Shown in pieces: positions 1 to 35,501 of a DNA stretch of 35,501 nt. Numbering within the stretch: position 1 is the stretch's first letter; each line of letters opens with the position of its first letter. The notes under the pieces are model-generated. The model was not told the origin of the DNA. It saw only the letters and a program-made list of their open reading frames with translations, and searched no databases. Source of the stretch: Candidatus Coprenecus stercorigallinarum (lineage in GTDB: Bacteria; Bacteroidota; Bacteroidia; Bacteroidales; UBA932); assembly GCA_018711305.1 (NCBI GenBank), contig DVIL01000028.1:1-35501 (forward strand). The letters run 5' to 3'. A program made the position numbers and the translations under genes.

Positions 1-2
1 TC

Positions 3-548
3 ATCACACGGCTGTCACAATATGGCAGCAAAGTCCGTAACAACATTTTCAGGCTTACGGATTTCTATACGCTGTTCTATTACAAGTTTATTGAATCCAA
101 CAACACCAAGGATGACAGATGGTGGAGTAACAACATGGATTCTCGCAGTGTATCCGCATGGATGGGACTGAGTTTTGAACTGGTATGTCTGAGCCATCAT
201 AAACAGATTAAAGGTGCACTCGGAATCGCAGGGGTGGGAACCTCCATATCCACATGGCGGAGCAAAGCCGACACGGAAAAAGGGATACCCGGTTTTCAGA
301 TTGACATGATAATCGAGCGGGCAGACAGAATTATCCACCTGTGCGAAATGAAATTCAGTACAGACCAATATGGCATAACTGACAGCTATGAGATGAAGCT
401 GAGGGAGCGGATGGGGTTGTTTCGGATGGCGACAAAAAACAAGAAATCGCTTGTAATCACTTTTGTGACGACATATGGCGTCGTGGGCGGAAAACATAAA
501 AGCATCGTCCATAGCGAAGTTACTATGGACGACCTCTTTCAAGCATGA
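3..548 (+). CDS. ATP-binding protein, C-terminal part (DUF234-like), 5' partial
   Basis: The reading frame is open from base 3 with no start codon, so this is the 3' end of a gene that begins outside the window. The visible 181 residues resemble the C-terminal half of AAA_14/DUF234 ATPases. An RLTDFYTLFYYKF-type stretch links the ATPase to a PD-(D/E)xK-like domain, with GFQIDMIIER followed by HLCEMKFS giving the D...E-x-K pattern. The Walker motifs would lie upstream. These ATPases are common, often horizontally acquired genes of unclear role in Bacteroidota. An ATG at 135 also opens this frame, but the family match starts before it, so I do not regard it as the start. The composition is AT-richer than the genes after 2400. 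Confidence 0.75.
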   Translation: MTRLSQYGSKVRNNIFRLTDFYTLFYYKFIESNNTKDDRWWSNNMDSRSVSAWMGLSFELVCLSHHKQIKGALGIAGVGTSISTWRSKADTEKGIPGFQIDMIIERADRIIHLCEMKFSTDQYGITDSYEMKLRERMGLFRMATKNKKSLVITFVTTYGVVGGKHKSIVHSEVTMDDLFQA

Positions 549-601
549 GGATGCAGAGAAAAAGCCTTTGCCATTTTTATACAAAAGGAACTTCCCTTGA
601 A

Positions 602-757
602 TTAATTATCATTCTCGATGCCTCTCACGCCCTCCTTGAAACTACGTACCCCTTTACCCAGACCTTTCATGAGTTCAGGAATTTTCTTGCCGCCGAAAAA
701 CAGCCGGACAATCAATACGATGAAGATTATTTCTTGAGTTCCTATCCCAAACATCAT
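602..757 (-). CDS. tatA: Sec-independent translocase TatA/TatE-type protein (51 aa)
   Basis: A small gene reading MMFGIGTQEIIFIVLIV, then RLFFGGKKIPELMKGLGKG, then VRSFKEGVRGIENDN. This is the TatA/TatE plan: short N-terminus, one membrane helix (about residues 5-21), the FGxKKIPEL hinge and an amphipathic helix ending in an acidic tail. TatA oligomers form the pore that exports folded twin-arginine proteins across the inner membrane. The start codon overlaps the stop of the upstream gene (TAATGATG), so translation is probably coupled; the second ATG at 754 is an equal candidate. One oddity is an Arg at residue 18, at the end of the membrane helix where I would expect a hydrophobic residue. 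At 51 aa it is at the short end for the family. No tatC is visible nearby, so function depends on a partner elsewhere. Confidence 0.8.
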   Translation of the reverse strand: MMFGIGTQEIIFIVLIVRLFFGGKKIPELMKGLGKGVRSFKEGVRGIENDN

Positions 758-1153
758 TACTTGCGTATTAGGTATTTGACAAACAGATAACCGCCGAAGA
801 TTTGCAGCAGCATGCCCGGCACTCCTATGCGAAAATCCTGGACGGCATCATAGAAATTGCCTGATAGAAAAGTACCACCGCCAGCATAAGCGGCAATGGC
901 CAGCAATACGGATTTAAGCAGGATGGAGGGGAGTGAACCAAAGGCCGGCATCCCGAACATCAGGGAATTGACAAGCGGTGAAGCTACCGTCGTCATCAGT
1001 CCGGCTTTCCATCCGTATTTATAAGCACCGACAAGAGTGAAGAAATAGATGGAAAAGTTGGGGCAATGCGATATTGCCCATTACAAATAATGCGGCTACC
1101 AGATAAGTCTTAGCTTTATAGCCCAGATTGTAAAGTCTTGCTGTTGTCTGCAT
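757..1153 (-). pseudogene. Broken membrane protein gene, ECF transporter S-component-like
   Basis: From ATG 1153 the frame reads MQTTARLYNLGYKAKTYLVA and continues ALFVMGNIALPQLFH. It then runs into TAA at 1020-1022. The neighbouring frame carries the continuation IYFFTLVGAYKYGWKAGL and goes on to the C-terminus GMLLQIFGGYLFVKYLIRK. The two parts together look like a small multi-helix membrane protein similar to S-components of ECF vitamin transporters. The product is short for that family. The jump from the LPQLFH stretch to the IYFF stretch, and a second abrupt AGGGTFL join, suggest internal deletions, the first with a frameshift. It overlaps tatA by one base. The family name rests on remembered similarity and is moderate; the frameshift is seen directly. 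Confidence 0.55.
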
Positions 1154-1197
1154 AATATACTGTTTTTAGAGTTAAATATTGACGTTAAAGCCACCCA

Positions 1198-1802
1198 TCA
1201 CCGTAGCTCCCGGCATGGGATAGCCGGCATTGATTTCATTGTATATCGCAACCATACTATATCTGTATCCCATCGTTCTACACTTTTAAGTTTCAGTCGG
1301 TAGGGATTACATCCTCTATCCGTTATGCAGTCAAATACAGCCGTCTGTCCCTGCCGTCCGTCAATGCCGGGAGCTACCATTATGCTTACCTCATCAACCA
1401 AGCCTGCCTCAAGGAAACCGCCGCAGATATGTCCACCTCCGACTACGGCAAGCCGCTTAACCCCGAACTGTTCTCCGAGTATGTCCATCGCACGGGACAA
1501 ATCAATACAGTCCCGCCCTGTGGCAATCCATGAAATGCCCTGTTCCCGCAAATGTTCCAAATATTCTTCCGTGACCTTTTCGCTTGTAATACAGAGTAAT
1601 GGATGTCCGTCTGCTTCTCCGGAAGCCCAGCGTAGCCTGCCACGTGTATCTGTTATTATGGTATATTCATCTGAACGTCAGAACAAAGACCGAGTTTCTC
1701 CAATGCGATATAATATTCATCCGTACTGAGTAGCCTCACCATCGGGCAATCAATACGACCATCGACCGAAGTCATCATGTGAACGAAAATGTAAGGTTTC
1801 AT
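1198..1802 (-). pseudogene. RibD C-terminal/dihydrofolate reductase-like protein, frameshifted
   Basis: The N-terminus MKPYIFVHMMTSVDGRIDCP (start 1802) is typical of RibD_C/DHFR-fold reductases. The frame stops after SDVQMNIP. The next frame supplies EYTIITDTRGRLRWASGEAD, then FGVKRLAVVGGGHICGGFLE and VDEVSIMVAPGIDGR, which form the substrate and NADPH-binding core. About 40 family residues appear to be missing at the join (near 1660-1680), so the lesion is a deletion with a frameshift, not one slipped base. Intact members reduce pyrimidine or pterin-like substrates with NADPH. An ORF with an internal ATG at 1560 remains open but lacks the N-terminal strand and the nucleotide site, so I expect no activity. 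Confidence 0.75.
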
Positions 1803-1833
1803 ATTTCTTCTTTTTTACTTTATTACGATGATG

Positions 1834-1871
1834 CAAAATTAAAATGGCGCACCGATGAATGGCGTGCCATT
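1834..1871 (-). promoter_or_regulatory. -7 box and imperfect palindrome upstream of the RibD-like pseudogene
   Basis: On the minus strand TAATTTTG (1841-1834) fits the Bacteroidota -7 consensus TAnnTTTG. Directly upstream lies AATGGCGCACC-N7-GGCGTGCCATT (1843-1871), an 11-base inverted repeat with two imperfect positions, one of them a G-T wobble. It covers the -33 area and looks like an operator. No regulator gene is adjacent. Confidence 0.45.
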
Positions 1872-1879
1872 ATTTTTGA

Positions 1880-2100
1880 TATTCGTATCAATTTTACATA
1901 GTCATATCCACATCTGTCGACCTGGTGCGCGTTGCCACGGAGGGCGTGGTGTATATCTCCTCTGACGGCAATTATTCGACGCTTATTCAGGCGGACGGTG
2001 GCAGCCGTATCCTGACGGTGCAGCTCGGTCAGCTTGAGGCGCTTATCTCCAAACAGCTGGTCAGAGACGGCAAGTACGTGAAGGAGTCCAGCCGATGGAA
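1880..2100 (+). pseudogene. LytTR DNA-binding domain remnant
   Basis: The frame reads ISTSVDLVRVATEGVVYISS, then DGNYSTLIQADGGSRILTVQ and LGQLEALI. This is the N-terminal half of a LytTR domain of the short, domain-only kind found in Bacteroidales. No ATG precedes it: the frame is closed by TGA at 1877-1879, and the only possible start (GTG 1925) lies inside the domain. After about 2080 the sequence no longer looks like LytTR; the expected R-x-G-x-S-hydrophobic-I-N segment is absent. The frame stays open to 2416, but it runs through the nqr terminator hairpin, so that extension is unlikely to be a real C-terminus. I read this as a gene truncated at both ends. Confidence 0.5.
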
Positions 2101-2326
2101 ATACTCCAGCCGACGCAGGGCATTGTGCCTTAAAGACGGTCAGTGCTTTATTGTCGAGACTCTTGAGATGGAGACATTTCCGCGTTTTTCGTATGTCCTC
2201 GAGGACTTGGATGTCGATGCTGCAGTCTATCTCGTCGGCGGTGAGTCATACGGTTATGGCCGTGATTGTGACGGAGAGAAGATAGAGTTCGGCATCTCAG
2301 TGCAGGCTGCACTGCTTGCCGTTGTG

Positions 2327-2372
2327 GCAAAAGAAAAGCCCGGACGATGTGGATATCCGTGTCGTCCGGGCT
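2327..2372 (-). terminator. Rho-independent terminator of the nqr operon
   Basis: A perfect 11-bp stem, AGCCCGGACGA (2337-2347) with TCGTCCGGGCT (2362-2372), has a 14-base loop. On the minus strand it is followed by TTTTCTTTT. It lies 39 bases after the nqrF stop codon. Confidence 0.9.
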
Positions 2373-2410
2373 GGTTTCTATACTGTCGGCTGCAGAAGTC
2401 CGCTGAGGGA

Positions 2411-3670
2411 CTATGAGCCGAAATTGTCGAAGAGGATGTTCTCGGGAGGTACTCCGAGGCTGTCGAGCATCTTGAGTACCGACTGGGTCATCATCGGAGG
2501 ACCGCACATCAGGTAGAGGCAGTCCTCGGGAGCCTCGTGGTTCTTGAGGTAGGTCTCGTAGAGGACGTTGTGCACGAATCCGACCTTGTATGCAACTCCT
2601 GCTGCATCGGCCTCGGGATCCTGACGGTCGAGGGCCAGATGGAACTTGAAGTTGGGGAAGTCGCGCTCTATCTCGTGGAAGTCCTCGAGGTAGAAGGCCT
2701 CTTTCAGGCTGCGGGCACCGTAGAAGAAGTTGACTTTGCGGCCGGTCTTCTCGGTCTTGAACAGATGCATGATGTGGCTTCTCATGGGAGCCATTCCGGC
2801 ACCGCCGCCGATGAAGATGAACTCCTGGTCTGCGGGTGCGTTGTCCGGGATGAAGAACTCTCCGTAAGGGCCCGAGATGATCACCTTGTCACCCGGCTTG
2901 CGGGAGAAGATGTAGGACGAGCTGATTCCGGGAGGCACGTTCATGAAGCCGCCCTTGGCCTTGTCGAAAGGAGGGGTGGCGATACGGACGTTCAGCATGA
3001 TGATGTCACCCTCTGCAGGATGGTTGGCCATGGAGTATGCCTTGAAGGTAGGCTCGGAGTTGTGTGCGTGCAGGTTGAATACGCCCATTTTCTCCCAGTC
3101 GGCCCTGTAGGGCTCCTCTATGTCCATATCCTTGTAGTCGATATCGTACTTGGGGATGTCGATCTGGATATAGCCGCCGGAGCGGAAGTTGAGGTGCTCG
3201 CCTGCGGGAAGCTTCACAACGAATTCCTTGATGAAAGTGGCGACGTTCCTGTTGCTTACCACCTCGCACTCGAGTTTCTTGATGCCGAGGATGCTCTGGG
3301 GTACGAGGATCTTGAGGTCCTCGCGCACCTTGACCTGGCAGCCGAGCCTCCAGTTGTTCTGCTGCTGCTTGCGGGTGAAGAAACCTACCTCGGTGGGCAG
3401 GATGCTGCCGCCGCCTGAAAGCACCTGGCATTTGCACATGCCGCAGCTTCCGCCGCCGCCGCAGGCAGAGGGAAGGAATATCTTCTCGTTGGAGAGGGTG
3501 GTCAGCAGGGAGGAGCCGGGATTGACATCGAGGACTCTCTCGCCGTTGTTGATGTCGATCTTGACATTGCCCTGAGGGGTCAGTTTGGCCTTGGCCACCA
3601 GCAGGAGAGCGACCAGTATCAGGGTCACTACAAGGAACGTGATAATTGATACGATAAGTATTGTAGTCAT
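2411..3670 (-). CDS. nqrF: Na+-translocating NADH:quinone reductase subunit F
   Basis: NqrF is the electron-input subunit of the inner-membrane Na+ pump. It oxidises NADH through FAD and passes electrons to a [2Fe-2S] centre. The 419-aa product has one N-terminal membrane helix (about 4-26), then a ferredoxin domain with C70, C76, C79 and C111. These positions equal those I recall for the Vibrio cholerae protein. The FAD motif is K210-A-Y212-S213, with Lys where Arg is usual. The NADH site shows GGGAGMAP and the C-terminal CGPPMM motif. It is the last gene of nqrABCDEF, 12 bases after nqrE and just before a strong terminator. Identification is secure; the effect of K210 is unknown and likely mild. 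Confidence 0.97.
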   Translation of the reverse strand: MTTILIVSIITFLVVTLILVALLLVAKAKLTPQGNVKIDINNGERVLDVNPGSSLLTTLSNEKIFLPSACGGGGSCGMCKCQVLSGGGSILPTEVGFFTRKQQQNNWRLGCQVKVREDLKILVPQSILGIKKLECEVVSNRNVATFIKEFVVKLPAGEHLNFRSGGYIQIDIPKYDIDYKDMDIEEPYRADWEKMGVFNLHAHNSEPTFKAYSMANHPAEGDIIMLNVRIATPPFDKAKGGFMNVPPGISSSYIFSRKPGDKVIISGPYGEFFIPDNAPADQEFIFIGGGAGMAPMRSHIMHLFKTEKTGRKVNFFYGARSLKEAFYLEDFHEIERDFPNFKFHLALDRQDPEADAAGVAYKVGFVHNVLYETYLKNHEAPEDCLYLMCGPPMMTQSVLKMLDSLGVPPENILFDNFGS

Positions 3671-3682
3671 ACGTCAGTCCTC

Positions 3683-4297
3683 CTATAATTGAATACCCAT
3701 GAAGCTCATGAATGCTATACCCATGAGACCGGTGATGATGAATGAGATTCCGAGGCCCTTGAGAGGCTTGGGAACGTTGGAGTATGCGAGTTTCTCACGG
3801 ATGGCCGCGATGGTCACGATGGCGAGGAACCAGCCGATTCCGGATCCGAGGGCATATACTGTCGCGTAACCGAGGTTGGCGAAATCCCTTTCCTGCATGA
3901 ACAGTGAGGCACCCATTACGGCGCAGTTCACTGCAATCAGGGGAAGGAAGATACCCAGTGAAGAGAAAAGGGCGGGAGAGAATTTCTCCACGATCATCTC
4001 CACGAGCTGGGTGATGGCGGCGATTACCGCGATGAATACTATGAAGCTCAGGAAGCTCAGGTCGAGGTCAGCAAGTGCGGGGCTGATCCAGGACATTGCT
4101 CCGGGAGTGAGGAAGAACTTGTTGAGCAGGTAGTTGATAGGCAGGGTAACGAGGATTACGAATATCACTGCGATACCCAGACCGAAAGCTGTCTTGACAT
4201 TCTTCGATACAGCCAGGAATGAGCACATCCCCAAGAAGTATGCGAAAATCATGTTGTCGACGAATATCGACTTGACAAATAGACTTAAATATTCCAT
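3683..4297 (-). CDS. nqrE: Na+-translocating NADH:quinone reductase subunit E
   Basis: NqrE is a six-helix inner-membrane subunit, homologous to RnfA and paired with NqrD. Together they hold an iron centre between the subunits that relays electrons across the membrane. The 204-aa protein starts MEYLSLFVKSIFVDNMIFAY and has the usual length and hydrophobic profile, with the conserved half-helix stretches GMCSFLAVSKNV and MGASLFMQERDF. It sits 15 bases after nqrD and 12 before nqrF in the canonical order. Confidence 0.96.
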   Translation of the reverse strand: MEYLSLFVKSIFVDNMIFAYFLGMCSFLAVSKNVKTAFGLGIAVIFVILVTLPINYLLNKFFLTPGAMSWISPALADLDLSFLSFIVFIAVIAAITQLVEMIVEKFSPALFSSLGIFLPLIAVNCAVMGASLFMQERDFANLGYATVYALGSGIGWFLAIVTIAAIREKLAYSNVPKPLKGLGISFIITGLMGIAFMSFMGIQL

Positions 4298-4312
4298 AGT
4301 GATGTGCCTTTA

Positions 4313-4924
4313 TTATTTTTCTATAAGCTCTTTCTGAATGCCTCTCTGCAGCCAGATGAACAGACCTACCAGAATCAGGGCCATGGGAGGCAGGATGATC
4401 AGGCCGTTGTTCATGTATCCGGCTTCATACCAGCCGGCAGGAATGATCTGATGTCCGAACAGTGTACCGGAACCCAGAAGCTCGCGGATGAAGGCCAGAG
4501 CCACGAGAATCATACCGTAGCCGAGACCGTTGGCGATACCGTCCACGAAAGAGGGCCAGGGCTTGTTGCCGAGGGCGAAAGCCTCGATACGGCCCATGAT
4601 GATACAGTTGGTGATGATCAGACCGACGTATACGGACAGCTGCTTGCTGACCTCATAGGCGTATGCCTTGAGGAACTGGTCGATGAGGATTACGAACAGC
4701 GATACGAGTACCAGCTGGACGATGATTCGTATACGGTTGGGAATCGTATTGCGCAGCAGGGATGCGAACAGGCTTGAGAATCCGGTCACGAATGTAACCG
4801 ACAGAGCCATCACGCAGGCAGGCTCAAGCTTTACGGTAACTGCCAGCGAGGAGCAGATACCCAAGACTAAGACCGTTACCGGGTTGGCCTTGAAAAACGG
4901 GTTTTGATATATTTCCTTTTTCAT
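4313..4924 (-). CDS. nqrD: Na+-translocating NADH:quinone reductase subunit D
   Basis: NqrD is the second six-helix subunit, homologous to RnfE. It has 203 aa, starting MKKEIYQNPFFKANPVTVLV and carrying GICSSLAVTVKLEPA and the GLIITNCIIMGRIEAFAL stretch, which mirrors the half-helix Cys motif of NqrE. The Cys residues in these two stretches fit iron ligands at the NqrD/NqrE interface. It starts 2 bases after the nqrC stop, which indicates tight translational coupling. Confidence 0.96.
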   Translation of the reverse strand: MKKEIYQNPFFKANPVTVLVLGICSSLAVTVKLEPACVMALSVTFVTGFSSLFASLLRNTIPNRIRIIVQLVLVSLFVILIDQFLKAYAYEVSKQLSVYVGLIITNCIIMGRIEAFALGNKPWPSFVDGIANGLGYGMILVALAFIRELLGSGTLFGHQIIPAGWYEAGYMNNGLIILPPMALILVGLFIWLQRGIQKELIEK

Positions 4925-4926
4925 GA

Positions 4927-5682
4927 TTATCTTTCAGCTTTCTGTTTTTCAAGATAAGGTTCATAATATTCGAGCCACTGGCGTATTGCATTCTCCAGGG
5001 CACGGCTGGTGATGGTACCGCCGGAGATGGCGTCGATTTCATGGGCAGAGCCTTCAGGGGCGCCTCCCTTGACAACTGTCACCGATACCAGGCTGCCTCC
5101 GTCGAAGATGGACTTGCCGATGAACTGGTTGCTGAAATTAGGCGTGGCTATCTCAGCGCCCAGACCGGGAGTCTCTCCCTTGTGGAGGAAGGTTGCACCG
5201 TAAATGGTGTTGTAGTCGTCCTTGAGGGATACATAGCCCCAGATAGGGCCCCACAGACCGGCTCCGTAGATGGGGAATATCTCTACCTTGCTGCCGTCGT
5301 CCAGAGTGCAGACGAAGACGGGGAGGGTGAGCTTTGACACATCGGGATTGGCCTGTTTCATGATATCATACTGGGATTTCAGGCCTGCTGTAAGGGCGAG
5401 GGAGAATGCGTCTCCATCCACTTTATTGCCCTGTGCATCGACCAGATAGGAGTCTGTGATGTATTTGTTGAACTCCTGTTCCACGTATGCGTTCTTGTCA
5501 GAAGCCTCATCGGCTCCCTGGCCGAGGTTGACCGAGGACAGAATGCTCTGGCGGGTCTCGGTGTTCACGTTGGCCTGCTGCTTGCCGCTCAGGGATACGG
5601 ACACGTACGCGAGAACAGCAGCCACGATCACCACCATGACGGTGGAGTAGATAATTGTATATGTGTTACTGTTGGTATTCAT
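4927..5682 (-). CDS. nqrC: Na+-translocating NADH:quinone reductase subunit C
   Basis: NqrC carries a covalently bound FMN on the periplasmic side, anchored by one N-terminal membrane helix (about 9-31). In the 251-aa product the flavinylation motif is D217-AISGG-T223, so T223 is the expected phosphoester-linked residue. Gly replaces the more common Ala before it. FMN is attached by the ApbE flavin transferase, and no apbE is seen in this window. The gene lies 14 bases after nqrB and 2 before nqrD. Confidence 0.96.
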   Translation of the reverse strand: MNTNSNTYTIIYSTVMVVIVAAVLAYVSVSLSGKQQANVNTETRQSILSSVNLGQGADEASDKNAYVEQEFNKYITDSYLVDAQGNKVDGDAFSLALTAGLKSQYDIMKQANPDVSKLTLPVFVCTLDDGSKVEIFPIYGAGLWGPIWGYVSLKDDYNTIYGATFLHKGETPGLGAEIATPNFSNQFIGKSIFDGGSLVSVTVVKGGAPEGSAHEIDAISGGTITSRALENAIRQWLEYYEPYLEKQKAER

Positions 5683-5696
5683 AGTGTGATTCTCCC

Positions 5697-6803
5697 TTAT
5701 TGATTGATTTGCGCTCTCTTGAGACGTTTCTTGATGTTCCTCTGAACTACACAGTAGTCAATCAGCGGAGCGAATGTGTTCATAAGCAGGATGGCCAGCA
5801 TCATTCCTTCCGGATATCCGGGGTTGAATACCCTGAGGATAATGGTGAATGCACCGATCAGGAAGCCGTAGATCCATTTTCCTGTCTCGGTCTGGGCCGA
5901 GGTTACAGGGTCGGTGGCCATGAATACCGCTCCGAATGCGAAGCCGCCCATGATCAGGTGCTCCCATGCGGGAAGCGCGAGGTAGGACGAAGCGTCAGGA
6001 GCGAGGGCGTTGCAGAGGTAGCCGATTGCCAGAGCTCCCACAACGGTGGACAGCATGATTTTCCAGCTTGCAACTCCGAAGAACAGCAGGATGGCTGCAC
6101 CGATGAGGATTGCAACGGTAGAGGTCTCACCGGGACATCCGGGAATGAATCCGAGGAACATGTCCAGGGCTGAGGGCATATTGTTGAAATTGCCGAGAGC
6201 AGCGTCCGCAAGGGGTGTTGCTCCGGAATATCCGTCTACGCCGGCGACCCAAACCTTGTCACCTGACATGCTGGAGGGGTAGGCGAAGAAGAGGAATGCC
6301 CTGGCGAGGAGTGCCGGGTTCCAGATGTTCATGCCTGTGCCTCCGAATACCTCCTTGCCGATGATGACTGCGAAGGCCACTGCGAGGGCGAGAATCCAGA
6401 GGGGGGTGGTGATGGGCACGATCAGGGGAATGATCATACCTGTTACCAGATATCCCTCATTGACCTCATGTCCGCGGATCTGTGCGGAGGCGAACTCTAT
6501 GCCCAGACCTACGATGTAGGATACCAGGTAGAGGGGAAGTATCTTGAGGAAGCCGAACCAGACCTTCTGCCAGAAGCCCATATCGATTCCGGCTGCGATG
6601 CTGTGCTGGTCTCCGATATTGTAGATACCGAAGAGGAAGGTGGGGATCAGGGCGACCACCACGATGATCATGACTCTCTTGAGGTCGTTGCAGTCCCTTA
6701 CGTGCGAGCCGCTCTTGGTGACGGTATTGGGCACTCTGAGGAATGACTGGAAGGCCTCGATGGTGGAGTCGAATATTGAGCCTTTTTTCTCTTTCTTTTC
6801 CAT
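5697..6803 (-). CDS. nqrB: Na+-translocating NADH:quinone reductase subunit B
   Basis: NqrB is the large membrane subunit. It forms the Na+ path and holds riboflavin, a covalent FMN and the quinone-side redox chain. The 368-aa protein shows many hydrophobic helices and the flavinylation motif D190-GYSGA-T196 followed by PLADAAL. It is somewhat shorter than the proteobacterial protein of about 415 aa. The conserved GKEVFGGTGMNIWNPAL segment (149-165) is present. It begins 4 bases after the nqrA stop. Confidence 0.96.
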   Translation of the reverse strand: MEKKEKKGSIFDSTIEAFQSFLRVPNTVTKSGSHVRDCNDLKRVMIIVVVALIPTFLFGIYNIGDQHSIAAGIDMGFWQKVWFGFLKILPLYLVSYIVGLGIEFASAQIRGHEVNEGYLVTGMIIPLIVPITTPLWILALAVAFAVIIGKEVFGGTGMNIWNPALLARAFLFFAYPSSMSGDKVWVAGVDGYSGATPLADAALGNFNNMPSALDMFLGFIPGCPGETSTVAILIGAAILLFFGVASWKIMLSTVVGALAIGYLCNALAPDASSYLALPAWEHLIMGGFAFGAVFMATDPVTSAQTETGKWIYGFLIGAFTIILRVFNPGYPEGMMLAILLMNTFAPLIDYCVVQRNIKKRLKRAQINQ

Positions 6804-6807
6804 ATTC

Positions 6808-8181
6808 TTATGCCATTTCTTTAATCATGAGGTCAATTCCCTTGGAAACGATAGCCTGTATGTCTATCTTCGAGGGGTCAATGTATTCACAGAGGGCGAA
6901 GTCCTCTTCGACAACCTCGTAGATGCCGAGCTGCTCCATCTTGTCGATGTCCTCGGCGATGATGGCCTTGAGCAGGTACACGGGATAGATGTTCATGGGG
7001 AACACCTGGGCGTACTTGTTGGTCATCACGAATGCTCTCACTCCTCCGTTGAGGTTGGAGTCCATCTTGTATCTCTTCTTGGGAGTCAGCCATGAGAAGT
7101 ATGTGGATGCGAAGCTGTACTTCTTGGTTCTGAAAGGCTTGGCCCATCCGAATGTCTCATAGTAGACGCCTTCGGTAATCAGAGAGATGCAGTCGTCGTA
7201 GAAGCCCAGATAGCCGTCCTTGCCGACATTGGTGCCGGTGAGGATATCTCCGCTGATGTAGCGTACGGGGCAGCCCTGCTGGAGCTTCTCCACGTTGTCG
7301 TTGACCATGTCGGCTATGCCGCTGAAGCACATGCCGCTGATACATTTGATATAGCCCGGGGTGCTTACGCGGGGGCCTCCTACGGCCACTGTCTTGCGCA
7401 TATCCACCTTGCCGGTGTTGAAGAAACGGCCCATGATGGCCAGCATCTGGAGATTGACGGTCCAGATCAGGTCACCCTTGTTGATGGGGCAGACGTGATT
7501 GATCTGCACTCCGACATTGCCGGCGGGGTGAGGTCCGTCGAAGATGTGGAACTCGACACCCGAGAGCTTGTGAAGGGGAGAGCTGGCATGGGTTTTGGCA
7601 TAGAGACCGAAGTGGATCTTGGGGGCTATGCGTGACAGCACATTTACTGCAGTCTGGATATTGTCCACCTCGTCTTTTAAGATGTAGTCATAGTCCGCGG
7701 CCAGTGGAGCGGTATTGAAGCCTGAAATGTAGACAGCATTGGGACGGACCTCAGGATTGGGGACAATCCCGTAAGGACGCTGCTTGATGCAGGCCCACAG
7801 ACCGCTTTCAAGCAGGGCGCTGATGGCCTGCTCGGCAGTGATGGCCTCGGGCTTGGGAAGATTGAACTCGGCATATACCGTTTCCGGGTCAGCCTTGACT
7901 CTGACTTCGAGAAGCTTTCTCTTCTCTCCTCTGACAATTTCGCTGACAGTGCCGCTCACCGGTGAGGTGAACTTGATCTCAGGTCTCTTTTTATCGACAA
8001 AAAGGACGGATCCTGCCTTTACGGCATCACCTTCCTTTACTGCGAGTTTGGGGATAAGACCTTTGAAATCGGTTGGTTTGACGGCAATTGTCTCAGAAAC
8101 TATACTCTTGAGGATCTGGGCTGCAGGTACACCCTCGATAGGTATATCGAGCCCTTGTTTCAATTTTATATAGTCAACCAT
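6808..8181 (-). CDS. nqrA: Na+-translocating NADH:quinone reductase subunit A
   Basis: NqrA is the peripheral cytoplasmic subunit of the complex and has been linked to quinone binding. The 457-aa product starts MVDYIKLKQGLDIPIEGVPA. It has the biotinyl/lipoyl-like fold segment VKEGDAVKAGSVLFVDKKRP (about 49-68) and no membrane helix, and is close to the usual 446-450 aa. It is the first gene of the six-gene operon, whose genes are separated by only 2-15 bases. A -7 box (TATATTTG) lies about 27 bases upstream in the short region shared with the divergent helicase gene. Confidence 0.96.
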   Translation of the reverse strand: MVDYIKLKQGLDIPIEGVPAAQILKSIVSETIAVKPTDFKGLIPKLAVKEGDAVKAGSVLFVDKKRPEIKFTSPVSGTVSEIVRGEKRKLLEVRVKADPETVYAEFNLPKPEAITAEQAISALLESGLWACIKQRPYGIVPNPEVRPNAVYISGFNTAPLAADYDYILKDEVDNIQTAVNVLSRIAPKIHFGLYAKTHASSPLHKLSGVEFHIFDGPHPAGNVGVQINHVCPINKGDLIWTVNLQMLAIMGRFFNTGKVDMRKTVAVGGPRVSTPGYIKCISGMCFSGIADMVNDNVEKLQQGCPVRYISGDILTGTNVGKDGYLGFYDDCISLITEGVYYETFGWAKPFRTKKYSFASTYFSWLTPKKRYKMDSNLNGGVRAFVMTNKYAQVFPMNIYPVYLLKAIIAEDIDKMEQLGIYEVVEEDFALCEYIDPSKIDIQAIVSKGIDLMIKEMA

Positions 8182-8207
8182 AACCTTTTATAAAATAAAT
8201 TTGGCTG

Positions 8208-8215
8208 CAAATATA
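8208..8215 (-). promoter_or_regulatory. Promoter -7 box of nqrABCDEF
   Basis: TATATTTG on the minus strand fits TAnnTTTG and lies about 27 bases before the nqrA ATG. A clear TTTG at -33 is not seen. It is interleaved with the opposing promoter in an 80-base divergent region. Confidence 0.55.
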
Positions 8216-8228
8216 GGTAAAACTTTTG

Positions 8229-8236
8229 TAGATTTG
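8229..8236 (+). promoter_or_regulatory. Promoter -7 box of the uvrD-like gene
   Basis: TAGATTTG fits TAnnTTTG and lies 25 bases before the helicase ATG. A TTTG at 8200-8203 is present but 25 bases away, longer than the usual 19-21. Confidence 0.5.
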
Positions 8237-8261
8237 CGACGAAAATTTAAAAGAATGCAAT

Positions 8262-10613
8262 ATGAATTTGTCGGGATTGAATAGTGTTCAGCAAGAGGCA
8301 GTTAAGTGCTACGATGGAGCCAGTATGATCATAGCGGGGGCGGGTTCGGGAAAGACCAGGGTCCTAACATGGAAGATTGCGTGCCTTATCGACAGGGGCG
8401 TGGAGCCTTCATCGATTATGGCTCTGACCTTTACCAACAAGGCTGCCAAGGAGATGAAGGAGCGTATCGCTGCCATAGTCGGCCGGGACCGGGCGCGCCG
8501 TCTGTGGATGGGTACCTTCCATTCCATATTCGCACGCATTCTCAGGGAGTATGCAGATCTTCTTGGATTTCCCAAGGCTTTCACGATATATGACGCTACC
8601 GATGCAAAGAATGCAGTGAAAATGTGTATCAAGGAACTCCAGCTGGACGACAAGATATACAAGCCGGGGGAGGTGCTTTCACGCATATCCACTGCCAAGA
8701 ACTATCTGGTTACGGCCGAAGCCTATATGAACAATCAGGAGGCAATAAGGAAAGACATGCAGATGCGCAAGGGGCGTATCTGTGATGTGTACAGGCTCTA
8801 TTCGGAGAAATGCCGCAAGGAAGGAGTCATGGATTTCGATGATATCCTTCTGTATACCAACTTGTTGCTTGGCAAGAATCCGCAGGTGCTCGACAGTCTC
8901 AGGAATGTCATATCCCATATACTCGTGGACGAGTACCAGGATACCAACCTGGCCCAATACCGTATCGTCAACATGCTTGCAAAGGACCGCCGCAACCTGA
9001 CGGTCGTGGGGGATGATTCCCAGAGCATATATGCTTTCCGCGGGGCCAGGATCCAGAATATCCTCAATTTCAAGAGGGATTACCCGGAAGCCAGGGAATT
9101 CCGTCTCGAGCAGAACTACCGTTCGACCCAGACCATTGTGAATGCGGCAAATTCCGTCATAGCGCACAACCTGAACCGGCTGAAAAAAGAATGTTTCTCC
9201 GAAGGCGACCGCGGAGAGAAGATAGAACTGATCAAGGCCTACAACGAGCAGGATGAGGCTTCCGGAATAGTATCTTCCATAATGCGCCGGATATATTCCT
9301 CGAAAGCGTCCTATGACTCCTTTGCCGTCCTTTACCGCACCAATTCACAGTCAAGGGTCATAGAGGAGGCCCTCCGCCGCCGCAATATACCTTATATAAT
9401 ATATGCCGGTCATTCCTTCTACGAACGCAAGGAAGTGAAGAATATGCTGGCCTATCTCCGTCTGGTGCTCAACCACAATGACAATGAGGCGTTCCGGAGG
9501 GTGGTGAACCTTCCTGCAAGAGGTATAGGCCAGACATCTCTGACACGTCTGGGCGATGCCGCCGCCGCAATGGGGCTGCCTCTGCTGGAAATGTGCCGTC
9601 ATGAAAGTCTGGGCCGCTTTGAAATCAAGGAGACAACTGCCGCAAGGTTCAGGATGTTCGCTGACATGATCGACGGCTTCTCGTCCCGTATGGCGGTAGA
9701 CGATGCCTATACTCTTGCCGTAGCTGTGGCGGAAGGTTCGGGCTACCTGCCGTCATTGAGGGCGGATCTTTCTGTCGAGGGCATTTCCGCTCTCGGCAAT
9801 GTCACCGAGCTTCTCAATGGTGTGAAGGAGTTTGTGGACCAGGAAGCGGAAACGGCAGAGGAGCTTGGGGAAAAGGGGAGTGTGCCTACTCTCGAAGCCT
9901 ATATGGAGAATGTGGCCCTGCTCACCGATGCCGACAATGCGGATGAGGAGGATGAGAACAACCGTGTGCGGCTTATGACTGTGCATGCCTCAAAGGGGCT
10001 GGAGTTCCCTTATGTCTACATCAGCGGCATGGAAGAGAACCTGTTTCCATCCTCCATGTCAGGCGGCAGTATGGAGACTGTGGAAGAGGAGCGCAGGCTG
10101 TTCTATGTGGCCCTTACAAGGGCCGAGAAGGCGGTGACTCTGTCTTATGCAGGAAGCCGTTTTCTGAACGGAAAGACATCCGCCTGCCGTCCGAGCCGCT
10201 TCCTGAAGGAAATAGATCCGCAGTACCTTGCCGGGATTGTGGAAGACAGTTCTCCTGAGGACAGTTATGCAGACGACGATGATTTCCCTTATGCAAGAAG
10301 GGACTGGAGCGGATACCGCAGGGAAGATAGGCAGACCACAGTCCGTGCAGCTACGACACCGGACATGTCGCGGCTTAAAAAGATAAGCCATCAACAGGAA
10401 CCGCATTCCCCCGGAATGTCTGCCGGGAAGGGATCTGTCGCGGTAGGGGATATGACTTTTGCTGCAGGAGACCGGGTGAGGCATGACCGTTTCGGTGCAG
10501 GATCGGTGGTTGCTGTGTCAGGAAGCGGGCAGGAGACGAAGGCAGTTGTACGTTTTGATGCCGGAGGTGAAAAAACTTTACTGTTGAAATATGCCAGACT
10601 GCAAAAAATATAG
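8262..10613 (+). CDS. uvrD: ATP-dependent DNA helicase, UvrD/PcrA (SF1A) family
   Basis: This is a 783-aa 3'-5' superfamily 1 helicase of the UvrD/PcrA/Rep group, which unwinds DNA in nucleotide excision and mismatch repair and strips proteins from DNA. Visible motifs are the Q-motif region LNSVQQEAV, Walker A GAGSGKT (26-32), Walker B D223-EYQDTN, GDDSQSIYAFRGA, QNYRST, the late motif VRLMTVHASKGLEF and VALTRAEK. The C-terminal 55 residues (GDRVRHDRFGAGSVV onwards) form the Tudor-like domain typical of UvrD/PcrA, which distinguishes it from Rep and AddA/RecB. Length is normal. It stands alone, divergent from nqr and convergent with the dehydrogenase gene across a bidirectional terminator. 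Confidence 0.95.
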   Translation: MNLSGLNSVQQEAVKCYDGASMIIAGAGSGKTRVLTWKIACLIDRGVEPSSIMALTFTNKAAKEMKERIAAIVGRDRARRLWMGTFHSIFARILREYADLLGFPKAFTIYDATDAKNAVKMCIKELQLDDKIYKPGEVLSRISTAKNYLVTAEAYMNNQEAIRKDMQMRKGRICDVYRLYSEKCRKEGVMDFDDILLYTNLLLGKNPQVLDSLRNVISHILVDEYQDTNLAQYRIVNMLAKDRRNLTVVGDDSQSIYAFRGARIQNILNFKRDYPEAREFRLEQNYRSTQTIVNAANSVIAHNLNRLKKECFSEGDRGEKIELIKAYNEQDEASGIVSSIMRRIYSSKASYDSFAVLYRTNSQSRVIEEALRRRNIPYIIYAGHSFYERKEVKNMLAYLRLVLNHNDNEAFRRVVNLPARGIGQTSLTRLGDAAAAMGLPLLEMCRHESLGRFEIKETTAARFRMFADMIDGFSSRMAVDDAYTLAVAVAEGSGYLPSLRADLSVEGISALGNVTELLNGVKEFVDQEAETAEELGEKGSVPTLEAYMENVALLTDADNADEEDENNRVRLMTVHASKGLEFPYVYISGMEENLFPSSMSGGSMETVEEERRLFYVALTRAEKAVTLSYAGSRFLNGKTSACRPSRFLKEIDPQYLAGIVEDSSPEDSYADDDDFPYARRDWSGYRREDRQTTVRAATTPDMSRLKKISHQQEPHSPGMSAGKGSVAVGDMTFAAGDRVRHDRFGAGSVVAVSGSGQETKAVVRFDAGGEKTLLLKYARLQKI

Positions 10614-10690
10614 GCTGACATGCATTTTTTGGCATGAAAATTGTAATAATTTAGACGAAGTTTTTCATAGTTTAAGTTTAGGTTAAGTAG

Positions 10691-10735
10691 CAGGGCCGCA
10701 TCCGATCTGAAGGAATGCGGCCCTGTGAATTTTTA
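10691..10735. terminator. Terminator between convergent genes
   Basis: A perfect 11-bp stem, CAGGGCCGCAT (10691-10701) with ATGCGGCCCTG (10715-10725), has a 13-base loop. It is followed on the plus strand by TGAATTTTTA. It probably ends the helicase transcript and may also stop read-through from the opposite strand, where the T-tract is poor. Confidence 0.8.
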
Positions 10736-10757
10736 CCTGAAGCCAGACTGGTTTTTC

Positions 10758-12074
10758 TTAGAGAAGTTCGATGTTGTCGCGGCAACTGACGTCCTTTGTC
10801 GCATTGCGGGTATCGAATATTGCACGTGAATGCTGTTGTACGAAACTGTAGTCCACGCATGAGTGTGCGGTCGTAATCATTACCAGATCAGCACTCTTAA
10901 GCAGATTCTCCGTCAGTTCCGGCTCTCCGGAGTAGACAGTGCCGTCCCTGTCGGAGTATTCTTTTATATACGGGTCGTAGAACAGTACCCGCGCCCCCTT
11001 TTTACGTAGTACCCGTATCACTCTGATGGCAGGGCTTTCGCGGCAGTCGTCGATGTCGGCCTTGTAGGCAATGCCGAGTACCAGCACCAGAGAGCCTTTC
11101 AGGGATTTGGAATACTCGTTAAGTATATTAGCTGCCCTTTGCACGCAGTATTCCGGCATTCTGTCATTGATCATCATGGAGGTCTCGATCATGGATGTGT
11201 GGAAAGCGTATTCGCGTACCTTCCAGCTGAGGTAGTATGGGTCAAGGGGTATGCAGTGCCCTCCCAATCCGGGGCCGGGATAGAATGCCTGGAAGCCATA
11301 GGGCTTTGTACGGGCTGCGTCAATCACTTCCCAGATATTGATTTTCATGCGGTCGCACAGCATTGCCATCTCATTTATCAGACCGATGTTGATATTGCGG
11401 TAGGTGTTCTCGAGAATTTTTTCCATCTCGGCAATCTCGGGAGAGGAGACTGAATGTACGCCTCCGTCGAGAAAAGTGCAGTACATGGTGCGGATGACCT
11501 CGCTGGCATCTTCTCCTATGGCACCCACTACTTTAGGAGTGTTTCCGGTCTTGTAGTGGGGATTGCCGGGATCTACCCTTTCAGGAGAGAAAGCCAGATA
11601 GAAATCCTTTCCGCAGGTCAGCCCTGAGCCTTTTTCGAGGATAGGCCTTACTATGTCAGAGGTAGTGCCTGGGAATGTGGTGGATTCCAGCACCACCATC
11701 GTGTCTTTCTTGAGATATCTGGCAATCTGTATGGAAGAATGCTCGATATAGGAGAGGTCCGGCTGCTGGTGGGTGTCCAGGGGGGTCGGAACGCAGATGG
11801 CGATGAAATCCATGCCGGAGATCCTGCTGAAATCCGATGTCGCCTCGAGGAGACCTTCTCCGGTGAGTTTCCGTAGGGTTGCATGATCTACGTCTGCGAT
11901 GTAGTTTTCTCCGTCATTGACTTTTCTGACCTTGTCTTCGAGCAGGTCGAAACCTGTGGTGTGGTATCCGGCTTCTGCGATTTCAACGGCCAGCGGCAGC
12001 CCTACGTAGCCGAGTCCGACGACTGCGGCTTCTATTTTCCTCTCCTGGATTTTATTAAGCAGTTGTTCTTTCAT
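10758..12074 (-). CDS. Nucleotide-sugar 6-dehydrogenase (UDP-GlcNAc/ManNAc type)
   Basis: A 438-aa NAD-dependent dehydrogenase that oxidises C6 of a UDP-sugar to the uronic acid, for capsule or O-antigen building blocks. The N-terminal Rossmann motif is VGLGYVGLPLA (19-29). A CVPTPL segment follows, then the catalytic GPGLGGHC274IPLDPYYLSWK motif. The C-terminal UDP-binding domain has YKADIDDCRESPA. Overall it resembles WbpA/WbpO/TviB/WecC more than UDP-glucose dehydrogenase, because of the PYYLSWK stretch. The exact sugar cannot be read from sequence. It has its own -7 box and no glycosyltransferase neighbours, so its pathway partners must be elsewhere. Confidence 0.92.
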   Translation of the reverse strand: MKEQLLNKIQERKIEAAVVGLGYVGLPLAVEIAEAGYHTTGFDLLEDKVRKVNDGENYIADVDHATLRKLTGEGLLEATSDFSRISGMDFIAICVPTPLDTHQQPDLSYIEHSSIQIARYLKKDTMVVLESTTFPGTTSDIVRPILEKGSGLTCGKDFYLAFSPERVDPGNPHYKTGNTPKVVGAIGEDASEVIRTMYCTFLDGGVHSVSSPEIAEMEKILENTYRNINIGLINEMAMLCDRMKINIWEVIDAARTKPYGFQAFYPGPGLGGHCIPLDPYYLSWKVREYAFHTSMIETSMMINDRMPEYCVQRAANILNEYSKSLKGSLVLVLGIAYKADIDDCRESPAIRVIRVLRKKGARVLFYDPYIKEYSDRDGTVYSGEPELTENLLKSADLVMITTAHSCVDYSFVQQHSRAIFDTRNATKDVSCRDNIELL

Positions 12075-12097
12075 CTTGGTGACTGTGAATATCCCGG

Positions 12098-12105
12098 CAA
12101 AGATA
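12098..12105 (-). promoter_or_regulatory. Promoter -7 box of the sugar dehydrogenase gene
   Basis: TATCTTTG on the minus strand, about 24 bases before the ATG, just past the end of the upstream lipoprotein gene. This suggests separate transcription of the two genes. Confidence 0.5.
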
Positions 12106-12125
12106 TGCCTTTTTACGACATCATG

Positions 12126-13217
12126 TTATTCAAGGACGAATTCCTTGGCATTTTTCACCCCTGGATATCCGAAATAGTTCCCGATATCCCCGCAGACATA
12201 CAGTTTCTTTCCTATCAGTCCCGGATTGTCCACGAGATTCAGCGCATCCCGCAGTTTCTGGGAGGGCAGTTCGACCGCTGCGCATTCTTCTCTGGAGGAT
12301 GCCTCCGGACTTGAGGCGATGGCCAGATGGGTGGTTTTTGAAAACGGTCCCTCGAATTTCACATTCGCCGTGGTCATATCGCCTCCGACAATGTAGCCTG
12401 CCACCCATACATCTTCCGCACCCATGTTCAGTATCAGGTCCGCGACTGTCATGGCTTTATCGGCCGAAGATCCGTTGTTGCCGCTTCCGAGTACGAAATC
12501 CTCGTAGATCCAGTTCCTGGATGTGTCCACCTCCACAGAGAAGGTGTTTTCTCCATAGGAGTCTGCGACTGACAGCCTGACAGTCATCATGTCGGCTGCT
12601 TCCAGCTGTCTCGACAGCAGCGGAGTCTCTTCGCCGTTCTGCTCTGCTGTTACCCTCAGTATTCCGGGCATGAAATAAGCTGTCCTGGTCTCCTCCAGCG
12701 GGTAGGGCAGGGAATGCCCGTCAGAGCTGATGGTGATGCCGGCACCCTCGAATCTGCTTCGGAAGGAATCGCTGAACAGAAGGCGGATACCGCAGTTGAT
12801 CTGACGGCAGCCGAAGGCCACTGACAGAGTCTGACCGTCTTCGAGCACGACGGTTCTGTCATCTCCGAACAGGGGTTTGGAAAATGCCGGAGTATCGAAC
12901 ACCTCTGAACGCAGTGACAGGTCGTAGGCGCCTGAACTTACCTGCATCGGCTCCGGACGTCCGCCGTACGGCCCGTTGTAGACAGGTTCTCCGTCCGAGT
13001 CTGTGACGGACAGAATGAAACTTCCGGTGTCAGGCAACGTTATGCCTTCGGCCTTCGATAATGTCCCGGCACTGATGCGGCCTGTATAGAAGTCACTGTA
13101 ATCGGAAGAGAGCCTGAAAGAAATAAATGCGCTTCCCTTCATTCCGTCCCTGCAGGAATACAGCGCCATGGCTGCTCCAAAGAGGAGGACGGTCCCCTTT
13201 AACAATCTCTGTTTCAT
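12126..13217 (-). CDS. Surface lipoprotein with DUF4493-like and DUF6359-like domains
   Basis: A 363-aa protein with a lipoprotein signal (MKQRLLKGTVLLFGAAMALY then S-C22), so it is expected in the outer membrane or on the surface. Residues from about 25 to 230 form a beta-rich domain with GSFILSVTDSDGEPVYNGPY and YDLSLRSE, matching the DUF4493 type that occurs in Bacteroidota fimbria-like and surface proteins. The last 110 residues (MTVADLILNMGAEDVWVAGY, LAIASSP, ALNLVDNPGLIGKKLYVCGD, YFGYPGVKNAKEF) match the DUF6359 OB-fold-like domain. I infer structural or ligand-binding work and see no catalytic motif. A -7 box precedes the gene. Confidence 0.75.
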   Translation of the reverse strand: MKQRLLKGTVLLFGAAMALYSCRDGMKGSAFISFRLSSDYSDFYTGRISAGTLSKAEGITLPDTGSFILSVTDSDGEPVYNGPYGGRPEPMQVSSGAYDLSLRSEVFDTPAFSKPLFGDDRTVVLEDGQTLSVAFGCRQINCGIRLLFSDSFRSRFEGAGITISSDGHSLPYPLEETRTAYFMPGILRVTAEQNGEETPLLSRQLEAADMMTVRLSVADSYGENTFSVEVDTSRNWIYEDFVLGSGNNGSSADKAMTVADLILNMGAEDVWVAGYIVGGDMTTANVKFEGPFSKTTHLAIASSPEASSREECAAVELPSQKLRDALNLVDNPGLIGKKLYVCGDIGNYFGYPGVKNAKEFVLE

Positions 13218-13246
13218 ATTATTTCTTTTAAGGTTTGTAACAGGTG

Positions 13247-13254
13247 CAAATATA
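13247..13254 (-). promoter_or_regulatory. Promoter -7 box of the DUF4493/DUF6359 lipoprotein gene
   Basis: TATATTTG on the minus strand, about 30 bases before the ATG at 13217. Confidence 0.55.
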
Positions 13255-13323
13255 GCCGTTAAAAAAATGCACTGAGGCCGTGAAAAAAAACGCGTGAGAA
13301 TATATTTGTTTTTTAAAAAAATA

Positions 13324-13331
13324 TAAATTTG
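13324..13331 (+). promoter_or_regulatory. Promoter -7 box of the fused oxidoreductase gene
   Basis: TAAATTTG, 37 bases before the ATG at 13369. A TTTG at 13305-13308 is only 15 bases upstream, closer than the usual 19-21. Confidence 0.45.
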
Positions 13332-13368
13332 TGGAAACTAACATAACAACACTAACCTATTAGAAAAT

Positions 13369-16300
13369 ATGTATCGTATAACATCTCATCCCATTCTTCC
13401 GGTTCCTGCGGAAGATCCTGTATCATTCAATTTTGAAGGGAAAACCATAATAGGACAGAAAGGACAGACTATTGCAGCTGCTCTGCATCAGGCCGGTTAT
13501 CCGGTCCACAGTCTCAGCATCGACCATCGCAAGAGGACTATGGAATGCGGTATCGGCAAGTGCGGTGCATGCGAAATGCTTGTAGACGGCAAGATACGCC
13601 GTATCTGTGTAACCAAGGTGGACGGAGTCATGAATGTGGAGCGCCTCAGCGCCGACAGCGGCTTCAAGGGAATCCTTGTAACCGAAAAGGACGGCAAGGT
13701 GGAGGAAAAGGAAGTGTACAAGACCACTGTGGCCATCATAGGAGCAGGGCCGGCCGGACTTGCCGTGAGGGAGGAGCTGCTGAAGGAGGGCGTGGACTGC
13801 CTGGTGATAGACAGCAACAGTGAGATAGGAGGCCAGTTCCTGATGCAGACCCACCAGTTCTTTTTCTTCGAGAAGGAGAAGCGCTTCGGCGGTATGAGAG
13901 GATTCGACATCGCCAGGACTCTCGCCGGAGACTCCCACGAGGGCATCATGCTGGACTCCGTGGTCTGGGACATACTCGAGGGCAAGAGACTTGCGGTAAA
14001 GAATATAGTGAAGGACAAGGTGTTCTACGTGGATGCCGATGAGCTGGTCATTGCCACCGGAGCCGTGCCTTTCATGCCGGCCTTCAAGAACGATGATGTC
14101 CCCGGAGTCTATACGGCTGCAGTGGTGCAGAGGATGATGAATACCCAGTTCACGCTTCTGGGCAAGAATATACTGACAGTAGGTGCCGGCAATATAGGAT
14201 ACCTGACATCATATCAGGCCATGCAGGCCGGAGCCAATGTGAAGATGATCATCGAGGGAATGCCCCGTGAGGGCGGTTTCCCTGTGCAGGCCAACAGGGT
14301 GCGCCGTCTCGGAATCCCCATCCTGACATCCCACGTGCTGGTGGAGGCCGTACCGAATGCCGACTATACCGGCATTACCGGGGCCATTATCGCCGAGTGC
14401 GAGAATTTCAAGCCCATACCCGGGACGGAGAGACTGATCGACGGTATCGACTGCATCAATATATGCACCGGTCTGATGCCTGACAACCAGTTGTTCGTCA
14501 AGGGTAATGCCATATACGGCCGCAGCTGCCACGGGGTAGGTGACTCGGTACGTATAGGAGAGGGCACCTCGGCTGTCCTGCGCGGACGGCAGTGCGCCTA
14601 CGAGATCCTCCAGAATCTCGGACGCCGTTTCAATTATGACAATTACCTGCAGGTATCCAAGGAATACATTGATTCCCAGCAGCATCCCGTGAGAATCCTC
14701 CAGGAGCCCGCGATGCCTTCGGCCGAGAGAGCCGCAGCCGCTCCCTTTGTGATTATGGACTGCCTCTACGGATTTGCCTGCAATCCCTGCTCATTCTCCT
14801 GCAAGCAGGGAGCCATCACCAAGAGCTCTACTTCTACTACCCCGAAGATAGATTATGACAAGTGTATCGGCTGTATGCAGTGCGTGTACCAGTGCCCTGG
14901 CCTGGCCATTTTCGGTTACGATACCCGTGCCGGCAAGCTCTTTCTGCCCATTGAGTACGATGCAAAGGAAGGCTCTGAGGTATTTCTGGTGGATGACAAC
15001 GGCCGCAAGGTCGGCGAGGGCGTCATAGAGAAGATACTGGTCAAGCCCAACAAGACCAATGTCGCCCGTGTCAAAGTGGACAGGATATATGACGGCGGCG
15101 TACTGACCGATGCCCGCGGATTCATCGTAAAGGAAAGATATCCCGCTCCGGTCGAAATGAAACCGGCTCCGGCAGCTGACGGCAAGACCTATATATGCCA
15201 CTGTGAGGATATTACCATCGAGCGTATGCTGGAACTCATAGGAGACCGCAAGTCTATTTCTGCCGATGAACTGAAACATATCTCACGTATGGGAATGGGT
15301 CCCTGCAGGGGCAAGCGTTGTCTTTCGAGGGCCAAATCCGCCCTGCGCTCTTACGGAATAGAGGTGACAGGAGATTTCACTCCCCGTGCACCTATGGCAA
15401 ACCTTGTGGAGTTCGGAAATGTAATCAATTTGTCCGGGACCGAAAAAATAATCCTGCCGGCAGGCTCTGTTACAGACGGAGGCAAGGTAGGAGCACTGGT
15501 TGCGGGAGGCGGTATGGCCGGATCCGCAGTATTCCGCTATCTGGCGGAGGCCGGTTTTGCTCCGGTACTGGTCAACAGGGACCGCGGCAGTTCGTGGAGG
15601 AATATCGCCGGAGGGCGTCCGGCATTCTCTCTCCCGGCCTTAGCTGACATAGCAAACCATAACCTTGAGATATTCCGGGATCTGCAGAAGCATTCCAATA
15701 TAGACTTCCTTCAGATCCGCTATGTCAATTTTGCCCATGATGAAGCTACTTACAAGTCGCTCGATGCCGCCCGCGCATGGTCAAAGGCATATATGGTGGA
15801 TCCCAAGGACTTCCGCAAAGAGATATCGCCTTATATGAATCCCGGTCTGAATCTGTACGTTGCCGCCCAGGTGACGGAGGACTGCTGGCAGGCTACTCCC
15901 GGAAAGACTGTCAATGCAGTCCGTCTGATCGGACGCAGCCACGGCGGCCGCATACTCGAGGACACCGAGCTGGTGGATGTACGCAAAGTGGGCGGAGAGT
16001 ACGAAGTACTGGTGCGTGACAGTGCCCGTCACTACACTAAGTTCCGCACGGAGGTGTTTGTGAATGCTCTCGGATACGGTGCCGAGAAGTTCGCGCACAT
16101 GCTCGGTATAGAGACAGGTCTGTATCCTGTAAAGCATCAGGCTTTCATTACCAAGCGTCTTCCTTTGCTTGGCAAGGACGGGGCACCTCTGGACATGCTC
16201 ATCGACCGCCGTCACTACAAGGGCTTCTCCGCAGTCTACGGCCAGCAGCTCGCCGATACCGGCCAGATCATCGGATGTGCATCCCCTGCCACTGATCCGG

Positions 16301-16611
16301 CAGAGGCTGGCAAGGATTTGAAAGTCAATACACAGTCCTTCCTCGAAATATCATCCGAGGTGTTCTCCGAGTGGATACCTGCCCTCAAGAATGTCGGCAT
16401 ACAGGCAACATGGGCCGGATACTATGTGGAGTCCAGGTACATTGTAGACCCTGCACTCGGCCTTTTTGTCGGAATGCGCGGACACGGCTTCATGCTCTCG
16501 CAGTATATCGGCAAGCTTTATGTGGACGCACTCCTCGGCCGTCAGGTTCCTGAGTATTTCAGGGATCTGGCTCTCGGAGGCAGCGGTCTCAGCGAGCAGG
16601 CTTTCAAGTAA
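13369..16611 (+). CDS. Fused flavin/iron-sulfur dehydrogenase (HcnABC/LhpBEF/sarcosine oxidase-like, three subunits in one chain)
   Basis: A 1080-aa multidomain redox enzyme. Domains in order: (1) a Fer2_4-type [2Fe-2S] domain with C60, C65, C68, C80, like the gamma subunit of hydroxyproline dehydrogenase or HcnA; (2) an FAD/NAD disulfide-reductase-like domain from AIIGAGPAGLAVREEL (122-137), like the alpha subunit; (3) an insert with eight cysteines, C465/471/474/478 and C499/502/505/509, the latter a CIGCMQCVYQC ferredoxin motif, fitting two [4Fe-4S] clusters; (4) a Fer2_BFD-like [2Fe-2S] domain with C610-H-C612 and C646/C651; (5) a DAO-type FAD domain from about 707 (ALVAGGGMAGSAVF) to the end, like the beta subunit. 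The relatives oxidise amines or imino acids such as D-hydroxyproline, opines, glycine or sarcosine. The substrate here is unknown. It has its own promoter and terminator. Confidence 0.9.
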   Translation: MYRITSHPILPVPAEDPVSFNFEGKTIIGQKGQTIAAALHQAGYPVHSLSIDHRKRTMECGIGKCGACEMLVDGKIRRICVTKVDGVMNVERLSADSGFKGILVTEKDGKVEEKEVYKTTVAIIGAGPAGLAVREELLKEGVDCLVIDSNSEIGGQFLMQTHQFFFFEKEKRFGGMRGFDIARTLAGDSHEGIMLDSVVWDILEGKRLAVKNIVKDKVFYVDADELVIATGAVPFMPAFKNDDVPGVYTAAVVQRMMNTQFTLLGKNILTVGAGNIGYLTSYQAMQAGANVKMIIEGMPREGGFPVQANRVRRLGIPILTSHVLVEAVPNADYTGITGAIIAECENFKPIPGTERLIDGIDCINICTGLMPDNQLFVKGNAIYGRSCHGVGDSVRIGEGTSAVLRGRQCAYEILQNLGRRFNYDNYLQVSKEYIDSQQHPVRILQEPAMPSAERAAAAPFVIMDCLYGFACNPCSFSCKQGAITKSSTSTTPKIDYDKCIGCMQCVYQCPGLAIFGYDTRAGKLFLPIEYDAKEGSEVFLVDDNGRKVGEGVIEKILVKPNKTNVARVKVDRIYDGGVLTDARGFIVKERYPAPVEMKPAPAADGKTYICHCEDITIERMLELIGDRKSISADELKHISRMGMGPCRGKRCLSRAKSALRSYGIEVTGDFTPRAPMANLVEFGNVINLSGTEKIILPAGSVTDGGKVGALVAGGGMAGSAVFRYLAEAGFAPVLVNRDRGSSWRNIAGGRPAFSLPALADIANHNLEIFRDLQKHSNIDFLQIRYVNFAHDEATYKSLDAARAWSKAYMVDPKDFRKEISPYMNPGLNLYVAAQVTEDCWQATPGKTVNAVRLIGRSHGGRILEDTELVDVRKVGGEYEVLVRDSARHYTKFRTEVFVNALGYGAEKFAHMLGIETGLYPVKHQAFITKRLPLLGKDGAPLDMLIDRRHYKGFSAVYGQQLADTGQIIGCASPATDPAEAGKDLKVNTQSFLEISSEVFSEWIPALKNVGIQATWAGYYVESRYIVDPALGLFVGMRGHGFMLSQYIGKLYVDALLGRQVPEYFRDLALGGSGLSEQAFK

Positions 16612-16632
16612 CCTGCAGGAATAACGGTCTTT

Positions 16633-16668
16633 ACAGGGCGTGACGGACAGTGTCGCGCCCTGTTTGCT
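16633..16668 (+). terminator. Hairpin after the fused oxidoreductase gene
   Basis: ACAGGGCGTGAC (16633-16644) pairs with GTCGCGCCCTGT (16652-16663), with one G-T wobble. The stem is followed by TTGCTT, a weak T-tract. It lies between the oxidoreductase stop and the next ATG. Confidence 0.6.
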
Positions 16669-16671
16669 TAC

Positions 16672-17550
16672 ATGGGAAAATACGGAACAATGGAAATTCC
16701 AGGAAAAATTGTAGAAATGGAGGATGCCCGCCGGATTCTCAGACCGAGGCGGGAGGATGCCCACAAGGGGGATTTCGGGCATGCGCTGCTTGTATGCGGT
16801 TCGTATGGTATGGCAGGAGCCGCAGTTCTGGCAACTATGGGAGCCCTGCGTTCCGGCTGCGGCCTGGTGACGGTTCATCTTCCGGAGTCCGAGCGGATGG
16901 CAATCCACGTAACCTCCCCCTCGGCGATGGTGGACAGCGATCCCGGGGCGTACTTTTCGGCATTGCCCTCGAATCTGGACAAATACACGGCAGTGGGATG
17001 CGGTTGTGGACTCGGGCGGCATCCTGAGACAGAGGCGGCTTTGCAGGCACTGCTCGAAGCGTGGCATAGGCCGATGGTTCTGGATGCGGATGCCCTGAAT
17101 ATCATTGCCGTCAGACCGGAACTCTTCGAGTCCGTACCGGATGGATCCATACTCACTCCTCATCTCGGGGAGCTCCGCCGCCTGACTGGAGAATGGACGT
17201 CTTCAGCGGATATGATGGAGAAGGCTTTCCGCCTGGCCTGCAGGACCCGCAGCTGCGTGGTGGTCAAGGGACCTCATTCGGCCGTTATCGGTCCGGACGG
17301 GAGGGTGTCCTGCAATTCCACCGGCAATCCGGGTATGGCGACCGGTGGCAGCGGGGATGTCCTTACGGGCCTTCTTACGGGCCTTCTCGCCTCCGGCTAT
17401 CCGGCATTCGATGCGGCCCGTCTGGGAGTGTGGCTGCACGGCAGGGCAGGGGATATCGCGGCCTTGCACTACGGACAGAACGGTATGAACAGCCGGGACA
17501 TAGCCGGTTGTCTCGGAGAGGCGTTCCTGTCTCTGGAAAAATCCTTGTAG
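16672..17550 (+). CDS. nnrD: ADP/ATP-dependent NAD(P)HX dehydratase
   Basis: A ribokinase-like enzyme that repairs hydrated NADH or NADPH (NADHX/NADPHX) in the cytoplasm. The 292-aa product has HKGDFGHALLVCGSYGMAGA (about 31-50), the substrate loop VLDADALN, TPHLGELRRL, VVVKGPHSAV and the catalytic signature GNPGMATGGSGDVLTG (218-233). Many bacteria fuse this to the NnrE epimerase. Here the epimerase domain is absent, so NnrE must be separate. Starts at 16672 and 16690 are both possible; the later one removes six residues that are not conserved. The 3' end touches the broken menA gene on the other strand. Confidence 0.92.
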   Translation: MGKYGTMEIPGKIVEMEDARRILRPRREDAHKGDFGHALLVCGSYGMAGAAVLATMGALRSGCGLVTVHLPESERMAIHVTSPSAMVDSDPGAYFSALPSNLDKYTAVGCGCGLGRHPETEAALQALLEAWHRPMVLDADALNIIAVRPELFESVPDGSILTPHLGELRRLTGEWTSSADMMEKAFRLACRTRSCVVVKGPHSAVIGPDGRVSCNSTGNPGMATGGSGDVLTGLLTGLLASGYPAFDAARLGVWLHGRAGDIAALHYGQNGMNSRDIAGCLGEAFLSLEKSL

Positions 17551-18095
17551 TAGATGGCTCTGGCTGTCCTCGGTCCGAAGGCAATGGGGACAGTGCGGAT
17601 CCGCGAGCGGATGTCCGTGGCGGTGTCGCGGGTATTGTTGGCGTGTAGGATGGCCACCGTTATCAGGCTTACGGGAATTGCAGGCCAATCCGCCCAGACC
17701 GATCCACAGCAGGGGCAGTCCTGTCGCGATGATCAGGGCTGTTCCTCCGATGATGCCTGCGGAGATGATTACTATGGATATGACCATGATTTCCCTCGGA
17801 GTGAACATCCCGCTGGTGAGTGAGGTGGCTCCGAAGGTGTCCTTGGCATCCACTCCCTTGCGGAAATCGAATCAGTCGCTCCAGGTGTTGCCGGCTGCAT
17901 GCAGGAGCACCATAAGCACCAGCGCAGCTATTGCCGGCCAGAGCACGAAGCCGTCCACAGCTCCGGCCCCGTTCCTGAATTTCCAGTACACATAGGCGGT
18001 ACTGACTATAACCGGCATCGCCGAAGCCGGGAAGGACCAGGCCCTTACCGCAATCATCCATTCCTTGAGGTATGTTTTCCCATATTGTCATATCT
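17545..18095 (-). pseudogene. menA: 1,4-dihydroxy-2-naphthoate prenyltransferase (UbiA family), disrupted
   Basis: The protein can be followed only by changing frame. The pieces are YLKEWMIAVRAWSFPASAMP, a membrane stretch ending LLHAAGNTWSD, a TGA stop at 17872-17874, then in the same frame FDFRKGVDAKDTFGATSLTS and more membrane sequence to about 17685. A frameshift then leads to IPVSLITVAILHANNTRDTA, TDIRSRIRTVPIAFG and a run-out into nnrD. NxxxD-type motifs (N-TWSD, NNTRD) identify the UbiA/MenA family. MenA attaches the prenyl tail in menaquinone synthesis. Defects seen are a start-region frame problem near 18080, one in-frame stop, one frameshift near 17680, and loss of the C-terminal third. 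This copy cannot encode a full enzyme. Confidence 0.85.
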
Positions 18096-18168
18096 GTTTT
18101 CCGGCGGCAAATGTAATCACTTTTACTCTTTGGAGCGGAGTCTGTGGAATTATTGCTAAATTCGGGGC

Positions 18169-19566
18169 GTGAATAATAAAGGGAACATACTCGTGCTGCT
18201 GTTTGCCCTGTTCATCCTGTACGGGCTGTCCTGCTCTTCGGGAGGCGGCAGAGCCATGCCGCTTTTAGAGACGGCGGACTCTCTGATGCTCTCGGACCCT
18301 GATGCCGCCAGGCAGATGCTGCTCTCGGTGGAACAAGGTACGGATCTGAGGATGAACCGTTCGGAAAGGGCGTATTACCTGCTGCTGATGGCTGAGGCCG
18401 ATAACCTCTGCGGCCAGCCGCTGTTCCGGGATACTGCGGTCCGGGAGGCCGTACGGTTTTTCCGTAGTGATGGACAGCAGGGACTGTATGCCCGCGCCCT
18501 TATCATGCAGGGTGCAGTATATCGGGAAGTATCGGATACGCTGTCATCGCTTGTGTCCTGCTGGGATTCGCTTCCGGCTGATGATGTGTCGGGCAGGAGG
18601 GAGGCTGCCGGGTTGTTGCGCTCCATAGTGGAGAATACCTGCTGTCTGATGTTCGGAGGCGATGCCGGCCGGTACACGGCAGCTGTGGACAGTCTCGGCA
18701 GAAATGCAGGGATGGAGCAGTCCGTACAGGCCTGTCTGTCCATTGCCCGCGGGCTTGCCGCCTATGCAGCGGAACAGGCAGGAGACAATGTCGCTGAGGG
18801 AATGAAGGCTGCGCGCAAGGCAGGGGATGAGAAGGCTCTGTTTTACGGAGAGGAACTGCAAGGCAGGCTGGCTGTCGGATTGTCCGGAGAACGGACGGAT
18901 CTGGAGACACTCCGTCTCGCAGCACTGGTGCTCGAAAATGAAAATCTGAAAATACGGGCAATGGAGACCCGGGTCAACGTCCTGACTTCGCTGCTTGTAC
19001 TCGTAGTTGTGCTCCTTGTCGCGCTGGCCGTTTCCGGAGTCTTGTACCTCAGGATGAGGAGGCTCAGAATGGAATACGCTGCACTGAAGGCCTCCATAGA
19101 GACTTTTGATCCGGCCTGTGCAGACGTTTCGGTAGCGGCAGATGCTGTGGGTGAGGCCGGAACTGAGATAGAGGCGGTTCTGCATGACATGGTTTCCCTG
19201 ATCGGTGAGATGAATGAGATCTGTGGCAGGGACAAGGACGGCGTAGCATCTGCATCGGTCATAAAGAGCCTGTTGGACAAGCATTTTCCCGAAAATGAGA
19301 TCAACGCCCGTATCCGAAGGATATGCGACCTGATGTATCCTGGAGTCCTTTCCGGCATAGAACGGGACTATCCGTCCCTGACCCGCAATGACATTCTGCT
19401 CATAGCCCTGATGGCCTGCGGTTTCCCCACCGGAGCCATCTGTGCTATAAGGCGGCTCAACGAGCATTCCCTCAATGTCCAGAAGACCCGTACCGCCCGG
19501 AAGATAGCTCCCGGGCTCCGTCTGGCCGATTTTGTTTCCCGAAAGTTTTCCGGCAGACTTTCCTGA
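18169..19566 (+). CDS. Membrane-anchored regulator: N-terminal signal, helical sensor region, TM helix, C-terminal HTH-like domain
   Basis: A 465-aa protein. The GTG start is chosen because the signal segment (MNNKGNILVLLFALFILYGL then S-C22) follows it at once and the next ATG lies beyond it. Residues 30-240 are helical and TPR-like (SDPDAARQMLL, AYYLLLMAEAD). A single membrane helix spans about 269-293 and is preceded by a heptad-like stretch. Residues from about 400 (LTRNDILLIALMACGFPTGA) to 445 resemble the LuxR-like helix-turn-helix at the end of Bacteroidales TPR-TM-HTH regulators. I infer a periplasmic sensor linked to a cytoplasmic DNA-binding tail. The HTH match is weak, so a purely structural role is possible. 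Its target is unknown. Confidence 0.6.
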   Translation: MNNKGNILVLLFALFILYGLSCSSGGGRAMPLLETADSLMLSDPDAARQMLLSVEQGTDLRMNRSERAYYLLLMAEADNLCGQPLFRDTAVREAVRFFRSDGQQGLYARALIMQGAVYREVSDTLSSLVSCWDSLPADDVSGRREAAGLLRSIVENTCCLMFGGDAGRYTAAVDSLGRNAGMEQSVQACLSIARGLAAYAAEQAGDNVAEGMKAARKAGDEKALFYGEELQGRLAVGLSGERTDLETLRLAALVLENENLKIRAMETRVNVLTSLLVLVVVLLVALAVSGVLYLRMRRLRMEYAALKASIETFDPACADVSVAADAVGEAGTEIEAVLHDMVSLIGEMNEICGRDKDGVASASVIKSLLDKHFPENEINARIRRICDLMYPGVLSGIERDYPSLTRNDILLIALMACGFPTGAICAIRRLNEHSLNVQKTRTARKIAPGLRLADFVSRKFSGRLS

Positions 19567-19568
19567 TG

Positions 19569-19720
19569 TTGTACGGTGCGTGAAAATCCGGCAATGAGAA
19601 AAGACTGGCCGCCCTCGGCTCCAGAGGGAGGGGCCCGCCACGCAGTGGTGGGAGGGCCTGGTCTTTTCGACTGCCGGATTTTCACGCAGCAGGCCTGAAC
19701 TTGCCATTTGTAAAAAATTG
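19569..19720. repeat. Structured palindromic repeat element, copy 1
   Basis: A perfect 17-bp inverted repeat (19577-19593 with 19672-19688; arms TGCGTGAAAATCCGGCA and its complement) encloses a second stem, AAAAGAC (19599-19605) with GTCTTTT (19661-19667). Inside are two hairpins: CCCTC-N7-GAGGG (19612-19628) and CCCGCCAC-GCA-GTGGTGGG (19634-19652, one wobble). Together these can form a four-way junction in DNA or RNA. The element follows the stop codon of the regulator gene and is nearly identical to copy 2. It has no coding potential that I trust. Confidence 0.85.
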
Positions 19721-20000
19721 AATGGATATCCGCAAACTTACCAGCATAGACCCTCATTCATTGTCGCATTAACGGATGATGGAATTTTTTAATGCTGGAA
19801 TTTTGTAAAGCATCCGTGCCACTAAACAAAATAGTTGTGCGCAAGAGCTTGGATAGCACGGCTTTATACACGACGAATTTTTTTAGTGGTTCCAAAAAGT
19901 GCTTTATCGGCGGTTTTTGTCACCACATAACATTTCTCGATTTCGCAAAACCTTGATCTTCAGGAGATTTTTCTTAACGAAGGTTTTTAGTGGACATGAA

Positions 20001-20154
20001 GTTGTACGATACGTGAAAATCCGGCAATGAGAAAAGACTAGCCGCCCTCGGCTCCAGAGGGAGGGGCCCGCCACGCAGTGGTGGGAGGGCCTGGTCTTTT
20101 CGACTGCCGGATTTTCACGCAGCAGGCCTTAACTGCCCTTTTGTAAAAATTTGC
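20001..20154. repeat. Structured palindromic repeat element, copy 2
   Basis: Same element and same orientation as copy 1, 432 bases downstream. The core from CGTGAAAATCC to CACGCAGCAGGCCT differs from copy 1 only at one inner base (ACTGG to ACTAG). Two further G-to-A changes lie in the outer left arm (GGTGCG to GATACG). The hairpins are identical. Both copies are followed by a similar AACT...TTTGTAAAAA sequence. Confidence 0.85.
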
Positions 20155-20306
20155 AAAAAGTTATGTCAGCAATGCGTTTTTCCTGAGGGCATATATGCCG
20201 TCCCTAAGGTGTCTGAAAGTCCATTTCATCTCAATGCTAATAAAGGCGAAGTCAGCATGCAGTGATTATCAATGACTTAGCGGGATGATGCTAATATGCC
20301 CGATAT

Positions 20307-20337
20307 TTTGAGGAGGGGATTTTTCGTGCTATGTTTG
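20307..20337 (+). promoter_or_regulatory. Canonical Bacteroidota promoter of the permease gene
   Basis: TTTG (20307-20310), 19 bases, then TATGTTTG (20330-20337): an exact fit to TTTG-N19-TAnnTTTG. Transcription should start near 20344, about 25 bases before the ATG. Confidence 0.8.
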
Positions 20338-20368
20338 CGCTTGTTGAACCTTTAAAACAACAGGCATT

Positions 20369-22783
20369 ATGAAGAATTTGGAAATAATTTTCAGGCTGCT
20401 CCGCCGTCATCTGTCATTGAGGTTTGTCAATCTTGCAGGACTTTCTATAGTCCTTGCATCCCTGCTCGTCTCGGTGAATTATATCCGCAGGGAATTGAGC
20501 TGGGACCGTTTCAACCATAATGCGGAGCGCATAGTCAGGCTTACTCTGGCTGCAGAAGGGGAGGCGGTGGACGGCAGGGTTCACGGCAATATGACCGACG
20601 ATCCGATCCGTCAGATACCGGAGGTGGAGGCCCTGGCAAAACTGCATGAGGTCTACGAACCTGATCTGAAGTTCCGCGGGACTTTCCTGACGGCTGATGA
20701 GAAGGTTTTCTATGTCAATCCTGATTTTCCCGGAACTTTCGATATAGAGATGATAGAGGGAGATACGGAAACCTCGCTCGGAGCGGTGGACCAGGTGATT
20801 GTCAGCGAGAGTCTGGCCAAGAAGCTGAAGGGGATGCTGGAGACGGGTTCAGGACTTGATACGGGTGCCGGTCTGTATGAAGGTCTTATAGGACTGGAAC
20901 TGCAGGTAGAGGGGATGCCGCGGCACATATCGGGAGTGTTCAGGGATATCCCGGAAACCTCCCACTGGAGGGGCGATGCCCTTTCCCTTCTTCCTGAGGA
21001 TATGGCGACATTCTGCTATACCTATCTCCTGCTTCGCGCAGGCAGCGATGTGAAGGAGGTGGAGGAAAAGATAAGCGGAGTAGTGAGCGGGATGAGTCCG
21101 GAGAATGCTGCGCCGCTGCGTGCCAGGCTCATGCCGCTGACAGACATTCATCTTCACAGCCACAATCTCAGAGAACTGGGTGTCAACGGCAACATTTCCT
21201 ATATCTGGCTGGCAGTCGGGGCCAACGCCCTGCTGCTCGTGGTGGTGCTGTTCAACCTCTGGCTCAACGGCAGCCTGATATTCTCCTACAACCGCCGCTT
21301 CTACCAGCTTCTGCGCCTGCACGGTGCGCCCGGCTCGGTGATATTCCGGGACGAGGCGCTGCAGGCTCTTGTCCTGGTACTGTGCTCAGCCGTTGCCGGT
21401 CTCCTGCTGGCGGCCCTGGTATTCGGCTATGGACTGGTGTCGGGCAGTCTGGAACTGGGAACGACAGTACTGACCCTGGCGGCGTTCATCGCAGTAACCA
21501 TAGCAGCTGCAATTGTTCCTGCAGCCCAGAACATGACTCTGACCCGTTTCCTGAATACAGAGCATGACAGCCGTCCGGTACAATTCTCCTACGGCAATGT
21601 GCGCTGGATGCTTGCGGTCCAGTATGCAGTGGTGATTACCGTACTTATTTTAGCTGTGGGCATCAGCCGTCAGCTCGGGACTATAGCCGGAGTACAGACC
21701 GGAGGTGACGGCAGCGGGGTTATGGTGATGAGCGGCCTTACCGATACGGTAATGGAGAGATATCCTCTTCTGTCCGGGCGTCTGGAGCAGAGTCCGCTCA
21801 TAAAGGAGGTCACTACGTCTTTCCAGTTGCCGGGCAGGGCTATACGGGATCATCTGAGTGTGCGCTGCGGCGGTTCTGAGGACTGGGTGCAGATACCGGT
21901 AATGGTGGCCGGGGACGGCTTCCTGCCTTTCTACGGCATACCGCTGCTGGCCGGGCGTGACTTCTCTCCGCTTACATTCAATGCGGTGGAGGAGAAGGAG
22001 ATGCTGATGGATTTCATGATGACTGGAAAACCGTCCGGACGAAGCGAGGAGTATATCATCAACCGCAAGGCAATGACCGCATTGGGATTCACGGCTCCGG
22101 AGGAAGCGGTCGGCCGGCCGTTGGAGATAAGGCAGGGCACTCTCGACTATATCGACCACGGGGTAATAGCCGGAGTCTCTGAGGACTACAGCTATACCGG
22201 TGTTTTTGAGGAGAGCCTGCCCCTTATCATGCTGCACCGCAATCTCTTCCAGTTCTGCCTTATGGTGCGGATAGACGATTCGCGTGCCGATGAGGCCGTA
22301 CTGGAACTGAACGAAGCATGGGCAGAGGTATTTCCTGACCGGCAGGGCGATTTCGTACCGCTTGGCGACATTTACAGCTCCATGTACCGCAATGAACTCA
22401 ACGCCAGGAATCTGGTGCTGGTATTCACCCTGCTGTGCTTTGTCATGGCTGACCTCGGTCTGATTGTCTTCATGGCCTTCATCATCCGTCGCCGTACCAA
22501 GGAGATAGCCGTGCGGAAGATCAACGGGGCCACTGCCGGTACCATCGTACGTCTGCTGAATGTCAATTTCATCCGCTACATCGCAATCGCCTTTGTAGTG
22601 GCCGTCCCCGTGTCCTGGCTTGTCCTTCACAGCTGGCTTCAGCGTTTTGCCTACAGGACGTCCCTCGACTGGTGGCTCTTCGCTGCCTCCGGAGCAGCCG
22701 TACTCCTCATCTCCATGCTCTCAATCTCCCTCCAGAGCTGGCGGGCGGCGACCGTTAATCCTGCCAATGGACTTCGCAAATGA
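20369..22783 (+). CDS. ABC transporter permease, FtsX/MacB type
   Basis: An 804-aa inner-membrane protein with the plan of the large Bacteroidota FtsX/MacB-like permeases. It has an N-terminal helix (about 17-36, NLAGLSIVLASLLVSVNYI) followed by a MacB-type periplasmic domain. A cluster of membrane helices spans about 280-390, and a second periplasmic domain follows. Three C-terminal helices contain the FtsX stretch KEIAVRKINGATAGTIVRLL. Such permeases work with a MacB/LolD-type ATPase in export or stress signalling. No ATPase gene is adjacent, so the partner is encoded elsewhere. It has its own strong promoter and appears monocistronic. Confidence 0.88.
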   Translation: MKNLEIIFRLLRRHLSLRFVNLAGLSIVLASLLVSVNYIRRELSWDRFNHNAERIVRLTLAAEGEAVDGRVHGNMTDDPIRQIPEVEALAKLHEVYEPDLKFRGTFLTADEKVFYVNPDFPGTFDIEMIEGDTETSLGAVDQVIVSESLAKKLKGMLETGSGLDTGAGLYEGLIGLELQVEGMPRHISGVFRDIPETSHWRGDALSLLPEDMATFCYTYLLLRAGSDVKEVEEKISGVVSGMSPENAAPLRARLMPLTDIHLHSHNLRELGVNGNISYIWLAVGANALLLVVVLFNLWLNGSLIFSYNRRFYQLLRLHGAPGSVIFRDEALQALVLVLCSAVAGLLLAALVFGYGLVSGSLELGTTVLTLAAFIAVTIAAAIVPAAQNMTLTRFLNTEHDSRPVQFSYGNVRWMLAVQYAVVITVLILAVGISRQLGTIAGVQTGGDGSGVMVMSGLTDTVMERYPLLSGRLEQSPLIKEVTTSFQLPGRAIRDHLSVRCGGSEDWVQIPVMVAGDGFLPFYGIPLLAGRDFSPLTFNAVEEKEMLMDFMMTGKPSGRSEEYIINRKAMTALGFTAPEEAVGRPLEIRQGTLDYIDHGVIAGVSEDYSYTGVFEESLPLIMLHRNLFQFCLMVRIDDSRADEAVLELNEAWAEVFPDRQGDFVPLGDIYSSMYRNELNARNLVLVFTLLCFVMADLGLIVFMAFIIRRRTKEIAVRKINGATAGTIVRLLNVNFIRYIAIAFVVAVPVSWLVLHSWLQRFAYRTSLDWWLFAASGAAVLLISMLSISLQSWRAATVNPANGLRK

Positions 22784-22822
22784 TTTATCTATTTTCAATA
22801 TTTGAGCCTTTTGCTCTAAAAT

Positions 22823-22841
22823 TTTGAGAAATATTCTCAAA
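22823..22841. promoter_or_regulatory. Perfect palindrome upstream of the AAA/RloB promoter
   Basis: TTTGAGAA-ATA-TTCTCAAA, 8-bp arms with a 3-base spacer, ending 2 bases before the -33 element at 22844. The position suits an operator. It could instead be the stem of a weak terminator for the permease gene, but it is AT-rich and has no T-tract. Confidence 0.5.
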
Positions 22842-22843
22842 TA

Positions 22844-22875
22844 TTTGCACCAGTATGCTGTTTTTTCTATTTTTG
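22844..22875 (+). promoter_or_regulatory. Canonical promoter of the AAA ATPase/RloB operon
   Basis: TTTG (22844-22847), 20 bases, then TATTTTTG (22868-22875). Expected start of transcription is near 22882, giving a leader of about 16 bases. Confidence 0.8.
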
Positions 22876-22897
22876 CATTAATAATTGAAAGAATCTG

Positions 22898-24136
22898 ATG
22901 CTTGTAAATTTTACATTCCAAAACTTCCGTTCATTCAGAGAAGAACGGTCACTTAGGATGGAGGCAACCTCGATAAAGGAACTTAAAGACTCGATTGTTG
23001 AGGCAGGTGGATGCCGGTTGTTACCAGCGGCAGTGATGTATGGAGCAAATTCGAGCGGTAAGAGCAATGTGCTGCTGGCCATCCTGGCAATGAAAGATAT
23101 GGTCTTGTCCTCAGTCCGCTTGAATCCTGACGATCAACTGGCGTTCGACCCGTTCCGTCTGGATGAGACATCGGCCTCGCAACCTACATCTTACGAAATA
23201 CAATTTCTTATCGGAGATGCAAAATACCGCTATGGCATTGAACATGATCAGAAAAGAGTCATCGCAGAATGGCTGTATGAGAAAAATCTGAAAGAACGTG
23301 AGTTCTGCCTGTTTGAGAGAAATGGCCAGGATTTTCATATCTCGTCTGCAAGGTTTGCAGAAGGAGTCGGGAAGGAGGAATCAACACCGGAGAACAGGCT
23401 TTTTCTGTCATTGGTGGCACAGTTGAATGGTAAAAAGGCAGAATCGATTATCGGCTTTTTCCGTGGAATGTATGATTTCTCACGCAGGAGTTCAAAGGAG
23501 AATGACAATTTTACTATGAGGATGTTTCAGGAAGACTGGGAGGAATGTAGTGATATTCTGGAATTTTACCGCTACCTGCAATTAGGTTTTAAGGATTTGA
23601 AAGTCCAGGAAGCGCGCTACTATTATATGGATAAAGGAAAGAGAGTGGAGTTTAAGGGATTGCATGAATATGAGATGCGTACGATCCATGACATTTATGA
23701 CAATGACGGAAATGTCGTAAGTGAGCGGATGTTCAGTAAGGCATTGATGGAATCGGAAGGAACCCAGCAGGTGATTTCCCTCTCCGGCCCACTGTTTTTC
23801 GCTTTGAAAAACGGAACACTGTTGCTGGTAGACGAGCTTGATGTAAGATTACATCCGATGTTGACCAGAAGTATCGTTAAGCTGTTCATGAGCAGGAATA
23901 CGAATCCTAATGGAGCGCAGCTGATCTGTACTACACATGATACCAATCTGCTCGACCTTGCGTATCTGCGCAGGGACCAGATATGGTTTACTGAAAAGGA
24001 CAGGACGGAGTCGAGTGACCTCTATTCACTTGTGGAGTTTAGGGATGGCAGGGGTGTCAAAGTCCGTAATGACCGCAGCATTGAGAAGGATTATATCGAG
24101 GGAAGATATGGTGCGATACCGTTTTTACATTATTGA
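22898..24136 (+). CDS. AAA ATPase of an AbiL/RloAB-type abortive-infection pair (AbiLi-like)
   Basis: A 412-aa ABC/SMC-like ATPase of the AAA_15/AAA_21 group. It starts with the family's typical NFTFQNFRSF strand and has Walker A GANSSGKS (49-56). A helical insert follows, with an LSG signature-like segment before Walker B (LLLVDELDVRLHP, D312/E313) and an H-loop region, ICTTHDTNLLD. The next gene encodes an RloB protein; an ATPase of this kind followed by RloB is the arrangement in AbiL and RloAB. In such systems the ATPase is thought to sense or hold the effector. Base composition is AT-richer than the flanking genes, which suggests acquisition. Other ATPase/TOPRIM pairs (OLD, PARIS) are alternatives, but the partner fits RloB better. 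Confidence 0.85.
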   Translation: MLVNFTFQNFRSFREERSLRMEATSIKELKDSIVEAGGCRLLPAAVMYGANSSGKSNVLLAILAMKDMVLSSVRLNPDDQLAFDPFRLDETSASQPTSYEIQFLIGDAKYRYGIEHDQKRVIAEWLYEKNLKEREFCLFERNGQDFHISSARFAEGVGKEESTPENRLFLSLVAQLNGKKAESIIGFFRGMYDFSRRSSKENDNFTMRMFQEDWEECSDILEFYRYLQLGFKDLKVQEARYYYMDKGKRVEFKGLHEYEMRTIHDIYDNDGNVVSERMFSKALMESEGTQQVISLSGPLFFALKNGTLLLVDELDVRLHPMLTRSIVKLFMSRNTNPNGAQLICTTHDTNLLDLAYLRRDQIWFTEKDRTESSDLYSLVEFRDGRGVKVRNDRSIEKDYIEGRYGAIPFLHY

Positions 24137-24138
24137 AT

Positions 24139-24828
24139 ATGGGAAAGAGAGAGCAGTTCAAGCTACAAAGGCGTGAGGCGAAAACTTTAGGAAAGCGCAG
24201 GAAGAATGTGCGGTCGAAGATTGTCCGTTTTCTCATTGTGTGTGAGGGAACAGAGACAGAACCGAATTATTTTAAGGCATTTATAGACAATCACTATTCT
24301 GCGGTTTTGGAAAAACCTGCCATTAAAGGAGCGGGACGTTCCACGTGTTCGCTTGTGAAGTGGGCAAGGGAGAAAAAGGAGGAGATTGAGCGGGCAAGTC
24401 AGCTTGAATTTGACAGGGTCTGGGTGGTGTTTGATAAAGATGATAATGATGATTTTGATAAGGCAATAGGACTTGCCGAGCAATACGGATTCCAATCTGC
24501 ATGGAGCAATGAGGCATTTGAACTGTGGTTTTTGCTGCATTTTCAGTATCTGGACACAGCTGTAAGCCGTACTGCGTATATTGACAAACTTGAGAGTAAA
24601 GTGCGCAGTTACAGAGGTTATGAATCGTTCAGGTATCAAAAGAGTTCGAGAGAGATTTATGGTATAATTACCTCTTTGGGTAATGAGCAGTCCGCTATAT
24701 CCCATGCCATACACTTGAGGGCGGGGTATAGGAAAGGGCAAAAACCATCAGAGTGCAATCCGTGTACAACTGTTGACTGTCTGATAGAAGAATTGAGGCA
24801 CCCGGAGGTGTTATTGAAGGGATTATAA
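24139..24828 (+). CDS. RloB-like protein (AbiLii-like effector candidate)
   Basis: A 229-aa protein with the RloB family pattern: a basic N-terminus (KREQFKLQRREAKTLGKRRK), the strand and acidic motif FLIVCEGTETEPNYF, VWVVFDKDDNDDF, and SNEAFELWFLLHF. The E/DxD-like residues in the first two motifs are reminiscent of TOPRIM nucleases, so nucleic-acid cleavage or blockage is a reasonable but unproven role. ATG 24139 lies 2 bases after the ATPase stop. A TTG at 24133 would instead overlap it by four bases. The gene ends 9 bases before the convergent hydrolase gene, and no terminator is seen between them. Confidence 0.85.
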   Translation: MGKREQFKLQRREAKTLGKRRKNVRSKIVRFLIVCEGTETEPNYFKAFIDNHYSAVLEKPAIKGAGRSTCSLVKWAREKKEEIERASQLEFDRVWVVFDKDDNDDFDKAIGLAEQYGFQSAWSNEAFELWFLLHFQYLDTAVSRTAYIDKLESKVRSYRGYESFRYQKSSREIYGIITSLGNEQSAISHAIHLRAGYRKGQKPSECNPCTTVDCLIEELRHPEVLLKGL

Positions 24829-24837
24829 CGTCCCGCA

Positions 24838-26247
24838 TCAGAAAGAGAGTATCCATCCGGCGATGTCATCCAGCACTTCCGGGGAGATAGTGGTCTCGAT
24901 GCTGCCGTATTCTGTGGGCATACCTGTGGTGCAGGGCTGGAAGAGGTGGTTGAGACCGGGGTATTCCTTGAATTTGTTGTGAGGGCCGTCGGGCAGATGT
25001 CTGCGGATGTGCTCTAAGTTGGCCGGCGGAACCTGCAGGTCGAGACTGCCGTTGAGGGCAAATACGGGGCAGGTGGTTCGGGATATGTCCTGGACGGGGG
25101 AGGACTGCAGGAAATACAGCATCCAGGGGTTGTCTATCGTCTCCCAGACGGCTGCAAGATTGGCTGCGGAGCCGAACGGTATATTCTGCGCTTCGAGTGC
25201 GGTTATGAGGCTGTCCACCAATGTCTCCGGACTGTCAGTAGCGTATCCTTCCATTTTCATTTCCAGCATGCCGGATAGGACGCGGCCGTAGTTGTCGGCT
25301 GATTCGGGGGTGAACCCTGATCTGGTGAGTATCAGGCGGTTCTGCTCCACGAGGATGCTGTCGCCGCGCATTCCCGGGCCGGCCATGCTGATGATGAAGT
25401 CAGCCTCGTCTGCGGCACCTAACATGAATACTATCTGCCCGCCTTCGCTGTGCCCTATGGCTCCAACGGGGCCGAACTCTCCGAGGCTCCTAAGATATCT
25501 GATGCCTGCGAGAGCGTCCTGCATATTGGTCCCAGTGGTGATTTCTACGGTGCCTCTTTCGGATTCTCCCATTCCACGGTCGTCGTAGCGCAGGGAAGCT
25601 ATGCCGTGACGGGCCAGCCAGTCGGCCAGCACAAGGAACGGCTTGTGGTTGAATATCTCCTCATCCCGGTTCTGCGAGCCGCTGCCGGTGATCATCAGTA
25701 CTGCGGGAATGTTGCCGGATTCCGAGCCATTGTCCTCATGGCCCGTCGGCCAGGTGAGAGTTCCGGCCATGACAGCTCCGTCCGCTCCGCTGGAGAATGT
25801 AACTTCCTCCGTCCGGTATGGATACGGCGGCTGCGGCTCCTGCGGCCGGTTCAGCGGCGGCACACCCATCTGAAGATTCAGCGGGAACTGCATTCCCATC
25901 TGGGAGAAGGTTCCGTGGATCTCCCCTGACGGTCTGCTTCCCTCAGCCGTCTCCGTCATTACCAGCCTGCCCTGGTAGGCCGCTCCGAGCATCGGTATTG
26001 TCACCGAAACGGAGTCGTTGTCAAGGAGCGCGATTTCTCCAGGTATGCCTTCGGCTCCCTGATCCGGACTGTCGAGGAAGAAATGTGTCTTTCCAAGCGA
26101 GTCTACGGTAAAATGCAATACCAGTGTGAGGCTGCTGCCTCCGGCTTCCAGCTTGCCGTTCCACGAACCCAAGAGCCTGCTCTGCTGGGCATTGGCGGTG
26201 GACAAGAGTGTGACGAAGGTTGATAGGATGCAGAGGAATCGTTTCAT
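24838..26247 (-). CDS. Secreted alpha/beta hydrolase
   Basis: A 469-aa protein with a signal peptide (MKRFLCILSTFVTLLSTANA, likely cut before QQ). An ATG at 26376 also opens the frame, but the first 43 residues it would add are not signal-like and lie across the promoter, so 26247 is the better start. Residues 21-150 form a beta-rich N-terminal domain (LGSWNGKLEAGGSSLTLVLHF). The rest is an alpha/beta hydrolase: oxyanion-side TGSGSQNRDE, RYDDRGMGES, nucleophile elbow GHS267EGG, and FALNGSLDLQVPP plus GLNHLFQ for the Asp and His. It is an esterase-like enzyme of unknown substrate in the periplasm or outside. A -7 box precedes it. Confidence 0.88.
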   Translation of the reverse strand: MKRFLCILSTFVTLLSTANAQQSRLLGSWNGKLEAGGSSLTLVLHFTVDSLGKTHFFLDSPDQGAEGIPGEIALLDNDSVSVTIPMLGAAYQGRLVMTETAEGSRPSGEIHGTFSQMGMQFPLNLQMGVPPLNRPQEPQPPYPYRTEEVTFSSGADGAVMAGTLTWPTGHEDNGSESGNIPAVLMITGSGSQNRDEEIFNHKPFLVLADWLARHGIASLRYDDRGMGESERGTVEITTGTNMQDALAGIRYLRSLGEFGPVGAIGHSEGGQIVFMLGAADEADFIISMAGPGMRGDSILVEQNRLILTRSGFTPESADNYGRVLSGMLEMKMEGYATDSPETLVDSLITALEAQNIPFGSAANLAAVWETIDNPWMLYFLQSSPVQDISRTTCPVFALNGSLDLQVPPANLEHIRRHLPDGPHNKFKEYPGLNHLFQPCTTGMPTEYGSIETTISPEVLDDIAGWILSF

Positions 26248-26271
26248 GGCGGTCAGGGTTATCAGTTTTTG

Positions 26272-26279
26272 CAAAAATA
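26272..26279 (-). promoter_or_regulatory. Promoter -7 box of the hydrolase gene
   Basis: TATTTTTG on the minus strand, 25 bases before the ATG at 26247. It supports the shorter start of the gene. Confidence 0.55.
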
Positions 26280-26400
26280 CGAATTTATTTATTCTGCTCA
26301 TCACTTTATATTTTAGTTGTGGGGCACTGGAAAAGGCTCTTGCATCCAAGGGGTGCGGATTGAGGTCCGGGTGCAAATTAAGTAGGGGATAAGTTATGAT

Positions 26401-26434
26401 TTTGACCTCCGAAAAAAAATAGTTTGTATATTTG
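26401..26434 (+). promoter_or_regulatory. Promoter of the propeller lipoprotein pair
   Basis: TTTG (26401-26404), 22 bases, then TATATTTG (26427-26434); the ATG follows 22 bases later. Spacing is slightly long. Confidence 0.6.
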
Positions 26435-26456
26435 TGTCGGATTAAAATTTTAAACT

Positions 26457-27530
26457 ATGTATAAAATTCTTTCAATTGCTCTGATTTCGGTCGTCATGCT
26501 GTCATCTTGTGCGGAGAAGACCGGAATGCCCGGGTTCTCCGTGTTCAATATGTCTGTCAGGAATGAGGTAGTGCAGATACCTTCCGAAGGCCTGATTGAC
26601 GACGTGTCTATAGTGAAACTGGATAATTCCTCCGGCGCTCCGGTCATAGGAATAATCGAGGATGCCTACGAGTCCGAAAACGCATACTACATCGTCTCAT
26701 CGGAGACGGTCTACGAGTACGCCAAGGACGGAAGTTTCGTCAGGCGTATCGGCGCAAAGGGCCGCGGTCCCGGGGAGTATCTGAACCCGCAGGGCATCGG
26801 AATGAGCGGCGGTCGGCTTTACGTGTTCGACTACAATACCCAGAATATCCTGACCTACGGGGAGGACGGCAGTTTCATCGCCAGTTACAGCCAGTCGGCC
26901 CTGATGAACTCCGGCATCTACCTCTCTTCGTTTTTCTTCAGCGGGGGCGACATGATCCTGTATGCGTCCTCGAACTCTCCAGTGCAGGACATGCTGCGCT
27001 GGGATGTCGCCACTGACAGGCTGACCGCGGTCTCGGAGCGGAGCCGCGAGATGCTGCCGGAGGAGGCCGTAATGGGGGAGAACTACATTTTCGGAGACAG
27101 GGACAATCCATTTATCTACAATAATTTCAACGATACGGTATATGTCCTGGAGGGAGGCCGTCCCGTGCCTTTATTCCTCATGCGCCTGGGCAAATACCGC
27201 TTCGAGTACGGCGACCTGACCTTTGACGGACTGATGTCCTTGACCGCCAGTCGCCTGATTTTCAACTGGATTGCCGCTGCCGGGGAGAACGTCCTCATAT
27301 CCTATTCTGTCAGTATCGGGGAGAAGAGTTTCCCTTACCTCGGCCTCTACAACACCCGCACCGGCGAGTATTCCCAGAACGTGGAAATAACCGGCATCCC
27401 GGAGGACTTCGCCGCCATCACCCCCACGGAGAGGCTTTTCGAGGGCATGCAGGACGATGAGCTGCTGTCAGTACGGCCCGTATCGGATACAGGCGACGAG
27501 TATGTGATAATCAAATACCGGTTCAAATGA
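26457..27530 (+). CDS. 6-bladed beta-propeller lipoprotein
   Basis: A 357-aa lipoprotein (MYKILSIALISVVMLSS then C18). After a short linker it has repeated propeller-like blades: YYIVSSETVYEYAKDGSFVR, RIGAKGRGPGEYLNPQGIGM and YVFDYNTQNILTYGEDGSFI. The RxG-x-GPGEY motif is characteristic of the 6-bladed beta-propeller lipoproteins that are very common in Bacteroidales. Their role is unproven; ligand binding at the cell surface is the usual guess. The gene overlaps the next by ATGA, so the two proteins are probably made together. Confidence 0.82.
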   Translation: MYKILSIALISVVMLSSCAEKTGMPGFSVFNMSVRNEVVQIPSEGLIDDVSIVKLDNSSGAPVIGIIEDAYESENAYYIVSSETVYEYAKDGSFVRRIGAKGRGPGEYLNPQGIGMSGGRLYVFDYNTQNILTYGEDGSFIASYSQSALMNSGIYLSSFFFSGGDMILYASSNSPVQDMLRWDVATDRLTAVSERSREMLPEEAVMGENYIFGDRDNPFIYNNFNDTVYVLEGGRPVPLFLMRLGKYRFEYGDLTFDGLMSLTASRLIFNWIAAAGENVLISYSVSIGEKSFPYLGLYNTRTGEYSQNVEITGIPEDFAAITPTERLFEGMQDDELLSVRPVSDTGDEYVIIKYRFK

Positions 27531-28669
27531 GAAGACTGCTCCCGGTTTTGCTTTGCTGCGCGGCCCTGCTGTCCTGCAAGGATGAAGTAAAGCTCCCGCA
27601 GATAGAAGTTGCTGAATATGCCTCAGGATATAAGCATGGTTGGATAGTAGCTCTGGATGACAGGTACGATAAGTGGTTCAGGAGTTATTCTGCAGTAGTC
27701 CTGGATGATACGCGAGGTGGTGACGTGGCAGGATATCAGTCTGTTATGGGGCATGACGGGAATTTCCTGATGATTGTAGACGGAGAAATCCGCATATTCG
27801 ATGCTGCGACAGGTATGAATGCGGGGAGAATCGTGCCGCAGGACGGAGGCCGGTACGTCTGTATGGACATGGATACCCTGAGCGGGATGCTGTATGCCCT
27901 GGATTCCGTTCATTCGAGGATAGACTGCGTAAGTCCCTCCGGCGGTTTGACCGGTTCTGTGCAGCTGGAAGGGGAGCACGTCTACGAAAGGGCTGTGCTT
28001 ATAGACGAAGGGACTTTGCTGGTGCTGGCATCCGGATTTTCTGGAAGAGAGACCTTTATAGTGGATCTCGCCGGCGGTCGGGTGTCTGCGCTGGATGTCC
28101 CCGCAGATGACGTGGTAAAACTCTCAGAGTCTGTGGTGGACAGTTTGAGGAGTATGGGTCTTCCGTTATGGACGGTAGGCAGGACCCGGGACGGAGATGT
28201 GCTGGTCAAACATCTTTTCGAGGATATCGTATACAGGTACGACAGGTCGGGAAGCACGCCGATGTATCAGGTGGCGGACGCCGGCGGTATCAAGTGCTCG
28301 GAAAGAGGACTGCGTTTGAAAGGAAAGAGGCAAACCTGGCTGACAGGTATGTGGCAGTTAGGGAACGGTCTATGGATTCTGAGATATAAGGAGTATCGGA
28401 ATGGCCTTCTGCTCAGTGCGTATGCGATATGCAACAGTGATATGACACTGTATAACAACACTATTGCTTACAACAGCTCACGTATGTGGTGGACTGCCCC
28501 CGGTCTCAATGTCTACGATATCCGCCCGGAGGACATCATCACCGTCGGGCCCGGAGGACACCGCATCTATCGGCTGAAAGCCTACAACAAGTCCGTGCAC
28601 CTCCCCCCGTCGATGCAGGAAGATCTCGGGCGCGGGGAGGTCATTCTGTGTGTGTTTGATCTGAAGTAG
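27527..28669 (+). CDS. Second propeller-type lipoprotein
   Basis: A 380-aa lipoprotein (MRRLLPVLLCCAALLS then C17). It is beta-rich with blade-like repeats (GNFLMIVDGEIRIFDAATGM, MLYALDSVHSRIDCVSPSGG, DVLVKHLFEDIVYRYDRSGS) and lacks the clear GPGEY motif of its neighbour. It is the partner of the preceding gene, whose stop it overlaps by four bases. Function unknown. Confidence 0.7.
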   Translation: MRRLLPVLLCCAALLSCKDEVKLPQIEVAEYASGYKHGWIVALDDRYDKWFRSYSAVVLDDTRGGDVAGYQSVMGHDGNFLMIVDGEIRIFDAATGMNAGRIVPQDGGRYVCMDMDTLSGMLYALDSVHSRIDCVSPSGGLTGSVQLEGEHVYERAVLIDEGTLLVLASGFSGRETFIVDLAGGRVSALDVPADDVVKLSESVVDSLRSMGLPLWTVGRTRDGDVLVKHLFEDIVYRYDRSGSTPMYQVADAGGIKCSERGLRLKGKRQTWLTGMWQLGNGLWILRYKEYRNGLLLSAYAICNSDMTLYNNTIAYNSSRMWWTAPGLNVYDIRPEDIITVGPGGHRIYRLKAYNKSVHLPPSMQEDLGRGEVILCVFDLK

Positions 28670-28743
28670 CGGCAGGCTTGCCTTGAGCCAGTTGGACTTG
28701 TTGGTTGTGCGTCTGTTTTCGCTTGCAGCTAAACGGACTCGAA

Positions 28744-28794
28744 CTTATCGCCGGTGCCGCCTCGTAGCCAGATTCTACGGGCAGCGGTGATAAG
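28744..28794. other. Long imperfect hairpin in the lipoprotein-tsaD intergenic region
   Basis: CTTATCGCCGGTGCC (28744-28758) pairs with GGCAGCGGTGATAAG (28780-28794) at 13 of 15 positions. An inner stem CGTAG-N7-CTACG (28763-28779) sits inside. No T-tract follows on either strand. It may be a terminator variant, a structured leader or an extragenic palindrome. Confidence 0.5.
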
Positions 28795-28896
28795 TCAATG
28801 GCGAGGTGTCCGCTCTGGTAGATAAATTCTGTATGCCTATGGGATATTTCATGCCGATATGATTTGCTCCGAAGACAAAGATTCGGATTTGTTTAG

Positions 28897-28904
28897 TACT
28901 TTTG
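28897..28904 (+). promoter_or_regulatory. Promoter -7 box of tsaD
   Basis: TACTTTTG, 20 bases before the chosen ATG at 28925. No TTTG is correctly spaced upstream. It supports 28925 over the upstream in-frame ATG at 28859. Confidence 0.5.
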
Positions 28905-28924
28905 TGCTCCGTAAAGACAGAAAT

Positions 28925-29953
28925 ATGGCAGAAGAGATAATACTTGGAATTGAATCGTCGTGTGACGATACGTCGGCAGCGGTGCTGCGGGGCGAGACCC
29001 TGTTGTCCAATGTGATGGCCTCGCAGGAGGTGCACCGCAGATACGGCGGGGTGGTGCCCGAACTGGCATCCCGCGCCCATCAGCAGAATATAGTGCCGGT
29101 GGTCAGCCAGGCTCTGGACCAGGCCGGAGTGAGACCGGAACAGATAGATGCGATAGCCTATACCCGCGGCCCCGGCCTCTTGGGCTCGCTGCTCGTGGGG
29201 GTGTCTTTCGCCAAGGGACTTTCGTTGTCCATAAACAAGCCTCTGGTGGATGTCAACCATCTGCAGGGGCATATCCTCTCGCATTTCATCCGGCAGGAGG
29301 GCAAGGAGTACCGCTGTCCGCAGTTCCCGTTCCTGGCTCTGCTGGTCTCTGGCGGTCACTCCCAGATAGTGAGGGTGGACGGTCCGCTGCATTTCGAGGT
29401 GCTGGGACGGACTATTGACGATGCGGTGGGAGAGGCGTTTGACAAGTGCGCCAAGCTGCTCGGCCTCGGATATCCCGGCGGTCCCGTAGTGGACAAACTG
29501 GCGGCGCAGGGTGACCCGGAGCGGTTCAAGTTCGCAAAGCCGCATGTGCCCGGGCTGGACTACAGCTTCAGCGGAGTGAAGACCTCCCTGCTGTATTTCG
29601 TGCGCGACCGTCTGAAAGAGGACCCCGACTTCATGCAGCACAATATGAACGATATCTGCGCTTCCTTCCAGAAGACCCTGATAGACGTGCTGATGGACAA
29701 GTTGCTGAAGGCCGTTAAACAGACCGGCATAAAGCAGGTGGCCATCGGCGGCGGAGTGTCGGCCAACTCCGGTCTGCGCAACCGTATCGCTTCCGAGGGC
29801 GAGAAGCGCGGCTGGACAACCTTCATCCCGGAATTCAAGTTCACGACCGACAATGCGGCCATGATTGCCGTGGCCGGTCTTTTCAAGTTCCGCGCCGGAC
29901 TTACCGGAGGCCTTGATGCGGCTCCCGTCTCCAGGGCCCTTGATTTCAAGTAG
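28925..29953 (+). CDS. tsaD: tRNA N6-threonylcarbamoyladenosine synthase subunit TsaD
   Basis: TsaD transfers the threonylcarbamoyl group from TC-AMP to A37 of tRNAs that read ANN codons, together with TsaB and TsaE. The 342-aa product starts MAEEIILGIESSCDDTSAAV. It has the metal-binding H112-LQG-H116 motif, the ASKH-fold segments YTRGPGLLGSLLVG and LLVSGGHSQIV, DDAVGEAFDK, and FTTDNAAMIA near the end. An upstream ATG (28859) would add 22 non-conserved residues across the promoter, so it is rejected. It is followed without a gap by the flavoprotein gene (TAG then ATG). Confidence 0.97.
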   Translation: MAEEIILGIESSCDDTSAAVLRGETLLSNVMASQEVHRRYGGVVPELASRAHQQNIVPVVSQALDQAGVRPEQIDAIAYTRGPGLLGSLLVGVSFAKGLSLSINKPLVDVNHLQGHILSHFIRQEGKEYRCPQFPFLALLVSGGHSQIVRVDGPLHFEVLGRTIDDAVGEAFDKCAKLLGLGYPGGPVVDKLAAQGDPERFKFAKPHVPGLDYSFSGVKTSLLYFVRDRLKEDPDFMQHNMNDICASFQKTLIDVLMDKLLKAVKQTGIKQVAIGGGVSANSGLRNRIASEGEKRGWTTFIPEFKFTTDNAAMIAVAGLFKFRAGLTGGLDAAPVSRALDFK

Positions 29954-31546
29954 ATGAAAGAATTCGAGACAGCCTTCGAGGCATCGTACGCTCCCACGGA
30001 GGAGGATTTCAGGGCGGCAGCGGCCAAGGCTGCAGGTGTCCCGGCAGGGAAAATATCCGAGGTCCGGCTCCTGCGCCGCTCCATCGACGCCCGCTCCCGC
30101 AATATCCTGCGCCGCTACCGGCTGGCCGCGTACCTGCAGGGGGAAGTGCCGCCGGAAACCGGCTCATATAACCTGAAGCAGGATGTCTCGCAGAAACCGC
30201 CGGTAATAGTCATCGGAGCGGGCCCTGCAGGACTTTTCGCCGCGCTCAGGCTCATCTGCGGCGGCCGCCGTCCGATAATTCTCGAGCGGGGCAGGAACGT
30301 CCACGAACGCAAATACGATATAGCCGCCATATCCCGTACAGGCGGTCTCAACCCGGACTCCAACTACTGTTTCGGGGAGGGCGGGGCCGGAACATTCTCG
30401 GACGGCAAGCTCTATACCCGTTCCAACAAGCGGGGTGATGTCGGTGCTGTCCTGAAAACTTTTGCGGATTTCGGCGCCGACCCCATGATCCGGATTGACG
30501 CCCATCCCCATATAGGCAGTGACCGTCTCCCCGCCATAGTCGAGGCCATGCGCCTTCATATAGAGGAATGCGGGGGACAATACCATTTTTCCTGCCGCGT
30601 CACCGACCTTCAGCAGACTCACGGCGGAGGATGGAAGGTGCTCTGTGACAATGGCTCCGTATTCGAGGCTCCGGAGGTCATCCTGGCCACCGGACACTCC
30701 GCCTCGGACATCTACCGGCTCTTCATAGGCAAGGGCTGGGCGGTGGAGGCCAAGGGCTTTGCCCTCGGAGTCAGGGCCGAGCATCCGCAGGAACTGATCG
30801 ACCGGGCGCAGTACCACGGCCCGCGCATGCCCTGGCTACCTGCCGCCGAATACTCTTTGGTGGAACAGGTGGACGGTCGCGGGGTATTCTCCTTCTGCAT
30901 GTGTCCGGGAGGCATCCTCGTGCCTTCCTCGACCGAGCCGGGCACTGTGGTCACCAACGGCATGTCAAACTCGCAGCGAAATTCCCGCTGGGCCAACGCA
31001 GGTATCGTCACTTCGGTAGAACCGCAGGATGTCGCGGATTTCCTTCGGCGTCATGGCTCACGCCCGGCAGGCATTGGCAGTGAAGCCGGGGCTGCCGAGG
31101 CCATGCTGGACTTCCGTCACGAAGTGGAGCGCCGCTGCTATACCGTCTCCGGCTCCTTCCGCGCTCCGGCCCAGCGCATGACCGATTTTGTCAAAAGCCG
31201 CAAGGGCAAGTCCGTTGTCACGGCACTGCCCCGGACGTCCTATGCCCCGGGAGCATTTGCTTCAGACCTCAATGAGGTGCTGCCTGACTTCGTCACCGGC
31301 CGTCTGCGGAAGGCCTTCCCGGCATTCGACCGCAAGCTGCGCGGCTATTATACCGCAGAAGCCCTCCTCCTTGCCGTGGAGTCCCGCACTTCCTCTCCGG
31401 TCCGTCTGCCACGTGACCCTCAGACCCTGCAGCACATAGGTCTTCCACACCTGTACCCGTGCGGGGAGGGGGCAGGCTACTCCGGAGGCATAGTTTCCTC
31501 CGCTATCGACGGTGTCCGTGCTGCCGAACAGATATTGTCCCGTTGA
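29954..31546 (+). CDS. FAD-dependent oxidoreductase, COG2509 type
   Basis: A 530-aa flavoprotein. It has an N-terminal ferredoxin-like domain (about 1-75, VRLLRRSIDARSRN). The Rossmann motif VIVIGAGPAGLFAALRL lies at about 80-97, followed by the family's SNYCFGEGGAGTFSDGKLYT stretch. The C-terminal FAD motif is YPCGEGAGYSGGIVSSAIDG. The family is widespread and lacks an assigned substrate. The start codon follows the tsaD stop directly, so the two genes are cotranscribed. Confidence 0.9.
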   Translation: MKEFETAFEASYAPTEEDFRAAAAKAAGVPAGKISEVRLLRRSIDARSRNILRRYRLAAYLQGEVPPETGSYNLKQDVSQKPPVIVIGAGPAGLFAALRLICGGRRPIILERGRNVHERKYDIAAISRTGGLNPDSNYCFGEGGAGTFSDGKLYTRSNKRGDVGAVLKTFADFGADPMIRIDAHPHIGSDRLPAIVEAMRLHIEECGGQYHFSCRVTDLQQTHGGGWKVLCDNGSVFEAPEVILATGHSASDIYRLFIGKGWAVEAKGFALGVRAEHPQELIDRAQYHGPRMPWLPAAEYSLVEQVDGRGVFSFCMCPGGILVPSSTEPGTVVTNGMSNSQRNSRWANAGIVTSVEPQDVADFLRRHGSRPAGIGSEAGAAEAMLDFRHEVERRCYTVSGSFRAPAQRMTDFVKSRKGKSVVTALPRTSYAPGAFASDLNEVLPDFVTGRLRKAFPAFDRKLRGYYTAEALLLAVESRTSSPVRLPRDPQTLQHIGLPHLYPCGEGAGYSGGIVSSAIDGVRAAEQILSR

Positions 31547-31603
31547 CACACCATACAACAGCATATGCCGAGATACATACTCACACTATTGACCCTTCTG
31601 CAT

Positions 31604-31629
31604 ATTTTATTTCCTATAAGAAATAAAAT
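31604..31629. promoter_or_regulatory. Perfect 10-bp inverted repeat in the promoter of the AAA_14 ATPase gene
   Basis: ATTTTATTTC-CTATAA-GAAATAAAAT lies just 2 bases before the -7 box TATTTTTG (31632-31639), where the -33 element and spacer should be. No TTTG -33 is visible. The placement suggests a repressor operator. Confidence 0.55.
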
Positions 31630-31631
31630 TG

Positions 31632-31639
31632 TATTTTTG
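31632..31639 (+). promoter_or_regulatory. Promoter -7 box of the AAA_14 ATPase gene
   Basis: TATTTTTG, 16 bases before the ATG at 31656. Confidence 0.55.
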
Positions 31640-31655
31640 TGTAAAATTATGAATT

Positions 31656-32867
31656 ATGGGTAAATCTGTAATTACGCGAGAATACTATGCGCATAAGCTG
31701 GATGCGTGGCTTGGCAAGCGCCAGATAATCGTCCTGACTGGTCAGAGACGGGTCGGTAAAAGTTTCGTCCTTAGGGATTTTATCAATAGACATATAGCTG
31801 ACGACAAGGCTAATATCATATATGTCAATAAGGAGAAAAAGGAGTTTGACAATATAAAGACGTCCTCAGAACTCAACGAATATATTGACAGCCGTTTTGC
31901 GGCAGACCGGCACAATTACATTCTCGTTGACGAGATACAGGAAATCGACGGCTGGGAGAAGAGTGTCAGAAGTTACCGTCTTGAGGATAACGCGGACATT
32001 ATTATTACTGGCAGCAATTCCACGATGCTTTCCGGTGAACTTGGAACGCTGATAGGAGGACGTTATCAGGAGGTGTTCGTGCAGCCCTTGACATACAATG
32101 AGTTTCTTCAATTTCACAAATTGGCGGATACAGAGGATTCTCTCAGGCAATATCTCTGTTACGGGGGGTTGCCGGGGCTGAGGCAGACTGGACTTGAAGA
32201 TGAGGATATGGTGTCGGAGTACCTTGCCGGGGTGTTCAATACCATTATGCTTAAGGATATTATTGAACGGCATAGCATAAGGAACATTACATTTCTCAAC
32301 AATCTGATTAGATTTTTCGCAGATACGACCGGCAAACTCAATTCAATAAACAATATCAGCAACTATCTTAAAAGCTGTGGTCAGGATGTCTCGGCCAAAA
32401 CTGTGTCGGTGTATCTGGATTATTTTCGTGAGGCTTATCTTGTGGCATCTGTGCGCAGATACGATTTGCATGGCAAAAAGATACTGGAATCCAATGACAA
32501 GCTCTACTTCGGAGATGTCGGTTTGAGGAATATGATTGCCGGAGGAGAGCGGGAATCAGATATGGAGAAAGTAATTGAGAATGTCGTGTACCTGCATCTG
32601 ATTCATATGGGGTACAAAGTGCATGTCGGTCAGTTGAGGGCAGGTGAGGTGGATTTCGTCTGTACCGGAACCGGCGACAGGCGGTATGTTCAGGTTGCAT
32701 ATATCATAGCGGATGACAGTACGAGACAGCGGGAGTTCGGCAGTCTTGAGAATATCAATGACAATTATCCCAAGTATGTAATATCAATGACACCTCTCGT
32801 CAAAAGGAGTGATTATAACGGCATTATACATCTCGACCTGCGGGAATTCCTGCGTAACGGATTCTGA
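31656..32867 (+). CDS. ATP-binding protein, AAA_14/DUF4143 family
   Basis: A 403-aa protein starting MGKSVITREYYAHKLDAWLG. It has Walker A GQRRVGKS (about 29-36), Walker B YILVDEIQEIDGW and the sensor-like IIITGSNSTML, then the DUF4143 C-terminal domain with KLYFGDVGLRN and EVDFVCTG...YVQVAY (PD-(D/E)xK-like fold). These ATPases are common in Bacteroidota and probably mobile. Proposed roles include toxin-antitoxin or defence-like functions, none proven for this subgroup. The gene is AT-richer than its neighbours and stands alone between an operator-like palindrome and a strong terminator. Confidence 0.9.
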   Translation: MGKSVITREYYAHKLDAWLGKRQIIVLTGQRRVGKSFVLRDFINRHIADDKANIIYVNKEKKEFDNIKTSSELNEYIDSRFAADRHNYILVDEIQEIDGWEKSVRSYRLEDNADIIITGSNSTMLSGELGTLIGGRYQEVFVQPLTYNEFLQFHKLADTEDSLRQYLCYGGLPGLRQTGLEDEDMVSEYLAGVFNTIMLKDIIERHSIRNITFLNNLIRFFADTTGKLNSINNISNYLKSCGQDVSAKTVSVYLDYFREAYLVASVRRYDLHGKKILESNDKLYFGDVGLRNMIAGGERESDMEKVIENVVYLHLIHMGYKVHVGQLRAGEVDFVCTGTGDRRYVQVAYIIADDSTRQREFGSLENINDNYPKYVISMTPLVKRSDYNGIIHLDLREFLRNGF

Positions 32868-32897
32868 ATCTGCGGTAGTTGCGGAGTTTTGGCCAAA

Positions 32898-32953
32898 AAA
32901 ACGGGCTGCATTTTTCGAGGTCTCACAAGGAGGTGAAAAATGCAGCCCGTTTT
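32898..32953. terminator. Strong bidirectional terminator
   Basis: A perfect 19-bp stem (32898-32916 with 32935-32953; core ACGGGCTGCA) has an 18-base loop. A-runs on one side and T-runs on the other serve both strands. It ends the AAA_14 transcript on the plus strand and the slyD operon on the minus strand. Confidence 0.95.
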
Positions 32954-32964
32954 ATAATGCGTGC

Positions 32965-33510
32965 TTACTCGCAGCCGCCGCAGCAGTCCCCGCCGCAGGA
33001 GGAGCATCCGCCTCCGCAGGAGCTCTGCTTGAACTCTCCGTGCAGGCCTTCGGTCAGTTCCTGCTCGGTGGCGTCGCGGACTGTGAGGATCTTGCCTGTG
33101 AAGTTGAGGGTCTTGCCGGCCATGGGATGGTTGAAGTTCATCATGACGCTGTTGTCCTTGACTTCATGGACTTTGCCGTGCATTACGCCGCCCTGCTGGT
33201 TCATCATCGGTATCATGTTGCCGACTGTGAGGAGGCCTTCCTGAATCTTTCCGTCCACTTCGAAGATGTGCTTGGGCAGCTCGACTATCATGTCGGGGTT
33301 GTGCTCGCCGTAGCCTTCGGAAGGAGTGAGGGTGAACTCAAATGTGTCACCGGGCTCCTTGCCGGCTATGTTCTCCTCGAACTTGGGCAGTAGATAGCCC
33401 ATGCCGAAGATGAATTCGAGGGGACGGTCTTCCGTGGTCTGGTCGGCCACCTGGCCGTCAACTGTGAGGGTGTAGGTGAGTGCTACAACTTTCTTGTCAC
33501 TGATTTTCAT
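32965..33510 (-). CDS. slyD: FKBP-type peptidyl-prolyl isomerase, SlyD-like
   Basis: A 181-aa cytoplasmic prolyl isomerase and chaperone. It has the FKBP core (LTYTLTVDGQVADQTTEDRP, LEFIFGMGYLLPKFEENIAG, FTLTPSEGYGEHNPDMIVEL) with the inserted flap domain, and NFNHPMAGKTLNFTGKIL. The C-terminal tail SSCGGGCSSCGGDCCGGCE has six Cys and replaces the His-rich metal tail of E. coli SlyD, so nickel or other metal binding is plausible. The start overlaps the end of nhaC by 14 bases, indicating coupled translation. Confidence 0.92.
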   Translation of the reverse strand: MKISDKKVVALTYTLTVDGQVADQTTEDRPLEFIFGMGYLLPKFEENIAGKEPGDTFEFTLTPSEGYGEHNPDMIVELPKHIFEVDGKIQEGLLTVGNMIPMMNQQGGVMHGKVHEVKDNSVMMNFNHPMAGKTLNFTGKILTVRDATEQELTEGLHGEFKQSSCGGGCSSCGGDCCGGCE

Positions 33511-34963
33511 TGTCGTTGGTATTATTGTTTGTCTGATTGTTATCGCTTAGTCTGTGTATCTTCCAGCCTATGGCCGCTACGGTTATGGACATCAGGGGAG
33601 ACAGCAGGTTGAAGATGCAGTAGGGGAGGTAGGTGAGGGTGGCCACTCCGAGGACGGTGGACTGCACCACTCCGCAGGTGTTCCAGGGCACGAGTACGGA
33701 TGTCACCGTGGCCGAATCCTCGAGACTGCGGCTGAGCAGTTCCGGTGCATAGCCGCGCTTGCGGTAGGCTTCCGCAAACATTTTTCCGGGTACGATGATG
33801 GACATGTACTGGTCGGAGAGCACCAGGTTACAGAAGATACCTGAGGCAACGGTGGCTGAGACGAGCTGTACCGCGCTTTTCAGGCCGGAAATGATCCTGG
33901 CTGTGAGGGCTTCTATCATGCCAGAGGCCTCCATTACTCCGCCGAATACTATCACGCACAGGATGAGCCAGATGGTGCCGAGCATACCGGACATTCCCGA
34001 GGTGCAGGCCAGGGTGTCCAGCATCGGGTCTCCGGTAGATACCGTGACATCCGCGGCCATGGACTGGTAGAGGAAGTAGACGAACTCCCTGAATCCCCTT
34101 CCGTCTCCGCAGATCTGTGCGATAAGCTCAGGCTGGACGAAGAATGCTATGATACCGGACAGCAGGGCTGAGACCAGGAGGGTGATGAAAGGGGGTATCT
34201 TCTTGTATATCATGAAGATTGTCAGGCAGGGGATGAGCAGCAGCCATGGGCTGATTACGAAGGCCGAGGAGAGGCTGGCGTACTGGGCACTCAGGTCCAG
34301 TTCCGAAGAAGGTGCGTATGTGAAGCCTACGATGGTGAACACTATGCCTGAGATGATAAAAGACGGCATGTTGGTGTACAGCAGGTAGTTGATGTTCTTG
34401 TAGAGGCTTACTCCCGCAACGGATGATGCGAGGTTGGTGGTGTCGGACATGGGTGAACGCTTGTCCCCGAAGTAGGCTCCTGAGATGATGGCGCCGGCCA
34501 GCCAGCCCTCGGAGATACCCAGCATGGTCCCCGCACTCATCATCGCGACCCCTATAGTGCCGATAGTTGTCCACGAGCTGCCGGAAAGAACCGAGACTAT
34601 GGCCGTCAGCAGGAATACCACTAACAGGAAAATCTTGGGGCTTATGAGTTTCATCCCGTAGTATATGAGGGTGGGCACGACTCCCGAAAGCATCCAGGTG
34701 GATGTCAGGGCGCCTATCATCAGCAGGATGAAGATTGCCGGTCCGGTCTTGCTGAGGTTGTCGGTGATACCGGCCTCAAGCCGGGACCAGGGTATTCTGA
34801 GGTAGAATAAAGAAATCCCGATGACCGTCAGGGCGGCCAGCAGCAGGGCTACCTGGGAGGCGCCTCCTGTTATGTCCGCTCCGAACACGGTCACTCCGAT
34901 AACAATCAGAGCCATCAGAAGGATGACCGGGATGAAGGATATTAGTAGTCCAGGTTGTCTCAT
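33497..34963 (-). CDS. nhaC: Na+/H+ antiporter, NhaC family
   Basis: A 488-aa inner-membrane protein with about 11-12 helices. It carries the NhaC-family stretches GSSWTTIGTIGVAMMSAGTM, GAIISGAYFGDKRSPMSDTT, NLVLSDQYMSIIVPGKMFAE and RSLEDSATVTSVLVPWNTCG. It exchanges internal Na+ for external H+ (or, for some relatives, substrates such as malate/lactate). The C-terminus is Asn-rich (NNQTNNNTNDNENQ). It lies 1 base after the TldD/PmbA gene and overlaps slyD by 14 bases, forming a three-gene operon. In a cell with NQR it could help set Na+ and pH balance. Confidence 0.92.
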   Translation of the reverse strand: MRQPGLLISFIPVILLMALIVIGVTVFGADITGGASQVALLLAALTVIGISLFYLRIPWSRLEAGITDNLSKTGPAIFILLMIGALTSTWMLSGVVPTLIYYGMKLISPKIFLLVVFLLTAIVSVLSGSSWTTIGTIGVAMMSAGTMLGISEGWLAGAIISGAYFGDKRSPMSDTTNLASSVAGVSLYKNINYLLYTNMPSFIISGIVFTIVGFTYAPSSELDLSAQYASLSSAFVISPWLLLIPCLTIFMIYKKIPPFITLLVSALLSGIIAFFVQPELIAQICGDGRGFREFVYFLYQSMAADVTVSTGDPMLDTLACTSGMSGMLGTIWLILCVIVFGGVMEASGMIEALTARIISGLKSAVQLVSATVASGIFCNLVLSDQYMSIIVPGKMFAEAYRKRGYAPELLSRSLEDSATVTSVLVPWNTCGVVQSTVLGVATLTYLPYCIFNLLSPLMSITVAAIGWKIHRLSDNNQTNNNTNDNENQ

Positions 34964-34964
34964 T

Positions 34965-35501
34965 TTATATTCCGCTTATATCAGCCCCTTCGAAAGCCAG
35001 TGTAGGAATCTGCCACTGCATGAATTCTATGGGGTCGTTGCCTATGAACAGGTTATTGGCCCAAAGGGAGATAAAATTCCCTGTGAGATTCATTTCCTTG
35101 ACGGGATAGAGGCGTTCTCCGTTCTCGAAGTACCACCCCTCGATGCCGTATGAGAAGTCGCCGGTAACGGGGTTGCTGTTGCCTCCGTTGAACCCGGTGA
35201 TCAGGATGCCGGTGCCCGTCTGCCGGATAATGTCGTCCAGACCCTTTCCTGAGTTCTCAGGGAAGTATACGGCGAATGCGTCCTCAATGGTCCGCTGCAT
35301 ACCGAGCTTGTTCGCAAAGTAGGTGTTGAGGAAGTAGGTGCATATCTTTCCGTCCCTGATGATGTCGATGGGAGAGGTAGCAACGCCTTCGCTGTCGAAA
35401 TATCCTGAACCGGTACGTCCGGGAATGTGGGGGTTGTCGGCGATGTGCAGCCGTTCCGGGAAAATCTGTCTGCCCAGGGAATCTGTCAGGAACGAGTTTC
35501 G
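34965..35501 (-). CDS. TldD/PmbA family metalloprotease-like protein, 5' partial
   Basis: The minus-strand frame is open to the window edge, so only the last 178 residues are present. GSGYFDSEGVATSPIDIIRD and GKICTYFLNTYFANKLGM match the central TldD/PmbA region. ATG 35300 is internal and not the start. The end, GNFISLWANNLFIGND, is the typical C-terminal stretch before the last strand. Family members cleave small peptides or act in maturation and antitoxin turnover. The zinc-binding HExxxH of TldD-type members would lie outside the window, so TldD and PmbA types cannot be separated here. It is the first visible gene of the operon with nhaC and slyD. Confidence 0.85.
   Translation of the reverse strand, partial: RNSFLTDSLGRQIFPERLHIADNPHIPGRTGSGYFDSEGVATSPIDIIRDGKICTYFLNTYFANKLGMQRTIEDAFAVYFPENSGKGLDDIIRQTGTGILITGFNGGNSNPVTGDFSYGIEGWYFENGERLYPVKEMNLTGNFISLWANNLFIGNDPIEFMQWQIPTLAFEGADISGI

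Follow-up and report, generated by a model that had tools for sequence, protein, structure and literature searches.

The 35,501-nucleotide contig DVIL01000028.1 of Candidatus Coprenecus stercorigallinarum (assembly GCA_018711305.1), referred to here as the window, carries a gene in which domains known as separate subunits of amine and imino-acid dehydrogenases stand in one chain. This raises the questions of whether the fusion is genuine, how it relates to characterized enzymes and which substrate it might oxidize.

Domain architecture and cluster motifs

Positions 13369-16611 of the forward strand form a single open reading frame without an internal stop, present in one copy in its own genome. 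A reading of the sequence alone had claimed that gamma-, alpha- and beta-type parts are fused in one chain of 1080 residues; the reading frame and the Pfam domains bear this out (Table 1). In the domain search and structure prediction that the reading had proposed, Fer2_4, Pyr_redox_2, Fer4 (residues 492-514) and DAO scored above their cut-offs, and the AlphaFold model of the full protein was good overall (pLDDT 81.6, pTM 0.79) and weak at residues 57-67, which include two of the [2Fe-2S] ligands. The start methionine is invariant in all 53 sequences of an alignment for which near full-length sequences were chosen, and the DAO domain is the sole DAO-family match in the genome at E 1e-10.

Table 1. 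Features of the fused enzyme in the window
Feature	Positions	Residues	Strand	Remarks
Whole single-chain enzyme	13369..16611		+	1080 aa, one gene
Fer2_4 [2Fe-2S] domain, gamma-subunit equivalent	13414..13644	16-92	+	Pfam PF13510, 50.3 bits
FAD/NAD domain	13726..14496	120-376	+	Pfam Pyr_redox_2 PF07992, 76.4 bits
Insert: two-[4Fe-4S] ferredoxin-like part, then small beta-barrel	14710..15186	448-606	+	C465/471/474/478, C499/502/505/509
BFD-type [2Fe-2S] domain	15190..15345	608-659	+	Pfam PF04324, below cut-off here; C610/C612/C646/C651
DAO-type FAD domain, predicted substrate site, beta-subunit equivalent	15496..16527	710-1053	+	Pfam PF01266, 123.2 bits

The sixteen cysteines proposed as cluster ligands were found where they had been placed (residues 60, 65, 68 and 80, and the three further sets in Table 1), and the four cluster motifs were confirmed. 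All sixteen are invariant in the 53 aligned sequences, whose pairwise identity stays below 85%, and in 98 of 98 sequences when the window's own protein and same-species repeats are included. The Fer2_4 motif, C60-x4-C65-x2-C68-x11-C80, is the gamma-type motif of the heteromeric family, printed as C-x4-C-x2-C-x11~12-C in an excerpt of PMC4575208. An alpha-type FAD domain is present together with a BFD-like C-x-C...C-x4-C motif, whose C612-C646 spacer is 33 residues long; the excerpt prints 15-20, and the Pyrococcus horikoshii protein PH1363 aligned at this region with a similarly long spacer. The Fer2_BFD score is 21.5 bits against a cut-off of 26, and the Parabacteroides distasonis homologue exceeds that cut-off with 35.4 bits.

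Within the FAD/NAD domain, the FAD motif GAGPAG occupies residues 125-130, and a second Rossmann motif, GAGNIG, lies at residues 272-277. The latter is a putative NAD(H) site; G272, G274, G277 and E296 are invariant across the 53 sequences. At the putative equivalent of the beta-type Arg-x-Trp position, which is associated with FMN in relatives, W804 is invariant and R802 occurs in 30 of the 53 sequences. Other invariant residues of the DAO part are W743-R744, C839-W-Q, D946-R947 and Y957-G-Q-Q. The insert was modeled at pLDDT 91.8, and a profile search linked it to an RnfB-type subunit (E 3.3e-10); Foldseek returned no match to it at E 0.001 or better, and its beta-barrel gave generic matches only (E 0.02 or worse), with no clear solved relative.

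Relationship to known dehydrogenases

Both subunits of the P. horikoshii L-proline dehydrogenase were the top matches in Foldseek (1y56_B, E 6.9e-25; 1y56_A, E 1.0e-21) and in profile searches (9.5e-18 and 1.1e-14), and PH1364 was the best solved match of the DAO domain. These matches support the enzyme class claimed earlier, an amine or imino-acid dehydrogenase passing electrons through flavins and clusters, and refine it, as the nearest solved relative is the archaeal L-proline dehydrogenase. That enzyme (PH1363/PH1364, alpha4beta4, PDB 1y56) shares the BFD-type C-x-C...C-x4-C region, where the alignment with the C-terminal domain of PH1363 is weak, and the DAO domain, but it consists of two chains instead of one. 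PH1363 lacks cysteines at the aligned C60-C80 positions, and its stretch from the aligned FAD part to the BFD part is shorter by some 180 residues, which fits the absence of the ferredoxin insert.

Ferredoxin-like clusters are carried by the gamma or delta subunit of the Thermococcus L-proline dehydrogenase. According to an excerpt of PMC4364671, the four-subunit enzyme of Thermococcus profundus is encoded in the order pdhA-pdhF-pdhX-pdhB (alpha-gamma-delta-beta); by printed gene order alone, this fits the order of the fused domains, although separate genes are used there and one gene here. HcnABC, the D-hydroxyproline dehydrogenase LhpBEF and the opine dehydrogenase OdhABC likewise combine Fer2_4, FAD plus BFD, and DAO parts, but as separate subunits and in a gene order different from that of the fused domains. 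In the Rhizobium sp. N1314 example, three genes encode DAO (375 aa), Fer2_4 (100 aa) and FAD/BFD (493 aa) proteins, and no Fer4 match was found in these three. The alpha subunit of heterotetrameric sarcosine oxidase (SoxABDG) aligns over residues 12-362, but its beta subunit is a separate chain, and neither an aminomethyltransferase nor an SO_alpha_A3 domain was detected among 25 of the 28 Pfam families found here. As the 53 aligned sequences, chosen as near full-length, are all one chain, the fused protein is a variant, and not a standard member, of the family of HcnABC, LhpBEF, OdhABC and archaeal L-proline dehydrogenase.

Distribution of the fused form

A search for other proteins with the same domain order, also proposed in the sequence-only reading, found the single-chain form in 150 of 393 Bacteroidales genomes (match of 1e-40 or better). 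Most of those listed are full length and without stops, so the fusion is neither chance nor mis-assembly. In a search of relatives, 28 of 59 genomes had a match below 1e-200, a count that includes the own genome and copies distributed across more than one contig, and among the best 80 of 580 relatives in a genome-contig scan many were of gut and rumen origin by their record titles. A phylum-wide draw of 395 genomes contained the fused form once, in the own genome; 15 of the 21 entries shown belonged to other orders of the same class. Among plasmids, 167 records gave a match, of which a single one, from P. distasonis, spans 80% or more of the query. The fused form was not found on viral contigs, and a viral fold library gave partial matches only, to flavoprotein-type folds at low identity. 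No publication on this architecture was found among open-licence PMC papers judged by title and the start of the abstract, and the sole annotated homologue seen (P. distasonis) is labeled only 'FAD-dependent oxidoreductase'.

Gene neighbourhood

Neighbours differ by clade and comprise a DUF4493/DUF6359 gene on the opposite strand, a uvrD-nqr block, a yceD-rpmF-plsX-fabH block or a YdiJ-like gene; the names uvrD, ugd, nqr, yceD, rpmF, plsX, fabH and nnrD are our presumptive assignments by eye. This pattern looks like inherited synteny, and operon context was rejected as a guide to function. A link to NQR was likewise read as synteny, as nqr lies about 5 kb away in the window, with genes between, and on either strand in other loci. 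At one locus (L053), the enzyme is about as conserved (70%) as the nqr and uvrD genes there (47-75%).

A gene for Δ1-pyrroline-5-carboxylate (P5C) dehydrogenase occurs no more than 3.5 kb from the fused gene in 11 of 121 loci, with varying side and strand; all of these loci belong to one clade and are therefore not independent. It was not found in the flanks of the other 110, which reach at most 8 kb on each side and are shorter in some loci. Four genomes from three families carry a short proline dehydrogenase gene no more than 290 bases from the fused gene; two of these cases are among the 121 loci, and two were identified from match coordinates. There the two enzymes are presumably not redundant with each other.

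Association with P5C dehydrogenase

Across the order, presence patterns were compared in 80 genomes (the own genome and 79 of 93 family representatives), with P5C dehydrogenase called by TIGR01236. It was found in 32 of 39 carriers of the fused gene and 16 of 41 non-carriers (Fisher p 1e-4), and, among genomes without classical proline dehydrogenase, in 8 of 13 carriers versus 4 of 20 non-carriers (p 0.027). It was also present in 48 of the 49 carriers of a second set, all related to the window, as compared with 7 of 15 non-carrier relatives; the 49th carrier (G820) shows the end of a P5C dehydrogenase-like gene at a contig end. The fused gene is thus associated with P5C dehydrogenase at the level of genomes.

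Of these 49 carriers, 45 lack classical proline dehydrogenase, among them 12 of 12 members of the clade with the adjacent P5C dehydrogenase gene (one of which, L040, ends too soon to show it) and 11 of 11 carriers of the window's genus; it is also absent from 5 of 5 further carriers of that genus. In the window's family it occurs in 1 of 16 carriers known to have P5C dehydrogenase versus 4 of 4 P5C dehydrogenase-positive non-carriers, which belong to other genera. A replacement of the classical enzyme throughout the order was rejected, because that enzyme is kept by 24 of the 32 carriers and by 12 of the 16 non-carriers that have P5C dehydrogenase; among the 14 family representatives outside the 80-genome set, 4 of the 7 carriers and 2 of the 7 non-carriers have the classical enzyme. 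Replacement is retained only for the window's family and the P5C dehydrogenase-adjacent clade.

Together, gene neighbourhood and presence patterns hint at P5C/proline metabolism. On the other hand, ornithine aminotransferase is a rival source of P5C and counts against the proline link; of the 49 carriers, 42 were examined for it and 39 have it, as do 9 of 15 non-carriers. Three non-carriers of the same genus have P5C dehydrogenase and neither proline dehydrogenase, which indicates that P5C dehydrogenase serves something else in them. Ornithine carbamoyltransferase correlates nearly as well (over cut-off in 34 of 39 carriers versus 22 of 41 non-carriers), so part of the signal may reflect general amino-acid catabolism.

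Proposed function and alternatives

We propose, at about even confidence, that the protein is a single-chain, proline-dehydrogenase-type oxidoreductase of anaerobic Bacteroidales, fusing parts that are split in archaeal L-proline dehydrogenase and in HcnABC, LhpBEF and opine dehydrogenase. The C-terminal DAO domain would oxidize an imino acid on FAD, most likely L-proline to P5C. Electrons might pass to a second, interface flavin, as in relatives, and then from the BFD cluster through the two [4Fe-4S] clusters and the [2Fe-2S] cluster to the second FAD; this path is suggested by motif content, and its order is a guess. The electrons would finally reach a carrier, for example NAD or ferredoxin. 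P5C dehydrogenase, which most carriers of the fused gene also encode, in some cases close to it, would convert the product to glutamate. Counting against L-proline as the substrate, an opine dehydrogenase beta subunit that is close to archaeal L-proline dehydrogenase does not use L-proline, according to the excerpt of PMC4575208.

The same fold and wiring could serve another imino acid, such as trans-4-hydroxy-L-proline, cis-4-hydroxy-D-proline or D-proline, with P5C dehydrogenase handling the (hydroxy)pyrroline product. Such a substrate would account both for the P5C dehydrogenase link and for coexistence with the short classical enzyme in four genomes, and D-hydroxyproline dehydrogenase belongs to the same subunit family (excerpt of PMC4575208); as the nearest solved relative is an L-proline enzyme, we consider it unlikely. 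Slightly less unlikely is a different amine or opine dehydrogenase acting on glycine, sarcosine, an N-methyl amino acid or an opine, the P5C dehydrogenase link being a by-product of an amino-acid-fermenting lifestyle. Fold matches of the fused protein also include the DAO domains of D-arginine dehydrogenase, glycine oxidase, sarcosine oxidase and dimethylglycine dehydrogenase, NCBIfam gave only weak hits on the DAO part (GlpA, 31.7 bits; ThiO, 29.1 bits), and the invariant DAO residues listed above give no substrate reading from relatives. The nearly equal ornithine carbamoyltransferase association across the order is in line with it as well, but the physical linkage to P5C dehydrogenase and to proline dehydrogenase, in two separate clades, argues against it.

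A D-2-hydroxyglutarate-related or other hydroxy-acid enzyme, partnering a nearby YdiJ-like Fe-S flavoprotein, seems very improbable. In 7 of 121 loci a YdiJ-like gene does occur at a distance of up to about 2.1 kb, at L059 only 37 bases upstream on the same strand, but in the other six, all of one related group, it sits on the opposite strand at roughly 2 kb, and the proteins encoded there are only 24-25% identical to that of L059. Moreover, no L-2-hydroxyglutarate oxidase model was among the 12 NCBIfam matches of the DAO domain.

A bolder version of the proline-dehydrogenase reading takes the two-[4Fe-4S] module and the intact NAD(H) motif as signs of an electron-confurcating (or bifurcating) single-chain proline enzyme, in which proline and reduced ferredoxin would together reduce two NAD+, or the reverse. 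The potential of proline is about -0.12 V, and lactate dehydrogenase/Etf performs a comparable confurcation with lactate. We regard this version as a long shot; if true, it would be a new type of confurcating enzyme in one polypeptide and would account for some anaerobes keeping the fused enzyme beside an ordinary proline dehydrogenase.

Significance

With a whole subunit complex in one well-conserved chain, the enzyme offers a simple object for studying the route of electrons from an amino acid across flavins and the four cluster motifs. Should it prove to be the proline dehydrogenase missing from these genomes, it would close a gap in their amino-acid metabolism and yield a direct, testable prediction.

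Architecture and conservation of the fused enzyme

The fused enzyme is, with near certainty, a real and conserved protein that is related to the amino-acid dehydrogenase complexes and holds four cluster motifs in a single chain. All cysteine positions that the sequence-only reading had assigned to its Fer2_4 domain, insert and BFD domain were confirmed in the 1080-residue translation, and the ligand cysteines are invariant (16/16) in 98 sequences, the window's own and repeats of the same species counted, as well as among 53 sequences less than 85% mutually identical. In the latter set C366, C839 and C970 are likewise invariant. The start methionine is also invariant, and the N-terminus is therefore well placed. 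Within the second Rossmann motif, G272, G274, G277 and E296 are invariant, consistent with a putative NAD(H) site. In the homologue from P. distasonis, the BFD domain scores above the Pfam threshold.

Position of the fused gene in the window and of its domains in the protein
Feature	Position	Strand	Remark
Fused enzyme ORF	13369-16611	+	1080 residues
Fer2_4	residues 16-92 of fused enzyme		Pfam
Pyr_redox_2	residues 120-376 of fused enzyme		Pfam
Fer4	residues 492-514 of fused enzyme		Pfam
BFD-like domain	residues 608-659 of fused enzyme		Pfam, below cut-off
DAO	residues 710-1053 of fused enzyme		Pfam

Structural and split-subunit relatives

AlphaFold gave a full-chain model (mean pLDDT 81.6, pTM 0.79) that is of low confidence at residues 57-67, inside the [2Fe-2S] loop. 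Its top two matches among solved structures were the subunits PH1364 (beta) and PH1363 (alpha) of Pyrococcus horikoshii L-proline dehydrogenase (L-ProDH, PDB 1y56), followed within a few powers of ten by D-arginine dehydrogenase, glycine oxidase, sarcosine oxidase and other DAO enzymes. A profile from the 53 sequences again placed these two subunits at the top (9.5e-18 and 1.1e-14), with sarcosine oxidase alpha next. The insert between the FAD/NAD and BFD domains (residues 448-606) was modelled at pLDDT 91.8 as a ferredoxin-like part and a small beta-barrel; it gave no match at E 0.001 in the solved-structure search, and the ferredoxin-like part had profile matches to RnfB-type and other ferredoxin-like chains.

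PMC4575208 describes motifs shared by these dehydrogenases and equates the gamma subunit of the others with the N-terminal region of the alpha subunit in L-ProDH. The parts joined in the fused enzyme are spread over three genes (DAO, Fer2_4 and FAD/BFD) in Rhizobium sp. N1314, and no Fer4 domain was found in their three products. For the four-subunit enzyme of T. profundus, we take pdhF and pdhX to be the ferredoxin-like parts. According to PMC4364671, the homologues of its alpha, gamma, delta and beta subunits are pdhA, pdhF, pdhX and pdhB, which form one gene cluster with evenly spaced locus numbers. Compared by this published gene order alone, the fused domain order fits the pdhA-pdhF-pdhX-pdhB listing, provided that pdhF and pdhX are ferredoxin-like. 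Searches of the open-licence literature turned up no paper on this single-chain architecture.

Distribution among genomes

The single copy of the fused gene in its own genome is the only DAO-family match there at E 1e-10. Among the genomes of 59 relatives (own included), 47 have a match at E 1e-3 and only 28 one below 1e-200, the remaining matches being short and weak. A match at 1e-40 was found in 150 of 393 Bacteroidales genomes drawn; among the matches listed, most span the full length in a single open frame with no stops, and a few copies are broken at contig ends. Of 395 genomes drawn from the phylum, none but the own genome gave a match. A scan of genome contigs returned at least 587 matching stretches, at least 580 of them from relatives; record titles for the best 80 of the 580 name Bacteroidales, Bacteroidia, Bacteroidetes or groups taken as within them, one reading only 'uncultured bacterium'. 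A P. distasonis record named plasmid 89 (NZ_OY725834.1, 218767 bp), which holds ppdK, rlmD and the fused enzyme, looks more like a chromosomal piece than a plasmid.

Gene neighbourhood

Neighbours were compared in 121 loci with flanks of at most 8 kb, some species being repeated. Delta1-pyrroline-5-carboxylate (P5C) dehydrogenase (P5CDH) lies nearby in 11/121, all of one clade, on differing sides and strands and with gaps of 68 to 3494 bases. YdiJ-like genes are nearby in seven of the 121 and a short proline dehydrogenase in two. In one locus (L038:7246-10618), genes for aspartate carbamoyltransferase, ornithine carbamoyltransferase and carbamate kinase lie downstream of the fused gene and share its strand, and a convergent P5CDH gene lies past them. 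Two more genomes were picked because the short proline dehydrogenase adjoins the fused gene in them: it lies 80 bases away in G527 and about 258 bases away in G530. A YdiJ-like homologue of Fe-S D-2-hydroxyglutarate dehydrogenase ends 37 bases upstream of the fused gene in L059, and a similar partial ORF ends 17 bases before it in L016, both on the same strand.

Divergent from the fused gene in the window is a DUF4493 and DUF6359 gene with a lipoprotein-like start (12126-13217, -), with a homologue in 41/100 fused-enzyme loci, repeats and short flanks counted. Six nqrA-F-like genes adjoin a uvrD-like gene (2411-8181, -; all named by eye); elsewhere in Bacteroidales, this block recurs close to the fused gene at several loci, and in L067 and L017 the two are direct neighbours. 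The 292-aa ORF at 16672-17550 (+) resembles, by eye, NAD(P)H-hydrate dehydratase, whereas the corresponding neighbour in a locus of the same genus (L013) has 494 residues with an additional N-terminal part. At 22898-24828 (+), an AAA_21 ATPase gene precedes an RloB gene, the composition of RloAB-like pairs, which are candidates for phage defence.

Association with P5CDH and substrate

In 80 genomes (the own genome and 79 of 93 family representatives), P5CDH (TIGR01236) occurs in 32/39 carriers of the fused gene vs 16/41 non-carriers (p 1e-4; p 4e-5 once six less complete genomes are dropped), p-values that are only a guide because the genomes share ancestry. Classical proline dehydrogenase occurs in 26/39 vs 21/41 of them and, among the 14 remaining representatives, in 4/7 carriers and 2/7 non-carriers. 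The association is not unique to P5CDH, since ornithine carbamoyltransferase, above cut-off, is also found in 34/39 carriers vs 22/41 non-carriers. Where that enzyme is absent the P5CDH link is strong (5/5 carriers vs 2/19 non-carriers), and where it is present the link is weak (27/34 vs 14/22, p 0.23).

Among 49 related carriers, at least three of them repeats of another as judged by coordinates, 48 have P5CDH and the other (G820) shows a P5CDH gene end at a contig end; four have classical proline dehydrogenase. P5CDH is present in 7/15 non-carrier relatives: all four of other genera have the classical enzyme, and the three of the window's genus lack it. The classical enzyme is also present in another two non-carriers (G025 and G030), which lack this P5CDH family. 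An alternative source of P5C is ornithine aminotransferase; of the 49 carriers, 42 were checked for it and 39 have it, vs 9/15 non-carriers.

Within the window's family, the classical enzyme is found in 1/16 carriers with known P5CDH vs 4/4 P5CDH-positive non-carriers of other genera (p 0.001), so that P5CDH there accompanies either the fused or the classical enzyme. The sole exception is G727, whose P5CDH was taken from its apparent repeat, G840. The comparison becomes 1/16 vs 4/7 (p 0.017) when the same-genus cases are added and 1/5 vs 4/4 (p 0.048) when counted by genus; five further carriers of the window's genus also lack the classical enzyme. Across the order, the fused and classical enzymes show no mutual exclusion.

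Taken in sum, proline, hydroxyproline or P5C is probably the substrate of the fused enzyme, with about an even chance that it is L-proline or P5C itself. The boldest reading, a single-chain proline enzyme that works by confurcation, is improbable. The either/or pattern in the window's family is as expected if the fused enzyme were a second type of proline dehydrogenase.
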